A DNA stretch of 64,000 nt from a virus. Below the pieces are notes generated by a model. That model ran no database searches and was not told the DNA's origin. It saw only the letters and a program-made list of their open reading frames with translations. The position numbers were made by a program, and so were the translations under genes. The stretch's first letter is position 1. Each line of letters starts with the position of its first letter. Shown one piece after another: positions 1 through 64,000 of the stretch. The stretch lies in IMG/VR virus record IMGVR_UViG_3300025930_000141, positions 16,712 to 80,711 of that record; one strand, written 5' to 3'.

Positions 1-125
1 GTCGTCTGCTTAGCATGTCTACCGGGCATCAGGATTGTTACGTTAGGATACGGTTCCATGGAAAGGCTTTTTACTTTGCCGCCCATGGCATACGGTATCA
101 GGTTATTAAGTTCTTCGAATCGCAT
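1..125 (-). CDS. Hypothetical protein, N-terminal part only
   Basis: An open frame begins with ATG at 125 (MRFEELNNLIPYAMGGKVKS) and runs off the window edge without a stop after 41 codons. It starts five bases after the stop of the preceding gene, as expected in this compact operon. Nothing in the visible part identifies a family. Confidence 0.6.
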   Translation of the reverse strand, partial: MRFEELNNLIPYAMGGKVKSLSMEPYPNVTILMPGRHAKQT

Positions 126-129
126 AATG

Positions 130-396
130 TCAATTCCATGTACTGCTAAAGCAGTTTCCTTCACACCCGGCAATCATCACAAGCAGATTGGGTCTGCCAG
201 CATAAATCGCGTTACCGTCGCTCAGGGGTCGGATTACGTCTTCTATCGCAAGCCCGAGAGCGGGGTCGGCCAGGTGTCTGGCAATATTGTAGTATGTTAC
301 CGATGCGTCGGATATATGGTTTATAATCACATTACCGAATTCTGTTCCATCTGCCGAACGCATCCATACATGGTAATGTGCCAATTTGGTTTTCAT
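130..396 (-). CDS. Hypothetical 88-aa protein
   Basis: I chose the ATG at 396 (MKTKLAHYHVWMRSADG) because it overlaps the stop of the upstream zinc-ribbon gene by four bases, the usual coupling here; the frame opens further upstream but would then overlap that gene heavily. Mixed soluble sequence with no signal peptide or membrane segment. No family recognised. Confidence 0.65.
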   Translation of the reverse strand: MKTKLAHYHVWMRSADGTEFGNVIINHISDASVTYYNIARHLADPALGLAIEDVIRPLSDGNAIYAGRPNLLVMIAGCEGNCFSSTWN

Positions 397-569
397 GCCG
401 GGACCTTGGCACCAATTTTCTCTAGGCCAGCGGCGTCCCAATCGAATACCCATCCTTGCGCGGCTAGGGCATCCTTAACTTCTGTTGCATGATGCCCACA
501 GAAGTTAAGTTCAAGGTCACCCTTGAAAACGCGCAGATAGGCTCGCTTGCGGCATCTGTCACACAACAT
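393..569 (-). CDS. DUF7455-like zinc-ribbon microprotein, 58 aa
   Basis: Starts MLCDRCRKRAY and carries a CxxC pair at residues 3-6 plus a FCGHH segment near residue 24, the arrangement of the small DUF7455 zinc-binding proteins common in actinobacteria and their phages (established family; assignment from motif only). Function unknown; the zinc site suggests a protein or nucleic-acid contact role. Coupled by overlap to the next gene. Confidence 0.65.
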   Translation of the reverse strand: MLCDRCRKRAYLRVFKGDLELNFCGHHATEVKDALAAQGWVFDWDAAGLEKIGAKVPA

Positions 570-573
570 TCTA

Positions 574-945
574 TCACACCCCTCTAGGCGGGTCAATGTC
601 CGGCGCGGCCCTGCGGGCAGCCTCATCGGCCTCTGCCTTAATCTTCTCTAATGCGATTAGATATTCAGTATTAAGTGTAGCATATTTGTCTCTGAGGTCG
701 TAATAGTCTTTACGCCATTTATCAACTTCGCTTTCGAGAGCCTTTACTTCTTCTCTAAGAGCAACAATTTCGATGCGCAATTCGTTTCTGATATTGGCCG
801 CTTCATCAATTCTAACCTTGGAGCGGCCAAGCCATACCTCCAATAGTTTTAGTCCGGTACCACCCAGGATGGTACCGATGAGCGCTAACCATGCCGGGTC
901 CACATGGATTGCCAGGGCTACGGGTATGAATATTAATACGGTCAT
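574..945 (-). CDS. Membrane-anchored coiled-coil protein, 123 aa
   Basis: One or two hydrophobic segments in residues 1-35 (MTVLIFIPVALAIHV, then WLALIGTILGG) precede a long heptad-rich stretch (residues about 50-110, rich in E, K, L and R). The gene overlaps the stop of the upstream four-helix membrane protein by four bases. The pair resembles phage lysis or membrane accessory pairs (holin plus spanin-like or chaperone), but no diagnostic motif is present, so the role is open. Confidence 0.7.
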   Translation of the reverse strand: MTVLIFIPVALAIHVDPAWLALIGTILGGTGLKLLEVWLGRSKVRIDEAANIRNELRIEIVALREEVKALESEVDKWRKDYYDLRDKYATLNTEYLIALEKIKAEADEAARRAAPDIDPPRGV

Positions 946-1352
946 GCTTGACCCCGCTTAACAGCAGACCGTAGCACCAGGCATATCAGGCCCAGCGTTA
1001 GCGGAGCGAGCCATTGCAGCGGTATAGGACCAGCCACAATGAAGATAGCAATTACCTGATATAGTCTCGCCAAGAACAGCAGAAAGAACCCTGCCGAGCG
1101 GAACTGAGTCAGATTTCTATACAACCCGTAAAGGATTAGTATGGCCCCCACAGCCAGTACCGCCGCCCATAGCCAGGACATGGCCGCGCTCGTCAAAACC
1201 ATTGTAAGCGGGGTAGGGTGAATCGCCCTACCAATAGCATATAGTGGGGTAAAAAAGTATGCAGCACTGATTAGACTAGTCACGGCTATGACTGTTTCAA
1301 GCAATCGTAGCGGTGTACTATGAAATGTTCTAAATACTCCTGTGCCCTTCAT
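942..1352 (-). CDS. Integral membrane protein, about four transmembrane helices, 136 aa
   Basis: Hydrophobic segments lie around residues 20-40, 48-72, 88-108 and 112-130, with a basic C-terminus (RSAVKRGQA). Coupled to the coiled-coil membrane protein downstream. Holin-like topology is possible, but a separate r1t-type holin is encoded at 60615-60848, so I do not call it a holin. Confidence 0.7.
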   Translation of the reverse strand: MKGTGVFRTFHSTPLRLLETVIAVTSLISAAYFFTPLYAIGRAIHPTPLTMVLTSAAMSWLWAAVLAVGAILILYGLYRNLTQFRSAGFFLLFLARLYQVIAIFIVAGPIPLQWLAPLTLGLICLVLRSAVKRGQA

Positions 1353-1390
1353 ATCCCCAATTTTAAACTACTACGGGCTCTAATGCGAAG

Positions 1391-1651
1391 TTATGTTTTA
1401 ACTAAGTCGGCGGCTAGAATATCTGGTCCCCAATAAGCGTGCTTCAAAAGGTATTGGTCTACCGCTTGGATGCCGTCGCGGCGTCCAACCAGTATAACTA
1501 ACCAACGAGGTTCCTTTTTGCCAATCATACAGGCACCGCACACAAACATTTCTAAGTCCGGTTTAAGTGCTGACTTACGACGGTGTAATTGTGCTTTGTG
1601 CTTCTGACAAACTGTGCAGGTCATTGTTACCTGCCCCGTGGTTTCAGTCAT
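1391..1651 (-). CDS. Zinc-finger protein with two CxxC pairs, 86 aa
   Basis: CTVCQKH near the start and CGACM about 35 residues later form a four-cysteine zinc site, followed by a conserved-looking EPRWLVILVGRRDG block. I prefer the ATG at 1651, next to the stop of the upstream 56-aa gene, over the longer open frame from 1690, which would overlap that gene. Function unknown. Confidence 0.65.
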   Translation of the reverse strand: MTETTGQVTMTCTVCQKHKAQLHRRKSALKPDLEMFVCGACMIGKKEPRWLVILVGRRDGIQAVDQYLLKHAYWGPDILAADLVKT

Positions 1652-1814
1652 CGTCGTGGTCATCGTCTCCAACAATTTCGTATTCGTCATTTTCCAATTC
1701 TAGTTCAAAGCGCTGTCCCTCTTCGTCCCAATAGACGACGGAGTAAAAAGCGTTACGTTGAGAAAGTATAGCATACCTATGGTATGCGGGCAACCACACA
1801 ACTGTTTTAGGCAC
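1644..1814 (-). CDS. Small acidic protein, 56 aa, GTG start
   Basis: The frame starts with GTG at 1814 (MPKTVVWLPAYHRYAILS) behind an AGGAGAG ribosome-binding site and ends in a run of aspartates (VGDDDHDDD). The start overlaps the stop of the upstream gene, and the end overlaps the start of the downstream zinc-finger gene. The acidic tail is typical of small phage inhibitors or DNA mimics, but this is only a compositional hint. Confidence 0.6.
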   Translation of the reverse strand: MPKTVVWLPAYHRYAILSQRNAFYSVVYWDEEGQRFELELENDEYEIVGDDDHDDD

Positions 1815-2076
1815 TGTCTCTCCTAGAGGGTTTCACCACCGGCCTGATTGGAATACCGTTCTTATTCAATTCTGCCAGGCCCATGAGCAGAACTTTTAGT
1901 TGTTCCTTTGCGTCACCACTGAATGAATCAATGTTGTCCTGGAACATTACAAACGTCAACGTTTGGTCATTCTCGTACACATCATAGTCAAAACCTCTGG
2001 GCCAGGGGCGGGTACGAATGTAATCACCCACAAGGTCATATAACGAAGGTGGCCCACCACTATATAAACTAGCCAA
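1807..2076 (-). CDS. Hypothetical 89-aa protein
   Basis: Begins MASLYSGGPPSLYDLVGDY and overlaps the stop of the WhiB gene by eight bases, so it is probably co-translated with it. Soluble, mixed-charge sequence with no recognised domain. Confidence 0.65.
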   Translation of the reverse strand: MASLYSGGPPSLYDLVGDYIRTRPWPRGFDYDVYENDQTLTFVMFQDNIDSFSGDAKEQLKVLLMGLAELNKNGIPIRPVVKPSRRDSA

Positions 2077-2356
2077 TGTCTGCCCTAATCTGCTTCCAGA
2101 TATCTGGTGTTTTATGCTCGTTCTTCTGTGGGTCTATCTTCCCATTATTCAAGAACACTCCACCCCATGTTCCATATTCCCCGCCCTCGACCCCGGCCTG
2201 ATAGCACAGGGCTCTCACAGGACAGGATAAACATATTGAATCGGCTACCTTAGCCGTGCGAGGGTCGGTCTCGTATTCCTCAAACCACATGCCGGGGGTG
2301 AAGTGCTGGCACAGGGAGTAATCTTGCCAACGTACCTCTGTTGGCTCATCTGACAT
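2069..2356 (-). CDS. whiB: WhiB-family iron-sulfur transcription regulator
   Basis: The four WhiB cysteines are present at residues 16, 42, 45 and 51 (CLSCPVRALC), followed by a GTWGG turn at residues 62-66. These are the [4Fe-4S] ligands and the G[V/I]WGG signature of the family. WhiB proteins bind the primary sigma factor (SigA/HrdB) and redirect or inhibit host transcription. At 95 aa it has the usual length; the normal basic AT-hook tail is short. Restricted to actinobacteria and their phages, it is strong evidence for host type. Lies in a run of small early-type genes. Confidence 0.92.
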   Translation of the reverse strand: MSDEPTEVRWQDYSLCQHFTPGMWFEEYETDPRTAKVADSICLSCPVRALCYQAGVEGGEYGTWGGVFLNNGKIDPQKNEHKTPDIWKQIRADIG

Positions 2357-2567
2357 TTCGCTTATCTACTTTCCAGGTTCCGTCGTCGCCCACCGGGAAC
2401 CGGTTGGCGTATCCCCACTTGCCATTACGGTAGATACCCTTCTTCGAATAAATAGCCTTGGCTTGAGGGTTAAAGAAAACAATGGTGTACCCGTCCCAAA
2501 AGGCGTCAACTCCACGAGCGCGCTGGGTACGAACGAGGCGGTGCGCCTCACTAATGTTCAACTGCAT
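2346..2567 (-). CDS. Hypothetical 73-aa protein upstream of whiB
   Basis: MQLNISEAHRLVRTQRARG, then an FWDGYTIVFFNPQAKA segment and a basic tail (KVDKRNVR). Overlaps whiB by eleven bases. First gene after a strong hairpin at 2609-2640. No family recognised. Confidence 0.65.
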   Translation of the reverse strand: MQLNISEAHRLVRTQRARGVDAFWDGYTIVFFNPQAKAIYSKKGIYRNGKWGYANRFPVGDDGTWKVDKRNVR

Positions 2568-2608
2568 GACATAGCCTTTCCAGTTATAGTCATTCTAGGC
2601 GGGGATGC

Positions 2609-2640
2609 GGGAGGGACGGTAACAAGTTACCGTCCCTCCC
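2609..2640 (-). terminator. Perfect 15-bp hairpin, probable terminator
   Basis: Fifteen paired bases (GGGAGGGACGGTAAC and its complement) around a two-base centre lie just after the stop of the 2663-2965 gene. No U-run follows, so termination may be incomplete, or the stem may protect the 3' end of an abundant transcript. Confidence 0.7.
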
Positions 2641-2662
2641 TATGTTTGGTGCTACGCGATTA

Positions 2663-2965
2663 TCAGGCGGATGAGCCTGAGCCAGCGGCTCCACTTACAG
2701 TACGCATAAATGATGCGTCCTTGAAGTCGTTAGGCTGGTCACGCGCATTCTTGCGAGCCAACGATTCAACATCGGAACGTGCTGCGTATGCGTCCAGAGC
2801 AACATCATAGTTAATGAAAGAAGCCCGTAGTACGCCAGCGGCAGCGGCGTGCGCGGCGTTTTCAACGTCGTTGGCCTCAGGACCGAGGCCCTGTAGGTTA
2901 TCGCTAGCAGTCTTGGCGGTACCACGACCACCAACGACCATTGCGTCCAAATCTGACTGTGCCAT
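2663..2965 (-). CDS. Ala/Ser-rich small protein, 100 aa, expressed as its own unit
   Basis: Preceded by a strong GGAGG ribosome-binding site and its own promoter (3016-3044) and followed by a perfect hairpin, so it is probably highly expressed alone. The sequence is rich in Ala, Asp and Ser (MAQSDLDAMVVGGRGTAK), with a GSGSSA tail, looking like a small virion or decoration protein. No family recognised. Confidence 0.7.
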   Translation of the reverse strand: MAQSDLDAMVVGGRGTAKTASDNLQGLGPEANDVENAAHAAAAGVLRASFINYDVALDAYAARSDVESLARKNARDQPNDFKDASFMRTVSGAAGSGSSA

Positions 2966-3015
2966 ATTGTTTACCTCCCAGTTGTACTAGAATATGCTCT
3001 GTCACGAACAATACC

Positions 3016-3044
3016 ATAGTATCTTGAGAGACATTTAATGTCAA
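3016..3044 (-). promoter_or_regulatory. Promoter, TTGACA-17-TACTAT
   Basis: -35 TTGACA at 3039-3044 and -10 TACTAT at 3016-3021 with a 17-base spacer. Overlaps the end of the phosphoesterase gene and serves the 100-aa gene at 2663-2965. Confidence 0.8.
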
Positions 3045-3853
3045 ATCAGATTGTGCAATAAGATACTGGTCCATTCAACCTTACCGGTTTTCAGGTCCAG
3101 CACCATGGCCGACCACATGTCATCGTTGCACTCAAGTCCGTAGGTGTAAACCCAGTGCGGGTCACCGTCCCGAGGAACGAGGTTTCCCCACTCGTACTTT
3201 TCATGCATGTGACCGTGGAAGTGGAAGTCCGGCCTAATACCGTCAATAACCCGGTCGACACGCTGCCGGTGAATCTGGCTGTCGATATCGGGCTTAAGCC
3301 GGTGACCGAACGGAGTGCGATTGGAGCAGTCGTGGGTTAGCAGGTAATCCACGTGAACACCATTACCGAACCGGGTAGCCAGAAGGGCGTCTACCTCAGC
3401 GTCGGTTAGTTGCTCGTCAGGGCTCCAAATACGCTTACCCTTGGTGCGCCGGTACTCTTCCCTGTAGTCCCTGTCAATTGACACGGCACCACCGGCCACC
3501 ACGAATTGTTTGCCGCCCCACATGAAGTCGTGGACCCGTGGAGACAGCAGCACATTGGAGGCGACGTATGCCCAGCCGTGAGCCTTAACAGGCCCGTGCT
3601 CGACAACGGCGTTCCACCACTCGTAGTTTTCGTGGTTACCAGGAATGGCAAAGACCTGGACATTATTGGCCTTAGCGTAATCGTTAATCTCTTCGATAAA
3701 CTTTAGGCCCTCCATGCCCCACCACAGACCGAAGTCACCGAGCACAACAATGCGCTCGATGCCACCAATCCGCTTTGCCACGTCAATCTTACGCTTAACA
3801 GTTAGGGCGTCTCCATGAGTGTCACCCACGAGCATGACCTTAATTAGACTCAC
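3041..3853 (-). CDS. Calcineurin-like metallophosphoesterase, 270 aa
   Basis: All metal-binding motifs are visible in order: GDTHGD (residues 10-15), GDFG (39-42), GNHE (72-75), TH (173-174) and GHMH (214-217). These coordinate two metal ions for phosphoester hydrolysis. Substrate is not evident; phage members of this group act on nucleic acids, cyclic nucleotides or nucleotides. It follows an endonuclease VII-like gene with a four-base overlap. Two other phosphoesterases of this fold occur at 11443 and 60911 but are only distantly similar. Confidence 0.88.
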   Translation of the reverse strand: MSLIKVMLVGDTHGDALTVKRKIDVAKRIGGIERIVVLGDFGLWWGMEGLKFIEEINDYAKANNVQVFAIPGNHENYEWWNAVVEHGPVKAHGWAYVASNVLLSPRVHDFMWGGKQFVVAGGAVSIDRDYREEYRRTKGKRIWSPDEQLTDAEVDALLATRFGNGVHVDYLLTHDCSNRTPFGHRLKPDIDSQIHRQRVDRVIDGIRPDFHFHGHMHEKYEWGNLVPRDGDPHWVYTYGLECNDDMWSAMVLDLKTGKVEWTSILLHNLI

Positions 3854-4254
3854 CCCCTAAGGTAATTGATTGCTTTGTCCAACAGGTCAACAGAGTCTCG
3901 GAATTGTCCGAGCCCCCAATTACACGATTTACACAGCAGTCCCCGAACCTTGCGCGTCTCATGGCAATGGTCTAGGTGTGCTGTCAGGTAGTCTAGCGGA
4001 GCGGAACAGATTGCGCAAGCATGAGATTGTGCGTCAAGCATTCTGTTTACATCTTCTCGCGCGACACCGTATTTGTATTTTCTATTCGCAGATACTCTAA
4101 TTTCGGCTAGACGTGAGGGATTACTTGCGTATCTTGATTTGAACTTTAATAAGACACACGACTTACAATCTCCCCGCCGTCTTCCGACACTCTTGTCCGC
4201 AAAATCAAATTCTGTCTCGGGCTTTTCTAAATGGCAATAAGTACACTTCTTCAT
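3850..4254 (-). CDS. Recombination endonuclease VII-type HNH nuclease, 134 aa
   Basis: Two N-terminal CxxC pairs (CTYC, CKSC), a second zinc pair (CAIC ... CKSC) and the DHCHETRKVRGLLC core with NWGLGQF match the endonuclease VII / HNH fold. Such enzymes cleave branched DNA or act as homing endonucleases. The ATG at 4254 lies six bases after a TACAAT -10 box (4261-4266), so the transcript is probably leaderless; the open frame upstream is not needed. A close relative is at 43242-43655. Confidence 0.87.
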   Translation of the reverse strand: MKKCTYCHLEKPETEFDFADKSVGRRRGDCKSCVLLKFKSRYASNPSRLAEIRVSANRKYKYGVAREDVNRMLDAQSHACAICSAPLDYLTAHLDHCHETRKVRGLLCKSCNWGLGQFRDSVDLLDKAINYLRG

Positions 4255-4287
4255 ATGAGAATTGTACCACAGCAATCTTCACAAACC

Positions 4288-4629
4288 TTAGTGGTTGAGT
4301 TGGCGGTCCAGAATTCTGTTCTCTTGTTCAAGTATCTTGGCAACCTGTAGCCGGTGCTCGGCTTCGGCAATCTCCCGCTGTCTGCGCTTAAGGTCCTTGT
4401 CCTCACGCTTCGGCAACTTGAACTTTAATCCCAGGTCACCTCGACAAGTCATAACTGCTAAAACGATTGGAAGAATCACCGGCCAGGCCAGACAAGTAAG
4501 TCCGGCAGCAGGTTCGGGCTCAAACATGCCGCAGCGACGACCATATGAGGCCATTACTTGATATGAAACTCCGGTCATAGCCAGATACAGCATAGAAGAG
4601 AATATCCAGATGAATGCCACCAGCATCAT
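4288..4629 (-). CDS. Membrane protein with cytoplasmic coiled coil, 113 aa
   Basis: Two hydrophobic segments (residues about 2-25 and 43-62) are followed by a charged helix (KREDKDLKRRQREIAEAEHR) likely to form a coiled coil. No family recognised. Confidence 0.65.
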   Translation of the reverse strand: MMLVAFIWIFSSMLYLAMTGVSYQVMASYGRRCGMFEPEPAAGLTCLAWPVILPIVLAVMTCRGDLGLKFKLPKREDKDLKRRQREIAEAEHRLQVAKILEQENRILDRQLNH

Positions 4630-4635
4630 GTGCTC

Positions 4636-5178
4636 CTACAGTACGAATTTATCGGTGAACTTATCGGCCAGACTGTACTTGAGACAGTCCTTTGCTGGAA
4701 CGAACCAGCCGTCGTCCAGGATTTCCTGGTCAATGTTTGGAATATTAGCGTATTTCTTGTAGTGTGCGACCGTTGACTTAAAGTAACGGTCCTTCCACTT
4801 ACGATACCGCTCGACCTGTTGCGGTGTGGACTCAAACGAAGCAATCTGTCCATAGTGGATAAGATGCTCTGCATTACGTCCGATGTACCGCTCGCCAGGC
4901 GAGCCGGTAATAGCAAGAATAGAACCAGCACTGAACGCCATATTGGGAACAATAGTTCGCACTATAACTCCGTTGGCCTTTGCTAGTTCTACCAGTTCTA
5001 CCAAGTGTCCTACCAAGTGAGCATAACCACCCATGGAATTAATCCACAGGTCAATATACCCCTCGGCGTGCTCGGCTTGCTTATTGATTTCTCTTGTGAA
5101 GGGAACAACAATTGACGCCTCTAGTTCGTCGTCAAAGTCCCCGATGAAAAAGGTGTTACCCTTATGACTTCCAGGCAT
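4636..5178 (-). CDS. ClpP-like serine protease, 180 aa
   Basis: Shows the ClpP/crotonase fold signatures: INSMGG (residues 46-51, oxyanion region), NMAFSAGS (79-86) with the candidate nucleophile Ser83, and EHLIHYG with candidate His108. Length fits a single ClpP-type domain. Phages use such proteases for capsid maturation or for host protein turnover; distance from the structural genes argues for the latter, but this is inference. Confidence 0.82.
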   Translation of the reverse strand: MPGSHKGNTFFIGDFDDELEASIVVPFTREINKQAEHAEGYIDLWINSMGGYAHLVGHLVELVELAKANGVIVRTIVPNMAFSAGSILAITGSPGERYIGRNAEHLIHYGQIASFESTPQQVERYRKWKDRYFKSTVAHYKKYANIPNIDQEILDDGWFVPAKDCLKYSLADKFTDKFVL

Positions 5179-5181
5179 GTA

Positions 5182-5367
5182 TTACTTTTCTGTTTTGTCA
5201 GCGGGGTCTAGATTGTGGTCCTTCATGATGCGCTGTACATCTTCTAAATCCTTGGACCGCTGACCCTTAGCGTGGAGTAGGCAGGCTAAAATCACTGCCT
5301 CTCCATAGTGCATTAATTCTTCGTCTCGTATGTAGGCTATCTGGTTCATACGCCAACCATTGTTCAT
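5182..5367 (-). CDS. Hypothetical 61-aa protein, leaderless candidate
   Basis: The ATG at 5367 (MNNGWRMNQIAYIRDEELMH) is seven bases after a TACAAT -10 box, fitting a leaderless message; MNQ at 5349 is the alternative start. C-terminal part is charged (DLEDVQRIMKDHNLDPADK). No family recognised. Confidence 0.6.
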   Translation of the reverse strand: MNNGWRMNQIAYIRDEELMHYGEAVILACLLHAKGQRSKDLEDVQRIMKDHNLDPADKTEK

Positions 5368-5374
5368 GTCAACC

Positions 5375-5412
5375 ATTGTAGCAGAGCCGGGGTGGGTCTG
5401 TCCACCCCGGCT
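5375..5412 (-). promoter_or_regulatory. Terminator hairpin fused to a promoter
   Basis: An 11-bp hairpin (5385-5412, AGCCGGGGTGG arms) ends the rIIB transcript, and a TACAAT -10 box (5375-5380) with a TGGACA -35-like element 18 bases upstream is built into the same DNA. The stem overlaps the promoter spacer. Confidence 0.6.
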
Positions 5413-5419
5413 TTGCCGG

Positions 5420-6292
5420 TCAGCCGAACGGAGTATAGCCAGCCGGGACCGCCGCAGCAGCCTTGGCCTTAGTCTTATCCATGCTGAATACAATTGGCCC
5501 GTCGTCAGGCTTGGTTACTACCGCTAAGACCTCAAGGCGGCAGCACCGCATCTTGCGGCTGTCGTCGTTAGGGATAGAAACCACGTCGCGTGGGTTAACA
5601 CGAACCTTGACCTTAACGTTACCGCTGAATCCCTGTGCGAAGGTCCAGTCGCCCACGTGCAGTCCGGTCGAACAACCCTTATTGTGGTTGTCGTCACATT
5701 CCTTACGAGGCATGGTGACCACCGAGCCGACCGGGTACCTAACGTAGTCGTTAACTACCTCTACGCCGTCCACAAAAGCGTGGCCTTGGTGAGTCGAGCG
5801 GTAGACAGGGTTTTGCGGGTCAGTGTTGTCTGAATAAACAGACTTATACCCGATGATATAGCCCTCGTCGTCAATGGCGAATTCGTGCTTAGCCAGCCAG
5901 CGGTGCAAAGCCTCGCGGCTGTGAGCGCTCGGGTTGGTTTCTACCAATTCCCAGAACTTGACAATTGGCGAATAGTCGTCGGTGCCAGTCTTGATTACTC
6001 GTACTAGGTGGTCCGCGAGCGGACCGGTACGAACCTCTCCGTCGAAACGGATAAGTCCGTGGTCATAGGTGAAGCGCTCTGAGAGCACCATCAACTTAGC
6101 GGCTGCCGCACCGATTGGGTCAAACAGGTCGAACACCGACTTATCGTTGTTCTTTAGCAATTCTACAATCCGGTCCCAGTTAGGGTGGTTTGAGTCTGCC
6201 TGGTGCAGCGGCGAATCTGAATCAGGGTCAAGGGCGACTACAGAGTCAACCTTGTCTCCCCGATTAAAGATAAAGGAAATCTTTTCAGACAT
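5420..6292 (-). CDS. rIIB: RIIB-like protein, 290 aa
   Basis: Lies directly downstream of the GHKL-ATPase RIIA gene and overlaps its stop, as in T4-type rIIA-rIIB operons. It contains the long conserved block from ALHRWLAKHEFAIDDEGYI through CSTGLHVGDWTFAQ and VNPRDVVSIP typical of phage RIIB proteins. I chose ATG 6292 (MSEKISFIF), preceded by AAGGAAGGA, over the longer frame from 6376. RII proteins are membrane-associated and associated with lysis inhibition and resistance to exclusion by prophages in T4; the role in actinophages is not established. Confidence 0.85.
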   Translation of the reverse strand: MSEKISFIFNRGDKVDSVVALDPDSDSPLHQADSNHPNWDRIVELLKNNDKSVFDLFDPIGAAAAKLMVLSERFTYDHGLIRFDGEVRTGPLADHLVRVIKTGTDDYSPIVKFWELVETNPSAHSREALHRWLAKHEFAIDDEGYIIGYKSVYSDNTDPQNPVYRSTHQGHAFVDGVEVVNDYVRYPVGSVVTMPRKECDDNHNKGCSTGLHVGDWTFAQGFSGNVKVKVRVNPRDVVSIPNDDSRKMRCCRLEVLAVVTKPDDGPIVFSMDKTKAKAAAAVPAGYTPFG

Positions 6293-8264
6293 TTCCTTCC
6301 TTTCTTGCTGCAATGGCAGCGTATTTTGCATTAATATAAATGTAAAGGTCTTCGGTATGACGAGCCCATCGGCCATAATTAATGCCGCTGAGTCCGTATT
6401 CTATGATGGGATACCGCTTCTCAACCTCGGTATACTCGGTATGAGATTCCAGTACCTTGAACTTAAGCCCCAACATCGAGGCCCGCTGTAGGTTCTTATC
6501 ATACCCGTCAGGCTTGACGATATCCGTTCTCTTGGATATCCTAATTAGGCGCTTAAAGTCCGGGTCATCAATCTTGGTTTCGTCATACTTGGCAAGCACA
6601 CGACGTTGACTCACGTCTAGACCGAAGTATTCTTTCTGCTCCCCATTGTACATGGATTCGCCGTCCAAGTCAACCTGTGTCTTGAAGTGTTGTATGATAT
6701 GGGTGGCATTGGGAAATGCCTTGGTGAAGGTATTGATTCGGTTATACGGAACAATTACCACGGAGTTGTCAAGGCCGAATTCAGCGGTAATTCTGTGCCA
6801 GTCACCGCGTCGCTCCCATTGCTTGATTTCGTCAAGGTGAGCCCAATACTTAGCCTTCTTTAATGGCTTTCCATATACCCGGCTGCCGTCAGGCTTGAAC
6901 AGGTCCCAGGACCCCTTGATGCGTCCAGCAGCACGAGCCACACGGGCAGGGGGCGGCGTCTGAGCCTTTAGGTCGTCCCAGGAAATTACCAGCGAGGGGT
7001 CAACCCACTCTGAATTCCACGAGGCGTCAGAGGTCGCGTAGACGACGTTGGGGAGCCTGCCTGTGGCCGGTCCATACTTGGTCAGCGCCCATGACTTGAG
7101 GCGTTCCTTTTGGTAAGAGCCAATAGAGTTTACTCCGGTGACAACCATAAAGTCCGAGTCCAGGTCAATGTGGCTCTTATGACGATGCTTGCCAATTTGC
7201 TCTACAGGATACCGGCGATAGTGCGTCTTCCACTCGTAGCCCTCAAACTCCAATTCGCCAGGAATCTTTTCACCCTTATAGGGAATGCGAACGCGGAGCA
7301 GGTTATACCACTTGCGAGAGAACTTCAACGCCTCCCACTTTGTCTTTGCGTGACCGACTTCCTTCTCGGCCAGGTTGCGGCGCTCAGTAATGTAACCATC
7401 CACAATAGTCTGAATAGTCTTCGTGGTCAGGTCGGTGTACTTAAGCGCTTCACGGGCCGGAACGAACTCTACGTCGCCAATGTTGACATAGGCAACAAAT
7501 GGCACATATGAGTCGTGGCTCGGGAATAGGCTGGACGGGTTGTTGACCGGATAAGGAACATTACCCATAACCACATAAGAGTCGCGGTCCACGGTATTGC
7601 GATAAAGATTCTTGCCCAGTTTGTTATCCTTATTGATGAAAGGATTCTCGACGGGACCACCATTGATGGTTACCGTTCCTTCCTCCCAGAACTTGTAAAA
7701 CCGGTAGGCGATGCGGTTAAACTCATCAACGTTTGAAACCGGAACCTCAACGGATACCCCGTCGCGCTCGTCGGTGACCCGAGAGATTACTTCCTTCAAG
7801 ACCATGCGACCATCGTCCTTGCGGGTGATGACCGCGTAAACCTTTTGGCCGTCCTTGACCGAGGTAACCGTGAACGAGTTTGTGTAGGCCAGAGCCGACT
7901 TACAACCATAACCCAGCAGACCGTTGGTGTCCTTGCTGGCGCGCTTATTGGACTTACCGAAAGAGGTGTAAAGTTCCTTCAACTCAGTTGAGGTTAGCCC
8001 GACACCGTGGTCGGTGACCCTAAAGAATGGGTGCAGGTCATCGGGGCTGGGCAGCGTCACATCAATAGGGTCTGTAATGCCTGCCATGATGTGGGAGTCC
8101 ATAGCATTTGTGCTATATTCTCTGATTACCGCCAGTGAGCGGTTGGAGTAAAGGTCCGACAGTGAATCCATGATAAGATGGAACGCTGTCGGGTCAATCG
8201 TAAACTCTACCTCTTCGCCGGGTAGGGTATCAATAACTTCGCCCTGGTGCTTGACCGGAATCAA
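6285..8264 (-). CDS. rIIA: RIIA-like GHKL ATPase, 659 aa
   Basis: The N-terminal domain has the Bergerat ATP-binding motifs: EYSTNAMDSH (N-box, residues about 49-58), DHGVGLT (G1, about 83-89) and a GLLGYGCKSALAY lid/G2 segment (about 112-124). A long C-terminal region of unknown fold follows, as in T4 RIIA. Partner is the downstream RIIB. RBS and ATG at 8264 are well placed after the preceding membrane-protein gene. Confidence 0.87.
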   Translation of the reverse strand: MIPVKHQGEVIDTLPGEEVEFTIDPTAFHLIMDSLSDLYSNRSLAVIREYSTNAMDSHIMAGITDPIDVTLPSPDDLHPFFRVTDHGVGLTSTELKELYTSFGKSNKRASKDTNGLLGYGCKSALAYTNSFTVTSVKDGQKVYAVITRKDDGRMVLKEVISRVTDERDGVSVEVPVSNVDEFNRIAYRFYKFWEEGTVTINGGPVENPFINKDNKLGKNLYRNTVDRDSYVVMGNVPYPVNNPSSLFPSHDSYVPFVAYVNIGDVEFVPAREALKYTDLTTKTIQTIVDGYITERRNLAEKEVGHAKTKWEALKFSRKWYNLLRVRIPYKGEKIPGELEFEGYEWKTHYRRYPVEQIGKHRHKSHIDLDSDFMVVTGVNSIGSYQKERLKSWALTKYGPATGRLPNVVYATSDASWNSEWVDPSLVISWDDLKAQTPPPARVARAAGRIKGSWDLFKPDGSRVYGKPLKKAKYWAHLDEIKQWERRGDWHRITAEFGLDNSVVIVPYNRINTFTKAFPNATHIIQHFKTQVDLDGESMYNGEQKEYFGLDVSQRRVLAKYDETKIDDPDFKRLIRISKRTDIVKPDGYDKNLQRASMLGLKFKVLESHTEYTEVEKRYPIIEYGLSGINYGRWARHTEDLYIYINAKYAAIAARKEGNV

Positions 8265-8267
8265 AGT

Positions 8268-8714
8268 TTAATCCTTTCGTTTAAGTCGTTCTATGTCTCG
8301 TCTAAAGTGATTCGGATTGACGTATTCCGTCTTGAACTTCCATCGTAGCCATAAACCACCCACTACGATAAAGCCTATCGCATTGCCGACCCACATTGTG
8401 GGGTCACCGGCATAGGCTATGAAATTAAGGATTGCTGCGAACAGGTAGCATAGGTAAACTGAGAACAGACCTCGACCCACGAGTTTACGGTTGCGTCGTA
8501 TTTTACCCCAAAACAGGGTGGCCCCCGAGGCAAAGATAATAAGTCCAATTATTGCCAGGGACAGGTGACTGGTATAAAGAGAATGCAACGCGCTAACCGA
8601 CGGGTCTCCATGACTAAAGACAGTAACAACACCGGCTAGCATCAGGTAGACAGCAATGAGATATTTAAACGCGCCTATGGCGCGCTCTGCCCATGCTTCA
8701 TAGGTTCTCTTCAT
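8268..8714 (-). CDS. Integral membrane protein, four helices, 148 aa
   Basis: Starts MKRTYEAWAERAIGAFKY; hydrophobic segments near residues 15-35, 48-66, 78-98 and 105-125, then a basic cytoplasmic tail (RRDIERLKRKD). Sits between tRNA-Leu(GAG) and rIIA. Possibly part of the same membrane function as RIIA/RIIB. Confidence 0.7.
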   Translation of the reverse strand: MKRTYEAWAERAIGAFKYLIAVYLMLAGVVTVFSHGDPSVSALHSLYTSHLSLAIIGLIIFASGATLFWGKIRRNRKLVGRGLFSVYLCYLFAAILNFIAYAGDPTMWVGNAIGFIVVGGLWLRWKFKTEYVNPNHFRRDIERLKRKD

Positions 8715-8754
8715 AACCATATTGTATGACTAATTGTTCAACAAAGCAATGTGT

Positions 8755-8827
8755 GTCCGCGAAGGGATTTGAACCCTTACTGGATAGGCCCTCAACCTAT
8801 TGCCTCTACCTATTGGGCTACGCGAAC
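8755..8827 (-). tRNA. tRNA-Leu(GAG), lacking the long variable arm
   Basis: Seven-base acceptor, D-arm, anticodon stem ATAGG/CCTAT with loop TTGAGGG, five-base variable loop and T-arm are all present; A73. Bacterial tRNA-Leu is normally class II with a long variable arm, so the class I body with a Leu anticodon is unusual. Confidence 0.85.
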
Positions 8828-9099
8828 GAACGGTCTAACTCTTCCTGGCTAACAATATCAGGATTGGCAATCCGTCTGACTATTTTAGACTTTACGAAAT
8901 ACATGTCACTGGGGTCACCGCAATGCTTTGCGTCCAATACCTCGGCCTCGGCGTGACCATAGTTTGTTTTCCAAACTAAGGTGTCACCAACGGAAACACC
9001 ACCACTGACCCAACAAGGTCCATAATAAGTGCCGTCGTCCTTAGCCTCAAAATAGTGGTTGTGTCCCCACCTTGTGGAACGAAAGTCAATTGTTCTCAT
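8818..9099 (-). CDS. Hypothetical 93-aa protein
   Basis: MRTIDFRSTRWGHNHYFEAK, then GVSVGDTLVWKTNYG and an SKIVRRIANPDIV region; resembles a small beta-rich domain. Its TAG stop lies inside the first ten bases of the tRNA-Leu(GAG) gene, so RNA processing and translation share this stretch. Start overlaps the upstream gene's stop. Confidence 0.7.
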   Translation of the reverse strand: MRTIDFRSTRWGHNHYFEAKDDGTYYGPCWVSGGVSVGDTLVWKTNYGHAEAEVLDAKHCGDPSDMYFVKSKIVRRIANPDIVSQEELDRSFA

Positions 9100-9238
9100 A
9101 TCTTACCTCATGCATCCAGGGAACAATGTTATTAGCGGAGTATGGATTAAAGTATTCCAGTACCGGCCCGCACCATACACCCGGCTCGGCGTGACAGCGT
9201 GGACACTCTTTGGCTAATGCCTGTTCATGGTCACTCAT
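9086..9238 (-). CDS. Zinc-ribbon microprotein, 50 aa
   Basis: MSDHEQALAKECPRCHAEPG with the CPRCxAxPGxxC pattern seen in short actinobacterial zinc-finger proteins. Four-base ATGA overlap with the upstream gene. Too short for routine ORF cut-offs, but codon structure and coupling support it. Confidence 0.65.
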   Translation of the reverse strand: MSDHEQALAKECPRCHAEPGVWCGPVLEYFNPYSANNIVPWMHEVRYENN

Positions 9239-9369
9239 AGCATTTCCACCTTGTCTACTGGGAAGCCCAGACGGTCCAGGGCATCCATGAATTCCTTAAC
9301 GTCAGCCTCGGGCACGGTCCGGTGGACCTGAGCCTCAAAGGCCGGTATTGTCCAGTAAATTGCGTACAT
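9235..9369 (-). CDS. Hypothetical 44-aa protein
   Basis: ATG at 9369 behind AAGAAGGAA (MYAIYWTIPAFEAQVHRTVP), ending VDKVEML. Couples by overlap to the zinc-ribbon microprotein. No family recognised. Confidence 0.6.
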   Translation of the reverse strand: MYAIYWTIPAFEAQVHRTVPEADVKEFMDALDRLGFPVDKVEML

Positions 9370-9371
9370 GA

Positions 9372-9458
9372 TTATTCCTTCTTGCGGAGAGCAGAGTATT
9401 CGAAACCCAGACCTTTCGGTCCAACTCGGCTAGCAACCGGTTCCTGCGCGCCTGTCAG
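9372..9458 (-). CDS. Possible 28-aa peptide with CTG start
   Basis: A frame encoding TGAQEPVASRVGPKGLGF and ending SALRKKE begins with CTG, six bases after an AGGAGAG site, and its CTGA overlap with the upstream stop copies the ATGA/GTGA coupling used elsewhere here. Non-ATG start and shortness make it tentative. Confidence 0.4.
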   Translation of the reverse strand: MTGAQEPVASRVGPKGLGFEYSALRKKE

Positions 9459-9652
9459 GTTTGCTCTCCTGGTATGATTTCAATATCCCCGTAGATGAGG
9501 ATATTGATTGTTCTGTCATTTACTCGTTCATAAGTATATCCGTGAACCTGTGGGTAATCGGTCATGAGTCTATCCATGACCTCTTCAACAAAGGCGTCGT
9601 CGTCAAGGTCACGGTTATTATGTGTTTTTACCCTTAGTAAACAATGCTGCAT
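9455..9652 (-). CDS. Hypothetical 65-aa protein
   Basis: MQHCLLRVKTHNNRDLDDDA, then a KTHNN..DVF-like alpha-beta pattern ending IYGDIEIIPGEQT. Starts six bases after the tRNA-Val(GAC) 3' end, so it is read from the processed tRNA transcript. Confidence 0.65.
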   Translation of the reverse strand: MQHCLLRVKTHNNRDLDDDAFVEEVMDRLMTDYPQVHGYTYERVNDRTINILIYGDIEIIPGEQT

Positions 9653-9657
9653 AACGT

Positions 9658-9729
9658 TGGCGGTACTGGATTTGAACCAGCGACCTCATCCGTGTCGAGG
9701 ATGCATTCTGCCAGACTGAACTAACCGCC
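9658..9729 (-). tRNA. tRNA-Val(GAC) with C33
   Basis: Cloverleaf with acceptor GGCGGT/ACCGCC, stem CATCC/GGATG, loop TCGACAC. Position 33, almost always U, is C. A73; CCA not encoded. Confidence 0.82.
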
Positions 9730-9870
9730 AGGGTTGCGGTACGAAGACTGGTTAAGTTCTTTACCGCGCCGGTAACCTTTATACCGAAATTTAGTGGAGT
9801 CTCTAACCCCGTCTCCACAAGGGCCAGATGTTGGGAGGCTCTGAAACCTCTTAGGCCACCACAGCCCAAG
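9730..9870 (-). other. tRNA spacer with small hairpins, no gene seen
   Basis: Between tRNA-Leu(TAA) and tRNA-Val. It contains a GTGGAG/CTCCAC hairpin (about 9793-9818) and a TTACC/GGTAA hairpin. The segment 9795-9865 faintly resembles a decayed tRNA but does not fold with a credible anticodon arm. Confidence 0.35.
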
Positions 9871-9944
9871 TGCCCCTAGTGGGATTCGAACCCACGACAC
9901 CTTGATTTTAAGTCAAGTTCCTCTAGCCGCTGGGATATAGGGGC
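9871..9944 (-). tRNA. tRNA-Leu(TAA), lacking the long variable arm
   Basis: Acceptor GCCCCTA/TAGGGGC, stem CTTGA/TCAAG, loop CTTAAAA, five-base variable loop, A73. Decodes UUA, a codon whose only host tRNA in Streptomyces is the developmentally regulated bldA product. Class I body is atypical for Leu. Confidence 0.87.
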
Positions 9945-10011
9945 ATTGAACCGTGTGAGCATTGAGGCCGGTATCCACGCCCCTCACTACGCCGCTAAGC
10001 GTATACACTTG

Positions 10012-10086
10012 TACCCTCGGTGGGAGTTGAACCCTACTGTCGTCACGTTATAAGCGTGCTGCATTTACCACTCATGCTACGAGGGC
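10012..10086 (-). tRNA. tRNA-Ile(TAT)
   Basis: Acceptor GCCCTCG/CGAGGGT, stem CACG/CGTG, loop CTTATAA giving anticodon TAT (AUA). Bacteria usually read AUA with a lysidine-modified CAT tRNA, so TAT is uncommon. The T-stem has only three good pairs. Confidence 0.72.
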
Positions 10087-10091
10087 GTGAC

Positions 10092-10152
10092 AGGACCGTT
10101 AACGTAAGCGGGGTTGGAATCCCACCCAAGACTCATTATCCGGCACGGTCCT
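10092..10152 (-). ncRNA. Hairpin RNA with T-arm-like core, unassigned
   Basis: An 8-bp perfect stem (AGGACCGT/ACGGTCCT) encloses a 45-base interior with a GGG..CCC T-arm-like hairpin. It lies between two tRNAs, five bases from tRNA-Ile(TAT). It may be a decayed tRNA or a small structured RNA; it lacks the Y RNA motifs. Confidence 0.35.
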
Positions 10153-10196
10153 ACACCGGGTGTCTTGTGCGCCCGGTTTATGGTTACGGGCTGTTG

Positions 10197-10271
10197 TAGC
10201 CGTAGCGGGATTCGAACCCGCACTGTAGTGGTTTTGAATCACTCGCCTCCTGCCAGTTGGGCTATACGGCC
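10197..10271 (-). tRNA. tRNA-Leu(CAA), lacking the long variable arm
   Basis: Acceptor GGCCGTA/TACGGCT, loop TTCAAAA, A31-C39 mismatch closing the anticodon loop, five-base variable loop, A73. Reads UUG. Confidence 0.82.
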
Positions 10272-10417
10272 ATGTGCCCTGCTGCCTAAGGGGCCGCGCG
10301 TCTCGGCATGTCTGGCAGTCCAGGGACTTGGTGTTTTAACGTCCTTCACCCGACGACACCCCACCGTGCGATTAGTGGTTAGTGGGATTGGTTACCCCAG
10401 CACCCTTAAGTGCCTCG
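10272..10417 (-). other. tRNA spacer, no gene seen
   Basis: 146 bases between tRNA-Leu(TAG) and tRNA-Leu(CAA). I found no open frame with a ribosome-binding site, no T-arm consensus and no Y RNA motif. Confidence 0.4.
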
Positions 10418-10491
10418 TACCCGTAACAGGAGTCGAACCTGCAACCTCTTGGACCTAAACCAAGCGCCTCTACCAGTTGGGCTACACGGGC
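10418..10491 (-). tRNA. tRNA-Leu(TAG), lacking the long variable arm
   Basis: Acceptor GCCCGTG/TACGGGT, stem CTTGG/CCAAG, loop TTTAGGT, five-base variable loop, A73. First gene after the promoter at 10533-10561. Confidence 0.87.
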
Positions 10492-10532
10492 AAGGACGGT
10501 AAGGCCCGTGAGATTGCCCCACCGTCACCTAC

Positions 10533-10561
10533 ATTGTACAGGGTAGCCTAGGGTGTGTCAA
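10533..10561 (-). promoter_or_regulatory. Promoter, TTGACA-17-TACAAT, for the 8.7-10.5 kb tRNA cluster
   Basis: -35 at 10556-10561, -10 at 10533-10538. It overlaps the end of the 10548-10871 gene and faces the six tRNAs. Confidence 0.82.
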
Positions 10562-10871
10562 GTGGTGGAAAGCCACCCATTTCCTCGGCTACCCGGCGAC
10601 CCTCTTCGGTAAGCATGAAAACCTCTTCAAGCCCACCGTTCTCAGTCTGCTGAAAACTCATCTGCAAAAGACCCTTATCCATGAGCGAACGAATGCTTTC
10701 GTCAATGTCTCGCTGAATGTCTTCCCAGACAAGTTCATAAAGACCGGGGTGTAGGATTTCTAACTTTGCGAGGTCGAACTTAATCAACCCCTCTTCGTTA
10801 ATGTCGATAATGGACCCGTCATCCTTCATCGACTCTAGTTCACGCTCAAACTGCTCGTCAAAGTCATCCAT
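10548..10871 (-). CDS. Acidic, possible winged-helix protein, 107 aa
   Basis: Highly acidic N-terminus (MDDFDEQFERELESMKDDG), then helices and a VFMLTEEGRRVAEEM segment that resembles the C-terminal wing of winged-helix DNA-binding domains. Start coincides with the stop base of the upstream gene. No firm family. Confidence 0.55.
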   Translation of the reverse strand: MDDFDEQFERELESMKDDGSIIDINEEGLIKFDLAKLEILHPGLYELVWEDIQRDIDESIRSLMDKGLLQMSFQQTENGGLEEVFMLTEEGRRVAEEMGGFPPLDTP

Positions 10872-11446
10872 TACTTGTATCCAACCTCATTCCCAATTCT
10901 TGGTGCAGCGATAATGCTGCCCGGTCCTTCGATAACATTACTGTCGGGGCCTGGGTGCCTGGTACGTAGATAAACTATTTGATTCCGATAGTCAACGTCA
11001 ACCTTGATAATGTCCATGCCCATGAACTTTTTAGGCTCTCCGAACAAACCCTTTCTTGGCAGTTCCCGGTACATTTGCTCGGTAATCTTAAACTGCAAAA
11101 ACCCCGGCCCTGCCGCGTCAATGCGATAAGAGCCCTGCAATGTAACATCTGGCTTAGTCGCATTGTCAATTGCGTCCTGGACCACACCCCGGCTTTTACG
11201 CTTTACCGGTTCGTTGCGAAGCATGACCGGATTATAGTGATTGGTGCAGTCTGCACACTCACACTCGGTTAAGTCGAAACCCAGAGTACGTTCTGACTCA
11301 CGTGTTTTGTGAATTAGTTTAACGTACTCTGGGTCCGACCACCGCTTGTCGTAGTTAAGCATCGGAGTAAGCATGCTCTCCAAGGCCTTTAGACCAACGC
11401 TCATTACAACGGTCATCACCAGAACGATGACCAGTGCAATAATCAC
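10871..11446 (-). CDS. Membrane-anchored hypothetical protein, 191 aa
   Basis: N-terminal transmembrane helix (residues 1-18, MIIALVIVLVMTVVMSVG), then a soluble domain with CECADC (about residue 62) suggesting a metal site. Four-base overlap with the phosphoesterase upstream. Confidence 0.65.
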   Translation of the reverse strand: MIIALVIVLVMTVVMSVGLKALESMLTPMLNYDKRWSDPEYVKLIHKTRESERTLGFDLTECECADCTNHYNPVMLRNEPVKRKSRGVVQDAIDNATKPDVTLQGSYRIDAAGPGFLQFKITEQMYRELPRKGLFGEPKKFMGMDIIKVDVDYRNQIVYLRTRHPGPDSNVIEGPGSIIAAPRIGNEVGYK

Positions 11447-12045
11447 ACCTGGACTCCATTCTTGAACATTTCGATGTAACCGATAACTTGGTCTTCGGAT
11501 ACCGGCGTGAAGTCATGGGCATCGGCTCCAACGTGCACCTGGGGCGTTCCTAGGCGGCTCTGAGACAGTACAGAATTGGAGTGGGTGTGACCATGCACCA
11601 GAATTGTTCCGTCGTCAGACAGGCGCTCAGAGGCGAACCGGTCGTCGCCGTGGCTGTCGCCGTCGTACGGGAAGTGGCTCAGATTAACAACTGTACCGTC
11701 TGCCAACCTAATGCCACGCTGAGCGGGAGCAATGGCAACAAACCACTTGCCGTATTCGGCAATCCAGCGCTCGCGCTGGGCTTCCTTTACCTGAAACAGC
11801 CGGTCGTGGTTGCCGACGACCAGAATCTTATGGCCGTTCAGCCGCGACAGCGACTTATCCCAGTCCACCCATGCCCCTAGGGCAACGTCGCCCAGGTGGT
11901 AAACGGTGTCGTCCTCACCAACGACGTTATTCCAGTTATGGATAAGCGTCTCGTTCATGTGGGACACGTCCTTGAAGGGACGACCACACAATTCAATTAT
12001 CCGCGCGTGCCCAAAATGGGTATCGCTAGTGAAGAATCTACTCAT
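11443..12045 (-). CDS. Metallophosphoesterase, 200 aa
   Basis: Motifs SDTHFGH (residues 7-13), GDVA, GNHDR, SHFPYDGD and HGHTHS match the compact phage and bacterial YfcE/MJ0936-like phosphoesterases that use two metals. RBS is the GGGAGTAAACA before ATG 12045. Likely acts on small phosphodiesters or nucleotides; substrate not evident. Confidence 0.87.
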   Translation of the reverse strand: MSRFFTSDTHFGHARIIELCGRPFKDVSHMNETLIHNWNNVVGEDDTVYHLGDVALGAWVDWDKSLSRLNGHKILVVGNHDRLFQVKEAQRERWIAEYGKWFVAIAPAQRGIRLADGTVVNLSHFPYDGDSHGDDRFASERLSDDGTILVHGHTHSNSVLSQSRLGTPQVHVGADAHDFTPVSEDQVIGYIEMFKNGVQV

Positions 12046-12048
12046 TGT

Positions 12049-12189
12049 TTACTCCCAATTTGCATAGATGATGTAGGAGAGCATTCCTACCAGAGAAATA
12101 ACCGTGACGTACCACGGCACCAAAGGAATGGATAATCCGATGCCGAAGCCGAGAAGACCGAGCCCGCCGATTCTGAAAACCTGTTCCAT
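12049..12189 (-). CDS. Small membrane protein, 46 aa
   Basis: MEQVFRIGGLGLLGFGIGLS, then PWYVTVISLVGMLSYIIY: two hydrophobic helices. Packs between its neighbours with gaps of only a few bases. Confidence 0.6.
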   Translation of the reverse strand: MEQVFRIGGLGLLGFGIGLSIPLVPWYVTVISLVGMLSYIIYANWE

Positions 12190-12190
12190 G

Positions 12191-12274
12191 TTACTTACCA
12201 ATCTCTCTCATGGCGCGCTTCCACGCCTTTAGCAATTGTCTCTCTCTAGAGTATACCAGCCAGCACAGGGTCAT
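12191..12274 (-). CDS. Possible 27-aa basic peptide
   Basis: MTLCWLVYSRERQLLKAWKR ending REIGK; start two bases after the stop of the secreted protein and stop one base before the next gene. Fits the packing but has no conserved feature. Confidence 0.42.
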   Translation of the reverse strand: MTLCWLVYSRERQLLKAWKRAMREIGK

Positions 12275-12276
12275 GT

Positions 12277-12915
12277 CTACCACCGCTTAATGATATTATG
12301 CCAGTCGTCCACTACGAGGTCTCGCAGCGGGTGAAAATACTTGAATGCTCGGCCACGAACCTTCCATACATAGATGGGGTCGCGCTGCAATCTCAAAACA
12401 ACGTTGCCCCTGGCGTTGGTTTCGGGGCTTTCGCCCATCTTGTACCAGTGACGCTGCTTAATCGGAATTGTCCGAGACGTGCAGTTTTGTCTGTTGCCGT
12501 TGTCCGGGGTACGCAAAGACGTGGTATTCCTGTGTACGTCACCACGGTATTGAACAATAGCCTTGGCTCCATCGAACCACACGCTGTTGCCGGTAATGAT
12601 TGAATAACACAGTTCGGTCTTGAACGGCGTCATCTTATCGGCATGGCCTCGGTCCGGCCACCAGTAGTACAGGGTATCGAGGTTAAGGCTGACGGTCATA
12701 AACCGATGCTCAAACATGCCGTCCGGCAGCACGGCAAAGGTCTTCTCTGCGCGCCAGGTGGTCAACTTGGTTTGAACGGTAATGATTCGACACTTTGTAC
12801 CGCAGCCACCGGGACCGCTAGGCTTGCCGCCTCGGTCGTCGGCGTGCGCCGGTACGCCTAGCATAGCCAGCGCCATAGCCAGCGCTGCCACGAGAACAAT
12901 TAGGCGACGCATCAA
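12277..12915 (-). CDS. Secreted protein, 212 aa
   Basis: Signal peptide (MRRLIVLVAALAMALAMLG, cleavage near AHA-DD), then a glycine-rich linker and a soluble domain with cysteines (CGTKC, ELCY, QNCTS) that could form disulfides outside the cytoplasm. One of several exported phage proteins in this window. No family recognised. Confidence 0.68.
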   Translation of the reverse strand: MMRRLIVLVAALAMALAMLGVPAHADDRGGKPSGPGGCGTKCRIITVQTKLTTWRAEKTFAVLPDGMFEHRFMTVSLNLDTLYYWWPDRGHADKMTPFKTELCYSIITGNSVWFDGAKAIVQYRGDVHRNTTSLRTPDNGNRQNCTSRTIPIKQRHWYKMGESPETNARGNVVLRLQRDPIYVWKVRGRAFKYFHPLRDLVVDDWHNIIKRW

Positions 12916-13097
12916 AGTACCGCCACAATTGCTGCGAGCGCCACAAAGGCTACCAGCAGGGCCAGGACGGGCAGTACCTCACGCTGGGCGAGCAGGTGCA
13001 CGTCCCAGCGTAGTTCGTCCTTAACACGCTCCCAGCGAGTCATGTTTGCTCGCTCTTCGGGAGTTGAATCTACGAAATCTGCACGATGGTCAGACAT
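12912..13097 (-). CDS. Tail-anchored small membrane protein, 61 aa
   Basis: MSDHRADFVDSTPEERANMT followed by a C-terminal hydrophobic helix (VLPVLALLVAFVALAAIVAVL region). ATG 13097 with AAAGGATTAAT upstream is preferred to the longer frame from 13130, which runs through a hairpin. Confidence 0.68.
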   Translation of the reverse strand: MSDHRADFVDSTPEERANMTRWERVKDELRWDVHLLAQREVLPVLALLVAFVALAAIVAVL

Positions 13098-13107
13098 ATT
13101 AATCCTT

Positions 13108-13305
13108 TCAAAGTAATGTACCCCGGCCACCTGGCGGGCCGGGGTACTCCGGGTACGTTTCGTCCAGGTCCCGGTTCCTCATTATTGGCATGCAGAGGAA
13201 GTCTTTATATGGAGGGGTTTTGTAGCCGTCGCTTTTGTCCCCCTTACAACGATAGTATAAATACCGTCGATACCTGGCGGTTGCATCCTGTCCGCAATCT
13301 CCCAT
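13108..13305 (-). CDS. Hypothetical 65-aa protein
   Basis: Frame MGDCGQDATARYRRYLYYRC to PPGGRGTLL; the DGYKTPPYKDFLCMPIMRN part looks protein-like, but its 3' end is also the hairpin at 13118-13147. Start uncertain. A TATAAT overlaps the ATG. Confidence 0.45.
   Translation of the reverse strand: MGDCGQDATARYRRYLYYRCKGDKSDGYKTPPYKDFLCMPIMRNRDLDETYPEYPGPPGGRGTLL
13118..13147 (-). terminator. 11-bp hairpin, possible terminator
   Basis: GTACCCCGGCC and its complement around an eight-base loop, between the 13108-13305 frame and the tail-anchored protein. No U-run. Confidence 0.45.
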
Positions 13306-13329
13306 TATAGTTGGGCGCATTCGGTGGTC

Positions 13330-13964
13330 CTAATGCTATCAGGCCTTAATCAGCGTAGTTTAGCAGCCCGACATACGCCATGGTCGTACCCCTGAGTCAC
13401 GTAAGGGGTGGGGGCGGTGACAGTCCCCGCGTTTAGTTGCCGGGAGAGGTAGGAGGAAGGTGGAAGGAGGTTAACCCCTCCCGGCAAGTTTTGTTACCGG
13501 CCCATCCCATCGCCACGTACAAGCGTAGGTCAATGGGCCGGTAAGTTAAATAAGGGTAGTGGCTTGCTTAAGACCACCGGAACACGGGCTAAGCGGCACC
13601 CTACCCTACTCCCACGGCACGATAGTTATTGTTTCAAACTACCAGGCATTCCACCCACGGCGGTGTTTTCGCGGATTATTCCATTCGACCGTTGCTTCAT
13701 ATCCCCGGCCCTTCGGCTTATCGGGGGTAACTCCACACTCTCGTCTTGACCCTTAAATTCTATTTAGTTAAGTAGTAACCGCGCCGGGGATTCGAACCCT
13801 GGTCAACTAGTATTGCCAATTCGCGGCATGTATGTGGTAGCAAGTTATCTCGTCTAAACCGAGGGAGCGGGTGCGCGTTGCGTTCGTGACCTCGGGGTAG
13901 GTTCTCTTATGCTTGCTAATAACGAGGCGGCTCCTACGTTGTCGGGACCTCGTGCTTCCCTGAT
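13330..13964 (-). ncRNA. Structured non-coding RNA locus, about 630 bases
   Basis: A consensus promoter (13971-13999) starts transcription near 13964, yet there is no convincing reading frame until 13305. The RNA holds a T-arm-bearing mini-helix (13778-13827; stem GCCGCG/CGCGGT enclosing GGTTCGAATCC), an 11-bp stem at 13495-13543 (TACCGGCCCAT arms), a 10-bp stem at 13437-13487 (TTGCCGGGAG arms), and short stems ACGAGG/CCTCGT and CCGAGG/CCTCGG near the 5' end. It could be one RNA or several. I could not fit tmRNA, 6S or the Y-type motifs. Identity unknown. Confidence 0.5.
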
Positions 13965-13970
13965 AGGGAG

Positions 13971-13999
13971 AGTCTAGCACGGCCACAAAGCCGTGTCAA
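13971..13999 (-). promoter_or_regulatory. Promoter, TTGACA-17-TAGACT, with dyad spacer
   Basis: -35 at 13994-13999, -10 at 13971-13976. The spacer contains CACGGC/GCCGTG arms. Drives the RNA locus below. Confidence 0.82.
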
Positions 14000-14006
14000 C
14001 CCCAAT

Positions 14007-14528
14007 TTAACTTCGTTCTGCCAGAGTCTTATTCTCTTCTGTGAATCGCTCTTCCAGGCTGTTAATCTCTTCAACCATCTTTTCCACGTGTGGACTGCGC
14101 AGCAACTTTTGCTGTCGCTCCCAGGCGTTATTAAGATTGTTAAGTGACCTATACAAGTCCATGGTCTGGTCTTCGCCCAGTGGCTCTAGGTCTTCCATGG
14201 TTACCGGCGTTACCTGAGACTTTAGTTCGTCTGGCATGTTTTGATACTGACCCAGGGCAAGGCGATGATAATATGGCATCGCTTTCAAACGCTCTTCGGC
14301 GGCTTTTTCAGAGGCCATTACCTTTCGTACCGGGTGGAACGTAATGGTAGCAAAAACAATGGCCCACAACAGCGGCACTCCAATCAGCGTCCAAAAACTA
14401 ATGGCAACGTACGGAGGAACCAATGAGACGAGCCACCCGATGCCGGTGATTACGGCCAGGGCAATTGTAGAAATGTTTGCCGCATTTGCGTCCCCGCCCA
14501 GCAAATCTCTGATATATCTTTCAATCAT
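14007..14528 (-). CDS. Membrane protein with coiled coil, paralogue A, 173 aa
   Basis: Two helices (residues about 22-42 and 45-65), then a long cytoplasmic helical part with MPYYHRLALGQYQNMPDELK and a C-terminal coiled coil. Its layout matches the upstream gene 14525-15004, and the two overlap by four bases, pointing to a duplicated pair that may work together at the membrane. Confidence 0.68.
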   Translation of the reverse strand: MIERYIRDLLGGDANAANISTIALAVITGIGWLVSLVPPYVAISFWTLIGVPLLWAIVFATITFHPVRKVMASEKAAEERLKAMPYYHRLALGQYQNMPDELKSQVTPVTMEDLEPLGEDQTMDLYRSLNNLNNAWERQQKLLRSPHVEKMVEEINSLEERFTEENKTLAERS

Positions 14529-15004
14529 GCTAGTTCCTTATTGCTCATTCGGTACTGCTGGATTAGTGTCTCGGCCTCGTCTAGATGCTGCTGGTGACGG
14601 GGCTGACGCAAAATGGCTTCCTGCTTTTGGTACTCGTCCCTGAGGTCCCGAATCTTATCGTGGTACACCCGGACCTCATCCCTAGTAAACTCACTAATAA
14701 CGTCCACGCTCATGGTCGGCAGTTGCCGACGTAGGTCGTCAGGCAGACTCAGGTATGTCTTATATGCTTCTGCCATAAGTATGTCCTCATGACGCAACTG
14801 CCTAAACGAGTTAGTGCAAAACAGATAGATGATTATTGCCCAGCCAAGTATGGGCAGCAGTGCTACGAACTGCCAAAGCGCCCAAGGAAAACACAGGATG
14901 ATGATTTCAACCATAACGGTAAGGATTGTACCCATCGCCATTAAAGGCCCGTCGGGTACGTCATCGAAGTCGTACTCGGCAATCCACTTAATGTTATTGC
15001 TCAT
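14525..15004 (-). CDS. Membrane protein with coiled coil, paralogue B, 159 aa
   Basis: ATG 15004 (MSNNIKWIAEYDFDD) overlaps the upstream stop by four bases, so it is preferred to the longer frame from 15103. Two helices near residues 27-70, then TYLSLPDDLRRQLPTM and a coiled-coil tail parallel to paralogue A. Confidence 0.68.
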   Translation of the reverse strand: MSNNIKWIAEYDFDDVPDGPLMAMGTILTVMVEIIILCFPWALWQFVALLPILGWAIIIYLFCTNSFRQLRHEDILMAEAYKTYLSLPDDLRRQLPTMSVDVISEFTRDEVRVYHDKIRDLRDEYQKQEAILRQPRHQQHLDEAETLIQQYRMSNKELA

Positions 15005-15543
15005 GGTGTCCATAATCCAAACAGTGAGTCGGGCTCGCCATTGCTGAACGCGCCTCCATAAAAGGTTTCTTCTCGCACCCCGAATCCGTGATAAGTCAGC
15101 CACGTGGGCTGAATTGCCACGACGTGCGTCGGGTCCATGCCTAGCACGTCAGTAGTGCGAGGATTGGGGGTGGAGATAACCACCCCTTGGGTAGCCTTGT
15201 GCTTCATTTGCTGTAAAAGGAATTCCCAACGTGTTAGGTGCTCTAGCAGTTCAAGGGCAACAAACCAGTGGGCCTCACGGGGAGGCGTCCAGTAGTTAAG
15301 GTCCGTTCCGTCGATACCGCCGTCAACCGGAATATACCGGCCACGCCAGCCGTACTCGGCCCGCAGGGTATAGTCGAATTCCGTCATACCGGCACCCACG
15401 TCGAAAATGGTCATGGAGTCGTCCAGTCCATTTAGGTACATTGTGTCGATAGCGTGCCGGTAGCGAACGGCGCGGTATTCATACTTACCGCTGCGCTCGT
15501 CCATGTAGTTATCGCAATTCTGAATCGTCGGCGTCCAAGTCAT
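15001..15543 (-). CDS. SAM-dependent methyltransferase-like protein, 180 aa
   Basis: IFDVGAGMTEFDYTLR (residues about 46-61) matches the glycine-rich motif I, IPVDGGIDGTDLNYW fits the acidic motif II region, and FVALELLEHL fits motif IV of class I methyltransferases. Substrate unknown. It overlaps the neighbouring genes by a few bases on both sides. Confidence 0.72.
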   Translation of the reverse strand: MTWTPTIQNCDNYMDERSGKYEYRAVRYRHAIDTMYLNGLDDSMTIFDVGAGMTEFDYTLRAEYGWRGRYIPVDGGIDGTDLNYWTPPREAHWFVALELLEHLTRWEFLLQQMKHKATQGVVISTPNPRTTDVLGMDPTHVVAIQPTWLTYHGFGVREETFYGGAFSNGEPDSLFGLWTP

Positions 15544-15809
15544 CAGTAACCATATTCCGAAAGGTGATTACTGTAGCGACGCCACTCGGCCTCGTAAGCC
15601 CGAGTCTCGCGCTCGTACTCCCAGATTTCCCGCTCAATGTCTTCCCAGCGCATACCCTCAAAATCAGGGTCGGGCTCGGTATCGGGGTCGGGGGCATCTG
15701 CAAAGCGAGAATCCTCGCCGAACGCCGCCATGTGACCGGCCATGGTATATGCCTCAATAGCATGGCTGGCGTCGCCAGCGTCACTACCATCTACCTCGTA
15801 ATACATCAT
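15543..15809 (-). CDS. Acidic hypothetical protein, 88 aa
   Basis: MMYYEVDGSDAGDASHAIEA, a DPDTEPDPDFEG linker and a Tyr/Glu-rich helix (WEDIEREIWEYERETRAYEA). AGGAGGA ribosome site. No family recognised. Confidence 0.65.
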   Translation of the reverse strand: MMYYEVDGSDAGDASHAIEAYTMAGHMAAFGEDSRFADAPDPDTEPDPDFEGMRWEDIEREIWEYERETRAYEAEWRRYSNHLSEYGY

Positions 15810-15814
15810 TCCTC

Positions 15815-15949
15815 CTAGTAACTGTGACAGTCAAAGCAGCCAGCGGACTTGCCGCAGGACTCGCACTTACCATAACTCATGGAAAACCAGCCAAGAATCT
15901 GACAAATCTTGCACTTGGTCTTCTCGTGGCAGGGTTCACAAACAAACAT
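15815..15949 (-). CDS. Zinc-ribbon microprotein with four CxxC pairs, 44 aa
   Basis: MFVCEPCHEKTKCKICQIL, then CESCGKSAGCFDC: two four-cysteine zinc sites in a 44-residue protein. First gene after promoter 15974-16002, with AGGAG upstream. Confidence 0.7.
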   Translation of the reverse strand: MFVCEPCHEKTKCKICQILGWFSMSYGKCESCGKSAGCFDCHSY

Positions 15950-15973
15950 GACCGTCTCCTAACTTGTGCCTAC

Positions 15974-16002
15974 AGCCTACACGACTCAGGACTGCCTGTC
16001 AA
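15974..16002 (-). promoter_or_regulatory. Promoter, TTGACA-17-TAGGCT
   Basis: -35 at 15997-16002, -10 at 15974-15979, overlapping the 3' end of pncA. Confidence 0.72.
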
Positions 16003-16585
16003 GAGTGACTTTTGCCCTCTTGACCTCGCGCATCATGGCTGCCGTAGCCTCGTCTCCACCAACGCTTACCACGTATCCAGGCAGAACGTTAACGTCGTAT
16101 CCAAACCGTACCGCGTCGAGCGCGGTAGCCTTAACGCAGTGGTCACCGGCAATGCCCACAATGTCTACCCGGTCTACGCCATGGGCTAACAGGTATTCAT
16201 CTAAATCTGTCCCGTCCATGTTATAGCCCTGGAAGCCCGAATAGTCTGGCTTACCCTGGCCCTTGCGGAAAACGTGATGAGCGTCAAACGGCAGACTAGC
16301 ATTAAGCAGGGCTGGGTGCAATTGGGCACCCTCGGTACCGCCGACACAGTGCACCGGCCAGGTGCTTACAAAGTCTGGCTCGTTGGTTACCGCAAAGTGT
16401 CCACCGTTGGTGTCGGGCAGAGCATTGTGGTAATCCTTGGTGAACAGTACAAAGTCGTAGTCACGATGATTGCGGGTAACATAATCAGCAATTGCATTCG
16501 CAATCCGGTCACCGCCCTTGACTGCCAGGGCACCGCCCTCGGTAAAGTCGTTTTGTACGTCAACGATAATCAGTGCGTTAGTCAT
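15986..16585 (-). CDS. pncA: Nicotinamidase (isochorismatase family), 199 aa
   Basis: Catalytic triad residues are in place: Asp9 in VDVQNDF, Lys108 in FRKGQG and Cys150 in AGDHCVKAT, with metal ligands in the DYHNALPDTNGGHF segment (residues 51-64). The enzyme hydrolyses nicotinamide to nicotinate and ammonia, feeding NAD salvage by the Preiss-Handler route. It sits in the same transcription unit as NadR-like and PnuC genes, giving a NAD-regeneration module. Confidence 0.9.
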   Translation of the reverse strand: MTNALIIVDVQNDFTEGGALAVKGGDRIANAIADYVTRNHRDYDFVLFTKDYHNALPDTNGGHFAVTNEPDFVSTWPVHCVGGTEGAQLHPALLNASLPFDAHHVFRKGQGKPDYSGFQGYNMDGTDLDEYLLAHGVDRVDIVGIAGDHCVKATALDAVRFGYDVNVLPGYVVSVGGDEATAAMMREVKRAKVTLDRQS

Positions 16586-16763
16586 ATGTTTCCCACCTAA
16601 TTACAATCATTGGTTCCTGATGCTCATTGGGGCCATAACCAACCCACTCTGAGCCTATCTCGATATTAACTGTTGAACCGGGCGGCACCGAGTTGACAGC
16701 CGCCTTTAAGTCTTCGAAGTCTGAGCCGGTACGGACCTCAATTTCATGCGTTGTCTTAATCAT
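16578..16763 (-). CDS. Hypothetical 61-aa protein
   Basis: Start ATG 16763 (MIKTTHEIEVRTGSDFEDLK) overlaps the upstream stop. Alternating beta-like pattern ending MIVIRWETYD. No family recognised; in the NAD operon. Confidence 0.6.
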   Translation of the reverse strand: MIKTTHEIEVRTGSDFEDLKAAVNSVPPGSTVNIEIGSEWVGYGPNEHQEPMIVIRWETYD

Positions 16764-16939
16764 CAGAACACCTGTCTCCACCTAGGCGTCATCCCTGTCA
16801 CCGCGTCGGCTCTGATTTCTACAATCTCAAACAGGAGGCCGCACTGACACTCCCACACGCTGCCGAGACCTATTGCGTTGTTCAGGTTGCCTCTTGGATA
16901 ATCGTGTGCGTGCGGAGGCTTAACATCTTTCCAAGGCAT
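16763..16939 (-). CDS. Hypothetical 58-aa protein
   Basis: MPWKDVKPPHAHDYPRGNLN, a CQC pair and VEIRADAVTGM. Overlaps nadR and the next gene by one and a few bases, so it is part of the same operon. Confidence 0.6.
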   Translation of the reverse strand: MPWKDVKPPHAHDYPRGNLNNAIGLGSVWECQCGLLFEIVEIRADAVTGMTPRWRQVF

Positions 16940-17973
16940 CAGAAACCATTCCTATCATACTCTAGTAACATAGTGTGCTTTCGTGCCGCTTGCCGACTGG
17001 CACCCAGGGCGACCTGTAGTCGCTCATTATGGTTGCTTGGGTCAATGAGACGGTACTTAAGTCCGTACCGCTCGGCTACGTCAACCCAGTATTCGTCCGG
17101 CGACTCCCGGTGGTCACCGCCATAACGCAGCGGGTCCCGCTCAAAGTCAATATTCGACTTGGTAATGACATAAAGGTCGCTCTTTAGTTCCTCGGCGTCC
17201 TTTAGCAGTCCTTGCGGGACCGGGCCTAAAGCCTCACGCCAGTGTGGCTGTTCCCAATAACCAATAGTCGAATACAGGTCGGTGTCTTGGACCAGGAACG
17301 GCTTACCAGTAAAGAACTCCATGTGCCGCTGCGCGGCAGCCTGACCTCGCCAGATAGCCGTCATTGACGCAACAGTAATCTCGGGACCAACTGTTTCCAG
17401 ATAAGGACGTGCCCACTCGTACAGCCAGTGGCCGGGTAGGAATTCAGCCATATCCTGAGACAGCGTTGTCTTACCCGTGGACTCTGCACCAAATACGGTA
17501 ACCTTCGTGCGCATGCGGCCTTGGAACTCTGGAATCATCATATCAAAGTTCGCTAGCGTGTGCTCGCGCACATCGGTCGCCTTGGTGTAAAGCAGTTCAC
17601 GGCCAGGGTCGTATGGAATGAATACCCCGCCCAGCAGTTCGGCCAACTTTTGTCCGTACGGCTCACTGGACACGAATGTGTCATTAGGCTGTGCGCCGTG
17701 CTCGCGGAGGATGGACTGCCAAATTGTCCAGAACCCCTCAGTGTCCGGGTCCTGTGGCAGTTCCTTGTGGTAGTTACGCAGTTCTACGTCGTAGAGGCGG
17801 TCGTGCTTGATAGCCTCAAACATCGAGAAGTACCGCTCGTAGCGCATCGGCTCAGACGGTTGTGTGCAAAGCAGGACCACCGTGTGCTGGCCGAGCGAAG
17901 CCGCAAACCTTACTAGGTTCAGGTGGCCTCGGGTCGGCGGCATAGCCGTCATTAATACGAATGTGGTGGTCAT
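16939..17973 (-). CDS. nadR: NadR-like NMN adenylyltransferase / nicotinamide riboside kinase, 344 aa
   Basis: The N-terminal nucleotidyltransferase domain has TAMPPTRGHL (residues 9-18, GH nucleotidyl-transfer motif). The C-terminal kinase domain has the P-loop GAESTGKT (162-169) and WARPY and VQDTDLYST segments of NadR kinases. The pair would phosphorylate imported nicotinamide riboside to NMN and convert NMN to NAD. No N-terminal helix-turn-helix, so it lacks the repressor function of enterobacterial NadR. It overlaps pnuC by four bases. Confidence 0.9.
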   Translation of the reverse strand: MTTTFVLMTAMPPTRGHLNLVRFAASLGQHTVVLLCTQPSEPMRYERYFSMFEAIKHDRLYDVELRNYHKELPQDPDTEGFWTIWQSILREHGAQPNDTFVSSEPYGQKLAELLGGVFIPYDPGRELLYTKATDVREHTLANFDMMIPEFQGRMRTKVTVFGAESTGKTTLSQDMAEFLPGHWLYEWARPYLETVGPEITVASMTAIWRGQAAAQRHMEFFTGKPFLVQDTDLYSTIGYWEQPHWREALGPVPQGLLKDAEELKSDLYVITKSNIDFERDPLRYGGDHRESPDEYWVDVAERYGLKYRLIDPSNHNERLQVALGASRQAARKHTMLLEYDRNGF

Positions 17974-18683
17974 GCTGCTAACACCGCTTCCTGTGCTGGT
18001 TGCTTAACTTCATTGTCCATACCGCGCTTCCATGCGTACCAACCCCAGGCTGTGTTAGCGAGGAAGAATACGTACTGGAATGCTACCAGGAACAAACCGG
18101 CAGTGAAGTACGTGTAAATTGCAAACACGTTTACCAGCCCCCAGATGCCCCAGTTTTCCAACTTCTTGTTATCGAGCATGAACTGTGCCAAAATGGTACC
18201 GGCGAAGATTACCGAGTCCGTCCACGCCAGATGACCTCCGAGGGCGGTGGAAATTGCGACGATGACGAGGTAGCCCGCGAGTGCGACCGCAATTGATGCG
18301 GCCCACGAGGGGGCCGACATGCGGGTGACAGGCCGTGTGTCGGCATCTGACTTCCATCGAATCCAACCGTACACGAGATACACGGTGAGGAATGCGTTAA
18401 TGCCTGTTGATGCAAACAGCCCGAACTGGTAAAACAGCAGGCAGTAGGCGGCTGTCGAGACAGCGCCAATCGGGTAATTGATTCTACGCTCCATAACACA
18501 CAGAAACGTGCAGGAGTAGGAGGTGAATACAGCAAAAGCCTCAAGCCACGACAGGGTGGTAATCCAACCGACTGCCAGGCCAAGGCCATAGGAGAGCGCC
18601 GTGAGCGCCAATCCAATAACTACAGATTGAGCAATGTTTGTCATTGCGCCATGCTCACGACGCGGAATTGTAATAAATGACAT
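17970..18683 (-). CDS. pnuC: PnuC nicotinamide riboside transporter, 237 aa
   Basis: Seven to eight hydrophobic helices. The conserved ENWGIWGLVNVFAIYTYF and aromatic-rich C-terminal helix (YVFFLANTAWGWYAWKR) match PnuC. It facilitates uptake of nicotinamide riboside, which NadR traps by phosphorylation. First gene of the NAD operon, with GAAAGGGATG upstream. Confidence 0.9.
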   Translation of the reverse strand: MSFITIPRREHGAMTNIAQSVVIGLALTALSYGLGLAVGWITTLSWLEAFAVFTSYSCTFLCVMERRINYPIGAVSTAAYCLLFYQFGLFASTGINAFLTVYLVYGWIRWKSDADTRPVTRMSAPSWAASIAVALAGYLVIVAISTALGGHLAWTDSVIFAGTILAQFMLDNKKLENWGIWGLVNVFAIYTYFTAGLFLVAFQYVFFLANTAWGWYAWKRGMDNEVKQPAQEAVLAA

Positions 18684-18767
18684 TTGTTTTCATCCCTTTC
18701 AATTGTAGGGCCAAGCCGTCATGTCAACGCTTGAATAAGCCCTACGGGTCTTTTAACTTGTACCTAC

Positions 18768-18796
18768 ACTATAGCACGGCTATCGCCGTGTGTCAA
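18768..18796 (-). promoter_or_regulatory. Promoter, TTGACA-17-TATAGT, for the NAD operon
   Basis: -35 at 18791-18796, -10 at 18768-18773. The spacer carries the same CACGGC/GCCGTG dyad as the promoter at 13971. About 80 bases upstream of pnuC. Confidence 0.82.
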
Positions 18797-19161
18797 GGTA
18801 GACTTATTGGTACATTTATGGTGCCTGTGGTTATGCTTGTACCGGTCCCAATGGAGTACGGGCCGGTACTAATAACGTAGCCGCCGTTTTGACGCTTTGG
18901 CTTACGCTTTTTCTTCACACCAGACTTTGTACCCTTAGGCATGGTCCACTCAAAGTATACCGAGCCGTCCGGGTGGGTGTGCTGGGTACGGCGGTAATGT
19001 GCTCTCACCGTCTTGGGGGCAACGGTAGGATAAGTGCCGTCTGTATTCCAGTCATACATATGTAATTCGTCAGCCAGCGTCTCTGTTACCACCATTGTCT
19101 CGGTGGGGTCGAGGTCGAGAACCTTGCCGTCCTGCGGACCTCGATAAAGCCTAACCTTCAT
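18793..19161 (-). CDS. Hypothetical 122-aa protein with basic middle and Thr/Gly tail
   Basis: MKVRLYRGPQDGKVLDLDP resembles the start of small phage proteins that describe a label-like beta fold; then HPDGSVYFEWTMPKG, a KKKRKPKRQNGG basic stretch, and a repetitive GTGTSITTGTIN tail. Start ATG 19161 overlaps the macro-domain gene end. Confidence 0.65.
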   Translation of the reverse strand: MKVRLYRGPQDGKVLDLDPTETMVVTETLADELHMYDWNTDGTYPTVAPKTVRAHYRRTQHTHPDGSVYFEWTMPKGTKSGVKKKRKPKRQNGGYVISTGPYSIGTGTSITTGTINVPISLP

Positions 19162-19600
19162 AATGCCAAACCTCAAACTCAAACTCGGGGTAAATAGCCT
19201 CAGCGGCTAGTAATAGTTGCTCTACCTTCGGCCATTCCAGGCCCCCGATGCCTGAGCCGATTTCAGGAATTGCAATGGTGGTTCCCCACGCTTTTTCGGT
19301 AGGAGAGTAGAACCTAAAAAAGTCCATGACTGACGCAAAAACCCATTCATACCGGGCATTTGCTCCGGGATTGTCCTGGGTATAAAGATTAAGGATTACT
19401 ACGCCACGGTCAGGCACCCCAGTAAACTCACCGGGCACCGCAAGACCAACGTCGCACACATGCTTATAAAACTTGAAGTTGGCGGGGAACTTTTCCTTGA
19501 TAGTCTTCGCTACCCCGGCCCCCATGACACCTTTGATGTTGGCTCCGTGAGCAATAATCTTTGCGTCTGTTGTAAACAGGTCACCATTACGGTGCTGCAT
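19151..19600 (-). CDS. Macro-domain protein (ADP-ribose binding/hydrolysing), 149 aa
   Basis: Classic macro-domain pattern: NGDLF, IIAHGANIKGVMGAGVA (ligand loop, residues about 14-30), a middle LNLYTQDNPG strand, and the IPEIGSGIGGLEW loop. Such domains remove or bind ADP-ribose, and the single-domain type can reverse ADP-ribosylation or process ADP-ribose phosphates. ATG 19600 has a better ribosome site than the TTG upstream. It lies immediately upstream of the NAD operon promoter, suggesting a link between ADP-ribose handling and NAD repair. Confidence 0.87.
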   Translation of the reverse strand: MQHRNGDLFTTDAKIIAHGANIKGVMGAGVAKTIKEKFPANFKFYKHVCDVGLAVPGEFTGVPDRGVVILNLYTQDNPGANARYEWVFASVMDFFRFYSPTEKAWGTTIAIPEIGSGIGGLEWPKVEQLLLAAEAIYPEFEFEVWHYEG

Positions 19601-19634
19601 GTTAATTTCCAATCTGTTGACGGAACTTATGTTG

Positions 19635-19708
19635 CTCCCCGACTAGGATTCGAACCTAGAACTCACTGGTTAACGGCCAGTCACTCTGCCTGATTGAGTT
19701 ACCGGGGA
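19635..19708 (-). tRNA. tRNA-Asn(GTT) with C33
   Basis: Acceptor TCCCCGG/TCGGGGA, stem ACTGG/CCAGT, loop CCGTTAA, G73. The loop differs from the usual CTGTTAA only by C33. Confidence 0.86.
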
Positions 19709-19717
19709 ATGCATTTG

Positions 19718-19790
19718 CCGAGCATGTTTGTGTTAATCGAAATGCGGACAGGTCTTGCACATGGTTGATAAACGACCAACGTCGGCTCGG
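19718..19790 (-). ncRNA. Y RNA-like small RNA Y1 (short form)
   Basis: Terminal stem CCGAG/CTCGG, 5' strand CCGAC in place of G[U/C]CGA, second helix GTTGGTCG/CGATTAAC, and CGTTTATC motif: same plan as the other seven Y-like RNAs, about 73 bases. No T-arm. Lies between tRNA-Asn and tRNA-Gln with about 9 bases to tRNA-Asn. Confidence 0.68.
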
Positions 19791-19824
19791 ACTTGTTTTG
19801 TTGTATTTATACTGCCCATATCAG

Positions 19825-19897
19825 CAACCCCATTAGGATTCGAACCTAAACCATCTAGAACCAAAATCTAGCGTCCTGCCAATTAGACCATGGGGTT
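19825..19897 (-). tRNA. tRNA-Gln(TTG)
   Basis: Acceptor AACCCCA/TGGGGTT, stem CTAGA/TCTAG, loop TTTTGGT, G73. Confidence 0.92.
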
Positions 19898-20072
19898 GGG
19901 TTGCCGTCTTTCCGGCTGTCAGGCTTCCTGGGCCAGTGCCTTATATTTGTATACCGGTTATGACCGTGGCCGGTTGCAGCATCACCACTCGCATCCCACC
20001 CGTTTGTTGCAGGTTTTACTCTTAAGCGATACCCGCTCACCGGCCAAAGCCTTGTCCGTGTGCTGCGTGACC
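19898..20072 (-). other. Leader between promoter and tRNA-Gln, no gene seen
   Basis: About 170 bases from the start site near 20066 to tRNA-Gln. It can form GCCGG-type stems (GCCGGAAAGACGGC at the 3' side), but I see no frame with a ribosome site, no T-arm and no Y motif. Confidence 0.4.
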
Positions 20073-20102
20073 ATTGTACACCGGGTGTACCGGCCCTGTC
20101 AA
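20073..20102 (-). promoter_or_regulatory. Promoter, TTGACA-18-TACAAT, for tRNA-Gln/Y1/tRNA-Asn
   Basis: -35 at 20097-20102, -10 at 20073-20078. CCGG/CCGG arms in the spacer. Confidence 0.82.
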
Positions 20103-20104
20103 CC

Positions 20105-20431
20105 TCAGATGTTTCTGACCTCACATGGGTCAGAGTCACCCGGACACCATAACTTTAAACCGTCAGCGCGCCATACGCCGGACACGGGCTTATAGTCTAC
20201 CTCGGCATATCCGACCGGAGTCAGATAACGGTAAATCAGTGTGTTGTCGGCAGGGCGTAGGTCCAACCACAAGACACCAATACAGCCGCAAACGGTATTG
20301 ACCTTAGCACGGGTCATGCCACCCTTAACGCTTACCCACTCGGCGTGGGTCATCATCTGTGGGTCCTTGGCCTGAGCCGGTGCGGGTAACAGAACAAACA
20401 ATGCGGCCAAAGCCGCTACAATCTTTTTCAA
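20105..20431 (-). CDS. Secreted BLIP/SmpA-like protein, 108 aa
   Basis: Signal peptide (MKKIVAALAALFVLLPAPAQ, cleavage after AQA), then MTHAEWVSVKGGMTRAKVNT: the pattern 'x-x-E-[FW]-x-x-[VI]-x-x-GMT-x-x-x-V' is that of BLIP-like and SmpA/BamE-like small folds. Several cysteines (CGC, CPGDSDPC) suggest disulfides. Exported from infected cells; target unknown. A second exported protein of comparable plan lies at 26047. Confidence 0.68.
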   Translation of the reverse strand: MKKIVAALAALFVLLPAPAQAKDPQMMTHAEWVSVKGGMTRAKVNTVCGCIGVLWLDLRPADNTLIYRYLTPVGYAEVDYKPVSGVWRADGLKLWCPGDSDPCEVRNI

Positions 20432-20589
20432 CTTAATCCTTCTCGATAGTACGAAGCCACATCAAACTGCTGTGACCACGTTAGTGGGTAACCGGTCCAA
20501 TTGAATGAATCATATACCTGGCCGTCTACGAATACTCTGTAAAGGTACCGGCGCGGGTACAGTTTAATCTCGTCCAGGTATATATCCAC
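20428..20589 (-). CDS. Hypothetical 53-aa protein, GTG start
   Basis: GTG at 20589 follows GGGAGGACGAAG, better than the ATG at 20622, which lies inside the upstream gene. Encodes VDIYLDEIKLYPRRYLYRVF. Couples to the secreted BLIP-like gene by four bases. Confidence 0.55.
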   Translation of the reverse strand: MDIYLDEIKLYPRRYLYRVFVDGQVYDSFNWTGYPLTWSQQFDVASYYREGLS

Positions 20590-20716
20590 CTTCGTCCTCC
20601 CAAGTGTCGGTGTACTTTTCACATTCTAAACAAACATTGTTAATCACGATGTTGACAATATTGTGTGCGTCTTTATAAACCACATTACATGAAGGACACC
20701 GCATTACTACACACAT
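20564..20716 (-). CDS. Zinc-ribbon microprotein, 50 aa
   Basis: MCVVMRCPSCNVVYKDAHN with CPSC and CLEC pairs 19 residues apart. It begins five bases after tRNA-Thr(GGT) and overlaps the next gene in another frame. Confidence 0.65.
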   Translation of the reverse strand: MCVVMRCPSCNVVYKDAHNIVNIVINNVCLECEKYTDTWEDEGGYIPGRD

Positions 20717-20720
20717 GACG

Positions 20721-20795
20721 AGCCACCTATGGGATTCGAACCCATGACCTCAAACTTACCAAGTTTGCGCGCTAACCTAACTGTGCCAAGGCGGC
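20721..20795 (-). tRNA. tRNA-Thr(GGT)
   Basis: Acceptor GCCGCCT/AGGTGGC, stem CAAAC/GTTTG, loop TTGGTAA. Discriminator U, shared by all three Thr tRNAs here. Confidence 0.9.
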
Positions 20796-20855
20796 GGGTA
20801 GGGAGCGGTACGCTCTGCAAAGTTAGTGCAGTCTAACCACGCCCGCTTACCCCAG

Positions 20856-20926
20856 AGCCCCTAGCCGGGATTGAGCCGACTTCTCCTGTTTACAAGGCAG
20901 GTGCATCACCTTAATGCTTTAGGGGC
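20856..20926 (-). tRNA. tRNA-Thr(TGT)
   Basis: Acceptor GCCCCTA/TAGGGGC, loop CTTGTAA, C-A mismatch closing the anticodon loop; T-loop starts with C instead of T54. Confidence 0.85.
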
Positions 20927-21029
20927 GAGTGGTGTGTTTTATGTTTCAATACCGGGCTGCTCCGTCACCAGTCCCTAATGAAACAAATGTTCACCGTCCA
21001 TAGCGGCTGGGGGTTGCGCCGCCACCACG

Positions 21030-21103
21030 AGCCGATACGGGGAATCGAACCCCGGCTATTCTACATTACGAAAGTAGTACCATACCATTTAGGAGTTATC
21101 GGC
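21030..21103 (-). tRNA. tRNA-Thr(CGT)
   Basis: Acceptor GCCGATA/TATCGGC, loop TTCGTAA. Third consecutive Thr tRNA, so ACC, ACA and ACG are all covered. Confidence 0.88.
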
Positions 21104-21112
21104 AGAGGTACC

Positions 21113-21142
21113 AGGATAGCAGGCCCGGTACCAGATTGTCAA
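21113..21142 (-). promoter_or_regulatory. Promoter, TTGACA-18-TATCCT, for the Thr tRNA cluster
   Basis: -35 at 21137-21142, -10 at 21113-21118, ten bases upstream of tRNA-Thr(CGT). Confidence 0.8.
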
Positions 21143-21882
21143 ATGAACTTAAGCAGTTCAGACCATGGGCCGTGGTCAGAAGAATTATCGTCTATGTCCA
21201 CGTAGGCCGCTATTACTTTAAGTCCCTTTAATACTGCACCGTCGATAAGGCGACTACCATGTGTACCGCGCGACGGTAGCCGGTCAACAGCAGACCACAC
21301 CAGTTTCCACATTGGGAACTTAACCTTGATTGCCGCGCGAGCCCAGCGGTGCTTGAAGTTAATGTTCCAGTCACCGGCCAAGATAGAGGCGTCAGTCTTG
21401 AAATGTGTCTTTAGTTGATTACTGCGTCGGCGCAGGTTGTTTGTAGCCTGATGCCAGGCGACCACTCGGTCGGTATGACGGTGGTGGGCCAGGTCGCCCT
21501 CTACTCCCGAAGGGAAGTGACAAACCGAAACCACTACGCGCTTACCAGACTCAAGGTGTTCCAGTACCGCGTTTTGTGCATACAGCGGAGACGACAGGTG
21601 TCCACCCAACTTGAACAGGTGATGAGACACTAAGTACGACTCGTGGAAGATGACCTTAAATACTGACTTGTCATAAACAATGGCAGAGTCATCTTTGAGT
21701 CCCTTGTCGCCAACCACAACACCAAAGCCGGGTACGGCCAGGGCATCCTCGCGGCCCTCGGTAGCCACCTCTGTAAGTGTGATAACTTGTGCGGTTTGAG
21801 CGTACTTGAGTACGGCTCGATGCAATGCCTGAATACTACCCTTGTAGAACCCAGACGAATGCGTGTGCTTAAATCTAATCAT
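21139..21882 (-). CDS. Endonuclease/exonuclease/phosphatase (EEP) family protein, 247 aa
   Basis: Signature residues in order: TEV (residues about 37-39), VCHFPSG, AGDWNINF (about 166-173), GSRLIDG and SDHGPW near the C-terminus. EEP enzymes hydrolyse phosphodiesters in DNA, RNA or lipids with a catalytic His and a metal. ATG 21882 is six bases after TATACT (21889-21894), so leaderless. RNA or DNA repair/degradation is likely; substrate open. Confidence 0.83.
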   Translation of the reverse strand: MIRFKHTHSSGFYKGSIQALHRAVLKYAQTAQVITLTEVATEGREDALAVPGFGVVVGDKGLKDDSAIVYDKSVFKVIFHESYLVSHHLFKLGGHLSSPLYAQNAVLEHLESGKRVVVSVCHFPSGVEGDLAHHRHTDRVVAWHQATNNLRRRSNQLKTHFKTDASILAGDWNINFKHRWARAAIKVKFPMWKLVWSAVDRLPSRGTHGSRLIDGAVLKGLKVIAAYVDIDDNSSDHGPWSELLKFI

Positions 21883-21901
21883 GTGCTCAGTATATCACGC
21901 T

Positions 21902-22147
21902 TTAGGAGTCAGCGCCACTAACGTCGGTGCTCTTGGGCCTGCGAGCAAACTTCTCCTGGCGCTTGTCACGGCGCTTCTGGGCAGCCTTGTCCTTGCGGCG
22001 CTGGTACTTGCGATGCAGAGCAAAGATGGTAAGCACGTTACCCTTTAATTCGGTGTCCCAGTCGCCGTACTCGCGGTACTCTTTTTGGAGTTCTCGCAGG
22101 TAGTTAAGGTCGTCACTGATGATGTGCTTATTGCGTGGCCTAGACAA
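21902..22147 (-). CDS. Basic hypothetical protein, 81 aa, TTG start
   Basis: TTG at 22147 follows GAGGAAA and overlaps the upstream stop by eight bases; the ATG at 22165 would overlap more. Very basic (RKYQRRKDKAAQKRRDKRQE), so probably binds nucleic acid. Confidence 0.6.
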   Translation of the reverse strand: MSRPRNKHIISDDLNYLRELQKEYREYGDWDTELKGNVLTIFALHRKYQRRKDKAAQKRRDKRQEKFARRPKSTDVSGADS

Positions 22148-22487
22148 TTTCCTCTGCCTTTGCAATAGCCTTATCCATGACCGCGACTACCTCGTCTTCG
22201 GTGCGACCTGGGGCATCGTTCCAGTATGGAATGTTTAGCAGTTCGTCGGCACGCTTAAACTCGGGGTACTGCTCCTGAACAATTTCCTGAATAAACTGTG
22301 CGTACGGCATGGCCTCTTCACGAACGTAATCAAACTCTCCGGTTTCCTCACCCAGAGCCAAAGCAATGTGGCCGAGAGTACAATAACCATTTGTGTCTTC
22401 ATCATAATAGGCATCCGTGGTCCAGCGACCCGGAATGTTTGTGCGCATCTTGCGCAGTACACTTACATCAATCTTGTTATCGGACAT
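22140..22487 (-). CDS. Hypothetical 115-aa protein
   Basis: MSDNKIDVSVLRKMRTNIPG, then TNGYCTLGHIALALGEETG. The CxxGHIA segment recalls a family of small actinophage proteins, and the gene 29257-29631 (CVAGTVQW) has a similar plan. Role unknown. Good AAAGGAAAG ribosome site after tRNA-Arg(CCT). Confidence 0.65.
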   Translation of the reverse strand: MSDNKIDVSVLRKMRTNIPGRWTTDAYYDEDTNGYCTLGHIALALGEETGEFDYVREEAMPYAQFIQEIVQEQYPEFKRADELLNIPYWNDAPGRTEDEVVAVMDKAIAKAEEIV

Positions 22488-22506
22488 TAACTTTCCTTTC
22501 GTAGAG

Positions 22507-22578
22507 AGTCCCCAGCGGGACTTGAACCCGCGACCGGCAATTTAGGAAATTGCTGTTCTGCCACTGAACTATGGGGAC
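22507..22578 (-). tRNA. tRNA-Arg(CCT)
   Basis: Acceptor GTCCCCA/TGGGGAC, stem GCAAT/ATTGC, loop TTCCTAA. Confidence 0.91.
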
Positions 22579-22579
22579 G

Positions 22580-22656
22580 TGCGCCAGATGGGAGTCGAAC
22601 CCACATGTATCCATTATACTTTCAACTGCTTCGGGGGCAGGGGTAATACTAGCGCA
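22580..22656 (-). tRNA. D-armless tRNA-like RNA, Arg(CCG)-type anticodon loop
   Basis: An 8-bp acceptor (TGCGCTAG/CTGGCGCA) and a normal T-arm (GTGGG/CCCAT, TTCGACT loop) enclose an anticodon-type hairpin CTGC/GCAG with loop CCCCGAA (CCG anticodon, C33). There is no D-arm; instead about 20 bases with a GTAT/ATAC stem and a TGG loop lie between the anticodon arm and T-arm. The 34469-34544 RNA has the same plan. May be a non-standard tRNA or a tRNA mimic. Confidence 0.55.
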
Positions 22657-23103
22657 TTATGGTGGAGGTATTTCAATACCCCGGTCTACGTTATGTCTGT
22701 ACTCAAGAAGTCGCATGTGATGATATGCCCAAAAGACCAATTGAATAATCGCGGGTATAATTTGGAACCAATACCCGTGTGTTGAGTATACCACGACAGC
22801 ATAGAACCACACAAGGTAGCCGAGCAGCGGTCCAGCGCTAGAAATGGGCCTGTAGCGCATCAATAAATTCACGATGGACAGAACCACCGCTGCAATTGCT
22901 GCGACGCCCCAGAGGCTCACAGCGGGCACCAGGGCTATGTCTGTGGTCAACTGGTAGAGCACGCTGGCCTGCACCGACGCGGTGCTGGTGAAAAACACAA
23001 AGGCTATACCCATGTTCAGCGTATATGCCAACATAAGGTATAGCCAAAGAGGGAAGCGTTCACCCTCGCTTCGGTAGATTAATCTTGGCAAATACTTTCT
23101 CAT
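22657..23103 (-). CDS. Integral membrane protein, four helices, 148 aa
   Basis: MRKYLPRLIYRSEGERFPLW followed by helices near residues 18-42, 55-80, 92-108 and 112-132. Its stop touches the 5' end of the D-armless RNA. No family recognised. Confidence 0.68.
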   Translation of the reverse strand: MRKYLPRLIYRSEGERFPLWLYLMLAYTLNMGIAFVFFTSTASVQASVLYQLTTDIALVPAVSLWGVAAIAAVVLSIVNLLMRYRPISSAGPLLGYLVWFYAVVVYSTHGYWFQIIPAIIQLVFWAYHHMRLLEYRHNVDRGIEIPPP

Positions 23104-23175
23104 GTACTGATTTTACCACACTGTCCACAAAAAGCATTGAGTCTGCTACTCTATCCCAAAAGAAGTTAATCATCG

Positions 23176-23247
23176 AGGCACTTACCGGATTCGAACCGGT
23201 ATAAAGTAGGGTTGCAATCTACTGGATAGCCATTCTCCCAAAGCGCC
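23176..23247 (-). tRNA. tRNA-Cys(GCA)
   Basis: Acceptor GGCGCTT/AAGTGCC, loop TTGCAAC, U73 as required by CysRS. Confidence 0.9.
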
Positions 23248-23365
23248 ATAGACCGGGCGGGCTGACTCACGAATGCAAGAAGTAGGGTTGTTGCTAGCAC
23301 AGAGCCCACGGTACTTTCGGATAACCAGCCGGTACGCCGCACTATCACGTAGCGCCCGGTAAAGC

Positions 23366-23512
23366 CTATTTAATTTTAACGCCCAGTCTTTCGACGTTCT
23401 TATCGTTCTCTACACCGTCCTTACCGCGCTGACAGCGCGGCGAACAGTAAACTCTGTCTTCGACAATCCAAAGGTGAGTTGCAATCCTGCACTTGCATTT
23501 AGTACATTTCAC
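23366..23512 (-). CDS. Zinc-ribbon microprotein, 48 aa, GTG start
   Basis: KCTKCKCRIATHLWIVEDRV then CSPRC: a treble-clef-like zinc site. GTG at 23512 lies just after the stop of the upstream basic protein; the longer frame would overlap that gene. Confidence 0.58.
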   Translation of the reverse strand: MKCTKCKCRIATHLWIVEDRVYCSPRCQRGKDGVENDKNVERLGVKIK

Positions 23513-23525
23513 ATTGGGTTCATTT

Positions 23526-23759
23526 TTACGTGCCCTGTGGGCCACGCTTGCGAGCGCGTTGCCGCGCCTCGTATGGAGTCGGCTCCCCACGGTCTCGGTA
23601 TTGCTCGTTTACGAGCCACGCCTTATGGTTTGCCTCGATGTTTGCCTTTTTCCTGCGCTGTGCTGCTTCCCAGCACGCCTTACGCTTTGCTCTGCGGTTT
23701 ACGTTCATCGCACGCTTCGGCAAGTTCTTGCGCAGTTTGGCGTCGTTTTGTCCAGCCAT
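23526..23759 (-). CDS. Very basic protein, 77 aa
   Basis: MAGQNDAKLRKNLPKRAMNV and on; about a third Arg/Lys with ARQRARKRGPQGT tail, suggesting nucleic-acid binding. Codon pattern is Ala/Arg-rich. Preceded by AAGGGGGTGACT. Confidence 0.6.
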   Translation of the reverse strand: MAGQNDAKLRKNLPKRAMNVNRRAKRKACWEAAQRRKKANIEANHKAWLVNEQYRDRGEPTPYEARQRARKRGPQGT

Positions 23760-23840
23760 GACTTTTAGTCACCCCCTTAAGGTTTACCTAATCGTCATGG
23801 CTTGCTCCTATGTTGTTCAAACTTGTCTCCTGTTATGGAT

Positions 23841-23932
23841 ATACCGGCCCCTACGGGTCCAACGCCACCCACCCTCGGTAGGACGAGGTTAAGCGTGAAG
23901 CGTTCGGTAGTGATAGCACTCCCGACCGGTAT
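23841..23932 (-). ncRNA. Candidate structured RNA beside tRNA-Ala(GGC)
   Basis: A 7-bp terminal stem (ATACCGG/CCGGTAT) encloses about 78 bases and begins GGTCGGGAG, loosely like the Y family 5' strand, two bases from the tRNA-Ala 3' end. It lacks the CG[G/T]TTATC motif, so I do not count it as a Y RNA. Confidence 0.35.
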
Positions 23933-23934
23933 TG

Positions 23935-24008
23935 TGGAGGTAAAGGGATTTGAACCCTTGACTTCTAGTATGCCATACTAGCGTTCTACCTGGCTGAACT
24001 ATACCCCC
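23935..24008 (-). tRNA. tRNA-Ala(GGC)
   Basis: Acceptor GGGGGTA/TACCTCC with the G3-U70 identity pair of Ala; stem CTAGT/ACTAG, loop ATGGCAT. Confidence 0.92.
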
Positions 24009-24102
24009 AGGGCACCCTTTGTTAAAGCAGGTCTGGCGACTGCACCCCGCGCGCAGGGTCACGGCTTCTCGGCCCTTGTACTTTGGGTCTCATCCATCAT
24101 TG

Positions 24103-24175
24103 TGGAGGATACCGGAATCGAACCGGTGACTTCTACCTTGCAAAAGTAGCACTCTACCTGCTGAGTTAATCCCCC
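24103..24175 (-). tRNA. tRNA-Ala(TGC)
   Basis: Acceptor GGGGGAT/ATCCTCC with G3-U70; loop TTTGCAA. Confidence 0.92.
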
Positions 24176-24193
24176 AGGATTATTTAGTTAGCG

Positions 24194-24264
24194 TGGCGTA
24201 CGAGAGATTTGAACTCTCAGAGTAGGGATTTACAGTCCCGCTCCCTCAACCAACGGTGTACGCC
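24194..24264 (-). tRNA. tRNA-Tyr(GTA), lacking the long variable arm
   Basis: Acceptor GGCGTAC/GTACGCC, stem GGGA/TCCC, loop CTGTAAA, five-base variable loop. Bacterial tRNA-Tyr is normally class II. The D-arm (CGTTGGTTGAG) is irregular and shared with tRNA-Trp at 35105. Confidence 0.82.
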
Positions 24265-24274
24265 GTGTGGTCCC

Positions 24275-24303
24275 ATTGTACAGGTTGGGACCGTACCTGT
24301 CAA
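24275..24303 (-). promoter_or_regulatory. Promoter, TTGACA-17-TACAAT, for Tyr/Ala/Ala tRNAs
   Basis: -35 at 24298-24303, -10 at 24275-24280, with CAGGT/ACCTG arms flanking the spacer. Overlaps the stop of the 92-aa gene. Confidence 0.83.
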
Positions 24304-24578
24304 GCCTGTGTTATTGTGATTTGTAGGAAGTCGTTGGCGCTTCCCTCGACCGGCTTGTGGTCCTCGTTAAAGTGACCATTGATGTTTACTACCCAATCAT
24401 GGTCGGGCCAGTTACGACCAAAGACCATGGTTCTATCAAATAGGTCGTAAACCACTTCACTTGCTGCGTCGATTGCTCGTACCGCTGCCTCGTTGTCCTC
24501 GACATTTACCATGTCTTGGACCTCACCCGTGTGGCTGTCGCCAGTATTCTTTAATACTACCTTTGCTGAAAAACTCAT
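24300..24578 (-). CDS. Hypothetical 92-aa protein
   Basis: MSFSAKVVLKNTGDSHTGEV, central NEAAVRAIDAASEVVYDLFD helix, ending DFLQITITQA. Follows the endolysin-like gene directly, so it could assist lysis, but no motif shows this. Confidence 0.62.
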   Translation of the reverse strand: MSFSAKVVLKNTGDSHTGEVQDMVNVEDNEAAVRAIDAASEVVYDLFDRTMVFGRNWPDHDWVVNINGHFNEDHKPVEGSANDFLQITITQA

Positions 24579-25339
24579 TAGCCCGCCAATACAGCGTCAA
24601 TATAAGACCATACGTTGCGCGGTGTAGTCGTGCCCGCTGGTGTATAAAACTGTGGACGACCCTGGCTAATCCAACGGTCTGCTCCACCTAGGCCTAGATT
24701 ATAAGACGCTACCGCGTCGCCTAGAACGCCATAACGCTGGAACGCTTGGTCATTACCCTTGCTGTTCTTGAAGTGTGTTAATGCGTTGTTCATGTAATTG
24801 GTTACAAAGTCGAATGCAATCTTTGGTCGGAACCGCTCGATTGCATCTAAGTCCGGGTGCGAAGGACCATTGATTTGTGCTAGTCCTAGGTCTTCCGGGT
24901 CCACGAAGCCTACCGCGCCAGCGTCCCATGAGGACTCGTGACGGATAATACCAGAAACAACAACCGGGGTAAGCGGTGGCTTACCGCTGGCCTCGACCTC
25001 TGAGATAAGGTCGGGGTACAGCAATAGGAAAGAACTGTCTTCCCCAATGCCGCCCCAAGGCGTTACGAAGTCCTTATGCTTGTTCTGGAATGTTGTAACT
25101 GCATCGCTCGTGGCCTGGTCGAACTTACCAGTAACCTTAACCGTTCCCTTGCCAAGTCTACGGTTGAGTGCTCGTTGATATGCCTTAACTGCATGATGAA
25201 CAGCAAAGTTATCTTGATTTGTAGTTGGGTCTAGTTCACCAGACCCGAGATAGTAATACGGTCCAGGCTTGGTTGACTTATAAGCCTTGGTACCGCCTGC
25301 GCCGGAATTATTCCAAGCGCCTCTTCCATGAGTTGCCAT
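24578..25339 (-). CDS. Peptidoglycan-binding / lytic transglycosylase-like protein, 253 aa
   Basis: N-terminal part (residues about 45-95) has the YQRALNRRLG...VTGKFDQATSDAV helix pattern of PG_binding_1 domains. The C-terminal domain has GIIRHESSWDAGAVG (catalytic Glu near residue 138) and DLGLAQINGPSH, the SLT lysozyme-like signature. It likely cleaves the glycan strand of host peptidoglycan, as endolysin or virion hydrolase. No signal peptide, so a holin or the tail must deliver it. Confidence 0.82.
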   Translation of the reverse strand: MATHGRGAWNNSGAGGTKAYKSTKPGPYYYLGSGELDPTTNQDNFAVHHAVKAYQRALNRRLGKGTVKVTGKFDQATSDAVTTFQNKHKDFVTPWGGIGEDSSFLLLYPDLISEVEASGKPPLTPVVVSGIIRHESSWDAGAVGFVDPEDLGLAQINGPSHPDLDAIERFRPKIAFDFVTNYMNNALTHFKNSKGNDQAFQRYGVLGDAVASYNLGLGGADRWISQGRPQFYTPAGTTTPRNVWSYIDAVLAG

Positions 25340-25360
25340 AATATTATGTTCCCTTCGGGA

Positions 25361-25432
25361 GTGCTGATGCCGGGAATTGAACCCAGACCAAGTGGTTATG
25401 AGTCACTTCGGCTCGCCGTCGCCTCACCAGCA
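25361..25432 (-). tRNA. tRNA-Met(CAT)
   Basis: Acceptor TGCTGGT/ATCAGCA, stem AGTGA/CCACT with A-C closing mismatch, loop CTCATAA. U1-A72 pair and C73 are unusual; elongator Met or lysidine-type Ile cannot be told apart by eye. Confidence 0.78.
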
Positions 25433-25523
25433 ATGCTACAGTTCTTACTAACGCACCGCTCCGCTCCGCTGTAGCACCGTGCGGAATCCCATGCGAATGG
25501 GCTTAAGGTACCCTATCCCATTG

Positions 25524-25596
25524 TGCGGTAGACGGGACTCGGACCCGCAACTTCCACGTTGGCAACGTGACACTCTACCAATTGAGTTACTACCAC
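25524..25596 (-). tRNA. tRNA-Gly(GCC)
   Basis: Acceptor GTGGTAG/CTACCGC, stem CACG/CGTG, loop TTGCCAA. T-loop reads TCCGAGT (C55 instead of U55), shared with tRNA-Phe. Confidence 0.86.
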
Positions 25597-25669
25597 TGGT
25601 GGGGCTTGGTTCTTTTATTTATGCAGGTTAAGAAACACCCCGGCAATAAGCCCTGCGTTATCCGTACTT

Positions 25670-25726
25670 CGTCTTAAGCCGTTTCTGGACCTTCACGAGT
25701 AAAGTTTCGAACCTTTACTGCTTGTG
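25670..25726 (-). repeat. tRNA-Glu-associated hairpin repeat, copy 1
   Basis: Lies just 3' of tRNA-Glu(TTC). Shares CGTCTTAAGCCG and AAAGTTTCGAACCTTT blocks with copy 2; the RNA forms AGTAAAG/CTTTACT around a GTTCGAA T-loop-like loop. Confidence 0.65.
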
Positions 25727-25800
25727 ACGTGGACGGGAATCGAACCCGCAATGGCAAGAGATTGAAAGTCTCCGCTGCAACCGCCAGTGGACACCACGCC
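25725..25800 (-). tRNA. tRNA-Glu(TTC)
   Basis: Acceptor GGCGTGG/CCACGTC, stem GGAGA/TCTCT, loop CTTTCAA. Confidence 0.9.
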
Positions 25801-25871
25801 TGGTCCGAGGGTCAACACTTTGGATTAGACTGGAAAGTCCCTCGGGCGCTAAAACCAGTGTTACGGGGCCA

Positions 25872-25929
25872 CGTCTTAAGCCGCTACTACCGTCTTCACG
25901 AACAAAGTTTCGAACCTTTGCTGCTTGTA
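25872..25929 (-). repeat. tRNA-Glu-associated hairpin repeat, copy 2
   Basis: Second copy, just 3' of tRNA-Glu(CTC). Arms differ from copy 1 by paired changes (AGCAAAG/CTTTGTT), so the hairpin, not only the sequence, is preserved. Confidence 0.65.
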
Positions 25930-26001
25930 GCCCCTACGGGATTCGAACCCGTCATCACACAGATTGAGAGTCTGGTATCCTTGCCACAAGACCCAGAGGC
26001 C
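25928..26001 (-). tRNA. tRNA-Glu(CTC)
   Basis: Acceptor GGCCTCT/AGGGGCT, stem CAGA/TCTG, loop CTCTCAA. First gene after promoter 26013-26041. Confidence 0.87.
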
Positions 26002-26012
26002 GTATGTCACCA

Positions 26013-26041
26013 ATTATACAGGCTGGTGACCCACCTGTCAA
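26013..26041 (-). promoter_or_regulatory. Promoter, TTGACA-17-TATAAT, for the Glu/Gly/Met tRNAs
   Basis: -35 at 26036-26041, -10 at 26013-26018; full consensus in both boxes, with CAGG/CCTG arms. Probably the strongest promoter in the window. Confidence 0.88.
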
Positions 26042-26046
26042 GCCTG

Positions 26047-26451
26047 TCAGGGGACGCTGTTGCCGTAGCACTTATCAGGGTCACACCACAACTTATCAAA
26101 TACCCGCCACGGTGCCCCAGCACTAAACTGACGATACGTCAGGATAACGTTTACGTGAGGCGGCGCGCCGTTGTATTGGACATTCTTGAATGCGTGTCCG
26201 TTGTTATTCCAAGAAGCAATCTTTTCACCAGAGCAGTCACAAATGTTTTCTGCTTGAGTTTGGGTTGCTCCACTGGTGGAGTCGTCTCCCGGACACAACT
26301 GGCCTGCCTGAGCATCAATCTCAACAGTACACAAACCCGTGTACTCGCTCTTGGTCCAGGTACCCACAAAAGCGTGGGCCGGGGAGACGGTTGAAAGCAT
26401 TAGCGTCAGACCAGACAACAGCGTGGCGGTCAATAATAGCATTTTCTTCAT
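26047..26451 (-). CDS. Secreted protein, 134 aa
   Basis: Signal peptide (MKKMLLLTATLLSGLTLML, cleavage near AHA-FV) and a compact domain with paired cysteines (GLCTVE, QLCPG, ICDCSGE, LWCDPDKC). Domain size, cysteines and RVFDKLWC end recall the BLIP-like exported protein at 20105, though similarity is weak. Directly follows the sortase gene. Confidence 0.65.
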   Translation of the reverse strand: MKKMLLLTATLLSGLTLMLSTVSPAHAFVGTWTKSEYTGLCTVEIDAQAGQLCPGDDSTSGATQTQAENICDCSGEKIASWNNNGHAFKNVQYNGAPPHVNVILTYRQFSAGAPWRVFDKLWCDPDKCYGNSVP

Positions 26452-26461
26452 ATTATTCCTT

Positions 26462-27001
26462 TCAGGTCAACCTGGCACGAACTACGGTGCGATAGTCTGT
26501 GTGAACAAACCTCGACGCACATGTAATAAGTGTTAATGTTTCGTGCCTGTTGTTTAATACAGATACATTGGTGTAGTATACGTTGAACTTGTTTGTAACT
26601 TTAAACGTGTATTGGGTTCCACATTTTTCAATGACTACCCGGTCGCCGGGTGTCAATTCTGGGAGCCGCGCAAAGGGCTCTCCGTGCGTTACAACGTGTG
26701 CAGTGAGCGCATAGTTCCCCCTGCCCACCGGGCCGGTATGTGGGAAGTGCCCCACGACCCCTGAGTTTAGCACCTTTTCACTGACGCCATTCTCAATCGG
26801 CATTACGTAATGCCCCCAGGATGGAACCCGAATTAGTGCGCCGGGGCACTTGTGCAGGGCTACGCCCTGTCTAATCTTTGAAACCTCAGCCTTTTGATGT
26901 TGTTCAATGGCTACCGGGTCAGACCCGGTATGGGGCATTCCGAAGAATACAACCATACCGAGCCCGACCACAATCAGTGTCAGTGCGAATAACTTACGCA
27001 C
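26462..27001 (-). CDS. Sortase, class E-like transpeptidase, 179 aa
   Basis: N-terminal membrane anchor (residues 2-25), then the sortase barrel: NYALTAHVVTHGEPF (catalytic His), LTPGDRVVIE, TYTF-type strand, TLITCAS (catalytic Cys) and RTVVRARL (catalytic Arg). GTG 27001 overlaps the stop of the substrate gene, so both are made together. It would join LPXTG-like proteins to the host cell wall. Confidence 0.87.
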   Translation of the reverse strand: MRKLFALTLIVVGLGMVVFFGMPHTGSDPVAIEQHQKAEVSKIRQGVALHKCPGALIRVPSWGHYVMPIENGVSEKVLNSGVVGHFPHTGPVGRGNYALTAHVVTHGEPFARLPELTPGDRVVIEKCGTQYTFKVTNKFNVYYTNVSVLNNRHETLTLITCASRFVHTDYRTVVRARLT

Positions 27002-27944
27002 GCTTACGAGACAATAGCAGGAGACCGGAGCCAGCAATTAGCAGACCCAGACCAACAAACAAAGACGTGTTGGCGGTATCTGACAAACCAGCATTCGGTA
27101 GGGACCGTGCTACAGGTGGTGCAAGTGCAGCGGGCGGCTTATGCCCACTTGGGTTATGCGGGGTATTTACCGGAGGCTTGGGCGACGGGTTATCTACCGG
27201 TGGCGTAGGCGTCGGTGTAGGAGTCGGTGTGTCGGTCGTGCAGGTCACACCGTCCGTCCAAGCATAGAAGGTAACCTCGTCAGAGGCTTCCTGGTCAGTT
27301 ACAGTTTCATCAAATGCTTCCTGGTCAACGATAACTTCGTCATATGCCTCCTGGTCTACAACCGTTTCATCATATGCATCTTGGCCCGGAGTAATCAATT
27401 CTCCGTGCTCGCGGTGGAACCAAGAAGAGTTACCGCTATTTCCATTACTGGAATTAAACGTGCCGTAAGTATCTTGGTCAGGACCGCCGTTTTCGTGAGG
27501 CCCCTGCCATGTGCCACGCTCATCATTGGGGAATTCAGGGGTGTAATCTTGTGGTCCATGAGTATAATTCGGGGACCAATTCCACCACAGGTCGGGGCCA
27601 TAAACAGCCGGTACCGCGTCGTGATGGATAACATGTGTTACCGCGTCGTGATGTACTGTATGCGTCACAGCGTCGTGATGTACAACGTGGGTGACTGCTG
27701 GGTGATGAACTGTCAAAACCCACGAGCGTGTAGTATCACACTCGTTGTCGGTGACAAAGGTAGAAACCTCGTCCTCGATTGCACCTTGCGGAACGTCGTT
27801 AGGGCTTGCAACCACAATTGGGTTACTAGCAGACTCACCGGGGACACCGGTTGCGTTGGCGGTGCTGAGCATTGCGCCCGCACCCAAAACAATACCGGCT
27901 ACCATAAGTACGGTCGCCAGTATTGTCGATAAAATCTTTGTCAT
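26994..27944 (-). CDS. Cell-wall-anchored surface protein with sortase signal, 316 aa
   Basis: Signal peptide (residues 1-31), then His-rich ten-residue repeats (VHHDAVTHTV type, four copies near residues 82-118), a WNWSPNYTHGPQDYTPEF segment, acidic repeats (DQEAYDEVIV type, four copies near 200-240), a Pro/Thr stalk, and the C-terminal sorting signal SLPNAG + hydrophobic helix + RKRA. It is the evident substrate of the adjacent sortase. Display on the infected cell could alter adsorption or exclude other phages (inference). Confidence 0.87.
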   Translation of the reverse strand: MTKILSTILATVLMVAGIVLGAGAMLSTANATGVPGESASNPIVVASPNDVPQGAIEDEVSTFVTDNECDTTRSWVLTVHHPAVTHVVHHDAVTHTVHHDAVTHVIHHDAVPAVYGPDLWWNWSPNYTHGPQDYTPEFPNDERGTWQGPHENGGPDQDTYGTFNSSNGNSGNSSWFHREHGELITPGQDAYDETVVDQEAYDEVIVDQEAFDETVTDQEASDEVTFYAWTDGVTCTTDTPTPTPTPTPPVDNPSPKPPVNTPHNPSGHKPPAALAPPVARSLPNAGLSDTANTSLFVGLGLLIAGSGLLLLSRKRA

Positions 27945-27976
27945 TTATTTACTTTCTGTTGTGTGCCGTTAAAGCG

Positions 27977-28049
27977 TGACCCCTCTCGGACTTGAACCGA
28001 GGACTCTTGGTTTAAAAGACCAGCACTCTACCAACTGAGTTAAGGGGTC
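27977..28049 (-). tRNA. tRNA-Lys(TTT)
   Basis: Acceptor GACCCCT/AGGGGTC, loop CTTTTAA. Confidence 0.91.
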
Positions 28050-28052
28050 CTA

Positions 28053-28070
28053 GCGAGCCGGTCGGCTCGC
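28053..28070 (-). terminator. 7-bp GC hairpin
   Basis: GCGAGCC/GGCTCGC with a four-base loop directly upstream of tRNA-Lys(TTT) in the transcript; terminator or processing stem. Confidence 0.4.
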
Positions 28071-28077
28071 GTCTTTT

Positions 28078-28197
28078 CTAAATGATGCTCGTGACATAGC
28101 AACTGCCGCCCAGATTGGCAATCCAATCATTCCGGCGACGAGTGTAACGCTCTTTCATGTAGTTATTCATTTCTACATTATAATTTGCGTATCCCAT
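28078..28197 (-). pseudogene. Truncated HNH endonuclease fragment, 39 codons
   Basis: MGYANYNVEMNNYMKERYTR then RRNDWIANLGGSCYV matches the N-terminal helix and LGG-x-C start of HNH endonucleases, but the frame stops at once, without the HNH core. Sits between tRNA-Lys(CTT) and tRNA-Lys(TTT); likely a homing-nuclease relic. Confidence 0.5.
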
Positions 28198-28198
28198 G

Positions 28199-28271
28199 TA
28201 CCCCTACCGAGGCTTGAACTCGGAACTTTCAGTTTAAGAGACTGCTACTCTACCAATTGAGTTATAGGGGC
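28199..28271 (-). tRNA. tRNA-Lys(CTT)
   Basis: Acceptor GCCCCTA/TAGGGGT, stem GCAGT/ACTGA, loop CTCTTAA, normal class I body. Confidence 0.9.
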
Positions 28272-28375
28272 AAAGATTAAAGGCTTTGCAAGGTGACTTT
28301 CTGGTTTAACCGCCAGAGCACCTTGGCGGGGAACAGCCGCCTGGTCCTTGTTCAAGGGAACATATTTTGCCTAAG

Positions 28376-28458
28376 TGACCATGGTGGGGTTCGAACCCAC
28401 AGTACCCATTCGGGACAGGTTAAGGGCCTGTTAGACTAGCCAATTGTCAAACACGGTC
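28376..28458 (-). tRNA. tRNA-Lys(CTT)-like RNA with C33 and long variable arm
   Basis: Acceptor GACCGTG/CATGGTC, stem ACAGG/CCTGT, loop CCCTTAA, then a class II-type variable arm (CCC GAAT GGG) and a perfect T-arm (GTGGG/CCCAC). The loop equals tRNA-Lys(CTT) except C33; Lys tRNAs are normally class I. Identity and charging are uncertain. Confidence 0.6.
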
Positions 28459-28462
28459 ATGG

Positions 28463-28535
28463 GGTGACTAACGGGAATCGAACCCGCATATACTTGCACC
28501 ACAAGCAAGCGCATTACCAGTCTGCCATAGCCACC
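28463..28535 (-). tRNA. tRNA-His(GTG)
   Basis: 8-bp acceptor GGTGGCTA/TAGTCACC with the G-1:C73 pair needed by HisRS; loop TTGTGGT. The three bases after C73 are CCA, so this may be the only tRNA here with an encoded CCA end (28460-28462). Confidence 0.92.
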
Positions 28536-28538
28536 ATG

Positions 28539-28554
28539 GCCCGCCGAAGCGGGC
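28539..28554 (-). terminator. 6-bp GC hairpin with UUCG loop
   Basis: GCCCGC/GCGGGC around a UUCG-type tetraloop, between the 23-aa membrane peptide and tRNA-His. Confidence 0.45.
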
Positions 28555-28560
28555 ATTTAA

Positions 28561-28632
28561 TTAGAACCTACTTGCAATAGCAAGAATGATTACCACAATA
28601 AGGATAATCAATAGGATACCCCAAATACTCAC
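28561..28632 (-). CDS. Single-helix membrane peptide, 23 aa, GTG start
   Basis: MSIWGILLIILIVVIILAIA then SRF; GTG 28632 follows GGTGAGG. Resembles the short one-helix peptides often found in phage and Gram-positive genomes. Confidence 0.5.
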   Translation of the reverse strand: MSIWGILLIILIVVIILAIASRF

Positions 28633-28653
28633 GTACCTCACCACCTACCCTCA

Positions 28654-28682
28654 AGGGTAACAGGTGAGCGTTCAGTTGTCAA
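28654..28682 (-). promoter_or_regulatory. Promoter, TTGACA-17-TACCCT
   Basis: -35 at 28677-28682, -10 at 28654-28659, overlapping the end of the 48-aa zinc-binding gene; faces the His/Lys tRNA cluster. Confidence 0.68.
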
Positions 28683-28818
28683 GCCGATGTTTTGGGCTTT
28701 CACAACCACAAGCATATACCCCATAAGTGTCAGACCACATGAGGTCGGGACATTTATCGTGGTCGTCGTCTAGGCAAAATACACAATGGGGCATTTCACC
28801 TTCATATAATTCATACAT
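28672..28818 (-). CDS. Cysteine-rich microprotein, 48 aa
   Basis: MYELYEGEMPHCVFCLDDDH with CVFC, then KC, CGCE: probable zinc site. Begins four bases after tRNA-Arg(TCT). Confidence 0.62.
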   Translation of the reverse strand: MYELYEGEMPHCVFCLDDDHDKCPDLMWSDTYGVYACGCESPKHRLDN

Positions 28819-28821
28819 ACG

Positions 28822-28894
28822 CGCCCCCGGCAGGATTCGAACCCGCGACCACTAGAGTAGAAAACTAGCACTCTGTCCACTGAGTTACGAGGGC
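28822..28894 (-). tRNA. tRNA-Arg(TCT)
   Basis: Acceptor GCCCTCG/CGGGGGC, loop TTTCTAC, G73. Confidence 0.88.
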
Positions 28895-28895
28895 A

Positions 28896-29081
28896 TTACC
28901 AGCCAGCCCACTCTGCGCCCCCCCATTTGACCCAATCAATGTTTCCAGCCATTATGTCATCAACACAAGGCTTACATGCATCATAGGGAACGCGCTCGTT
29001 TTGTTTGTCTACCATTTCCAGTACACCGTCCGCTGGACGGGAATTGCAAATGTTACACCACTTAATTGCTCCTGGCATCAT
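28896..29081 (-). CDS. Zinc-ribbon microprotein, 61 aa
   Basis: MMPGAIKWCNICNSRPADGV with CNIC and CKPC pairs 24 residues apart. Overlaps the upstream gene by four bases; its stop is one base from tRNA-Arg(TCT). Confidence 0.68.
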   Translation of the reverse strand: MMPGAIKWCNICNSRPADGVLEMVDKQNERVPYDACKPCVDDIMAGNIDWVKWGGAEWAGW

Positions 29082-29230
29082 TTTCTTATTTGTCTGTATT
29101 CGACTTCTGTTACTTCTACCGCTCCCTCGGTGCCGGTGGCGAATACGTCTCGCAAGGCGTCCAGAGCGTCGTCGTCGTCAAATGCTTCAATCTCGCACCA
29201 AACGGAAACCTTAAACTTGTACTTTTCCAT
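29078..29230 (-). CDS. Acidic hypothetical protein, 50 aa
   Basis: MEKYKFKVSVWCEIEAFDDD; beta-strand then acidic helix, ending VEYRQIRK. No family recognised. Confidence 0.62.
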   Translation of the reverse strand: MEKYKFKVSVWCEIEAFDDDDALDALRDVFATGTEGAVEVTEVEYRQIRK

Positions 29231-29256
29231 GCTTCAATTGTAGCATAGATTGGGTC

Positions 29257-29631
29257 TTAGAGAAGTTCTCGACGCAAATCGTGGAACTTGTCTGCGTCAC
29301 CGTTGGCAATGGCGGTAAGCATGTCAATGGCCTGCTCGTTATTTGTGTCGTAAAACAACGACGACCATTCGTACCGGTCCAGACCAAGATAATCTCCCGC
29401 AGCGTAGTCAACGGCACTGAGAACAATTTGACCTTCCTGCTGCCATTGAACCGTACCGGCTACGCACATGGTCGTGTCACACAGATTTACCTGACCAGTG
29501 AAGTGTCGCAAATCTTCTACAGATGCGTCTTCCCAACTAACGAAATTGTTCTGGTCGTGACGCTCTGGGTACATACGAAGGTAATCGAGAGCCTGCTGGG
29601 CAACGCGCTTGGTGTTTTCTGTTACGTCCAT
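29257..29631 (-). CDS. Hypothetical 124-aa actinophage protein
   Basis: MDVTENTKRVAQQALDYLRM, WEDASVEDLRHFTGQ, a CDTTMCVAG pair and a C-terminal IDMLTAIANGDADKF helix. Plan resembles 22140-22487. This type is common near actinophage tRNA clusters; function unknown. Confidence 0.65.
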   Translation of the reverse strand: MDVTENTKRVAQQALDYLRMYPERHDQNNFVSWEDASVEDLRHFTGQVNLCDTTMCVAGTVQWQQEGQIVLSAVDYAAGDYLGLDRYEWSSLFYDTNNEQAIDMLTAIANGDADKFHDLRRELL

Positions 29632-29718
29632 TACTTACTCCTAGATAGGCCGAACCAACGTGGTCCGTGTTTGTAACAATACTTTTCTGGATATGCGATA
29701 AAGATGTTAATGTTCATG

Positions 29719-29791
29719 TACCCTCGACAGGATTCGAACCTGCGACCTCTTCGTCCGTAGCGAAGCGTTCTATCCACTGAACTACGAGGGC
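29719..29791 (-). tRNA. tRNA-Arg(ACG)
   Basis: Acceptor GCCCTCG/CGAGGGT, stem CTTCG/CGAAG, loop CTACGGA. A34 needs host TadA to become inosine. Confidence 0.92.
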
Positions 29792-29796
29792 ATGTA

Positions 29797-29900
29797 TTCG
29801 GATATGGTACGAAGTCGATAGGACACCAGTCCCAAATAGGCAGGAATCGAACCTGGCCTCGCTAACTTTGGCAACGATAAACGACTATCATCGACCCGAA
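29797..29900 (-). ncRNA. Y RNA-like small RNA Y2 (with T-arm)
   Basis: Terminal stem TTCGG/CCGAA; 5' strand GTCGAT; second helix GA(T)AGTCG/CGACTTC with one bulged base; CGTTTATC; a tRNA-like module with CCAAA/TTTGG stem and GGTTCGATTCC T-arm; 3' strand GTACCATAT. About 104 bases, starting five bases from tRNA-Arg(ACG). Confidence 0.78.
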
Positions 29901-29912
29901 TTAAGTATTAAA

Positions 29913-30029
29913 TTAGCAGGAATGGCAAGGCCAGTTTGTGTCTACCCTGGCCTCAGATGGAGCGGCGACAGCGCCGACCAGTCCAAGTGCCATTACAGCG
30001 GCGGCAAGCGCGCCAGCAATTCTCTTCAT
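29913..30029 (-). CDS. Short secreted peptide precursor, 38 aa
   Basis: ATG 30029 after GGGAGGTTGCA: signal peptide MKRIAGALAAAVMALGLVG, cleavage near SEA-RV, leaving a mature peptide of about ten residues ending WPCHSC. It lies between Y2 and Y3. An exported cysteine peptide could act as a signal or toxin; unproven. Confidence 0.58.
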   Translation of the reverse strand: MKRIAGALAAAVMALGLVGAVAAPSEARVDTNWPCHSC

Positions 30030-30050
30030 TGCAACCTCCCGTGATAAGGT

Positions 30051-30156
30051 TGGGCATAATTGTAATCGGAATTTAAGTCTACTTTGCGCTTGGAGGCGCA
30101 CGTGCTATTTACACCAATAGGGAAGTCCCCATAGATAACCGATATACTTCGGCCCA
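30051..30156 (-). ncRNA. Y RNA-like small RNA Y3
   Basis: Terminal stem TGGG/CCCA (short), 5' strand CCGAA, second helix GTA(T)ATCGG/CCGATTAC with a bulge, CGGTTATC, 3' strand AATTATG. One base from tRNA-Gly(TCC). The interior (about 65 bases) has no T-arm. Confidence 0.68.
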
Positions 30157-30157
30157 G

Positions 30158-30228
30158 AGCGGGTACGGAGAATCGAACTCCGGTAATCTGATTGGAAGTC
30201 AGGAGCACTACCATTGTGCTATACCCGC
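30158..30228 (-). tRNA. tRNA-Gly(TCC)
   Basis: Acceptor GCGGGTA/TACCCGC, stem CTGA/TCAG, loop CTTCCAA, U73. Confidence 0.9.
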
Positions 30229-30229
30229 G

Positions 30230-30301
30230 TAGCGCCACTGGGACTTGGACCCAGTTTTCTCGGGCTTCAACCGAGCGCATATCCATACATGCTCTGACGC
30301 C
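30230..30301 (-). tRNA. tRNA-Phe(GAA)
   Basis: Acceptor GGCGTCA/TGGCGCT, stem CTCGG/CCGAG, loop TTGAAGC, A73. T-loop TCCAAGT has C55. Confidence 0.86.
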
Positions 30302-30350
30302 TTGGCTGTACCCGGCCCCACATTTGCTCGATGAGGCCGGGTACAATGCA

Positions 30351-30379
30351 ATTGTAACAGGTCAGACTGAGCGTGTCAA
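30351..30379 (-). promoter_or_regulatory. Promoter, TTGACA-17-TACAAT, for Phe/Gly tRNAs, Y3 and Y2
   Basis: -35 at 30374-30379, -10 at 30351-30356, inside the last codons of the 47-aa gene. Confidence 0.84.
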
Positions 30380-30505
30380 GTCTACGACCCACTCTTCTAA
30401 CTTGCTGTCAATGTAATAAAGAACTTGGTCCTTTATCTCAAATTTACCGTCACGATGGTCGTACAGGTCGCCCTGTCTGACACCCCAATAAACCGGGACC
30501 CTCAC
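30362..30505 (-). CDS. Hypothetical 47-aa protein, GTG start
   Basis: MRVPVYWGVRQGDLYDHRDG; GTGA overlap with the membrane peptide upstream. The promoter for the next RNA cluster lies inside its 3' end. Confidence 0.6.
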   Translation of the reverse strand: MRVPVYWGVRQGDLYDHRDGKFEIKDQVLYYIDSKLEEWVVDLTRSV

Positions 30506-30597
30506 AAAAGTGCTCCAATTACTAGTGCACACAAGAGCAATAGCACAAACAGGAATAATCCGAAGTCTGCTAGAAACTCAATTATGTTGTCTATCAT
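30502..30597 (-). CDS. Single-helix membrane peptide, 31 aa
   Basis: MIDNIIEFLADFGLFLFVLL with one transmembrane helix to the end. ATGA overlap with the vWA gene suggests co-translation. Confidence 0.6.
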   Translation of the reverse strand: MIDNIIEFLADFGLFLFVLLLLCALVIGALL

Positions 30598-31589
30598 GCC
30601 TTGATAAGCAGTCTCGTGTTTGGCATCAGGTTACGGTTAATCGAGGTTGACTGAACGAAAATGTCGTAGTCCGGGTTGTAATCGGGCTTTACCCGTACCG
30701 TGTGGCTTGGTAGGCCAATAAGGTCACGAGCATTCTGACCACCATAAGCCTTACCGGTAGACTTCTCTACTACGATAATAGACTTCTGTGGCTGAATGTT
30801 TTCAGTCTTTGTCAACTGGTAGTAACCCATACCCTTGGAGTAGGCGTAACCCAGGCGACGAACAAAGTCGTCAATGCGGGTCTTGGAGTCTACGTTGTAG
30901 AACTCATAACCATCCAAAGGCTGTAGGTTCTTAACCGTTGCCTTGTTTACCGCATCTGCGCCTGTCGAGAAGACGGCGCGCGAGCCACGTACACCGCTGG
31001 CACGGTTTGTCATGAAGTTGTCTGTGGCCGTACGGATGGTGCTGACGGCCTCAACAATTCCAGTGGCACTAGTGGTGTCCCAAATTGCTACGGAGCCTGC
31101 ATCGGCCCCCAGACGGCTCACATAGGCCTGTCCTGACCTGTCAGGCACCAGCCAACCGATGGTCCAGTTGTCTGCTGCGCGGTTTAGCATGTTTGCCAGG
31201 TCGTGAGCGCTGTGACGCGAGCGGTTTTCCTGTCCGTCGGTTAGGACGAATGTCAGGAATGCGTGGTCACCATAAAGTTGGCTGGTCGTAGCCAAGTCCT
31301 GCTGGCTCTTGATGGTTGCGTCAATAAGGGCGGTAAGTCCTCGGACGTTGTAAAGGTCACTAATCGACGGTAGACGCATTACGTCCATATCGAAGATTAG
31401 GCACTCTACGTTATCGTGGAACAGATATACGCTGACTCGCGTCTCTTGTTGCAATTCTTCGCTTCTCAGAGCGAGGTAACGAATCTGTTCGTCGGCTACC
31501 TGGATTAACTTGCTTCTGTGGCTCGTCATGCTGGAACTACCGTCCAGCACGAGCGCCACGTGATTAATTAGTCGTTGTGCTTTGTGCAT
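30594..31589 (-). CDS. von Willebrand factor A domain protein, 331 aa
   Basis: MIDAS metal site DGSSSM at residues 16-21, with RGLTAL (Thr position) and LTDGQEN (Asp position) further on; the vWA fold covers about residues 8-200, followed by a C-terminal domain of unknown type (DGYEFYNVDSKTRIDDF). Cytoplasmic vWA proteins mediate metal-dependent protein contacts. It lies two small genes below the Ro60 gene, which also ends in a vWA domain. Confidence 0.82.
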   Translation of the reverse strand: MHKAQRLINHVALVLDGSSSMTSHRSKLIQVADEQIRYLALRSEELQQETRVSVYLFHDNVECLIFDMDVMRLPSISDLYNVRGLTALIDATIKSQQDLATTSQLYGDHAFLTFVLTDGQENRSRHSAHDLANMLNRAADNWTIGWLVPDRSGQAYVSRLGADAGSVAIWDTTSATGIVEAVSTIRTATDNFMTNRASGVRGSRAVFSTGADAVNKATVKNLQPLDGYEFYNVDSKTRIDDFVRRLGYAYSKGMGYYQLTKTENIQPQKSIIVVEKSTGKAYGGQNARDLIGLPSHTVRVKPDYNPDYDIFVQSTSINRNLMPNTRLLIKA

Positions 31590-31598
31590 TAATTTCTC

Positions 31599-31685
31599 CT
31601 ATGGCCCCTTCGACAAGAGGAACATTACTAGAACGAGCGCCACTGTCAGCAGATATGCGACAACAGCAATTTCCGTGCCGCTCAA
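31599..31685 (-). CDS. Single-helix membrane peptide, 28 aa, TTG start
   Basis: SGTEIAVVAYLLTVALVLVM then FLLSKGP. TTGA overlap with the stop of the upstream membrane protein supports the TTG start. Confidence 0.52.
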   Translation of the reverse strand: MSGTEIAVVAYLLTVALVLVMFLLSKGP

Positions 31686-31861
31686 AACTTGAGCGCAACA
31701 CCAACAATTACTGCTAGTACACACAGAATGGGGAAGAACGGAATGAAACTGGCTAGAAACAGAAACAGTAACGAACCGCCACCCGCAACCATAAGGCCGG
31801 TGCCGACCCCTGACTTTGATGACTTCTCGACTTCATAAGAGTCTCGCTTGGTAATTGACAT
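31682..31861 (-). CDS. Small membrane protein, 59 aa
   Basis: ATG 31861 (MSITKRDSYEVEKSSKSG) follows AGGAAAGCA; an upstream in-frame ATG at 31903 lies inside the -10 box. Two hydrophobic helices joined by PFFP. Confidence 0.65.
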   Translation of the reverse strand: MSITKRDSYEVEKSSKSGVGTGLMVAGGGSLLFLFLASFIPFFPILCVLAVIVGVALKF

Positions 31862-31901
31862 TGCTTTCCTAACTATCGAAGTTGCATTGTTTTGTACACT
31901 C

Positions 31902-31941
31902 ATTATACCAGAAGAGGGGCACTTTTTTCAAGTGCCCCTCT
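31902..31941 (-). terminator. Ro60 terminator hairpin overlapping a promoter
   Basis: 12-bp stem (AGAGGGGCACTT arms, 31913-31941) ten bases after the Ro60 stop; TTGAAA in its loop side and TATAAT at 31902-31907, 18 bases apart, form a promoter for the next genes. Confidence 0.65.
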
Positions 31942-31950
31942 CTGGATTTG

Positions 31951-33549
31951 TCAGACTCGACCAGCGAAGAAGTTAGCCATTACGCTAGGCGTAGATGAGT
32001 CGAAACCTACTACGTCGAGCATACCGGCGTCCTTCGGGTCTGCCACGGTGAAGCCTGTTGAGACCATACCTACAGAAACTAGGCGGGCGTTGCGGCCACG
32101 AGAGTCGCGGTACTGCTTAAGTGCGACATTTGGCTTAACGCTACCGGCCCACGTCTCGTTGTCGGTGTAAACCGCGAAAGCATCAACATCAATACCCTTG
32201 CTCTTGGCGTAAACCATTGGCTGGGCAATGTCGGTGCCACCGAACGACAAACCGCTGACCTTACGGAGCACGGTTTCGAACGAATCGGCGTCACCGATGT
32301 TCAGGGTTACCAACGAAGTCGTGAAGGCGTTAACCACAACGTAAGGCTCGGTGCGCACGGTGACCATAGCCATGAGCGCAGCGGCCTCTCGACAGTTAAG
32401 ACCAACGAGGCCAGCAGGGGCGTACATGGTCATAGAACCTGAAACGTCAAGGCTTACCATGGTTGGAACACCGGCAGGCTCGACGGTCTTGAAGGACTCA
32501 TAGAATCCAGACTCAAGAGCGCCCAAAACCTTAGCGTTCATACCACGGTGCTGCTTACCGAGGATACCGCGAGCGTTGGCGTACTGGACTGGGTGTACCC
32601 GGCCCTTTACGATACGCTCGCCGTCAGCAAGAGCAATAGCCACGTCGCCTGCGAACTTAACGTCCTTGAAAGCACCAATCTCTTCGAACCGCTTGAGGTT
32701 ACGAATGAGAGCGGTCTGACCTAGAGCGCCGTTGTAGAAAAGCGTCTTCCATACGTCAGGGTCCTTAAGGAACTGGGTAGGAATGGTTTCCCAAGGAAGA
32801 GCCTTGTACGTGTTAAGAACGCGCACAACTTCCTTGGCGCTTGTGGTGCGCTGCATGGCCTTGAAACCGTCGATAATTTCCGGCGTGTTTTCAATCTCGG
32901 CACGGTCGGCCTTGATAGGCCCGCCAAGAACAAAGTCACCAATGCTAACGTTTACGCCCTTAGGGTGAGCAAGACGGAATACGTCGCGGTGCGTCCAACC
33001 GTCGCGCTGGCGGTACTTGACTACCTGATAAGCCAACTGGTTGTCGTCCTTAGACGTGTACCAGTCTGCAAGGCTACCGCGCTTTGCGCGACCAAGGCCA
33101 CCCAAGTCCTTAAGGTACTGTGCGTACTCGAAAAGGTGGGTACCGGTGCGGGCAACCTTAGGGACAAGCGCCCGAACGGCAGCCTTGTTCTCAGCGTTGT
33201 GCATGAGCAAGGCTAGCACGAAAAGGCTAGGGCTGTTCTTAGGTGCGCGGTTTTCGTCAGCGACAGCGCGGAGCGTGTCGATAACCAACTGCTCGTCAGA
33301 CTTGATAAGTGCGAGGACGAACTTAGCGTTGTCCTTGGTCAACTTACGCTCTGAGACGTAGTAGGTACCGCCGTCCGTACCAAGAATCAGGAATCGCTCA
33401 AGGCGAACCTGCGGCGTAACACCGAATACAAAACCTCCGGCGTTGTTACGTACCTCGTCGGTACGTCCAGGGGTACGCTTGTTCTGAGGCGTACCGTTGT
33501 AACGAGTGTTTGCGATTTCACCCGTTAAGTTCTTTAATGCGTTCTTCAT
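31951..33549 (-). CDS. rsr: Ro60/Rsr TROVE-domain RNA-binding protein, 532 aa
   Basis: N-terminal TROVE ring domain (residues about 35-355) with the family's helical-repeat features (RFLILGTDGGTYYVSERKLT, RKGSLADWYTSKDDNQLAYQ-like segment near 155-178, TIPTQFLKDPDVWKTL), then a C-terminal vWA domain with MIDAS DVSGSM at 368-373. Ro60 proteins bind Y RNAs on the outer ring surface and misfolded RNA ends in the central cavity, and in bacteria team with nucleases for RNA quality control. Full family length. Directly downstream of five Y-like RNAs and several tRNAs in one transcript. Confidence 0.93.
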   Translation of the reverse strand: MKNALKNLTGEIANTRYNGTPQNKRTPGRTDEVRNNAGGFVFGVTPQVRLERFLILGTDGGTYYVSERKLTKDNAKFVLALIKSDEQLVIDTLRAVADENRAPKNSPSLFVLALLMHNAENKAAVRALVPKVARTGTHLFEYAQYLKDLGGLGRAKRGSLADWYTSKDDNQLAYQVVKYRQRDGWTHRDVFRLAHPKGVNVSIGDFVLGGPIKADRAEIENTPEIIDGFKAMQRTTSAKEVVRVLNTYKALPWETIPTQFLKDPDVWKTLFYNGALGQTALIRNLKRFEEIGAFKDVKFAGDVAIALADGERIVKGRVHPVQYANARGILGKQHRGMNAKVLGALESGFYESFKTVEPAGVPTMVSLDVSGSMTMYAPAGLVGLNCREAAALMAMVTVRTEPYVVVNAFTTSLVTLNIGDADSFETVLRKVSGLSFGGTDIAQPMVYAKSKGIDVDAFAVYTDNETWAGSVKPNVALKQYRDSRGRNARLVSVGMVSTGFTVADPKDAGMLDVVGFDSSTPSVMANFFAGRV

Positions 33550-33599
33550 TTTGTTTCCTTTCGTCCCGGTCGTTTCGGGAATGTTATATTAACGACTGG

Positions 33600-33686
33600 C
33601 GGCTACTGTAGGATTCGAACCCACGGAAGGTTTTACCCTTCGCTTGTTTTCAAGACAAGTGCAATCGCCCACTCTGCCAAGTAGCC
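33600..33686 (-). tRNA. tRNA-Ser(TGA), normal class II
   Basis: Acceptor GGCTACT/AGTAGCC, stem CTTGT/ACAAG, loop CTTGAAA, long variable arm (GAAGG/CCTTC), G73. The only tRNA here that keeps the expected long arm. Confidence 0.92.
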
Positions 33687-33691
33687 GAGTA

Positions 33692-33832
33692 TGCTGGATA
33701 TAAGTGCGAAATCGGGGTTTAACGGCGGCTTTACCATTTGCCTATACCCCACATGAATTGGGTGGGGCAACAGGATTCGAACCTGCATTCACCGGCTCCA
33801 AAGGCGATAACCGATATTCAATCGACCCAGCA
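33692..33832 (-). ncRNA. Y RNA-like small RNA Y4 (with T-arm)
   Basis: Terminal stem TGCTGG/CCAGCA; 5' strand GTCGATT; second helix GAA(T)ATCGG/CCGATTTC; CGGTTATC; T-arm GCAGGTTCGAATCCTGT; 3' strand GCACTTATAT. About 141 bases, the longest; six bases from tRNA-Ser and ten from Y5. Confidence 0.82.
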
Positions 33833-33842
33833 TTAAGTTGTG

Positions 33843-33958
33843 TACCGAATATGTTATTGCAACGGAGTTTTTACTATATAGCATACAGCACACCGACAGG
33901 GCCGGTGTATTGGATTTGAACCAATGATTTCCGATAACCGTTAACATTCGACTCGGTA
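33843..33958 (-). ncRNA. Y RNA-like small RNA Y5 (with T-arm)
   Basis: Terminal stem TACCGA/TCGGTA; GTCGAA; second helix TG(T)TAACGG/CCGTTGCA; CGGTTATC; T-arm ATTGGTTCAAATCCAAT; a further ACACCG/CGGTGT hairpin; 3' strand AATAACATAT. Four bases from tRNA-Met. Confidence 0.82.
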
Positions 33959-33961
33959 TAG

Positions 33962-34035
33962 TAGCGGAGACGGGATTTGAACCCGCGTTGTCAGGATTAT
34001 GAGCCCTGTGTTTAACCGAACTAAACTACTCCGCG
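33962..34035 (-). tRNA. tRNA-Met(CAT), initiator-like
   Basis: 5' C faces U72 (unpaired 1-72, an initiator trait), stem CAGGG/TCCTG, loop CTCATAA, A73. Confidence 0.83.
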
Positions 34036-34037
34036 AG

Positions 34038-34110
34038 TGGGCCGTATAGGATTCGAACCTATGACTTCTTCGGTGTAAACGAAGCACTCTAACCACTGAG
34101 TTAACAGCCC
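34038..34110 (-). tRNA. tRNA-Val(TAC)
   Basis: Acceptor GGGCTGT/ACGGCCC, stem CTTCG/CGAAG, loop TTTACAC. Confidence 0.92.
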
Positions 34111-34114
34111 ATGG

Positions 34115-34225
34115 TACCGGACATAAGGTTGAAATCGAGCGTTTTGACTGGGGACCGCCCCATGCACGAGTCGAACGTGCCCGACCTTATATTCAGTAAG
34201 ATAACCGATTTCATTCGGCCCGGTA
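34115..34225 (-). ncRNA. Y RNA-like small RNA Y6 (with T-arm)
   Basis: Terminal stem TACCGG/CCGGTA; GCCGAAT; second helix GAAATCG/CGATTTC; CGGTTATC; T-arm GCACGTTCGACTCGTGC; 3' strand AACCTTATGT. Five bases from tRNA-Val, eleven from Y7. Confidence 0.82.
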
Positions 34226-34235
34226 TTTAGTTTTG

Positions 34236-34309
34236 AGAGGATATGTGGTCGGCATCGTGTTTATGGTTAATTGCAATATAATTAGATAAACGATACCGTT
34301 CGACCCTCT
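34236..34309 (-). ncRNA. Y RNA-like small RNA Y7 (short form)
   Basis: Terminal stem AGAGG/CCTCT; GTCGAAC; second helix GGTATCGT/ACGATGCC; CGTTTATC; 3' strand GACCACATAT. About 74 bases without a T-arm; four bases from tRNA-Asp. Confidence 0.8.
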
Positions 34310-34312
34310 TTG

Positions 34313-34387
34313 CGACCTTGAAGGGATTTGAACCCTCGGCTTCTAGCGTGACGGGCTAGCACTCTAACCAGACTGAGTTACAAGGCC
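34313..34387 (-). tRNA. tRNA-Asp(GTC) with C33
   Basis: Acceptor GGCCTTG/CAAGGTC, stem CTAGC/GCTAG, loop CCGTCAC (C33), G73. Confidence 0.88.
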
Positions 34388-34399
34388 ATGTTAATTTAG

Positions 34400-34464
34400 A
34401 GCGAATATGTGGTTGACCAACGGGGGTTCATTGTTGTAAGATAACCGTCAATCTTCGACTCGCT
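34400..34464 (-). ncRNA. Y RNA-like small RNA Y8 (short form)
   Basis: Terminal stem AGCGA/TCGCT; GTCGAA; second helix GATTGACGG/CCGTTGGTC (G-U pairs); CGGTTATC; 3' strand AACCACATAT. About 65 bases, no T-arm; five bases from the D-armless Ile-type RNA. Confidence 0.8.
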
Positions 34465-34468
34465 TGGT

Positions 34469-34544
34469 AGGGCAGACAGGAGTTGAACCTGCGTGTCACC
34501 AGTTACCCTTTCTACTCGTTATCAGCGAGAGGGGATACTGCCCT
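34469..34544 (-). tRNA. D-armless tRNA-like RNA, Ile(GAT)-type anticodon loop
   Basis: Acceptor AGGGCAG/CTGCCCT and T-arm (CAGG/CCTG, loop TTCAACT) enclose a hairpin CTCG/CGAG with loop CTGATAA, identical to tRNA-Ile(GAT). The D-arm is missing; a CCC/GGG extension and a GTAACTGGTGAC segment lie after the anticodon arm, as in the 22580-22656 RNA. Confidence 0.55.
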
Positions 34545-34550
34545 ATAAAG

Positions 34551-34682
34551 TCACTTTGGAGTGACTTCGGTGTGAGTGTCGCAACACTCCATATTCATAC
34601 CGCCGCCAGCAGATTCGCCGTCGCCGCTATGCGGCATTGGCTGTGGTGCTGGTCCTGGTATGCCATTACTATTGATTGCCAT
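34551..34682 (-). CDS. Possible 43-aa protein
   Basis: MAINSNGIPGPAPQPMPHSG to CCDTHTEVTPK, filling the gap between tRNA-Pro and the Ile-type RNA. No clear ribosome site; the longer frame is a shadow of tRNA-Pro. Confidence 0.35.
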   Translation of the reverse strand: MAINSNGIPGPAPQPMPHSGDGESAGGGMNMECCDTHTEVTPK

Positions 34683-34686
34683 AACG

Positions 34687-34760
34687 TCGGCGTGACAGGA
34701 ATTGAACCTGCGACCCCTTGGACCCAAACCAAGTGCGCTCCCAAACTGCGCCACACGCCG
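34687..34760 (-). tRNA. tRNA-Pro(TGG)
   Basis: Acceptor CGGCGTG/CACGCCG, stem CTTGG/CCAAG, loop TTTGGGT, A73. First RNA after promoter 34799-34828. Confidence 0.93.
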
Positions 34761-35102
34761 CTATGTAATTTCTATGACAGGAATCCCCATCGCCCTATAG
34801 TGTAGCACGACCTCAGGGTCGTTGTCAAGCGCCTCGACCACGCTGTAGACCTGTCGAATTTTCTCAACTAGTTCAACCTTGTAAAGTGGATTCTTTTTCC
34901 GGTCTGGTGAGAACGCCATACCTCGGAGTGGAATCACATCTTTAAGAGTGTTATAGATGAAATCTTCATTTGTCTCCTGCATACGGTAAGTTACTACATA
35001 TACCGGCAGCCCGCGTTCATTCAAGTAATCCACAGTGGGTTGAATAAGACCGTAGTATTTCTTGAATAATACACCGTCGAAATCGCTGACTATTATGTCC
35101 AT
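34761..35102 (-). CDS. HAD-like phosphatase, 113 aa
   Basis: Starts MDIIVSDFDGVLFKKYYG: the DxD nucleophile motif of the HAD superfamily, followed by VYVVTYR (motif II Thr) and EALDNDPEV (acidic motif region). Small, without a large cap; may act on nucleotides or RNA/DNA 3' phosphates. Begins two bases from tRNA-Trp. The Y RNA/tRNA promoter is inside its 3' end. Confidence 0.75.
   Translation of the reverse strand: MDIIVSDFDGVLFKKYYGLIQPTVDYLNERGLPVYVVTYRMQETNEDFIYNTLKDVIPLRGMAFSPDRKKNPLYKVELVEKIRQVYSVVEALDNDPEVVLHYRAMGIPVIEIT
34799..34828 (-). promoter_or_regulatory. Promoter, TTGACA-18-TACACT, for the tRNA/Y RNA/Ro60 unit
   Basis: -35 at 34823-34828, -10 at 34799-34804; GACC/GGTC arms in the spacer. 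All RNAs from tRNA-Pro to tRNA-Ser and the Ro60 gene lie downstream, up to the terminator at 31913. Confidence 0.83.
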
Positions 35103-35104
35103 GG

Positions 35105-35176
35105 CACGGGTGGAGGGATTCGAACCCATCGCACTAGAGTTTTGGAGGCTCTGTGACTCAACCAACGCTCACCCGC
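35105..35176 (-). tRNA. tRNA-Trp(CCA)
   Basis: Acceptor GCGGGTG/CACCCGT, stem AGAG/CTCT, loop CTCCAAA, G73. D-arm CGTTGGTTGAG is irregular and matches that of tRNA-Tyr; T-stem has only three good pairs. Confidence 0.78.
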
Positions 35177-35179
35177 ATG

Positions 35180-35253
35180 GAGCCCCCGGCCTGAAACGAC
35201 CAGACCACCTAAGACTAAATCAGAGTCCTTGTGCTAACTTACACCACGGGGCC
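35180..35253 (-). tRNA. tRNA-Ile(GAT), degenerate T-arm
   Basis: Acceptor GGCCCCG/GGGGGCT region with one mismatch, stem GACT/AGTC, loop CTGATTT. The T-arm stem is intact (GGTCTG/CAGGCC) but its loop GTCGTTT lacks the TTCRA consensus, so function is doubtful. Confidence 0.55.
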
Positions 35254-35261
35254 AGACAACC

Positions 35262-35290
35262 ATTGTATCAGGCTGTCGCCGGTTCGTCAA
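35262..35290 (-). promoter_or_regulatory. Promoter, TTGACG-17-TACAAT
   Basis: -35 at 35285-35290, -10 at 35262-35267; drives tRNA-Ile, tRNA-Trp and the HAD gene. Confidence 0.78.
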
Positions 35291-35591
35291 CCTGCTCGTT
35301 ATCGGTCTTTTCCTGACTCGACAACTCATGCTCTTCGTTTGCAGCATTTGCGACCTCAAGTTGGTTCTTAAGGTCGTCAATCTCTTTTTGTGCTTCGTCT
35401 AGTTTGGCCTGGGAATCGGCCAAGGCCTTTTCCTCTTCGGTCGGCTCGGGCTCGACTGGCGGGTGGGCATCATTATATGCCTCTACCCAAGAAGCGAATA
35501 CTTCCTTGCCGCTCGATAGGGCGACCTCGTTATCTACAACTAGTTCAGCCTCTTCGGCCTCTGGGTTGTAGCGTAGTTTTAGTTCTGCCAT
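35268..35591 (-). CDS. Acidic coiled-coil protein, 107 aa
   Basis: MAELKLRYNPEAEEAELVVD, a Pro/Glu linker, and a heptad region (ADSQAKLDEAQKEIDDLKNQ). Resembles scaffold or virion-associated small proteins, but context is accessory. TAATG coupling to the upstream gene. Confidence 0.65.
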   Translation of the reverse strand: MAELKLRYNPEAEEAELVVDNEVALSSGKEVFASWVEAYNDAHPPVEPEPTEEEKALADSQAKLDEAQKEIDDLKNQLEVANAANEEHELSSQEKTDNEQVDEPATA

Positions 35592-35770
35592 TACTTCCTT
35601 ACGTAAGTGTAAATCTCACCAGGAGAGTTTTTGAATTCGGCTTCAACATACTTTACGCCGTCTCGCTGGTATTCTCTAACAATATGTGCACCCTTGGGAT
35701 TATCCCAAACCTCATAGTCATCTGGGTTTGGGTCATCATCTGGTAGGATGCTGTCTAACGAAAACTTCAC
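35591..35770 (-). CDS. Hypothetical 59-aa protein, GTG start
   Basis: MKFSLDSILPDDDPNPDDYE; GTG 35770 is two bases from the tRNA-Gln(CTG) 3' end, and the only purine-rich stretch upstream is the tRNA's own GGGGGAG acceptor strand. If that is the ribosome site, tRNA maturation would switch off translation. Confidence 0.6.
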   Translation of the reverse strand: MKFSLDSILPDDDPNPDDYEVWDNPKGAHIVREYQRDGVKYVEAEFKNSPGEIYTYVRK

Positions 35771-35771
35771 G

Positions 35772-35844
35772 CTCCCCCATCAGGATTCGAACCTGAACTA
35801 AGTGGACCAGAACCACTCGTGCTGCCGGATTACACTAAGGGGGA
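35772..35844 (-). tRNA. tRNA-Gln(CTG)
   Basis: Acceptor TCCCCCT/TGGGGGA, stem AGTGG/CCACT, loop TTCTGGT, G73. Confidence 0.9.
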
Positions 35845-35846
35845 AT

Positions 35847-35921
35847 AACGCGCCAGATAACCCGTTCCTGCATACCACCCGTCGATGGTGCGGAGTCGAA
35901 CCGCTCGTGCTGCGCGCCGTT
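35847..35921 (-). ncRNA. Candidate tRNA-like RNA with T-arm near its 5' end
   Basis: First RNA after promoter 35928-35957. Ends can pair (AACG-CGC/GCGCGTT); a T-arm (GCGGTTCGACTCCGC) comes before a CCATC/GGTGG hairpin and a GGGTTATC segment. The order is not that of a tRNA or of the Y family. Unassigned. Confidence 0.4.
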
Positions 35922-35927
35922 ACAATC

Positions 35928-35957
35928 AGTGTAGCACGGCTATACCGCGCGTGTCAA
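35928..35957 (-). promoter_or_regulatory. Promoter, TTGACA-18-TACACT
   Basis: -35 at 35952-35957, -10 at 35928-35933, overlapping the end of the cysteine-peptidase gene; drives the candidate RNA and tRNA-Gln(CTG). Confidence 0.82.
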
Positions 35958-36880
35958 ACGTCTTCCTGCTGGGATAGCCAGGTGATTAGCGCCGCTTCAA
36001 GAATAGGGTGGCGAGGAAGTCCACCATGCCGTTTAAACCACCCTCTTAGGAACGTAGCCAGCGTTTCATCCGGGCTAACAGTAACATCAGAAGGTATAAC
36101 AGGCGGCTCTTCTGGAAAGGGATTTGGGTCACCAGTTAGGCTGTGGAGCCCGTCCCCCAAGGCATGAAGGTTTAACCCGGTCGGGCTCAAGCCACCTTCA
36201 TTAAGCCACTCGGGTCCGATTACTACCCAAGCCTCTTCTACATATTTATCCCAGAATGCTTGTGACATTTCCTGTACCGCGCCCCAGGTGACCAACTTAT
36301 AAGTGTTGGTGTCATAGAAGCCAACGTTAATTGCGTGGCCTCCCTCGACGCGAGCGCCGGATACGACCTCCCATGGTTCCTCGTTATTAAACTGGTCCAT
36401 GGCCGAGTCTGGAAAGTCAATGCCGATATAGACGGTACCGAAGATATAGCAAGCCGCCTTAACTTCTGCGATGTTTGTTACGTCTACCTCAGCAAAGGCT
36501 AGAATCTTGTGCCCGCCAATACCGTTCTTTCGCCAGTGGCCTAGTACCTCTTGCATTACTGCGCCATTGTCTGTGGAAGGGTCGTTCGGGTCGAACCCAC
36601 TAACCGCCTCATACGCGGCTAGTACGTCCATGTTTGAAATTGTTGCTGTTGAGCCCTGTCCATAGGTGGACCAGGCTTGAATCATGTGGCCTGCTGCTGC
36701 GCAGGTACAGTCTCCGTACCGGTCGTTTAGGTACATCGGCCAGTTTACTACGTCCGAGAGCCAGTCGGTCGTAGCCGGGTAACTCATCGGGGTAGCGGTC
36801 AGATAGTTCTTGAGCAAAAGACGAGGCTTTTTACCGTCGTTCTTCTTGCGTCCGTGATGGAATTCAATGTTTCGGGACAT
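35954..36880 (-). CDS. Papain-like cysteine peptidase candidate, 308 aa
   Basis: NDRYGDCTCAAAGHMIQAW (residues about 52-70) looks like the Cys-helix of C1-type peptidases, and VEGGHAINVGFYD (about 177-190) carries the catalytic His. The N-terminus is basic, the C-terminus a helical extension. Phage members occur as head or host-directed proteases. ATG 36880 lies six bases after TATTAT, so leaderless. Confidence 0.7.
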   Translation of the reverse strand: MSRNIEFHHGRKKNDGKKPRLLLKNYLTATPMSYPATTDWLSDVVNWPMYLNDRYGDCTCAAAGHMIQAWSTYGQGSTATISNMDVLAAYEAVSGFDPNDPSTDNGAVMQEVLGHWRKNGIGGHKILAFAEVDVTNIAEVKAACYIFGTVYIGIDFPDSAMDQFNNEEPWEVVSGARVEGGHAINVGFYDTNTYKLVTWGAVQEMSQAFWDKYVEEAWVVIGPEWLNEGGLSPTGLNLHALGDGLHSLTGDPNPFPEEPPVIPSDVTVSPDETLATFLRGWFKRHGGLPRHPILEAALITWLSQQEDV

Positions 36881-36883
36881 ACT

Positions 36884-36915
36884 CCGATAATAGCATTATC
36901 GGATTTAAGTGTCAA
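36884..36915 (-). promoter_or_regulatory. Promoter, TTGACA-17-TATTAT, with palindromic operator
   Basis: -35 at 36910-36915, -10 at 36887-36892; a perfect CCGATAAT/ATTATCGG palindrome (36884-36902) covers the -10 box and is a likely repressor site. Confidence 0.78.
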
Positions 36916-37174
36916 ACAGATGTAATTGGTCTGGGTCGGTCGGCGGCAGAGGCTCACCCAACTTGAATTTGGTGCATACCACGCCCTGGGCATCGAGGTC
37001 TATTAGTTCCTCTACTGGGTCTTCGGTTATAATCTTACCTTCGATTTCGAAGCACATCGGATACTCTTCGCGGTCTGAGCGGTATATGCAGACCTGGCAC
37101 TGACGCTCTTCGATATCGGCCATAAGGTCCCAGATATAATCGTATCTGATTTCACGGTGTGGAGTATAGACCAT
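36905..37174 (-). CDS. Hypothetical 89-aa protein
   Basis: Start ATG 37174 in a TAATG overlap (MVYTPHREIRYDYIWDLMAD). Central CQVCIYRSDREE and PMCFEIEG suggest a zinc site. No family recognised. Confidence 0.62.
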   Translation of the reverse strand: MVYTPHREIRYDYIWDLMADIEERQCQVCIYRSDREEYPMCFEIEGKIITEDPVEELIDLDAQGVVCTKFKLGEPLPPTDPDQLHLFDT

Positions 37175-37407
37175 TAGCCGTCGTAGTCCCAATTCTTGTA
37201 TCGCCACTCACTGTCGGGCGCGAGGTTCTTAGCCTCTTGTGCCTTTTCACGAGCATATTCGTCACGGTCGTCGTCCCATACCGGGTGAATGCCTAGGCCC
37301 ACAAGTTCGCAATCAAAGTTATCTTCGATAAGCGCAGCCAACTTCTCTAGAAAATCTTCGTGTCGGTCTTTAAATTCACCAGTAATGGTAATTTCTTGTA
37401 GTTTCAC
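37174..37407 (-). CDS. Hypothetical 77-aa protein
   Basis: MKLQEITITGEFKDRHEDFL, alpha-beta pattern with acidic tail (PDSEWRYKNWDYDG). Coupled to both neighbours. Confidence 0.65.
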   Translation of the reverse strand: MKLQEITITGEFKDRHEDFLEKLAALIEDNFDCELVGLGIHPVWDDDRDEYAREKAQEAKNLAPDSEWRYKNWDYDG

Positions 37408-37694
37408 TTCAAGTACCTTTCAATCATACCCTCTAGCCACTCGTAGCCTACGGGATTGGCGGTAAGGATAGTATACTTCTCAAACCGGAAGTTATTCTCA
37501 ATCATCCACAAGACTACCGGGCGGCTGGTGTCGTCACCGCCGAGGTCGTGGTCCAGGGCAATCTCAGTATGTGGGATAAGATACCACAACGGGTGGCTAG
37601 CCTTTTCAAGCAGTGCAATGGCACCCTTGGACGAATAGGCGCGCATCCAGCCAGCGTCAGGCTGAGGTCTTACGTCGTCTACCCAAATCTTCAT
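37404..37694 (-). CDS. Cyclic-phosphate processing receiver-domain protein, 96 aa
   Basis: MKIWVDDVRPQPDAGWMRAY followed by EIALDHDLGGDDTSRPV: the [KR]-I-[WF]-[LV]-DDxRP and LDHDLG signatures of the receiver-like family linked to processing of cyclic phosphate ends and RNA repair operons (family knowledge; activity not shown here). ATG 37694 fits the overlap; the longer frame is not needed. Suggests the phage handles cleaved RNA. Confidence 0.8.
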   Translation of the reverse strand: MKIWVDDVRPQPDAGWMRAYSSKGAIALLEKASHPLWYLIPHTEIALDHDLGGDDTSRPVVLWMIENNFRFEKYTILTANPVGYEWLEGMIERYLK

Positions 37695-37867
37695 CTGTAA
37701 TACCCCGGCTTGTCTATAGGAGTTGGTGTTATGGCCTTGTTTCCACAGTTCGCACAATACATTTCAAGCGAGTACATGGCAATCTCATAGTCATCGAATG
37801 ACGCAAGTATCTTCCACAAGTTGGAGCCGCACACGCACTCGTGGGTGATGACCCCTAGGTCTATCAT
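37691..37867 (-). CDS. Zinc-ribbon protein, 58 aa
   Basis: MIDLGVITHECVCGSNLWKI with CVCG and CANCG pairs 27 residues apart; ATGA overlaps on both sides. Confidence 0.68.
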   Translation of the reverse strand: MIDLGVITHECVCGSNLWKILASFDDYEIAMYSLEMYCANCGNKAITPTPIDKPGYYR

Positions 37868-38019
37868 AGTATCCTTACCAACTGTTCGTCGCCGCACCGT
37901 TCGCAGCACATAACTCTATAGTTAATCTGTATTATTACGTCGAAGGTGCCGATGTTTTCGGTCCGGTCTTCCAACATGTATTTGTGGAATCCGAGCCAGC
38001 AAAAGAATGGTCTACGCAT
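37864..38019 (-). CDS. Cysteine-rich 51-aa protein
   Basis: MRRPFFCWLGFHKYMLEDRT, then MCCERCGDEQL: CxxC-type zinc site. The FCWLGFHKY start recalls phage FCWxGxH zinc microproteins. Overlaps the next gene by four bases. Confidence 0.62.
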   Translation of the reverse strand: MRRPFFCWLGFHKYMLEDRTENIGTFDVIIQINYRVMCCERCGDEQLVRIL

Positions 38020-38063
38020 GAGCAATACTCCAACCACCAAGGTTTTGTATCACTTGAATAGTC

Positions 38064-38090
38064 GGGGTGCCAGCCCGAATCTGGCACCCC
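38064..38090 (-). terminator. 10-bp hairpin terminator after the vWA gene
   Basis: GGGGTGCCAG/CTGGCACCCC with a seven-base loop, eight bases past the vWA stop. Confidence 0.65.
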
Positions 38091-38097
38091 GTCATTA

Positions 38098-38739
38098 TCA
38101 GGACTTGACTGCGTTTTCTCGGTCTTCATCCGAAAAGGCTGCGGCTGCAACAGCGGCCTTATTGCCCTTGGCCTGTCGCACGGTACCTGCATAAGTGCTT
38201 AGGCTGCTCATGGTCTGACCGGTATTACTGGTGTTGTAGGTCAGAGACTTGTTCGGGTCGAAACCGAACGAGCGTCCTACGCTTACCGCGTCCATGTTGG
38301 CACCTAGGAACACAAAGTCCCAGTTCCACTTATCGGTTTGCTCACGAATGAGGTCTACTACGCCCTCGCGGGTCCAGTCATGGGAAGAGTTTTCGCCACC
38401 GTCTGTTACAACGGCAACCAAAACAGTACCCGGACGGTCGGCCTCTGCACGAGCGGCCAACTTCTCACCCAACTGGGTTACACCCTTACCGATAGCGTCT
38501 AGCAATGCGGTCATACCGCGCGGCTGCAAGACGGCCTTAGCCTCGCTAACGTCCTTATCTGTATAGACCAGTTCGTACGTGTCGTCAAACTGCACGTAAT
38601 CCACGACAGCGGTGCCGTCCAACTTGGCCTGTTCCTCAAAAAATGTGTCCAGTGCCCCGCGCATGTCCTGTTCACAGGAACGCATGGAGCCCGAACGGTC
38701 TACAATTACAAGCAATTGTGTTAAATCTTGGTTAGTCAT
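38098..38739 (-). CDS. vWA domain protein, 213 aa
   Basis: MIDAS site DRSGSM near residues 14-19, PRGMTALLDAIG (Thr) and VTDGGENSSHDW (Asp): a complete single vWA domain. LGANMDAVSVGRSFGFD is typical of the bacterial cytoplasmic vWA group. Third vWA protein of the window, with Ro60 and 30594-31589. ATG 38739 preferred to 38751 by its AAAGGAAAT site. Confidence 0.83.
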   Translation of the reverse strand: MTNQDLTQLLVIVDRSGSMRSCEQDMRGALDTFFEEQAKLDGTAVVDYVQFDDTYELVYTDKDVSEAKAVLQPRGMTALLDAIGKGVTQLGEKLAARAEADRPGTVLVAVVTDGGENSSHDWTREGVVDLIREQTDKWNWDFVFLGANMDAVSVGRSFGFDPNKSLTYNTSNTGQTMSSLSTYAGTVRQAKGNKAAVAAAAFSDEDRENAVKS

Positions 38740-38747
38740 ATTTCCTT

Positions 38748-39062
38748 TCATCCACCCATATCGGGGGAGTGATTAGAACGGTATGTCATCCATCGAGAGC
38801 CCTTGCCTGGCTTTTTACGCAAGGCCCGATGCTGCCAAAGAGTGTCACCGCTCTTAATCCGCGCCCAGGCGCGGTTGTTGTTTTTCTTAGGGGCTCGCCA
38901 GTGCTTGCCCATATATTCCATCCGACCCTTGCAGGAAGGACAAATCCCGTAATACGTGCTAATGTACCCGTACCGTGGATGCGGCACAGATGCCATTAAC
39001 CAGGAATCACGTTTGATTACCTTCCTGCAAGGGACACAGACGTACGTACCGTTACTCGGCAT
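38748..39062 (-). CDS. Zinc-ribbon protein, 104 aa
   Basis: MPSNGTYVCVPCRKVIKRDS and CPSCKGRMEYMG give one zinc ribbon; C-terminal half is very basic (KKNNNRAWARIKSGD). Probably binds nucleic acid. Overlaps the HNH gene by eleven bases. Confidence 0.68.
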   Translation of the reverse strand: MPSNGTYVCVPCRKVIKRDSWLMASVPHPRYGYISTYYGICPSCKGRMEYMGKHWRAPKKNNNRAWARIKSGDTLWQHRALRKKPGKGSRWMTYRSNHSPDMGG

Positions 39063-39618
39063 CCCACTCACCAGACTCGGACTGTAGTACAGCGGTGTCT
39101 ACGGCGGCAGGACGCATTTCAGGAGTAATCGAGCAGACCCAGCACCACAAAAGCGCGTGGTCACACTCATTGTACTTAACCTTGGCCCACTGAGGCATTT
39201 CCTTACCGGTCATACCACACGCAGCACAAACTTCGTCTGCGGCGAGATAGTTACCGTTGTAACACTCGGTACATGCCTCTGGACGGCTGGCTCGCTTCTC
39301 CCTACGGTACCTGAACTTTATCTTGTTAGGACGCTCCGGCAAGGTGCCGTCGTCATTAGGGATTCTTTCACCCTTCTTCGCGTTGTGGCGCTTACACATC
39401 AACTTAAGGTTGGGCAATGCGTTAATCTTGTCTTCTGACCAACCCAATTCCCGACCGTGCCACTTTGGCACCCAGTGGTCAATGGTGACCCTTGTAGGAC
39501 CATCATCAGCGGCAAAGTCCAATGTGTGCTCAGCGCCAGGGTATTGACAAGTATCGCCGTCACGCTTGCGCAGTGCGGCGATGGTCTCCACTCTTGGTCT
39601 GATGATAGTCGTAGTCAT
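39052..39618 (-). CDS. HNH endonuclease next to terminase, 188 aa
   Basis: RKRDGDTCQYPG, then VTIDHWVPKWHGR (first His pair), LPNLKLMCKRHNAKKG (HNH core), followed by two zinc-binding CxxC pairs (CTECYNG, CAACG). Many phages carry an HNH protein beside TerL that aids DNA packaging cleavage; homing activity is the alternative. ATG 39618 is six bases after TACCAT, so leaderless. Confidence 0.85.
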   Translation of the reverse strand: MTTTIIRPRVETIAALRKRDGDTCQYPGAEHTLDFAADDGPTRVTIDHWVPKWHGRELGWSEDKINALPNLKLMCKRHNAKKGERIPNDDGTLPERPNKIKFRYRREKRASRPEACTECYNGNYLAADEVCAACGMTGKEMPQWAKVKYNECDHALLWCWVCSITPEMRPAAVDTAVLQSESGEWDAE

Positions 39619-39624
39619 GGGTCC

Positions 39625-39653
39625 ATGGTAGCACGTCAGCGCGGAGGTGTCAA
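39625..39653 (-). promoter_or_regulatory. Promoter, TTGACA-17-TACCAT
   Basis: -35 at 39648-39653, -10 at 39625-39630; yields a leaderless HNH message. Confidence 0.78.
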
Positions 39654-39655
39654 CG

Positions 39656-41476
39656 TCAGATTAACTTGATATTCTCGACTGATACCCGGTCAATTGCTCC
39701 CCGCAGTTCAGCAGGCATAGCATGTTTTGGCGGGCGAATAACTCCATCGCGCTTCCAGCGCTCTTCCTTTTCTTGGTCTATTTTGGTTTGTAGATTGCTA
39801 AGGGTAACAATCTCTACCGTTCTGTTTTGTGGCTTGGCGGTGTTCTTAACCGCATCGTATACCGCGCCGCAGACCGCATCGGACAAGTCCTTATAACCTG
39901 AGCGCGGGTGGTCAATCTTACCGTTCGGCATATACCGAAGTTCTTTTAGTTCCTTAATCAACTTTTCATCCTTAGGACCGAACAGGCGACCTAGGTCATA
40001 TAGAAGGTTAAGGAAGTCATCGTAGTGCTTATTGTCTACCGAGAGCGTGTCAGTCTCAATACCCTGCCGCTCTAGGAAGTTCATTGTGTCGTTAGAGTTC
40101 CATCGGTCGAAGGTAACCAGTTTAATGTTGAATCCTCTGCGCCGAAGTGCGAAGATATAATCGGTTACCTCTTTGTAGTCCATGGGGCGCTCTTTGCTCG
40201 GCTCCCAGTAACGCAAAGCGTCTACCTGTACTACCGGCTGTAGTTCACCCAGGATACCACTTTCATACATTACCCACTTCTCGACGTGAGCCAGGCCGAC
40301 CGCACAACGGTCGTGGACCTTGGACAAGTCTACGTGGACATAGTATTCTTTATCTAGTTTAGGTGTGAAGTGGATATTGAATACCCCGGACTGGTCAACT
40401 CCGTTAGGCCCAGAGAATACCTCGTCCAGCACCAGCGGGCTCTTGATAAAGGCGTCTTCTAGCGACGTGCCCGGTACACAGGCAAAACGCCCAAGGGCGT
40501 CAGCCTTGTTGGCAAAGAATGCTCGTCTAAACGATTCAATTGGTTGTGTTGGATTAACGTCCCAGGTAGGACGCTTTTGTGCGTAATACCCCGGCTGGTC
40601 GTAACGAATAATGTGGTCTTCGGGCCACTCGATACGTACTTCGTTTTCAGGTATACCGTCGGGCAGGTCTTCATTCATCTTGAACACGTGGCTGCGCATG
40701 ATAACTTCTTTTTCAGCCACAACTTTATCGTACTTAGCGCTGATGAAGTCACCATCGAAGCGCGGGAACGATAGTAGGATTACCTTACCCACTTCGCTGA
40801 AACGAGAGTCTACCGAACCACGGTGCATTTCATAGATGAACTTACCGGTTTTGGCTCGGCTGTTGCCGGTGTTGGACTCAAGCATGAAACCGCTAATCTC
40901 GTCCAGTACAACAACCATAACGTTATAACCCTCAAGAGACTCTGACTCAGAGTGACCAGAGATAACGTTGATGTTCTTGTCGAAGTTGATTTCTCCCTGG
41001 GTTACGCGATACTTACCACGGAACCACGGAGACCGCTCTACACGCAGCACGAGGTTCTTGAAGAATACTCGGTTAGCCTGCTGTGCGTTAACAGCGATGT
41101 TCATAATGTCGATGTTGTCGCCCTGAGGACGACCCCAGTAGTCAGCCGGGTCCTTGAGACACATCAATAGGTATACGATGTAACAACACATGATTACAGA
41201 ACATGCGTCTTTACCGCTACCCTTGCCCCATTGGAGCAATACTTCGTTACAGGTTTCGTTGTACCGAGCCCAGCCCTTCTCTTCGCCATAAAGGGCGATG
41301 AGCGTTTCTAGTTTGTAAACCTGGGTACCGTGCTTAATTGCCTTGTACTGGTTCTCACTGAGCGGCTTGAAGCCGAGGTAATCTGGACTGGTGACAAAGG
41401 TCTCCACGTCAACGGGAATCTCGTCCCAGTCTGTACCTGATACTGCGCTAAGTGCGTCAGTGATAAAATCTGTTAT
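39656..41476 (-). CDS. terL: Terminase large subunit, about 606 aa, possible ATA start
   Basis: ATPase motifs: QWGKGSGKDAC (Walker A, at residues 61-68 counted from the GTG at 41407), VVVLDEISGF (Walker B), then an RNase H-like nuclease domain with HVDLSKVHD, VTFDRWNS and a late DLSDAVCGAVYD acidic motif. It packages DNA into the prohead and makes the cut. The GTG at 41407 is the first standard start, but the frame continues upstream as TDFITDALSAVSGTDWDEIP from ATA 41476, which overlaps the small-subunit stop (ATAA) at a good distance from GGAGG. Confidence 0.93.
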   Translation of the reverse strand: MTDFITDALSAVSGTDWDEIPVDVETFVTSPDYLGFKPLSENQYKAIKHGTQVYKLETLIALYGEEKGWARYNETCNEVLLQWGKGSGKDACSVIMCCYIVYLLMCLKDPADYWGRPQGDNIDIMNIAVNAQQANRVFFKNLVLRVERSPWFRGKYRVTQGEINFDKNINVISGHSESESLEGYNVMVVVLDEISGFMLESNTGNSRAKTGKFIYEMHRGSVDSRFSEVGKVILLSFPRFDGDFISAKYDKVVAEKEVIMRSHVFKMNEDLPDGIPENEVRIEWPEDHIIRYDQPGYYAQKRPTWDVNPTQPIESFRRAFFANKADALGRFACVPGTSLEDAFIKSPLVLDEVFSGPNGVDQSGVFNIHFTPKLDKEYYVHVDLSKVHDRCAVGLAHVEKWVMYESGILGELQPVVQVDALRYWEPSKERPMDYKEVTDYIFALRRRGFNIKLVTFDRWNSNDTMNFLERQGIETDTLSVDNKHYDDFLNLLYDLGRLFGPKDEKLIKELKELRYMPNGKIDHPRSGYKDLSDAVCGAVYDAVKNTAKPQNRTVEIVTLSNLQTKIDQEKEERWKRDGVIRPPKHAMPAELRGAIDRVSVENIKLI

Positions 41477-42015
41477 ACGTCAACAACCTCCGAAGAAATG
41501 ACCTCAGCCTTTCCAGAGATTTGCGACAACTTGTAGGCAACCTTTTGCTTACAGTCTGTGCATAGGTCATTTCTCAAAATGTCCATAACAATGTCTTGCT
41601 TTTCCTCCATCGCGGCCAACTCGTCTCCGAGGTCGCCGGATTCCAGCAGGCCAGCCTTTTGAATAAGGTCCAGTCGTCTGGCCTCTAGTTCGGCAATGGC
41701 CTTAAGCGCGGCATTGATTTGTCCTGCAACCTGATGGTTAAAGTTAATATCTTCTAGGTCACGGACCAGGCTATAGAATTTCCTGATTAGTTTATCGTAG
41801 TGCGTGATGAGTTTTGCCAGGTGGTCACGAGCCATGTCACGAGCCATGGGGTCGGTTGCCAGGGCAGCGCGGTAGTCACCCAATAATTCAAGAACTACCT
41901 TACGCTGTATACCGAGTTCCCTAGCGATTTGGAGTTCGGTCTTACTTTCAGACCATAGGTCTACAACCTTCTCCATTAGTTCGAAGCGGCCAGACTCTAC
42001 CGGAACAATTGTCAT
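41473..42015 (-). CDS. Terminase small subunit candidate, 180 aa
   Basis: N-terminal helix-turn-helix (LWSESKTELQIARELGIQRK), long central helices and a C-terminal CTDC pair. Position just upstream of terL with overlapping stop/start fits TerS, which recognises phage DNA and regulates packaging. No direct sequence signature beyond the HTH. Confidence 0.65.
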   Translation of the reverse strand: MTIVPVESGRFELMEKVVDLWSESKTELQIARELGIQRKVVLELLGDYRAALATDPMARDMARDHLAKLITHYDKLIRKFYSLVRDLEDINFNHQVAGQINAALKAIAELEARRLDLIQKAGLLESGDLGDELAAMEEKQDIVMDILRNDLCTDCKQKVAYKLSQISGKAEVISSEVVDV

Positions 42016-42179
42016 CTATATCCACCAGCGGTCGGAGCCCACGTCAGACCCTTGAAGGTGTACTTTCTGTCTAATTTGAGTCCACAGTTATGGCAACATT
42101 GTCGGTCGCGTTCCGAGATTGGGACGTTCCGCTCTTGTGGGTCATCGTCACAGTGCGGACATGTGTACTCATATATCAT
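42012..42179 (-). CDS. Zinc-ribbon (FmdB-like) protein, 55 aa, leaderless
   Basis: MIYEYTCPHCDDDPQERNVP with CPHC and CCHNC pairs, the FmdB-type regulatory zinc ribbon shape (YEYxCxxC). ATG 42179 is six bases after TATACT (42186-42191). Confidence 0.72.
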   Translation of the reverse strand: MIYEYTCPHCDDDPQERNVPISERDRQCCHNCGLKLDRKYTFKGLTWAPTAGGYR

Positions 42180-42191
42180 TAGTTAAGTATA

Positions 42192-42788
42192 TCATATCTG
42201 TTGAATTAATGTGGTAGCCTCTAAATGCTTGTCTATTTTCCAGTGTAGTTCGTCTACCGTACCGTCGTTTTGCAGCACATGGTCGAACGGCCAGTGGTCC
42301 AGAGAAATTTCACTGGGGTGGTCACCCGCAGGCCTAATTCCTGGGCGCTCTACGCGCCATGTGACGCCTCCTGGGCTACCTCCAATGGCGACCGCCTCAT
42401 TGGGGAATCGCATGTCGGTGATTACTATGTCGTCGCGGAGGTCGAGATTACTGAACAATGCGTCTACCCAGACGTTTTCACCCATTGTTTCTCTACCGGC
42501 TTCGGTGCCGAGGCGTTGCATCAGGCCCCGTATCTCGTCTTTGTAAGCCGTGACCTTTGCACCTTCCCAGCCGAACTTGTCGATAACGTCGCGCAGGCGC
42601 ACGGGGTACGAGTCGATGTGGTAATTGATATTGGTCCAACCATACTCATGTATTACTGGATTAACTTGATAGAGAAACTCTCGCATCTTGTCTGCAAAAG
42701 CCATTTTCTTGAATCCATACTCTTCTACTAGGTAATCACCAATGGTGTCTTTACCTGCGCGAGCGTAACCGCTTAGTCCAATTATCAT
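42192..42788 (-). CDS. Deoxynucleoside monophosphate kinase, 198 aa
   Basis: P-loop GYARAGKDT (residues 7-15), KKMAFADKMREF and ITDMRFPNEA match phage dNMP kinases (T4 gp1-like). Converts dNMPs to dNDPs for phage DNA synthesis. Confidence 0.87.
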   Translation of the reverse strand: MIIGLSGYARAGKDTIGDYLVEEYGFKKMAFADKMREFLYQVNPVIHEYGWTNINYHIDSYPVRLRDVIDKFGWEGAKVTAYKDEIRGLMQRLGTEAGRETMGENVWVDALFSNLDLRDDIVITDMRFPNEAVAIGGSPGGVTWRVERPGIRPAGDHPSEISLDHWPFDHVLQNDGTVDELHWKIDKHLEATTLIQQI

Positions 42789-43060
42789 TAAGCCAATGTA
42801 CCGTCCGGGTTACGCCTGCCACTCTTGAAATACACAAGAATGTCTTCCCACCTGTCGCTTTTGTTAAAACTGGACTGCACCACGTCGCATGTAAAGGTCT
42901 TGCCCAAAAAGAACTGCTTGGGAAACGTGACCGGCTTTGAAACTACCCTTAGGTAGTCCCCATCTTCGTCGGGGCTGAATCCCTCTTCGGAAGTGCCCAA
43001 TAGGGCAACTATCTCTCTGGTTACCTCGCCGGGGCGTACGTCAAATACTAAATAAGTCAT
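42788..43060 (-). CDS. Hypothetical 90-aa protein
   Basis: MTYLVFDVRPGEVTREIVAL; soluble alpha-beta. Stop/start shares one base with the kinase gene. Confidence 0.65.
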   Translation of the reverse strand: MTYLVFDVRPGEVTREIVALLGTSEEGFSPDEDGDYLRVVSKPVTFPKQFFLGKTFTCDVVQSSFNKSDRWEDILVYFKSGRRNPDGTLA

Positions 43061-43245
43061 TCGCTATCCTCTCGCTTGTCGTAACTGTGATGTGTTACGA
43101 GCCAAAATACTACGTCTTCGTGCCGCGCGCCCTCTTCGCACACGGGAATACATTCGCACCCGGCGCTCAGCCGATGCTCTTTTAAGTCATCTTCGGGTAC
43201 GATATGTACCGCTGTCGGTGTGTCAATTACCGCCCACATTGTCAT
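43057..43245 (-). CDS. Hypothetical 62-aa protein
   Basis: MTMWAVIDTPTAVHIVPEDD with CECIPVC cysteines; small possible zinc protein. Four-base overlaps. Confidence 0.62.
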   Translation of the reverse strand: MTMWAVIDTPTAVHIVPEDDLKEHRLSAGCECIPVCEEGARHEDVVFWLVTHHSYDKREDSE

Positions 43246-43655
43246 TCCTCCAAGTAATCTATCATTGATTTAAGTACGCTAGCACTTTCTTCTACTTGAC
43301 CAATGATAGTATTACAGCGACGACAAAGCAAACCACGAATACACTTACCGCAAGATATCTCACCGGGACAGCAGGAGTGGTCATGGTCAACATCTAAAGT
43401 CTTTCCACTCCAATCAATGCGTTTGCATATCTTGCATACGCCGCCTTGAGCATCCAAAAGTTCTTGATATTTTTCTGGTGTCAGACCATAGCGATATCTA
43501 AGTTTATAGACCCGACGTACGCCGCGACTTCTCTCAGAACGATTATACTTTGCCTGACATGACCGACAACTACTTTGCAGTCCATCTTTTGTTCGTTTTT
43601 GCTTGTTGAATTCGGTGTAATACTTTAGTTCCTGACAACTTGAACAAGCCTTCAT
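43242..43655 (-). CDS. Endonuclease VII-type HNH nuclease, 137 aa
   Basis: CSSCQELKYYTEFNKQKR, CRSCQ, then CKIC, VDHDHSC and CIRGLLCRRCNTIIGQV: full endonuclease VII-like arrangement, as at 3850-4254. Start ATG 43655 overlaps the glycosyltransferase stop. Confidence 0.86.
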   Translation of the reverse strand: MKACSSCQELKYYTEFNKQKRTKDGLQSSCRSCQAKYNRSERSRGVRRVYKLRYRYGLTPEKYQELLDAQGGVCKICKRIDWSGKTLDVDHDHSCCPGEISCGKCIRGLLCRRCNTIIGQVEESASVLKSMIDYLEE

Positions 43656-44326
43656 GGCTCTAAAACTCTTTGGCCCCTCTGGTTTGTTCTGTGGCCCCAC
43701 TCGTGAACCGCCACCGTTTCCTTTGGATAGTCGATATCAATTTCAGGATATTCTCCGTAGTTGAAATCGCTAAAGTGGATTGGATTGAATACCTGTCGTG
43801 GGTACAGTCTAACATACCCAGGCCATTCACTCAAACTTTGCATCAATAGTTGCACACCGGTCGTAGCGTTCATAAACGCACCCGGCATTCCGAAGTATCG
43901 CATCGGGAGGTTTCTAATTACTCGTTCAAAGAAGGTGCAATTCTTCGGTGCGTACATTGCCATGTTAACAGCGTGTACGTCGTCTTCCATGGCAAGGGCG
44001 GGAGTGTTGATTTGGTAATTAAGGGTGCTAAGAGGCTTGAGCGGCTTTAGGTCCGTATTGAAGTACCAGCCGCCAATTTGATAGATTATCTCATAGTCTA
44101 CCACGTCGGCTACATGGGTGTAATAGGCAATCATGTCAGCCCCCGGCTGCTTAGACTGCTTGTACATGTCGTGCAGCACGCGAGTGTTAATCCACTCGGT
44201 GTCCATGATTTCTTCCTCGGTCCAGTCCCACAGGGTCAGGTCGGGATTCAACTTCTCCCAGAGCAGGCCGTAGTCGCGGTATCGTTCGGGCATTTCACCG
44301 CCCATCCAAATTCTATGCATGTACAT
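43652..44326 (-). CDS. Glycosyltransferase (sugar-binding DXD type), paralogue 1, 224 aa
   Basis: MHRIWMGGEMPERYRDYGLL and GGWYFNTDLKPLKPL (DxD-like motif near residue 95) fit OCH1/TcdA-like GT-A glycosyltransferases. Paralogous to the adjacent 44328-45005 gene. ATG 44326 chosen; the longer frame overlaps that gene. Probably decorates host surface or phage parts. Confidence 0.8.
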   Translation of the reverse strand: MYMHRIWMGGEMPERYRDYGLLWEKLNPDLTLWDWTEEEIMDTEWINTRVLHDMYKQSKQPGADMIAYYTHVADVVDYEIIYQIGGWYFNTDLKPLKPLSTLNYQINTPALAMEDDVHAVNMAMYAPKNCTFFERVIRNLPMRYFGMPGAFMNATTGVQLLMQSLSEWPGYVRLYPRQVFNPIHFSDFNYGEYPEIDIDYPKETVAVHEWGHRTNQRGQRVLEP

Positions 44327-44327
44327 T

Positions 44328-45005
44328 TTATTCGTATTTTCCTTGGTCTTCTCTGTGTGACCAGTGGTGGAGACCGAACGCTCCCACAGCCACAGCCTGG
44401 TCCCGCCAATCATCTGCATTTCCTCCTACTGGTATACTGCCATGATGCACATAGTTAAACGTTTCTCTTGGCAAGGCCAACAGGTCGTCTCGTTCGTGCC
44501 ACACTCGGGTAAGCAGGTGCGGCCCGGTTTGATGTTGCATGTATTCATTATACCTGGCGTAATAGTTTTCTGGAAGTACGTCGTTGAGACGCTTCCAGAA
44601 CGGATGCCCCTTTGGTCCACCATAAGCACAGTTAACCAAGTAGTAGTCGTCTTCAAATGTGGCCCAGGCATTCTCGCCCGTAATTTCCATTAGGTCATCT
44701 AGAGGTCGAAGAGGCTCAATGTCTACATTTAAACATACCCCGCCGAACCGCTCCATTAGTTCATAATAAATTACATCACTTGACTGCACCGCTACGGCCC
44801 TGTCAAAGTCCATCGGAATGCTCGACCTTGGCCGACGAGCAATGTCATCTAACACGGATTGATTACGCATGGGCGGCAGGTCTTTTCGAGTCCATTCGAT
44901 AACTTGCCAATTGGGATTTAGGTCTTGCCACTGTTGACCGAACTCTATATAGCGCTCTGGCATAGGTTTGGGACCGAGCCAAAGTCTATGAACCAGTCTT
45001 TCCAC
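44328..45005 (-). CDS. Glycosyltransferase (sugar-binding DXD type), paralogue 2, 225 aa
   Basis: MERLVHRLWLGPKPMPERYI, then FGGVCLNVDIEPLRPL (DxD). Same plan as paralogue 1 with clear similarity at the N-terminus and DxD motif, so a tandem duplication. Confidence 0.8.
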   Translation of the reverse strand: MERLVHRLWLGPKPMPERYIEFGQQWQDLNPNWQVIEWTRKDLPPMRNQSVLDDIARRPRSSIPMDFDRAVAVQSSDVIYYELMERFGGVCLNVDIEPLRPLDDLMEITGENAWATFEDDYYLVNCAYGGPKGHPFWKRLNDVLPENYYARYNEYMQHQTGPHLLTRVWHERDDLLALPRETFNYVHHGSIPVGGNADDWRDQAVAVGAFGLHHWSHREDQGKYE

Positions 45006-45930
45006 GCAGTTTCCTAAAGTAGTCTACGGTTTCGTGTACCCCGTCTTTCAGGGTCTTGAATGGTCGCAGGTCCAGGCCGTCGAGCGTGGACGGGTCGCCC
45101 AGCACAATACTGTGCTCCGGTTCGCCAGGACGCATTGGTTGGTAAGCCAGCCTTGCAAAAGACTTCTCCTGTTGCTCGCGGGCGCGCCAGTATGGGTCTA
45201 CCTCATTCCACACCGTTTTGGCAATCTCATTAACAGTGGTGTCAACTCCGCTGCCAGCCTCGTAGATGTGAGTAGACGGGAAACCGGACTCCACGTGACG
45301 CTCTAGGGCGGACACCAAAGTCTGTGCTACGTCACCTACGTAAATCATGTCCATAATCTGGCTGCCGTCTCCATAGATTTCAATAGGCTTACCGTCGAGA
45401 GCCAGGTTCACGAACGCAGGCATAATCTTCTTTACCTTGCTAGGGCCGTACGGTGGCGCTGCCACCTGGCGGGGGCCGTAGGCATTGAGCGCACGAACAA
45501 TGGTAATGTTGGTGTTCTGTTCGGCGTTGAACATGTGAGCAAACCGCTCCATCGTAGACTTGGTGATGGAGTAGGTGTTATTCATCCAGTGATTGCCCAC
45601 TGCAATGTTTACGCCTGGGACCTTATACTGAGCGGCTGCTTTGAAGAGATTGAGTCCACCCAGAATATTAGTGTGCGCTGCTGGAATGGGATTGACAATG
45701 GTTTCTTGAGTACCCAAGACACCAGCCAAATGAATCCATGCGTCAGCATGCGCCACCGCTTCGGTGACCGCTGTGGAATCTGTGATATCTCCCAGGAATA
45801 ACTCGCTTCCGTCAGGGAGAAATCCCTTGTTGTGACGGTCAAATGCAATCGGCGTGTGACCACGGCGAATCAACTCTTCTTGTACGTACCCGCCGATGAA
45901 ACCGGAGGCACCTGTTACTAAAACTTTCAT
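44986..45930 (-). CDS. NAD-dependent sugar epimerase/dehydratase (SDR), 314 aa
   Basis: Rossmann motif VTGASGFIGG (residues 4-13), DITD and HLAGVLG, the YSITK catalytic pair, and NAYGPRQ substrate loop, all typical of extended SDR nucleotide-sugar enzymes (GalE/RmlB group). It would supply an activated sugar to the neighbouring transferases. Confidence 0.88.
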   Translation of the reverse strand: MKVLVTGASGFIGGYVQEELIRRGHTPIAFDRHNKGFLPDGSELFLGDITDSTAVTEAVAHADAWIHLAGVLGTQETIVNPIPAAHTNILGGLNLFKAAAQYKVPGVNIAVGNHWMNNTYSITKSTMERFAHMFNAEQNTNITIVRALNAYGPRQVAAPPYGPSKVKKIMPAFVNLALDGKPIEIYGDGSQIMDMIYVGDVAQTLVSALERHVESGFPSTHIYEAGSGVDTTVNEIAKTVWNEVDPYWRAREQQEKSFARLAYQPMRPGEPEHSIVLGDPSTLDGLDLRPFKTLKDGVHETVDYFRKLRGKTGS

Positions 45931-46643
45931 CAATATCTTTCGGTCTTCTGTACATGTGTTTCTGCCTGCCAATCATAGGTGACTATATCGGCAAAATGTG
46001 GGTGCGGTGCATATCCCGCAGCAAGTCCCATATGTGCTACTTCATAAATCCAACAGTCTACCGGCGTGGTGATGCCGTAGGTGCGGGCTCGGCGTACGAG
46101 CCGTCGTCCACCGGCAGGGCTATATACCAATGATACCATACCATAGCCCTGATAGACCTTGGCCGCGATGTTTCGCTCGTTGACCCGGTAGTTACTTAAC
46201 TCGTCTGGAAGGTGATTACCATGCTGATACTGTTTCCAGTTGTGCCAACGGACGTTATAGTGATAGTCGGCACGCTGGTTCTCCGGTACCCATAAAGCAG
46301 CAAAGTCCCAGTCGGGCGGTAGTTCGTCCAAGAACATGTCTAACTTGTCCTTGAACGTGTAGTCGATTACCGCGTCGTCCTCAAACACAATTAGTGGCTC
46401 ATCCAGTTCGCCCGCCAGTTCCCAGCGGTCAAAGTTGGAAAGCCACACTCCCAGTTCACCTCGCTTGGGATTGGTCCATATGTCTTTTCGCAAGTACAGG
46501 TCGCGCTTGCGGAAGTCGTCTTCGGTAATCTTGTTACCGTCCACTGCGGGCCAGCAGATTTCACCATCAGCCCCGACGTACTTGCGAATGTTTCGCTTAT
46601 ATGCCAGTCGTTCGTCGTTCAGGCTGATAATCGTAAACATCAT
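45930..46643 (-). CDS. Glycosyltransferase family 25-like protein, 237 aa
   Basis: FTIISLNDERLAYKRNIRK, GELGVWLSNFDRWE and VFEDDAVIDY match the GT25 (LPS sugar transferase) signatures. Fourth gene of the sugar cassette. Start at ATG 46643 or 46640. Confidence 0.83.
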   Translation of the reverse strand: MMFTIISLNDERLAYKRNIRKYVGADGEICWPAVDGNKITEDDFRKRDLYLRKDIWTNPKRGELGVWLSNFDRWELAGELDEPLIVFEDDAVIDYTFKDKLDMFLDELPPDWDFAALWVPENQRADYHYNVRWHNWKQYQHGNHLPDELSNYRVNERNIAAKVYQGYGMVSLVYSPAGGRRLVRRARTYGITTPVDCWIYEVAHMGLAAGYAPHPHFADIVTYDWQAETHVQKTERY

Positions 46644-46786
46644 CGCGTCAGGCCGTGTTTCTTTAACCACCTGTTAATGGTTGCCTGGTCGCAACCTGCA
46701 ATACGAGCAATCTCTTGCTCGGTCATCCTGTCAATCACATACCGCCGATAGCACCAAGCGTATGACGTATAGAGTTTATCCGACAA
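46640..46786 (-). CDS. Helix-turn-helix DNA-binding protein, 48 aa, TTG start
   Basis: MTEQEIARIAGCDQATINRW followed by LKKHGLTR is a homeodomain-like HTH. TTG 46786 overlaps the upstream stop region. Could be a small regulator or a recombination-type HTH. Confidence 0.62.
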   Translation of the reverse strand: MSDKLYTSYAWCYRRYVIDRMTEQEIARIAGCDQATINRWLKKHGLTR

Positions 46787-47018
46787 TTGGCTTAAACTCC
46801 GTACATACGTTCTTGCTGTGAGCGTCGGTGTCCCATACTAATGTGCCGCAACCTCGACGGCAACGATAAGCCTGCTGTTCTAGGCTCCAAACGTATCCTT
46901 GGGCTCGCTTGTCAGCACGATTCTTATAAGCCGAATAGTGCGGGTGGTTGTGGCAGTGTTCCTTGTGTCCGGGGAACCCGCCGCAGCAGGGTTGGTCCCA
47001 GTGGTCGTAGTCAGCCAT
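46776..47018 (-). CDS. Cys/His-rich protein, 80 aa
   Basis: MADYDHWDQPCCGGFPGHKE, HCHNHPHYSAYK and CRRGCGTLVWD: two metal sites likely. Confidence 0.65.
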   Translation of the reverse strand: MADYDHWDQPCCGGFPGHKEHCHNHPHYSAYKNRADKRAQGYVWSLEQQAYRCRRGCGTLVWDTDAHSKNVCTEFKPIVG

Positions 47019-47166
47019 GTTCTATAAGTCCTCGTTTTTCCATTTCATGCTCGATTTCGTTCAGGAACATTTGTGTTTGTTGGACCTTACGCTCGTATAC
47101 GTTCATATTGATTTTGTGCTGCTCCCAGTAATGAGCCAGTGATGCGTCGTCGGCACCCCGAATCAT
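47011..47166 (-). CDS. Coiled-coil 51-aa protein
   Basis: MIRGADDASLAHYWEQHKIN then a QTQMFLNEIEHEMEKRG helix. ATG 47166 preferred; the upstream part of the frame overlaps the SLOG gene. Confidence 0.58.
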   Translation of the reverse strand: MIRGADDASLAHYWEQHKINMNVYERKVQQTQMFLNEIEHEMEKRGLIEHG

Positions 47167-47182
47167 GCTCACCCACGTAGGT

Positions 47183-47656
47183 TCAGAAGGGCGGGTCCCA
47201 CCAGATGTTTGCAATTGGCTTACCTACTTCCTTAGCATATTTGTAAGCATTATACGTGCCGCCGAATTCCTTGTTGGGATTCCAGTAGGCGAGCACTAGG
47301 TCACCACGGTCAATCATGTATTCGTTACGCTTTCCATATACCCAGGGGCCGGGGTAGTCGTCGTAGTCAGTGACGTAAACTACTTCCTGCGCCACAGATA
47401 GAATGTGTGCGTATAGTTCTTCGTCTGCTTTTCGGGGCCTGTGCCCACGCCAGGGTACGGCACAAATAAGTCCAATATCTTGCCGGTAAGCCTCGTCTGC
47501 CGCCCAAAGGTCAAAGCCAGCGGCCATGCCAGTAATGAACGCATCAATAGTCTTCGGAGTATATCTGAACTTGGTTGCGACCTTAATTCGTACCGCCGCT
47601 TCGTCTTCTGCATCTTCTGGCCTATGCCCGGTCCCCGCTACAATTAATCCGCTCAC
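47183..47656 (-). CDS. SLOG/DprA-like nucleotide-binding protein, 157 aa, GTG start
   Basis: VAGTGHRPEDAED (residues 6-18), FITGMAAGFDLWAADEAY and KRNEYMIDRGDLVLAYWN are the DUF1273/SLOG Rossmann signatures. SLOG proteins sense nucleotides or modified NAD/ADP-ribose-like ligands in several conflict systems; here the role is unknown. Overlaps the upstream zinc protein. Confidence 0.8.
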   Translation of the reverse strand: MSGLIVAGTGHRPEDAEDEAAVRIKVATKFRYTPKTIDAFITGMAAGFDLWAADEAYRQDIGLICAVPWRGHRPRKADEELYAHILSVAQEVVYVTDYDDYPGPWVYGKRNEYMIDRGDLVLAYWNPNKEFGGTYNAYKYAKEVGKPIANIWWDPPF

Positions 47657-47759
47657 GGTGCTCCCGTTCTACTCGTTTAACCATTGAGCAGGGATATCCC
47701 TGCATGCATCCTTCGTGGTCTGGACAGTCCGAGCAAAAGGATTCTCCCGGCTCACGCAT
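47622..47759 (-). CDS. Cysteine-rich microprotein, 45 aa
   Basis: MREPGESFCSDCPDHEGCMQ then GYPCSMVKRVE: four cysteines. Overlaps the SLOG gene by 35 bases in another frame. Confidence 0.5.
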   Translation of the reverse strand: MREPGESFCSDCPDHEGCMQGYPCSMVKRVEREHRERINCSGDRA

Positions 47760-48102
47760 GTCCATTATCTCGCTCGACCCATTCTCCATTTTCACGGACC
47801 TCGGTTCTAATGTTTACCGGCCACATGGCTCGGTCTACTTCGGCAATCGTACGAGCATCCGCACCGCATTGCTTTCTAACCCATGCTTCAAACTCTGGGG
47901 TGGCTACCATTCTTTTCCAAGCAGCACGCTTGTTCTGTAACTGGCTGCGCTGGTCTTGGGAATAGCCAACCGCGCCGGAGGCGCGGTGTGTAATTCTAAC
48001 AGCGGTATCTCGCTTATTGCGATTCTGACCTCCGTTGCCATGGCCGCGCGTAGTCTCTACGTCACAGTCGGCAAGGGTCACGCTGAACGCTAGTTCTCTC
48101 AC
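47752..48102 (-). CDS. GGQ-motif release-factor-like (peptidyl-tRNA hydrolase) protein, 116 aa
   Basis: TRGHGNGGQNRNKRDTAVR (GGQ at residues 24-26), THRASGAV and RSQLQNKRAAW are the hallmarks of the RF-1 catalytic domain. Codon-recognition domains are absent, as in ArfB/ICT1-type ribosome-rescue factors, so it may free peptides from stalled ribosomes; the C-terminus is not the classic basic ArfB tail. GTG 48102 is six bases after TAGACT: leaderless. Confidence 0.86.
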   Translation of the reverse strand: MRELAFSVTLADCDVETTRGHGNGGQNRNKRDTAVRITHRASGAVGYSQDQRSQLQNKRAAWKRMVATPEFEAWVRKQCGADARTIAEVDRAMWPVNIRTEVRENGEWVERDNGHA

Positions 48103-48108
48103 CCGACC

Positions 48109-48138
48109 AGTCTACCACGGCTCAGCAGTAGAGGTCAA
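48109..48138 (-). promoter_or_regulatory. Promoter, TTGACC-18-TAGACT
   Basis: -35 at 48133-48138, -10 at 48109-48114; drives the leaderless GGQ gene from within the 3' end of the RuvC-like gene. Confidence 0.75.
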
Positions 48139-48685
48139 CACCCACTTGACTAATCGCTATTGCGTCAGCCTGGTTGTCGGTACCGACATTAAGTCCATAC
48201 TGTTCGATTACCCAATCCATGGTGCGCTGCTTGCGAATCTGTCTTTGCTTGTTTAGGTACCAGGCCTTGGACTTCGCCGGATACTGCTGTCGCAGTTCGG
48301 TCTTTTCTTGTGCCGTGAACGGTTTGTTTCCAATGGCTGGCTGCCACACGAGCGGAGTAATTTCTTCTACCCTCACGTGTGGCCGCATGAGCGGTGCTAT
48401 CACGGCACCGTATGCATAAGCCAGTTGGACGACGGTCTTTTTGTTCTGAATGTATACCGCCGATTCAAACAGAATCATGTCGTAGGTCATGTCTGGTAAC
48501 TCAGTGGCGAGCCGCTTCTGGGCGTCGGCAATTCTGTCGAATACCGTCGGCCCGATAAATGTAATCTCGCCCCATGTCTCAATACCGTTCTTGGTGTTCA
48601 GACAATAAGCAACCGAGTTAGTTGATATGTCGAGTCCTAGCAGACTTTGTGGCTTGTCATCTTGTAGCCAATCTTTCATTGCCAT
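48122..48685 (-). CDS. RuvC-like Holliday junction resolvase, 187 aa
   Basis: LLGLDISTNSVAY (first catalytic Asp near residue 18), ILFESAVYIQN (Glu near 74) and DNQADAIAIS (Asp pair near 171-174) give the four-acid RNase H-like active site of RuvC. Resolves recombination junctions before packaging. ATG 48685 six bases after TACAAT: leaderless. Confidence 0.83.
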   Translation of the reverse strand: MAMKDWLQDDKPQSLLGLDISTNSVAYCLNTKNGIETWGEITFIGPTVFDRIADAQKRLATELPDMTYDMILFESAVYIQNKKTVVQLAYAYGAVIAPLMRPHVRVEEITPLVWQPAIGNKPFTAQEKTELRQQYPAKSKAWYLNKQRQIRKQRTMDWVIEQYGLNVGTDNQADAIAISQVGVDLYC

Positions 48686-48689
48686 ACCT

Positions 48690-48718
48690 ACATTGTAAAC
48701 TAAATAGGTTCACAATGT
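48690..48718 (-). promoter_or_regulatory. Inverted-repeat operator over the resolvase -10 box
   Basis: ACATTGTAAAC and GTTCACAATGT form 11-bp arms (one mismatch) around seven bases; the left arm contains the TACAAT -10 box (48692-48697). Candidate repressor site. Confidence 0.6.
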
Positions 48719-48722
48719 AAAC

Positions 48723-49031
48723 TTAGCCTGCCAAAACGGACGAAAGCATCATCTTCGTATTCGTATTACGAATGGACTCATTTTCATTTAGACATGAATT
48801 ACACATGTTGGCATTATTGTATCTGGACAACTCGCTCTCGCATTTCATGCAAAAGCGCTTGTGGCCCAGGCGTTGCGCTCGGCGCGCGTAATACTTCTCC
48901 ATAATCTTGCGATTGGTCGCCAGTCGGCAGCACTCCGCGTCATGGTACTTCTGATTATGTGTCTTCGAAACAAACTCAATGTTGCAGCCGTCGTTTGCAC
49001 AATTCCTTACTTCTCCTATCAATACTGTCAC
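48723..49031 (-). CDS. Zinc-finger protein, 102 aa
   Basis: NCANDGCNIEFVSKTHNQKY, AECC, then CMKCESELSRYNNANMCNSC: two zinc fingers of the kind seen in phage nuclease-associated proteins (HNH relatives lacking the core). Confidence 0.68.
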   Translation of the reverse strand: MTVLIGEVRNCANDGCNIEFVSKTHNQKYHDAECCRLATNRKIMEKYYARRAQRLGHKRFCMKCESELSRYNNANMCNSCLNENESIRNTNTKMMLSSVLAG

Positions 49032-49034
49032 CTC

Positions 49035-49844
49035 CTATACCCTTGGTACCTCCAAGATTGGTAAGGTGACTGTACCCGGATTAGGGTCTGTGCCGTTCAC
49101 TGTGCCTCTGGTCCAGCCGTCCCAGCACTTATCTCGTACCGGGCAGCCCTTGCACTGGTAACTGGACTTATTGAACGGTCGTGTAGGCAGTTCACCGTTA
49201 TCGGCGTTTTCCTTGACCATTCGCATCCAGTCTAAAGTGTCTTCGACCAACTGCGTATTCTTTTCTGTCATCTTCACCGGGTACACGAACAACTGATTTG
49301 TGTCCTTGTTCTCGGTTAGCAGGAAACCTCTCTCGTGATTGGTTAGGTGCATGTAGATGAGCAACTGCAACAATTGATAACCGGGTACCGTATACTTCGC
49401 TACCCGGCTGTTCCATGTGTTTGTGTTTGTGGTCTTTACCTCGACCACGACCTCCTGGCCCTGCCAGTTGACAAGGGCGTCGATGAAACCACGAATCGGA
49501 GGGTCGTTCGTGGGGTTGGTAACCTCGACCTCACGGCCTGTCAGAATTCCAGCGGCCTCTAGGGTGTCTGCAATTCTTTCGCCCGCGCTGGTGCCGTTCT
49601 TCATGTTAGCCACGGCCAGCGGTTCGTTGTGATAAGCGAACTCCACGCCATTGAATGCGTAATACCAATAGCGTGGGCAGGTTCCCGAGTATCCTAGATT
49701 AGAGGGGGCGAACGATTCTTTAGTCCGCTCGCCACCCTCTCGCTCTAGAGTCTTTTCTAGTAATTCGTTGAATTCTCCGATACCGAATGCCCTGGCGATA
49801 GCCAGGTGGTCGTTGAGAACTACGAAAGTTTGCTTTTCTGTCAT
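49035..49844 (-). CDS. Cas4-like PD-(D/E)XK exonuclease, 269 aa
   Basis: SGTCPRYWYY near residue 54 (first Fe-S Cys), GFIDALVNW and VVEVKTTNT (catalytic D...E-x-K), QLLIYMHLTN, and C-terminal CKGCPVRDKCW cysteines: the Cas4/RecB nuclease plan with a [4Fe-4S] cluster. Likely processes DNA ends for recombination with the RecA-like protein. Confidence 0.85.
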   Translation of the reverse strand: MTEKQTFVVLNDHLAIARAFGIGEFNELLEKTLEREGGERTKESFAPSNLGYSGTCPRYWYYAFNGVEFAYHNEPLAVANMKNGTSAGERIADTLEAAGILTGREVEVTNPTNDPPIRGFIDALVNWQGQEVVVEVKTTNTNTWNSRVAKYTVPGYQLLQLLIYMHLTNHERGFLLTENKDTNQLFVYPVKMTEKNTQLVEDTLDWMRMVKENADNGELPTRPFNKSSYQCKGCPVRDKCWDGWTRGTVNGTDPNPGTVTLPILEVPRV

Positions 49845-50221
49845 CTAGTTAGGTACTTGAGTCCGTCACAAAGTCTCTCAATACCGCTCACCATGGAGTA
49901 GTAGTGATTCTTCTTTGCGTTCGATTCAGTAGTTCCTTTCTTATATGACATGTATGCGTTATATTGCATTCTAAACTTGACGGCGTATGCCTCAAGCCTG
50001 ACGATAATTGGTCCGACCTTTGAGGTGTCCGGTATGGTGCCGTCGATTATGTCGGTGACCAGTTTGAGTACATGGGAGAAGTCTTCATCGTCAACAAAGT
50101 CTTCGCACTCTTCTACCCATTCCGCTTTCGCCTCAGCCATGTTGCCCCGCAACCGGCTCACGATAACCAATGGGTTGTCTTGTATCTCGTTCCATTTCGC
50201 GTCTATCTGTTTCTTGTTCAT
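49841..50221 (-). CDS. Hypothetical helical protein, 126 aa
   Basis: MNKKQIDAKWNEIQDNPLVI and long helices; basic C-terminus. Between the nuclease genes; maybe a recombination accessory. ATG 50221 by overlap. Confidence 0.65.
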   Translation of the reverse strand: MNKKQIDAKWNEIQDNPLVIVSRLRGNMAEAKAEWVEECEDFVDDEDFSHVLKLVTDIIDGTIPDTSKVGPIIVRLEAYAVKFRMQYNAYMSYKKGTTESNAKKNHYYSMVSGIERLCDGLKYLTR

Positions 50222-50520
50222 TCGCCATATTTCTCCACCCATGCATCATACATTTCGTGGAACATGTTATCGTCAATAACCCACAGGCGTAGTTTGTCAG
50301 TTCGGCCTAGCACCAACTTTAGTGCTGGTACCTTGCGCATGCTGAGGGCGTCTTTAGTGGTCTTTGCCCATACCGCGCGGCTGACGCTGAACGACTCGGA
50401 ATATTCCTTGTAGTCCACGCAAAACTCGCCAAGCGAGGCGTCGCCCTTTTGAATCCATCCACGCCCTGAGTTACGGTGCAGGCTCGCGCCGTCTCGGGCG
50501 GCTTCGTTCTTTTCAGTCAT
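50218..50520 (-). CDS. PD-(D/E)XK nuclease / resolvase-like protein, 100 aa
   Basis: GRGWIQKGDASLGEFCVDYK (D ... D-x-K), SFSVSRAVWAKTTKDALSMR and KVPALKLVLG match small phage Holliday-junction resolvase-like nucleases. Short but with the core. Confidence 0.6.
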   Translation of the reverse strand: MTEKNEAARDGASLHRNSGRGWIQKGDASLGEFCVDYKEYSESFSVSRAVWAKTTKDALSMRKVPALKLVLGRTDKLRLWVIDDNMFHEMYDAWVEKYGE

Positions 50521-50651
50521 TCTCTCTCCCACATATGGGTTTCATCCTCATGGTCGCCCTTGTGTCCTATAGGCAAATAACAGGTTTGCTGTGGAAAATA
50601 ACGCCGGGGCTTGCCGCACAGAGGGGTTGTCGTTTCATTCTTTTCGGTCAC
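50517..50651 (-). CDS. Zinc-binding microprotein, 44 aa, GTG start
   Basis: LCGKPRRYFPQQTCYLPIGH then KGDHEDE: Cys/His motif CGKxxx...CxLPxGHxGDH common in actinophage microproteins. GTG 50651. Confidence 0.6.
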   Translation of the reverse strand: MTEKNETTTPLCGKPRRYFPQQTCYLPIGHKGDHEDETHMWERE

Positions 50652-50793
50652 GTCGTGCCTCTGCCTCGCGTGCGCGCCTGTATGCGCCCGTGGGATTATC
50701 GGGCCACGGCTCGCCCAACGCCGCGTCCTGTCGCGCCTTAGTTTCACTTAATGCATCGAGAGCATCTTGTATTTGTCGTTCTTCTCTGTTCAT
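50635..50793 (-). CDS. Charged helical protein, 52 aa
   Basis: MNREERQIQDALDALSETKA, ending RAREAEARRDRKE. ATG overlaps the upstream stop. Confidence 0.6.
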   Translation of the reverse strand: MNREERQIQDALDALSETKARQDAALGEPWPDNPTGAYRRAREAEARRDRKE

Positions 50794-50981
50794 CCGCCAA
50801 CCATGTCTTCCGCGTTGTATTTGGTGACGTGCCCATTAGAGCACTGCCACGCATAAATGTCTGACTGTGTAAAGTGCTTGGCTTCGTTTACCTCTTCGTC
50901 GCAATCATCACAATAGAATCGTCCCATGACCATGGTGTGCGCCAGGTCTTGTTTCTTTGGTAGGAAATACTTAGAGGCCAT
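50790..50981 (-). CDS. Zinc-ribbon protein, 63 aa
   Basis: GRFYCDDCDEEVNEAKHFTQ and WQCSNGH. Overlaps the recA stop by eleven bases. Confidence 0.65.
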   Translation of the reverse strand: MASKYFLPKKQDLAHTMVMGRFYCDDCDEEVNEAKHFTQSDIYAWQCSNGHVTKYNAEDMVGG

Positions 50982-51984
50982 TTAGTTCTGCCTCCAATTT
51001 CTCCTGTATTTGCGGATTGTCCTTGAGATATGTAACGGCACCCTTTCGGCCCTGAGCCTGTTGTCCGTAAACTTCATACCAAGCCCCTCGGCGGTGGACG
51101 AGGCCGTAGTCCACGCCCATGTCCAGCACTTCGCCGGTAAGGTCGAGGCCAGGGCCACGAGCAGCGTTGTTGCGGTAAAAGTCGAATGCTCCGGTTCCAT
51201 ATTCACCATTAATCTTGTTCTTGTCGATGTGCCAATTCACGGGTGCTCCGACAGCCTCTTCGACCAAGTTTTCGCCTCGCTGCACTTTTTCCTTAAGTTG
51301 CTTGTCGTCTGACTTGGTTGAAGAGAATCTAACTCGGAGCGCGTCGGTATGACGCACTTCCTTGCCGCCGATTGGCATGAATGGCTTTGTCATCGCGGGC
51401 GAGCCCACGTCGATACGGGCCTGTGAGATATGAACAATCGCGGTGGTCCAGTTAATTCCCTGAACCATCTTACACATCTGACCGAGGTCTTTAGCCATTT
51501 GGCCCAACTGTCTGGTGTTTTCGAAGTTCTTCAATACTCCGTCTTTGTCCACCAAGTTACTGGGCATCAGTGCGGCGGTGGAATCAATGAAAATCATGTC
51601 CACGCCGCTGTTAATCAATTTAACTTGTAGGTCTGTCAACTCTGATATGGTTGACACTTCTGTTACGAGCACTTTCTCAGGGTCGAGTCCTAGGGCTTCT
51701 GCCCACGCGGGGTCGAACGAATGTTCCGCGTCTACCCATGCAATGCTCTGGCCTTGTTTTTGATTGATACCGGCTGTCTGCAATGCGAATGCGGTCTTGA
51801 ACGAAATCTCCGCTCCCCAGAGAGTATGCTGCTTTCCTCTACGGAATCCACCACCGAGTAACTTGTTCATTTTGAACGAAGCGGTCGGCAGTTTCTCGCT
51901 GCTAATCTCTGACCCTATTTTGAGTTGTGCCCGTGTATCTTTATCTAAGGACGCTAAAATGTCGTCTAGTGTTACATCTGGCAT
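50971..51984 (-). CDS. recA: RecA-like recombinase with degenerate P-loop, 337 aa
   Basis: RecA core with SIAWVDAEHSFDP (Walker-like Glu strand), DMIFIDSTAALMP (Walker B), INWTTAIVHISQAR and PIGGKEVRHTDALR. The Walker A reads GAEISFKT (residues 57-64), so the Gly before Lys is Phe, where E. coli RecA has GPESSGKT. Strand exchange for phage recombination. ATG 51984 six bases after TATAAT: leaderless. Confidence 0.88.
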   Translation of the reverse strand: MPDVTLDDILASLDKDTRAQLKIGSEISSEKLPTASFKMNKLLGGGFRRGKQHTLWGAEISFKTAFALQTAGINQKQGQSIAWVDAEHSFDPAWAEALGLDPEKVLVTEVSTISELTDLQVKLINSGVDMIFIDSTAALMPSNLVDKDGVLKNFENTRQLGQMAKDLGQMCKMVQGINWTTAIVHISQARIDVGSPAMTKPFMPIGGKEVRHTDALRVRFSSTKSDDKQLKEKVQRGENLVEEAVGAPVNWHIDKNKINGEYGTGAFDFYRNNAARGPGLDLTGEVLDMGVDYGLVHRRGAWYEVYGQQAQGRKGAVTYLKDNPQIQEKLEAELNGL

Positions 51985-51990
51985 ACGTCC

Positions 51991-52019
51991 ATTATAGCAG
52001 GTTCAGGCGTCGTTGTCTA
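51991..52019 (-). promoter_or_regulatory. Promoter, TAGACA-17-TATAAT, for recA
   Basis: -35 at 52014-52019, -10 at 51991-51996; leaderless recA message. Confidence 0.75.
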
Positions 52020-52251
52020 CGTCCTCAATTGTTACTCCGATTGTGTGGTCGTGCGTAATCGGGTCTTCGTCAATGAACAATTGAGTACCCTCGGGCAGCC
52101 CCGCTGCGACGGTACCATGCAAAATGGTGACCGGCTCTCCTATCTCTAATAGGATGAATGCCAGGGTTTGTTGCAACATGAGAAATGACTTCTCTAGTTG
52201 GTCAACCTCATTTTCTAGTTTACGAATGTATACGTCTTCTGATACGGTCAT
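52003..52251 (-). CDS. Coiled-coil N-terminal hypothetical protein, 82 aa
   Basis: MTVSEDVYIRKLENEVDQLE coiled coil, then an acidic beta-rich part (DPITHDHTIGVTIEDVD). Confidence 0.63.
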   Translation of the reverse strand: MTVSEDVYIRKLENEVDQLEKSFLMLQQTLAFILLEIGEPVTILHGTVAAGLPEGTQLFIDEDPITHDHTIGVTIEDVDNDA

Positions 52252-52394
52252 TTATTATCTCCACATTCTGGACACACGGCTGTCACCCAGTCGCCGCCGA
52301 GACTAATTTCACGATACTCCATTCCGGGCGACAGTTCCTTGTTGCATTTATAGCAACGTAACCCGAAGGGATATTCAAGTTGTGTCACAATCAT
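52248..52394 (-). CDS. Zinc-ribbon microprotein, 48 aa
   Basis: RCYKCNKELSPGMEYREISL and CPECGDNK. ATGA overlap downstream; four-base overlap with the polymerase gene upstream. Confidence 0.67.
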   Translation of the reverse strand: MIVTQLEYPFGLRCYKCNKELSPGMEYREISLGGDWVTAVCPECGDNK

Positions 52395-55300
52395 AGTATT
52401 CTTTCCACGGACAACTTGCCGTCGTCCATTTCCTTTAGTTCAATGTCTACCACGTTACCCGGCTTGCACAGCGTGTGTACCTGCGGATAGGTGGACGGCC
52501 ACACAATGGCCCCAAATAGATTCTTCTCGTTGTCTACCAGCACAATGTCACCCATCCGCTTACCGGCCTTGGTGATGCGGGTATTAAGAGACAGCACCTT
52601 GTACATGGCATCGGGTACGTCGGACATATCGTTCTTGCCCAAGAACTTACCGATGATAGAGGAATCCAGTTCCTCTACCCGGCACTTCTCGATAACGGTG
52701 TTGTTCGACACCAGCAGTACATAGATTTGTCCTGTTTCGTATTCTTCCCCGAAGGAAGTGAATATGCCCTTTACGTCGGTCTCGTCCAGGAAGTCCACGC
52801 GCTGCCAGTTGTCCTTACGGGTAATCTGCTGACACATTGCCATGGTGACATAAGTGGCTGACTCGTCGTGCTCGTCCAGCGTAGCAAACTGCGCCTTAAT
52901 GTCTGGTGGCAGGTCGTAGGCCAGCGACGGCACGTTAAGGTACTTGTAGTAGTTGTCTGGCTCGTTGCCGGTACGAGGGTTGTCTTCGAATGCCGCTGCT
53001 CCCACGGCATTCAGGGCCGCTAGGACGCCGGAAGAAATACCGCTGTACTTCTGCTCCGCTGCAATTGTCAGAGCCTCATACGAGGCGTACGGAGCCCCGT
53101 CCAGGATGCGCTTGGCCGTCTTCGGACCGATGCCCTTGACGGACTCCAATCCGAATCGAATATAGTCGCCCTCTTCGTCGGTCTGAATGCTGATATGAAT
53201 ATCAGACTTGTTGACGTGAGGCATCCTTACCCGAATACCGAGTCGCTTGACTTCCAACAAATAAGTGAGCATCTTCATGCGGTCGTTCTTGTTGGACGAC
53301 TTGAGTCGGCTCAGCGCCGAGGTGATGTATTCGATTGGGTAATAGTATTTAAGGTATGCCGTAAGTAGCGTAAGCATAGAGTAGCCAACGGCGTGTGCCT
53401 TTGCGAATGCGTAGTCGGCTGAGGCTTCAAGGTCTTTCCAGACCGCTGCGGCCTTTGTTCGTCCAAGTTTGTCACTGGCACCATTAATAAATTCGTCCTT
53501 CCAGACGGCGAGGTCTTGTGGAATCTTCTTGGAAATTGCCTTACGAACCTTGTTAGCGTGTGCCGGGGACATTCCGGCAATCTCCTGGCAGAGCAACAAC
53601 TGCTGCTCCTGGTAGAGTATAGCACCATAGGTTTCGCGCGTGAACCACTCGGCGTCCTTGTGAATATACTTGATGTTACCGGTCTTCTTGCCGCGCATGT
53701 AAGTCGAACCTACAGTGGAGTTGGCGGCACCCGGACGGACCAGTGCGTTAGAGGCTACCAGTTCGTCAAAGTTGTGTACGCCACCCATGTTCAAAATGGT
53801 GCGCGTCGAGGCCGACTGCTCTGCCTGGAAAAGCAGGGAAGTGTGACCGGCAGAAATCATGTCGTAAATGTTCTTGTCGTCAAGCGGAATTTGCTCAATG
53901 TCAATGTCAATGCCGTGGCGCTGCTTAATCAACTTCAAGGCGTCGTCCACGATAGACAGCGTGCGCAAGCCCAGCAGGTCGTACTTAACGAATCCAATGT
54001 CGGCCAGTTCGCGCATGTCTGCACCGGCCACCGGTACGCGACCGGCACCCTCGTCGGATGGGTCGTTGGCGCTCTGAATTGGGACATACCGCTCGATAGG
54101 CTCAGCCGACAGGATGACGCCGCCAGGGTGCACGCCGGTAGACTGAATACGGCCAACCAGAGCCTTAGCCAACTTGGCTAAGTCCGGGTATTGCTTTCTG
54201 ACATTAGCCAGGTCAGGGTGGCGCTGGTAAGCGTCAATAGTTTCAACTGTCTTACCAATCTTTGCTGCCACGGCGAACGGTACGCCGACCACCTTGGCCG
54301 CAGCCTTGAGCGCAGACTTGTCCTTGTACTCGGTAATGGTCAAAATGTTGGAGACATTACCGTATACGTCTACCACGTGCTTCTTAACCTGATACCGACC
54401 ATCAATAGCAAAGTCGGTGTCAATGTCTGCCGGGTCGTCACGGTCCACGCTCAGGAAGCGCTCGGGCAACAGGTTATACGGCATAGGGTTAATCTTGGTT
54501 AGCCGTAGGGCGTAGTTGGTTAGATACGATACCGCCGAGCCTCGTCCGTAGCCAGTGAAAATGTCATTGTCGGTTGCCCATTGCACATATTCCTTGGCAA
54601 TGAGGAAATAGTTGCTGAGGCCCAGAGAGGTGATTGTATCGAGTTCGAAATTCACACGGGCCAGGTTCTCTTCTGTATTTATTCCGCGCTCCTGTAGGCC
54701 TCTATAGGTCTCCTGGCGCAGTTCCTCGTCCGCTTGCTCGCTGACAACCGGCAACAGGTCCAGCCGCTCGTGGTAGGTGTATTCTTCTACTGTGTTAGCG
54801 ATAACCATGGTGTTAGTTAGGGCCTCTTCACCTATACCGTGCTTTTCCAGATTGGCCTTATGCTCGTCGTAGGTGTGCAGCCACAGTTCAAAGTCCTTGA
54901 AACTCATCGTGCGGTCCGGGTACAGGTAATTCAACTTCTCGACAAACTCTGCCTGAGCCAACTTGGAACGGTCGATTTCCTTGACCAACTTCGGACTCGT
55001 GTTAATGATAAGCATGGATTCGGCCAGCCACAGGTCGTCCTTTGAGGCCATGTGGCAGTCGCTCGTGATGACGACCGGAATGCCGTGTTTCTTAGCCAGG
55101 GAGGCCAGGGCCTTGTTGAGTTTCTTGTCGTTAGACTCCATGACCTCCATGTAGAAGCGGTCACCGAAGATGCGCTTGAAATCTTTTGCCAATTGCTCCG
55201 CTTGTGGCTTGTCACCGGCCTCAATCGCCTTAGCAATCATACCGCTCATGCACCCCGAGAGCGCAACGATTCCCTCGTTATGCTCTTCTAGTACCTCTAG

Positions 55301-55672
55301 GTCGATTCGTGGCTTGAAGTAGTAACCCTCGGTCCAGCCGATGCGGCTCAGGGTATCGAGGTTTTCCAGCCCTTGCTGGTTCTGTGCAAGCAGAGTAATG
55401 TGGTTGTACACGCTGGTGCCGTCCTGACGGGCAGCCTTGCTGCGCCGGTCGAAACGGTCCAGGGTAATGTAGGCTTCCTGTCCCAGAATAGGGATGATAC
55501 CGGCCTCGCCAGCCTGACGTAAAAACTCACGGTGACCAATGTTGGTCCCGTGATTTGTCTGAGCCAGGTGTGTGATGCCAATTTCCTTGGCTCGCACCAT
55601 GTATTCTGCTGGGGTAGAGGCACCGTCCAGAACGGAGTAACCGTCGTGGACGTGTAGTTCTGCGTGCTGCAT
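52391..55672 (-). CDS. dnaE: DNA polymerase III alpha subunit (DnaE-type), 1093 aa
   Basis: N-terminal PHP domain (LHVHDGYSVLDG, residues 6-17; TNHGTN; TSDCHM), then the polymerase palm with GYGRGSAVSYL and DPADIDTDFAID (catalytic acids near residues 410-420), a YQEQQLLLCQEIAGMSPA fingers region, helix-hairpin-helix ESVKGIGPKTAKRIL and an OB-fold C-terminus. Full-length replicative polymerase. Two-base overlap with the Cys peptidase-like gene. Confidence 0.95.
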   Translation of the reverse strand: MQHAELHVHDGYSVLDGASTPAEYMVRAKEIGITHLAQTNHGTNIGHREFLRQAGEAGIIPILGQEAYITLDRFDRRSKAARQDGTSVYNHITLLAQNQQGLENLDTLSRIGWTEGYYFKPRIDLEVLEEHNEGIVALSGCMSGMIAKAIEAGDKPQAEQLAKDFKRIFGDRFYMEVMESNDKKLNKALASLAKKHGIPVVITSDCHMASKDDLWLAESMLIINTSPKLVKEIDRSKLAQAEFVEKLNYLYPDRTMSFKDFELWLHTYDEHKANLEKHGIGEEALTNTMVIANTVEEYTYHERLDLLPVVSEQADEELRQETYRGLQERGINTEENLARVNFELDTITSLGLSNYFLIAKEYVQWATDNDIFTGYGRGSAVSYLTNYALRLTKINPMPYNLLPERFLSVDRDDPADIDTDFAIDGRYQVKKHVVDVYGNVSNILTITEYKDKSALKAAAKVVGVPFAVAAKIGKTVETIDAYQRHPDLANVRKQYPDLAKLAKALVGRIQSTGVHPGGVILSAEPIERYVPIQSANDPSDEGAGRVPVAGADMRELADIGFVKYDLLGLRTLSIVDDALKLIKQRHGIDIDIEQIPLDDKNIYDMISAGHTSLLFQAEQSASTRTILNMGGVHNFDELVASNALVRPGAANSTVGSTYMRGKKTGNIKYIHKDAEWFTRETYGAILYQEQQLLLCQEIAGMSPAHANKVRKAISKKIPQDLAVWKDEFINGASDKLGRTKAAAVWKDLEASADYAFAKAHAVGYSMLTLLTAYLKYYYPIEYITSALSRLKSSNKNDRMKMLTYLLEVKRLGIRVRMPHVNKSDIHISIQTDEEGDYIRFGLESVKGIGPKTAKRILDGAPYASYEALTIAAEQKYSGISSGVLAALNAVGAAAFEDNPRTGNEPDNYYKYLNVPSLAYDLPPDIKAQFATLDEHDESATYVTMAMCQQITRKDNWQRVDFLDETDVKGIFTSFGEEYETGQIYVLLVSNNTVIEKCRVEELDSSIIGKFLGKNDMSDVPDAMYKVLSLNTRITKAGKRMGDIVLVDNEKNLFGAIVWPSTYPQVHTLCKPGNVVDIELKEMDDGKLSVERIL

Positions 55673-56025
55673 TAGTCCTTCTTACGGATAACGTCGAAGT
55701 GAAGTTCTTCGTTTAACCCGAAGCCGTCGGGATGCGGGTCGTGTACCATTTTACCATTACGGTAAATCACGACATGAGCCAGATTCTTGTACCGGGGCGA
55801 TGGGCCGCTCACCAGATAATATTCGTCGGTATCCAGGTGACCCCAGACCGGCTCAATTTTGTAACCTCTCTCATCCAGCCAGGTTACGGTTTGCAACCAC
55901 CAGTGGGTGGGTCCGTCATTTACGAAGTCTGGTACCTCGTCCATCGGTAGGTCCATTACCGAAGCAATGGCCGTCTGCCAGCAGTTTCCCTGCTTGCCAA
56001 AAGCGTTCTGGTGGTGTGGTGTCAT
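55672..56025 (-). CDS. Cysteine peptidase-like protein, 117 aa
   Basis: KQGNCWQTAIASVMDLPMDE (catalytic Cys helix, near residue 15) and LAHVVIYRNGKMVHDPHPDG (His/Asp) form the short papain-like fold found in many phage genomes. Role unknown. Confidence 0.7.
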   Translation of the reverse strand: MTPHHQNAFGKQGNCWQTAIASVMDLPMDEVPDFVNDGPTHWWLQTVTWLDERGYKIEPVWGHLDTDEYYLVSGPSPRYKNLAHVVIYRNGKMVHDPHPDGFGLNEELHFDVIRKKD

Positions 56026-56306
56026 TTCCTGCTTTGTATGTATTCCATTGTGACTCGTCTGAGCCCTCGTCGCCTATTGCGACGGTAGATGCGAGTAACG
56101 TCTTTATGACAAGACACGCACAGTGGAATCAAGTCGTATCTAGCCGACTCTCTTCCTAGTCGAGTATAATCCATGTGGTGAACTTGAATCGGCCCACTGA
56201 CAGAGTTACACGCCTTGCATCGCTTTCCGTGGATTGCGAAACACTCATTGCGCTTGTTCTGCCAGTGGACCGACTTGAGGTATGCGCGGTACGCATTTGA
56301 AATCAT
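56022..56306 (-). CDS. HNH endonuclease, 94 aa, leaderless
   Basis: CKACNS, IQVHHMDYTRLGRE and LIPLCVSCHKDVTRIY: complete compact HNH. ATG 56306 six bases after TATAAT (56313-56318). Confidence 0.85.
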   Translation of the reverse strand: MISNAYRAYLKSVHWQNKRNECFAIHGKRCKACNSVSGPIQVHHMDYTRLGRESARYDLIPLCVSCHKDVTRIYRRNRRRGLRRVTMEYIQSRK

Positions 56307-56322
56307 ACCGCCATTATACCAT

Positions 56323-57006
56323 TTACCAGTCTACGTCAACCTTTTCAGCGGTGACCGGTTCCTTTGCAGACTCCTGCTTTGGTGTGTCACCATCTGACTT
56401 GAGGTTACCAGTCGTGTAGTAGCGCTCCTGCTTCTCAGGCTCTACCTTGAATGGTGCTTGCTCAAGGTCCCAAAGGTCGTACTCTTCTACGTTTACCTTC
56501 TTGGCCTTAGGCAATTGCTGAATGCTGTAAGAGGTCTTCTTGTCCGAACCGGTACGAGTCAACTTGAACGTCTTGTCGGTAATCGAGTAATCGAAGTCTT
56601 CGTCAGCAGCAATGGCACGAAGGTCATTAGCAATCGAGCCCTTGGTTGAGAAACCGCGCGATAGCACGGCTACGTATGGCTCTTCGCCAGCCTTTTCTAC
56701 AAGCACATTGATGTAGAGTACGCGCTTTTGCCACCAGCCCTGCTCGCAGCCGTAGCACGAGCCCTCGTCAGCGGTGCACGATGCGTGATACTGAAAGTGG
56801 TCTGGGTTTGCGTGTTCTAGGTTCGTAACGGCCAAGCCGTTCTTCTCCGAGTAATTCGGGGAACCTGTGTCAAACTCTTGAAGTGGTGTAACCTTGACAG
56901 ACTCGCCGTCTGCCAACTTTACCCATACCGTCTTCTGACGGTCTGGAAAGTCGTTGCTTTCCGCCAAACTCTTATCGAGTTCAGCCAATCCTGTAATGAA
57001 TCCCAT
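56323..57006 (-). CDS. Single-stranded DNA-binding protein, gp32-like, 227 aa
   Basis: Phage SSB plan: OB-fold with VWVKLADGESVKVTPLQEFD, a CTADEGSCYGC zinc-type loop, RVLYINVLVEKAG, and a strongly acidic C-terminal tail ending KVDVDW that would bind partners. Sits between polymerase and primase. Confidence 0.78.
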   Translation of the reverse strand: MGFITGLAELDKSLAESNDFPDRQKTVWVKLADGESVKVTPLQEFDTGSPNYSEKNGLAVTNLEHANPDHFQYHASCTADEGSCYGCEQGWWQKRVLYINVLVEKAGEEPYVAVLSRGFSTKGSIANDLRAIAADEDFDYSITDKTFKLTRTGSDKKTSYSIQQLPKAKKVNVEEYDLWDLEQAPFKVEPEKQERYYTTGNLKSDGDTPKQESAKEPVTAEKVDVDW

Positions 57007-57057
57007 TTAGTCTCATTTCTCCTAGTGTGTGGTGCTGGGCACATGCCCATCCACCTA

Positions 57058-58122
57058 TCATTGTACCACGGCGATGCGGTCGTAGTCAAGTTGTCTGTAC
57101 TCTAAACTGCCTATCGGGGCAACCAACATTTTGGATATTTCTGCATCGGTTAGGTCGGTTGCATCTTTCTTTCCGTTAGGAAATACTTCCTGGTCGGAAT
57201 ATACCGCCCACTTGACCCGTTTGTTGGGTAATGCGTCATGAATCTGCCAAGCCAAGTCCCTACCGGGCCGGTGGCCCTTGCAGGGACCGCCACACTTATG
57301 ACAGCGACCCTTCTGGAAATGCAGGTCAAAGTCAGTCATAAGGATGATGGTGGAAAAGGTTCTGTCCAGTTGTTGGATTTGTAGCGTGCTCAGTGAGCCA
57401 CCCAGCAGGGCCACCACGTTAGGGTAGCCCGCCTGATGAATTTTCATGGCGTCAAAGGATGACTCCACGATTATCACCGTGTCCCCGTGCCGCTTGGCCC
57501 GGTGGAAGTTCCATACTGTTTTAGACTTTGGTAGGTGGTCAGAGTTTTTGAAGTCTTTGCCCTCTATGCTCCGACCTATGAATCCTATCAGCATACCGCT
57601 CGGGTCGTGCATGGGCACGATAACCATGTCCTGCTTGACCGAGTAGCCGACACCAAAATGTTCTAGAGTATCTGTATCAAATCCTCTTTTACGCATATAC
57701 AGTAAGCCACGGGTATCAGTCCACAAAGCCTGTCGCATGCGCAATACCGGCTCTTCTGGAAACTGCACAAACTCGGCGGGTGCCGAGTCACGCATGCGCT
57801 TCATTAACTCCCAAGCGGGTCTGCGCCCGGATTGCACGAGCCGTGCAAATTCGAACACGTTAACGTCCTTGAGCCTGGCAGCCAAATTGCTCAGCGTACC
57901 GGCAGCAGCACACGATGGGTTGAAGCAACAATACAAACCACTCAACTTATCGACCACAAATGCCGGGTCGTTGGAGTTCGGGTGGAACGGACAAAACCCT
58001 ATGAAGTGCGTAGAGGTTTGCGACTCGATAGTTACTCCGCAGTGCTCAAGGACTGCTGCGACTTGCTCTTCGGAGTATACTTCGGTATTTCTTTGCCGCT
58101 CAGGATTCCACCTACGGTCCAT
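57058..58122 (-). CDS. DnaG-like primase, 354 aa
   Basis: Zinc-binding domain (FCPFHPNSNDPAF, CFNPSC, residues about 43-75), RNA polymerase core, and TOPRIM motifs VIIVESSFDAMKI and ILMTDFDLH. An extra CHKCGGPC zinc site lies after the TOPRIM. Makes RNA primers with the DnaB helicase. No start exists after 58032, so the 5' end overlaps the upstream gene by 91 bases in another frame. Confidence 0.9.
   Translation of the reverse strand: MDRRWNPERQRNTEVYSEEQVAAVLEHCGVTIESQTSTHFIGFCPFHPNSNDPAFVVDKLSGLYCCFNPSCAAAGTLSNLAARLKDVNVFEFARLVQSGRRPAWELMKRMRDSAPAEFVQFPEEPVLRMRQALWTDTRGLLYMRKRGFDTDTLEHFGVGYSVKQDMVIVPMHDPSGMLIGFIGRSIEGKDFKNSDHLPKSKTVWNFHRAKRHGDTVIIVESSFDAMKIHQAGYPNVVALLGGSLSTLQIQQLDRTFSTIILMTDFDLHFQKGRCHKCGGPCKGHRPGRDLAWQIHDALPNKRVKWAVYSDQEVFPNGKKDATDLTDAEISKMLVAPIGSLEYRQLDYDRIAVVQ
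57060..57089 (-). promoter_or_regulatory. Promoter, TTGACT-18-TACAAT, for ssb
   Basis: -35 at 57084-57089, -10 at 57060-57065, at the end of the primase gene. Confidence 0.75.
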
Positions 58123-58349
58123 GTCTTTTCCTTGTCAATCTTTACACCATAAACAGACAGAGCGAATGTGTACCGCTCTTGTGCTGCGTCGTAGTCCACG
58201 GTAAACTGCGGCTCGATATCGAGCGCCGGGACATACCCCTGTTCGCGCATCATGTTCTCAACAAAGTCAACTAACCTTTCGCGCGTCTTGGTTACTTCTC
58301 TATCGGCAATCTCGCCATTGAGATTGAATCGCTGAATCTCGTCATGCAT
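58032..58349 (-). CDS. Hypothetical 105-aa protein overlapping primase
   Basis: MHDEIQRFNLNGEIADREVT, QFTVDYDAAQERYTF, basic/Ser tail. Shares one base with the helicase stop and 91 bases with the primase start. Confidence 0.7.
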   Translation of the reverse strand: MHDEIQRFNLNGEIADREVTKTRERLVDFVENMMREQGYVPALDIEPQFTVDYDAAQERYTFALSVYGVKIDKEKTWTVGGILSGKEIPKYTPKSKSQQSLSTAE

Positions 58350-59563
58350 TAGAATACTTCCTGATATGTGCCGTTGTTAATGTCCCAGTCTATGGAGCCC
58401 GAGAACAACGGTCCGTTTCGATTCTTTCTTCCTACCGCGTCCACGAGGTTGGATTCATCGTATCCGTGTACCGCGATTGCCAGGTCAGAGTCATAAGCCA
58501 ACTGCTTGGAATATGCTACCTGTTCAACCATCGGTGGTCCGTCTACGCTGGTACCACTCTCGGGAGTGGCCGAAGAAATTGCCACTACTCCCAACTCATC
58601 CTGCACAGCAATCGTCTTGAACTCATTAGACATGTTACGCATCTTCGAAGTCATGTCGTTCGACTGTGCGTTGTCTGAGCCCAATTGGCAGTAATCAAAG
58701 AAAACAATGTCCGGCTGGTATCTGTCAATCTTACCTCGCACGACGTTGGGCGTCATGGTACCGAGGGTATCGTTGGATACCACATGAAACTTATTGTTCA
58801 TGCCGTCCATTCTGGCTTCCAGTTCCTTCATACCCGCCTCCGGGTATTGTCCCAGTTCCAAGTCAGAATTCTTGAAAAGACCTGACCCCATAATCGTATA
58901 GGCTCGGTTCTGAACCTTGAGCACTGGCATTTCCAGGCTCACAATCATAGGGGTGTATCCCTGGGTGAAGGCATTAACTGCCATGAGCGTTGCTAGAAGC
59001 GACTTTTTGCGTCCTGTGAATCCCAGGATAACAACGAAGTCGCCAGGAGAGATACCGGCAGTGTACGACGCATCAATGAATGATACGCCTGTCGGAATAC
59101 CCGGCTGCCCACCACGGGCTTCGGCGCGGGCTCGTAATTCGTCTAGACTCTTACGTGCTGCCTCTACGTCCGAAATGTCTACGTCGTGGGAGACGGTTGC
59201 GATTCTGTTTAATCTTGAGAATTCCGCCTGTAGGTCGGCCAGGACTCGTGCTGAATTCATTCCATTACTCAGGGCTGCTGACTTCTGGAATAGCAACTGG
59301 TCCAGCCGGTTGCTTAATACCTCTTCTCGCAACTGGTCAATATAGAATTGTGTTGGTAGTTCTGTCTTAACATATTCTAGGGCATCGAATCGGCCCTTGA
59401 TAGTGTTAAAGTCTGGTACTGTGTGATACTTTGTGTAAAAGGCCTTAATGGACCTCCACACGTCGCCATAGGTTTGTAGTAGGTCGTCTACGCCGTTGGC
59501 GAACAGGGTGCCTATATCCTTGCTCTCTAATACTGCGTTGATAACAAGTAGTTCTTTATTCAA
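58349..59563 (-). CDS. dnaB: DnaB-type replicative helicase with degenerate P-loop, 404 aa
   Basis: N-terminal helical domain (1-125), then the RecA-like ATPase: DFVVILGFTGRKKSLLAT (Walker A at 181-188 reads GFTGRKKS, Lys in place of Gly), MIVSLEMP (helicase motif 1a/2), DIVFFDYCQL (Walker B) and AYDSDLAIAVHG. Unwinds the fork with the primase. Confidence 0.9.
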   Translation of the reverse strand: MNKELLVINAVLESKDIGTLFANGVDDLLQTYGDVWRSIKAFYTKYHTVPDFNTIKGRFDALEYVKTELPTQFYIDQLREEVLSNRLDQLLFQKSAALSNGMNSARVLADLQAEFSRLNRIATVSHDVDISDVEAARKSLDELRARAEARGGQPGIPTGVSFIDASYTAGISPGDFVVILGFTGRKKSLLATLMAVNAFTQGYTPMIVSLEMPVLKVQNRAYTIMGSGLFKNSDLELGQYPEAGMKELEARMDGMNNKFHVVSNDTLGTMTPNVVRGKIDRYQPDIVFFDYCQLGSDNAQSNDMTSKMRNMSNEFKTIAVQDELGVVAISSATPESGTSVDGPPMVEQVAYSKQLAYDSDLAIAVHGYDESNLVDAVGRKNRNGPLFSGSIDWDINNGTYQEVF

Positions 59564-59910
59564 CCTATTCCTTTCTTACCGGATGCCAACCACTCTTCGG
59601 TGCGACGCTTGGTTTCCTCTCGGAGCCTCTGTTGTAGGGCTGCATCCTCGTTGTGCTGGCGCATCGCTTCCACCAGTCTATCATACCCGTAGAACAGGTC
59701 ATTGATTTTATGCTTATTACTTGACTGAGTTGTTAAGAAGAAGTCTATGACCTCTCTCAGTTCATCGGACGTAAAGTCCATCAGCATGTTTTGAAAGTAT
59801 CCCTTAGCAATGTTCCTGTTCACTACCGGCGCTTTGCCGTACTTCGCAGTATACTGCTTGATGAAGTAACTAGTCAGCGCATGGCACTGGGCGGCGGTAG
59901 GGGTAGCCAT
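59560..59910 (-). CDS. Helicase loader candidate, 116 aa
   Basis: Helical protein (TSYFIKQYTAKYGKAPVVNR, GYFQNMLMDFTSDELREVI) directly upstream of dnaB with a four-base overlap; position and all-helix plan suggest a helicase-loading accessory. No catalytic motif. Confidence 0.6.
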   Translation of the reverse strand: MATPTAAQCHALTSYFIKQYTAKYGKAPVVNRNIAKGYFQNMLMDFTSDELREVIDFFLTTQSSNKHKINDLFYGYDRLVEAMRQHNEDAALQQRLREETKRRTEEWLASGKKGIG

Positions 59911-60107
59911 TACTTGGCCTTGTTGGCTGAGTCGATTTCGTCAAACTTAGCGTCGGTCCACTTCTGGACCGTGGCCTCTACGCGGGCCTTGGCATCGTCT
60001 TCGTTTTCTCCATCACGGACCTCAGAGGTCCAAGAGTAGAACGCCGTTGCGTTGTTGTATCCCATGTTGTACTTAAAACCTAGGGATACGGTTACCGTGT
60101 CTGTCAT
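59910..60107 (-). CDS. Hypothetical 65-aa protein
   Basis: MTDTVTVSLGFKYNMGYNNA beta-rich, then a charged helix. Coupled to the loader candidate. Confidence 0.64.
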   Translation of the reverse strand: MTDTVTVSLGFKYNMGYNNATAFYSWTSEVRDGENEDDAKARVEATVQKWTDAKFDEIDSANKAK

Positions 60108-60113
60108 TGTTTC

Positions 60114-60614
60114 CTATTCTCGGGCGCGCCAGGTCGGCACAAATTGCCCGTCTTTGTTCTTCACATATAGCACGTCTTCGTCGTGTATTAATGCCCGCAG
60201 TTCTCGCGGGGTGGGAAGATTCCACGCGGTGGACTCGCCGTCGCGGCGGGGTCGGCCTCGGTGGACGCTCGCAAAGTAGTCTAGCAGACCCAACAGTGCT
60301 TCCTCATTCCACCAGTGCTCTTTCTTGCGACCGGTATTAAGCGAATAAGAATGTGGTGGCTCGGGGATATCTCCCCGCTGTACTGCTAGTTGTACTGATT
60401 CTCGCGTACGGTTGACCATGGCTGCGGCCTCTTTTGTGGTAAAGGCCTTTTGCTTGTGTCGCTGTACGTACGTATAATTGAGAGAGACCTTCTTGTGTTG
60501 TGGAAAATTCCACGCGACAAGAAGGTCCTTCCCGCGATGTATCCTAAGTAGTTGGTGAAGTTCACCATCTAGGAACCAGTGAATATTAGTTCTCCACTGT
60601 CTGGTACCTCGCAC
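60114..60614 (-). CDS. HTH DNA-binding regulator, 166 aa
   Basis: KAFTTKEAAAMVNRTRESVQ is an excisionase/MerR-type helix-turn-helix with wing (GDIPEPPHSYSLNTGRKKEH), flanked by extra domains. Could control the replication operon. Confidence 0.72.
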   Translation of the reverse strand: MRGTRQWRTNIHWFLDGELHQLLRIHRGKDLLVAWNFPQHKKVSLNYTYVQRHKQKAFTTKEAAAMVNRTRESVQLAVQRGDIPEPPHSYSLNTGRKKEHWWNEEALLGLLDYFASVHRGRPRRDGESTAWNLPTPRELRALIHDEDVLYVKNKDGQFVPTWRARE

Positions 60615-60848
60615 TTAGAAACCTCGCTTTACTAGTGATGCTGGGCTCACGGTGTTGCTTGAGCCTACACTGACAAAAGAGGTAAGCAGTGAGATTACCG
60701 CTGCTGTTGCTCCTGTCAACAGGATTGTAGGCCAGTCGAAGCCCGTTACGGGTGTCGTTGCTGCTACACCGATGACCGCCAAAACGGCCTGAGCGAATGT
60801 CTTTAGAGCACGCTCAAGGGCGTCTCTCCAAAATAACTTGTCGAACAT
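60615..60848 (-). CDS. Holin, r1t type, 77 aa
   Basis: FWRDALERALKTFAQAVLAV, then FDWPTILLTGATAAVISLLT and an S-rich tail: the two-helix r1t holin family signature of actinophages. Permits endolysin release. Own promoter at 60879-60907 and GGGAGG ribosome site. Confidence 0.88.
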   Translation of the reverse strand: MFDKLFWRDALERALKTFAQAVLAVIGVAATTPVTGFDWPTILLTGATAAVISLLTSFVSVGSSNTVSPASLVKRGF

Positions 60849-60878
60849 ATGTATCCTCCCTTGTAGTGAGATACATTC

Positions 60879-60907
60879 ATTCTATCACCTTGGAAGTCTA
60901 AAATCAA
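60879..60907 (-). promoter_or_regulatory. Promoter, TTGATT-17-TAGAAT, for holin
   Basis: -35 at 60902-60907, -10 at 60879-60884, 24 bases or so upstream of the holin ribosome site. Confidence 0.62.
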
Positions 60908-60910
60908 AGT

Positions 60911-61777
60911 TTAGCCCTTGAATATGTGGCCGTCAACCACACAGACGTAATCCCTAATCGGAATGAACTGCAAGTGTGCTTTGTCATCTACTACGTGAGC
61001 AATGCCGAAGCCCTGCTCCCATCTAGGATTATCTGCATAGCGCATACCATAGGCATCTACGTCAGAAAGGTGCCCCGTTCCCATACCGGCCAAACTGCGG
61101 CCAGGCATCATGTAGGAACGATAAACAACGCCGCCACGGTGGTCGTGGCCGCGCACGAGGCTTACGCCGTACTCTTCGATATCGTTCTTAACTGCGAGGC
61201 CGGTAACCGTAGAGGTAATCCCGTGATGTACGTGGATACCTCCAAAGCGTTCAAATGGTCGCTCGTGATACCAGCGCCAGGACATGCCCTGGTCGTCCAG
61301 TCCCCATAACAGGTCTGGCGTCAGCAGGTCTATGACCTCTGGTGCCTTACGGTCAATGTACTTGAACACTCTAATGTCGTGGTTGCCCAGCGAAACGTGT
61401 ATGTCGGCTTTCTTGGCTATGCTCCGTACGTCGGCATAGAATCTCTTAGCCTCGTCTGCGTATTCCTTTATCATTGGCAGCGGGTCTATGTCTTCCAGTA
61501 CCGGCTTCTCGGCTTCATCGCCGTTGGCTAATTTCTTCTCATATTCTATTGTTAACTTCTCGTTGTTCTTGGACTTAGCCTTTAACTGATTAAAGAACTC
61601 ATCTGTTGTACCGTCGGAATACGTCGAGTATTCCAACTGGTCGTCAATGTCTCCAACTATGTCAATCGCGTCGGGCTTCCACGTTCTGATAACGTCCATA
61701 ACCAGTGATACCGCTCGTACATCGTGATAGGGTATCTGTAGGTCGCCCAAGAACAACCATTTAATGTCGGTTGTCAA
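60911..61777 (-). CDS. SbcD/Mre11-like metallophosphoesterase, 288 aa
   Basis: FLGDLQIPYHD (residues 9-19), VGDIDDQ, SLGNHDIRV, VHHGITST and RGHDHRGG give the two-metal site. An inserted charged helical stretch (about 70-105) follows the second motif. Probably a nuclease subunit or a nucleotide phosphatase. Confidence 0.82.
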   Translation of the reverse strand: MTTDIKWLFLGDLQIPYHDVRAVSLVMDVIRTWKPDAIDIVGDIDDQLEYSTYSDGTTDEFFNQLKAKSKNNEKLTIEYEKKLANGDEAEKPVLEDIDPLPMIKEYADEAKRFYADVRSIAKKADIHVSLGNHDIRVFKYIDRKAPEVIDLLTPDLLWGLDDQGMSWRWYHERPFERFGGIHVHHGITSTVTGLAVKNDIEEYGVSLVRGHDHRGGVVYRSYMMPGRSLAGMGTGHLSDVDAYGMRYADNPRWEQGFGIAHVVDDKAHLQFIPIRDYVCVVDGHIFKG

Positions 61778-61786
61778 TATTACCTT

Positions 61787-62506
61787 TCAATCCTTACGTA
61801 GCAGAGCGCGGATGAACTTGGCTTCATTCTTGCCAGCGTCCTTATATCCGATGTAATAACCACTATACATACCGGCCAGCGCCACTGCCATTCCTGCCGC
61901 TAGAACACCAACTCCCAAAGCGGCCTTTCCTACCGTCGTCTCCGGGGTCAGGTCTGGCGCAGGAATGATGCTGTCGTCGTCAGAATCTCTCGGTCTAAGC
62001 GTACCACGATGGGGCTTGTTCTGTCCAACGGCCACAGTCTTTGTCACTGTTGCTGTGGGCCGTGGTGCTGCCGACTGGGTAATGGTGGTCGTCGGGCCGA
62101 TTGTACGGGACGTTCCAGGGCCGCTAGAAATTACTGTGCGGGTGGGTCCCGGTACAATTCTGGTAGGCCCAGGAACCTGCACTGTAGCCGTTGTACGGAT
62201 GACTCTAGGCGGCAGCGTGATAGGCGGCAGCGTAATGGTCGCCTCGACATGAGGTCGAGCAGTTATGGTAATAACGGGCAGCGGTATGGTCAGGTCCAAT
62301 ACGACGATGCCTGCGGCCTTGCATTCGACTCTTTCGTTGTTTCCGCTTCGTGAGCCTTTACAGGCTACTACACCACCGGGCGCAGTTGACTCGATACTTT
62401 CGCTTCCGCCGCTGTCACCGTGGTCGGCTGACGCATTGGACATAATGGCAATAGGTATTAGAAATATCGTAGCCAACAGCATAATTGCGGCAATGATTCT
62501 GCTCAT
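61787..62506 (-). CDS. Exported Thr/Pro-rich membrane-anchored protein, 239 aa, leaderless
   Basis: Signal peptide (residues 1-27), two-cysteine region, a long Thr/Pro/Val-rich stalk with TRIVPGPTRTV repeats, and a C-terminal transmembrane helix with charged tail. ATG 62506 six bases after TATAAT (62513-62518). Likely presented on the infected cell surface. Confidence 0.72.
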   Translation of the reverse strand: MSRIIAAIMLLATIFLIPIAIMSNASADHGDSGGSESIESTAPGGVVACKGSRSGNNERVECKAAGIVVLDLTIPLPVITITARPHVEATITLPPITLPPRVIRTTATVQVPGPTRIVPGPTRTVISSGPGTSRTIGPTTTITQSAAPRPTATVTKTVAVGQNKPHRGTLRPRDSDDDSIIPAPDLTPETTVGKAALGVGVLAAGMAVALAGMYSGYYIGYKDAGKNEAKFIRALLRKD

Positions 62507-62513
62507 GCAAGCA

Positions 62514-62795
62514 TTATACCGCGTGCGGCATTCTGTTGCCCTTTTCCAAGTTGCAACGGAGGTGCGCCGGGGCTACGTTTTCCCATGTATGGGTGCCGCC
62601 CTCGGCCAGCGGAATCACGTGGTCAATGGTGGCTGCCCACCAATTTGGAACGCGCAGGTACTTATTAATTTGCTTCTGGCAAATATTACAAATCCAGCCG
62701 TGAGCCTCAAACACATCGAGCGCAACAATACTATCGCCCTTAGCATATAATGCTCTTCTCTTTGGGCTGTAGTATTTGATTTTGCGTCTAGCCAC
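62514..62795 (-). CDS. HNH endonuclease, 93 aa
   Basis: CNICQKQINKYLRVPNWWAA, TIDHVIPLAEGGTHTWEN and HLRCNLEKGNR: standard HNH with zinc pair. Probably a homing or packaging nuclease. Confidence 0.87.
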   Translation of the reverse strand: MARRKIKYYSPKRRALYAKGDSIVALDVFEAHGWICNICQKQINKYLRVPNWWAATIDHVIPLAEGGTHTWENVAPAHLRCNLEKGNRMPHAV

Positions 62796-62842
62796 GTTAG
62801 CCTCTTAGGGCTAATTATATGGCTTATTAAATTATAAAACCA

Positions 62843-62864
62843 AATGTAGTCGTTCGACTACATT
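62843..62864 (-). terminator. Terminator hairpin with U-rich tail
   Basis: AATGTAGTCG/CGACTACATT stem followed by TTTTATAATTT, 20 bases after the structural gene stop: a normal rho-independent terminator. Confidence 0.78.
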
Positions 62865-62885
62865 CACGAATGTCGTCGTACTACG

Positions 62886-63326
62886 TCACGTGCCCATTGC
62901 AATCCAGTTGATGCACAGGGTGTTCTTGATTTTGTCCTTCTTAGCGGAGTCGTAGTATAGGTTTACCTTGGCCTCAAAGCCTTGGTGGTTAGGGTGGAAT
63001 GCTCCAATACCATTGATGGTGTGGAATATCTTTACCTTGTTACCCGAGGTTACCGAGGTGGTGACCACCGGAGCGGTACCCGTGGTAAACATGCTGGCGA
63101 AGTGGATTCGCAGGGTGGCCGAGTCGGAGTTACGTGGCGTGATTAGTCCACGCCCACATAGCAACTTAATACCGGTATCGGTGACACCGGAGGTCAGATG
63201 CATGTATTTGCCGTCAACCATTTGGTTACGCAAGAATATTAGGTTGTTGCTAATCTGGTCCAGGGTGTCTTCGTCTAGAAGTTGATTGGGTTGCCAGGTT
63301 ACTGCAACGAACTCGGTGCTAGCCAT
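62886..63326 (-). CDS. Virion structural protein candidate, 146 aa
   Basis: MASTEFVAVTWQPNQLLDED and LDQISNNLIFLRNQMVDGKY open like phage tail-fibre or head-fibre proteins; beta-rich remainder (LRIHFASMFTTGTAPVVTTS). Last gene of the virion operon. Confidence 0.62.
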   Translation of the reverse strand: MASTEFVAVTWQPNQLLDEDTLDQISNNLIFLRNQMVDGKYMHLTSGVTDTGIKLLCGRGLITPRNSDSATLRIHFASMFTTGTAPVVTTSVTSGNKVKIFHTINGIGAFHPNHQGFEAKVNLYYDSAKKDKIKNTLCINWIAMGT

Positions 63327-63732
63327 TTAGCGGGTTTCCCTTCTCATGCAAGTTGATTTCGTCCAGGGAGACGGTTACCACGTCCCAGGTTTGGTATCCC
63401 AAAGCATTAAGGATATCAGGGTTGGTGACCTGTCTTAGTTCCCCTTGTACGATTAGGTATATTCTACCGCTGGCTTGGCTACAAAGCAAACTGCCGTTTC
63501 TGAACTTTAAAGGTACCCCGACCCTCAGCCGCTTGACGGCTGGGTGGTCTTCGGAGGTTTCAATGACTCGGTGAGGATGCCACGAATCGAGGATTCGCCT
63601 GGTATTAATCGGTAGCCTCTTTACATCATTAAAGACGTAGTACCAACCCTTTTCGGTGTGGATGAAACTACCGGGCGGGTATGCCGAGATTTGAAAGTCA
63701 GTCGTCGCTTGCTTCTGTATCTTCCTTAACAC
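63319..63732 (-). CDS. Repeat-domain virion protein candidate, 137 aa
   Basis: Two similar units, GSFIHTEKGWYYVFNDVKR and GSLLCSQASGRIYLIVQGEL, with LRQVTNPDILNALGY, the short beta repeat found in phage tail and secreted wall-binding proteins. GTG 63732 start overlaps the upstream coiled-coil gene by 35 bases. Confidence 0.62.
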   Translation of the reverse strand: MLRKIQKQATTDFQISAYPPGSFIHTEKGWYYVFNDVKRLPINTRRILDSWHPHRVIETSEDHPAVKRLRVGVPLKFRNGSLLCSQASGRIYLIVQGELRQVTNPDILNALGYQTWDVVTVSLDEINLHEKGNPLNG

Positions 63733-63961
63733 TCTCTAACTCTCTGATACTGTTTTCTAGTTCTCTAACTCTAGCACTAAGTTCTTCATTCTCTTTACCT
63801 AGTAAAGTAATCTGAACTCTTCTATCAGCATCTTGGTCTTCGTAATTAGTAACCACATTACTTAGTCTTTCTCTAAGGGCTTGTAGTTTAAGTTCTAGTT
63901 TGAAGAAGTTTTGTTGTAGTTCGTCCTGGTTTATAAAGGGATTGGTCTCTGTCTCTGTCAT
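63698..63961 (-). CDS. Coiled-coil protein, 87 aa
   Basis: MTETETNPFINQDELQQNFF, heptads through LGKENEELSARVRELENSIR. First gene after promoter 63968-63996. Confidence 0.7.
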   Translation of the reverse strand: MTETETNPFINQDELQQNFFKLELKLQALRERLSNVVTNYEDQDADRRVQITLLGKENEELSARVRELENSIRELESVKEDTEASDD

Positions 63962-63967
63962 GATTCA

Positions 63968-63996
63968 AGTGTAACGGACCGAGCGCAATCTGTCAA
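63968..63996 (-). promoter_or_regulatory. Promoter, TTGACA-17-TACACT
   Basis: -35 at 63991-63996, -10 at 63968-63973; start of the small virion-protein operon. Start codon 63961 again lies about six bases after the -10 box, so possibly leaderless. Confidence 0.8.
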
Positions 63997-64000
63997 CCGA

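What the first reader, a model, noticed from the sequence alone, without database searches (positions are those of the whole stretch)
22580..22656. Two D-armless tRNA-like RNAs sharing a transposed-arm architecture
Seen: the RNAs at 22580-22656 (loop CCCCGAA, Arg type) and 34469-34544 (loop CTGATAA, Ile type) have acceptor and T-arms, but the D-arm position is nearly empty and about 20 bases with GTA...TGG...AC are inserted after the anticodon arm. The two align in every segment though acceptor sequences differ. They are unlike standard class I or II tRNAs.
Basis: seen in the sequence. Interest (0 to 1): 0.72.

Follow-up and report, generated by a model that had tools for sequence, protein, structure and literature searches.

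The report
Phage tRNAs with rewired D-arm order
Two tRNA genes in this phage belong to a large, apparently undescribed family of isoleucine and arginine tRNAs in which half of the D-arm has moved to the other side of the anticodon arm, so the familiar tRNA shape seems to be built from a strand threaded in a different order.

Summary
The RNAs at 22580-22655(-) and 34468-34544(-) are not D-armless. Canonical segment 10-21 (5' D-stem strand plus D-loop) lies after the anticodon arm and pairs with a 3-nt strand left before it: an internal, non-circular permutation of the tRNA strand. Three pattern scans of viral contigs, with flanks, gave 202 distinct members. The rewired D-stem, not required by the scans, fully pairs in 183 of 185 unique sequences; bases 15-48 covary. 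Anticodons are Ile or Arg, plus 4 CAU. Base 20, the key bacterial Arg determinant, is A in 102 of 103 Arg and T in 95 of 95 Ile members. Loci with a rewired anticodon rarely carry the ordinary one (odds ratio 0.12). ARAGORN overlapped only 4 of 269 copies; Magritte's published annotation lacks its copy. Bacteria rarely carry them. My open-access searches found no description. Best explanation: functional elongator tRNAs keeping the L-fold on a rewired backbone. Expression, charging and decoding are untested.

The parts
22580..22655 (-). Element A: rewired tRNA-Arg(CCG), 76 nt including discriminator A73 at 22580; no encoded CCA (22579 is C74, then tRNA-Arg(cct) starts at 22578)
22649..22655 (-). 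A: acceptor 5' strand GCGCTAG (pairs with 22581-22587)
22643..22645 (-). A: D-stem strand TAC (canonical 23-25), before the anticodon arm
22626..22640 (-). A: anticodon hairpin, 4 bp, loop CCCCGAA; anticodon CCG at 22632-22634; C33 instead of U33
22608..22619 (-). A: transposed segment 10-21 (GTA strand 22617-22619, then U13 A14 A15 U17 G18 G19 A20 N A21)
22588..22604 (-). A: T arm GTGGG TTCGACT CCCAT
34468..34544 (-). Element B: rewired tRNA-Ile(GAT), 77 nt including discriminator A73 at 34468; the bases after it read CCA
34538..34544 (-). B: acceptor 5' strand AGGGCAG (pairs with 34469-34475)
34532..34534 (-). B: D-stem strand CCC (canonical 23-25), before the anticodon arm
34515..34529 (-). 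B: anticodon hairpin, 4 bp, loop CTGATAA; anticodon GAT at 34521-34523
34496..34508 (-). B: transposed segment 10-21 (GGG strand 34506-34508, then U13 A14 A15 C16 U17 G18 G19 U20 N A21)
34476..34492 (-). B: T arm GCAGG TTCAACT CCTGT

Best explanation
These are elongator tRNAs for isoleucine and arginine with a permuted internal strand order. Shown by sequence: positions 1-9 (acceptor strand, U8, A9) run directly into the 3' D-stem strand (23-25) and the anticodon arm. The 5' D-stem strand (10-12) and D-loop (U13 A14 R15 Y16 U17 G18 G19 N20 A21) follow, then position 48, the T arm and the 3' acceptor strand. The D-stem therefore still forms, but encloses the anticodon hairpin instead of the D-loop, and the D-loop becomes the linker to the T arm. 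Inferred: the usual tertiary contacts (8-14, Levitt 15-48, 18/19 with the T loop) are kept, because the three new joins (9 to 22, 45 to 10, 21 to 46/48) connect residues already neighbouring in the ordinary tRNA core (recalled from the yeast tRNA-Phe structure). Host synthetases would then read position 20, the anticodon and position 73 as usual, and the RNAs would supply Ile and Arg codons that the phage's ordinary tRNA set lacks. Inferred origin: tandem duplication of segment 10-45 in an ordinary tRNA gene followed by loss of the two outer halves, then spread among phages. Inferred advantage, weakly held: escape from host nucleases that destroy tRNAs during infection.
For: (1) D-stem covariation. 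In the 59-sequence alignment (57 of 86 unique hits, thinned at 90% identity with at least 6 acceptor pairs, plus A and B), 98.7% of cells pair and the covariation score is 0.905 against 0.216 shuffled and at most 0.157 slid; D-stem cells are 100% paired and two of its three pairs have double changes. RNAalifold returns the same helices unprompted. In three hit sets where the 5' D-stem partner was not selected on, all three pairs form in 79 of 79, 64 of 66 and 40 of 40 unique sequences that have acceptor, anticodon hairpin and T arm (7, 35 and 71 further matches lacked these and were dropped). (2) 15-48: with 48 free in the pattern, A15 goes with U48 in 78 of 82 and G15 with C48 in 38 of 41. 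(3) Identity: of 202 unique members, Arg have A20 in 102 of 103, Ile have T20 in 95 of 95 and A73 in 95 of 95, and the 4 CAU members have T20 and A73. Ordinary tRNAs of the same loci: Arg A20 in 133 of 137, Ile T20 in 46 of 59. A20 is the main determinant for E. coli ArgRS (PMC9976931, passages). (4) Complementarity: in 84 loci with at least 6 ordinary tRNAs, rewired and ordinary forms of the same anticodon co-occur 8 times against 30.8 expected; Mantel-Haenszel odds ratio 0.115, p 8e-9. In the window A and B add CCG and GAT to ordinary CCT, TCT, ACG and TAT; ATT plus ATC are 432 of 486 Ile codons in 27 long ORFs. (5) tRNA-like ends: C74 in 194 of 202, encoded CCA in 78 of 202; A abuts tRNA-Arg(cct) with one base between.
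Against: No expression, processing, charging or decoding data exist here. A has C33 where all 202 relatives have U33, so A may be impaired. Many members have only a 4-bp anticodon stem. Mildred21 carries both ordinary and rewired Ile(GAT), and 8 of 97 rewired cases have an ordinary duplicate. The isotype to base-20 association covers few independent switches: 10 changes on the best tree, but only 3 supported independent pairs, all concordant, sign test p 0.25. Loci in the complementarity test are not phylogenetically independent, and most are stretches of up to about 15 kb, not whole genomes. The 15-48 covariation could also be an ordinary local pair, since the two bases lie only about 10-11 nt apart. 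The 3D neighbour argument is recalled, not computed.
Confidence: 0.85

Rival explanations
1. tRNA mimics, not translating tRNAs: decoys that soak up host anticodon nucleases or other tRNA-binding factors, with the anticodon loop as bait.
For: Phages carrying them can encode tRNA-repair-type genes (RNA ligase and polynucleotide kinase in Mildred21). Phage tRNAs are proposed to counter host tRNA cleavage (PMC10264068, abstract). Almost only two isotypes occur in the sets examined.
Against: A decoy needs no discriminator base or position-20 identity, yet both follow the isotype. It would not replace the ordinary tRNA of the same anticodon. C74 and encoded CCA are kept.
Confidence: 0.08
2. D-armless tRNAs of the animal mitochondrial sort with an unstructured insert.
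For: Nothing closes into a hairpin between acceptor and anticodon arm. A D-armless mini-tRNA can work in E. coli (PMC11551756, abstract).
Against: The D-stem strand before the anticodon arm covaries with the one after it, and a canonical-looking D-loop with identity base 20 is present.
Confidence: 0.04
3. Decayed or recombined tRNA pseudogenes.
For: A has an unusual C33; L073:5159-5229 looks like a damaged copy.
Against: Compensatory pairs in all helices, the same architecture in members as low as 40% identical to one another, and 0 finds in shuffled sequence.
Confidence: 0.01
4. Ro60-bound Y RNAs with a tRNA-like part.
For: The window encodes Ro60, and a weak YrlA match (23.3 bits, cut-off 69) overlaps A.
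Against: The YrlA match runs from A's T arm into the D arm of the next, ordinary tRNA: a junction artefact. Neither A nor B matches the GGTCGA..TCGKTTATC motif found at three other places in the window.
Confidence: 0.02

Closest known systems
Canonical class I bacterial tRNA-Arg / tRNA-Ile (Rfam RF00005)
   Same: 7-bp acceptor, T arm, 7-nt anticodon loop with U33 and A37 in nearly all, D-loop A14 R15..G18 G19 N20, A20 for Arg, A73 for Ile, C74, occurrence in phage tRNA arrays
   Different: Strand order 1-9, 22-45, 10-21, 48-73; the D-stem encloses the anticodon hairpin; no cloverleaf. Rfam scores 31.1 and 24.8 bits against 41-71 for most ordinary tRNAs of the window; ARAGORN overlapped only 4 of 269 copies
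Non-circularly permuted hammerhead ribozymes (Eckert et al. 2023, PMC10085705)
   Same: Natural RNA whose conserved core residues are threaded in a non-circular permuted order
   Different: A ribozyme, not a tRNA. The paper (abstract, part 1 of the discussion and tRNA passages seen) says only circular permutations were known before and mentions tRNA only as permuted genes restored by processing
D-armless tRNAs of animal mitochondria (recalled), and mini HisT selected in E. coli (PMC11551756, abstract)
   Same: No D hairpin between acceptor and anticodon arms
   Different: Here the D-stem and D-loop exist, moved. [quoted passage not shown]
Circularly permuted tRNA genes of algae and archaea (recalled; mentioned in PMC10085705)
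   Same: Permuted order in the gene
   Different: Those are restored by circularisation. Here both acceptor strands are already at the ends and nothing needs restoring
YrlA / bacterial Y RNA tRNA-like domain (RF02553)
   Same: Contains T-arm and D-arm modules in an order unlike tRNA
   Different: YrlA's order is T arm, acceptor-like hairpin, D arm inside a long outer stem (model line seen); no anticodon arm or CCA end seen there

Membership tests
tRNA (Rfam RF00005, gathering score 29) | covariance score over cut-off | tested here: inconclusive
   B 31.1 over, A 24.8 under
canonical cloverleaf tRNA | 7-bp acceptor stem closing the molecule, single 3' base, then C74 | tested here: met
   A and B have 7 of 7 pairs; acceptor cells 97.8% paired in 59 sequences; C74 in 194 of 202
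canonical cloverleaf tRNA | 5-bp T arm with TTCRA loop | tested here: met
   note that the scan patterns required GGTTCRA
canonical cloverleaf tRNA | anticodon loop of 7 nt with U33 | tested here: inconclusive
   U33 in B and in 202 of 202 relatives although C was allowed; C33 in A
canonical cloverleaf tRNA | D arm as a hairpin between acceptor and anticodon arms | tested here: not met
   5' D strand and D-loop lie after the anticodon arm and pair across it
canonical cloverleaf tRNA | aminoacylation and decoding | not testable with these tools
D-armless mitochondrial tRNA | D stem and D loop absent | tested here: not met
class II tRNA (Ser/Leu/Tyr) | long variable region forming its own stem | tested here: not met
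   the strand after the anticodon arm pairs with 23-25; the mini-hairpin suggested by RNAalifold there has 2 invariant pairs and no covariation
Y RNA (YrlA RF02553) | score over gathering 69 and a Ro-binding stem | tested here: not met
   23.3 bits, spanning the junction with the next tRNA
natural non-circular RNA permutation | conserved core elements of a parent fold present in a non-circular new order, supported by covariation | tested here: met
   the 3D core itself not determined

The most novel reading that the evidence does not exclude
A third architecture of working tRNA: a natural internal (non-circular) permutation of the tRNA strand, evolved and kept almost only by phages for Ile and Arg codons, charged and used like ordinary tRNAs, and possibly selected because host enzymes that cut or mark tRNAs by recognising the cloverleaf do not recognise it.
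Probability: 0.75. Interest if true: 0.93.

Novelty: new variant of a known kind. Interest (0 to 1): 0.88.

Why it matters
[quoted passage not shown] A widespread family in which the same conserved core residues are threaded in another order would show that translation reads the three-dimensional shape, not the chain order. It would be a natural non-circular permutation of one of the oldest RNAs, reveal genes that standard annotation misses, and offer a test of why phages carry tRNAs (codon supply or escape from tRNA-cutting defences). It also offers a scaffold for orthogonal tRNA design.

Tried and rejected
Local hairpin GTATAATGGATAC as the moved D-arm: plausible in A, but B and most relatives do not form it; the covarying partner of GNN is the strand before the anticodon arm.

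Y RNA: considered because of Ro60 and a weak YrlA match; rejected.

Other isotypes: sought with a second pattern lacking GAAA, a third with G15 and a looser scanner; only Ile, Arg and 4 CAU members (probably Ile2 reading AUA after lysidine modification, given T20 and A73; Met is not excluded). A broader pattern had wrong spacing and found nothing; it is no evidence. All patterns carry motifs of the known members, so other isotypes with other motifs remain possible.

Named phages: blastn with A, B and two relatives returned many records matching only the T arm (for instance Salmonella, Escherichia, Salinibacter); I counted none of these. Only three named records were checked with the model (L120-L122).

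Bacteria: one pattern scan of 84,980 genomes gave 9 stretches, of which 5 are real and 4 chance. The model found 6 of 298 genomes of one family (2 already known) and 1 of 395 of its phylum (the already known one). The pattern scan of bacteria covered only the first subclass.

Tree: RNAs of about 77 nt give weak support.

Full report
What is there. The window (64,000 of an 80,711-base virus record) carries a large array of ordinary tRNAs on the minus strand: ARAGORN, and the Rfam tRNA model adds several weaker ones. Elements A (22580-22655) and B (34468-34544) sit in this array. Both are missed by ARAGORN, and Rfam scores them at 24.8 and 31.1 bits (cut-off 29).

Anatomy. Read 5' to 3', each has: acceptor strand (7); T-A-T; three bases (TAC in A, CCC in B); two bases; a hairpin of 4 bp with a 7-nt loop; two bases; GAAA; three bases (GTA in A, GGG in B); T; A-A; one or two bases; G-G; a base (A in A, T in B); further bases ending in T or C; T arm; acceptor strand; one unpaired base. 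The two three-base strands are complementary in both RNAs although two of the three bases of each strand differ between A and B. That suggested a D-stem formed across the anticodon hairpin, with the following TAA-T-GG-N-N-A being U13 A14 A15 (Y16) U17 G18 G19 N20 N A21.

Family. These hold 121 matches and 86 unique sequences. The pattern fixed neither the acceptor, the anticodon arm, the 5' D strand, base 20, base 48 nor base 73. Acceptor pairing was 7 of 7 in 71 of 86. Loops read Ile (TAT 44, GAT 14) or Arg (ACG 15, TCT 7, CCT 5, TCG 1). They revealed further subclasses, one mostly with D-stem CGG/CCG and an ordinary 5-bp anticodon stem, Arg only. A scanner requiring the full architecture found 267 copies, 202 unique, in 370 loci, and none in three rounds of shuffling. 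240 viral-contig loci carry at least one. True prevalence is unknown because the scans were truncated.

Structure evidence. In the 59-sequence alignment A2 the proposed 19 pairs are 98.7% paired, with a covariation score of 0.905 against 0.216 (shuffles) and at most 0.157 (slid partners). All four helices have double changes; the D-stem has CG, AU, GC and UA at its outer pair. RNAalifold predicts the same helices, plus a 2-pair invariant mini-hairpin in the D-loop segment that carries no covariation and that I do not adopt. D-stem counts are circular because the scanner required pairing. One search repeats them without that requirement: three of three pairs in 79 of 79, 64 of 66 and 40 of 40 unique sequences. 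Bases 15 and 48 covary: A15-U48 in 78 of 82 (A fixed, 48 free), G15-C48 in 38 of 41 (G fixed, 48 free). This is the Levitt pair of ordinary tRNAs (recalled), although sequence alone cannot distinguish it from a local pair.

Function evidence. Base 20 is A in 102 of 103 Arg members and T in 95 of 95 Ile members; the exception is L233. Base 73 is A in 95 of 95 Ile members; Arg members have G 45, A 37, T 20, C 1. In ordinary tRNAs of the same loci base 20 is A in 133 of 137 Arg and T in 46 of 59 Ile. A review names A20 as the main arginine determinant in E. coli, with anticodon bases and A/G73 (PMC9976931, passages). The tree shows 10 Ile/Arg changes but only 3 supported independent pairs, all concordant, so the association is strong in count and modest in independent events. 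In 84 loci with at least six ordinary tRNAs, rewired and ordinary versions of one anticodon co-occur 8 times against 30.8 expected (odds ratio 0.115, p 8e-9). Loci with fewer than six, or with duplicate anticodon sets, were dropped before this count. In the window, A and B supply CCG and GAT, which the ordinary set lacks, and ATT plus ATC are 432 of 486 Ile codons in 27 long ORFs. C74 is present in 194 of 202, encoded CCA in 78 of 202.

Where it occurs. Microbacterium phage Magritte has a copy (Ile GAT) in an unannotated gap between tRNA-Cys and tRNA-Ala (L120:5995-6071, 80.0 bits) and no tRNA-Ile among its 26 annotated tRNAs; its paper lists tRNAscan-SE 2.0 and ARAGORN at default settings. 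Streptomyces phage Mildred21 has three strong copies, one annotated as tRNA-Phe(gaa) (L121:20006-20081), plus an ordinary Ile(GAT). The crAss-like Kehishuvirus 'tikkala' has Ile GAT between tRNA-Trp and tRNA-Met (L122:4977-5053). In 84,980 bacterial and archaeal genomes the pattern gave 9 stretches, 5 real. Two of these (L124, L129) lie beside chromosomal-type genes (TRCF; LepA and a sigma factor), one (L123) has a thymidylate synthase gene nearby, and L128 holds a copy identical to that of viral contig L064, on a contig of nearly the same length (147,646 against 147,693 bases). A model search found 6 of 298 genomes of one family, including the 2 already known, 3 of them with a divergent Ile GAT form at 45-49 bits, and 1 of 395 of the phylum, the already known one. 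So the class is largely phage-borne, with rare copies in bacterial tRNA arrays.

Literature. Ten searches of the open-access library listed no paper that I recognised as describing such tRNAs. A 2020 review of non-canonical tRNAs (PMC7609411, abstract and outline) has sections on selenocysteine, selC-Cys, allo-, pyrrolysine and mitochondrial tRNAs. A 2023 paper on non-circular RNA permutations concerns hammerheads (PMC10085705). A 2026 survey of 4-bp anticodon stems (PMC13092985, abstract and passages) does not contain the word phage. Subscription journals and most preprints were not searchable.

Mechanism. Shown: the secondary structure, identity bases, complementarity and tRNA-like ends. Inferred: a conserved L-shape through three new joins between residues that touch in ordinary tRNA; charging by host ArgRS or IleRS; decoding of Ile and Arg codons; origin by internal duplication and partial loss. 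Speculative: nuclease escape, by analogy with the proposal for phage tRNAs in PMC10264068 (abstract) and the RNA ligase and kinase genes in Mildred21. A's C33 is a caution for that copy alone.

Noticed in passing
window 31951-33549 (-): Ro60 protein gene (Pfam TROVE and vWA_Ro60) inside the tRNA array; related Streptomyces phages and Magritte carry one too.
   Followed up: partly
window 29876-29896, 33806-33827, 34285-34305 (all -): Three copies of GGTCGAN(2-12)TCGKTTATC (chance mean 0.02) on both sides of the Ro60 gene, probably Y RNA 5' regions; two are followed by a tRNA-like T arm.
   Followed up: partly
window 9386-9469 (-): Likely tRNA-Ser(GCT) not called by ARAGORN.
   Followed up: no
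window 28375-28458 (-): A tRNA-Lys(ctt) with an unusually long variable region, beside an ordinary tRNA-Lys(ctt).
   Followed up: no
L258, L263, L298, L359 and L376: Rewired tRNAs with anticodon CAT but Ile-like T20 and A73, possibly rewired tRNA-Ile2 needing lysidine.
   Followed up: partly
L377, L378, L379 (unnamed bacterial genomes): Divergent rewired Ile(GAT) form with a 5-bp anticodon stem and D-stem ACC/GGT, in or near tRNA arrays.
   Followed up: partly
L121:1806-2327: Mildred21 encodes an annotated tRNA nucleotidyltransferase just before a rewired Ile tRNA, and RNA ligase plus polynucleotide kinase further on.
   Followed up: no
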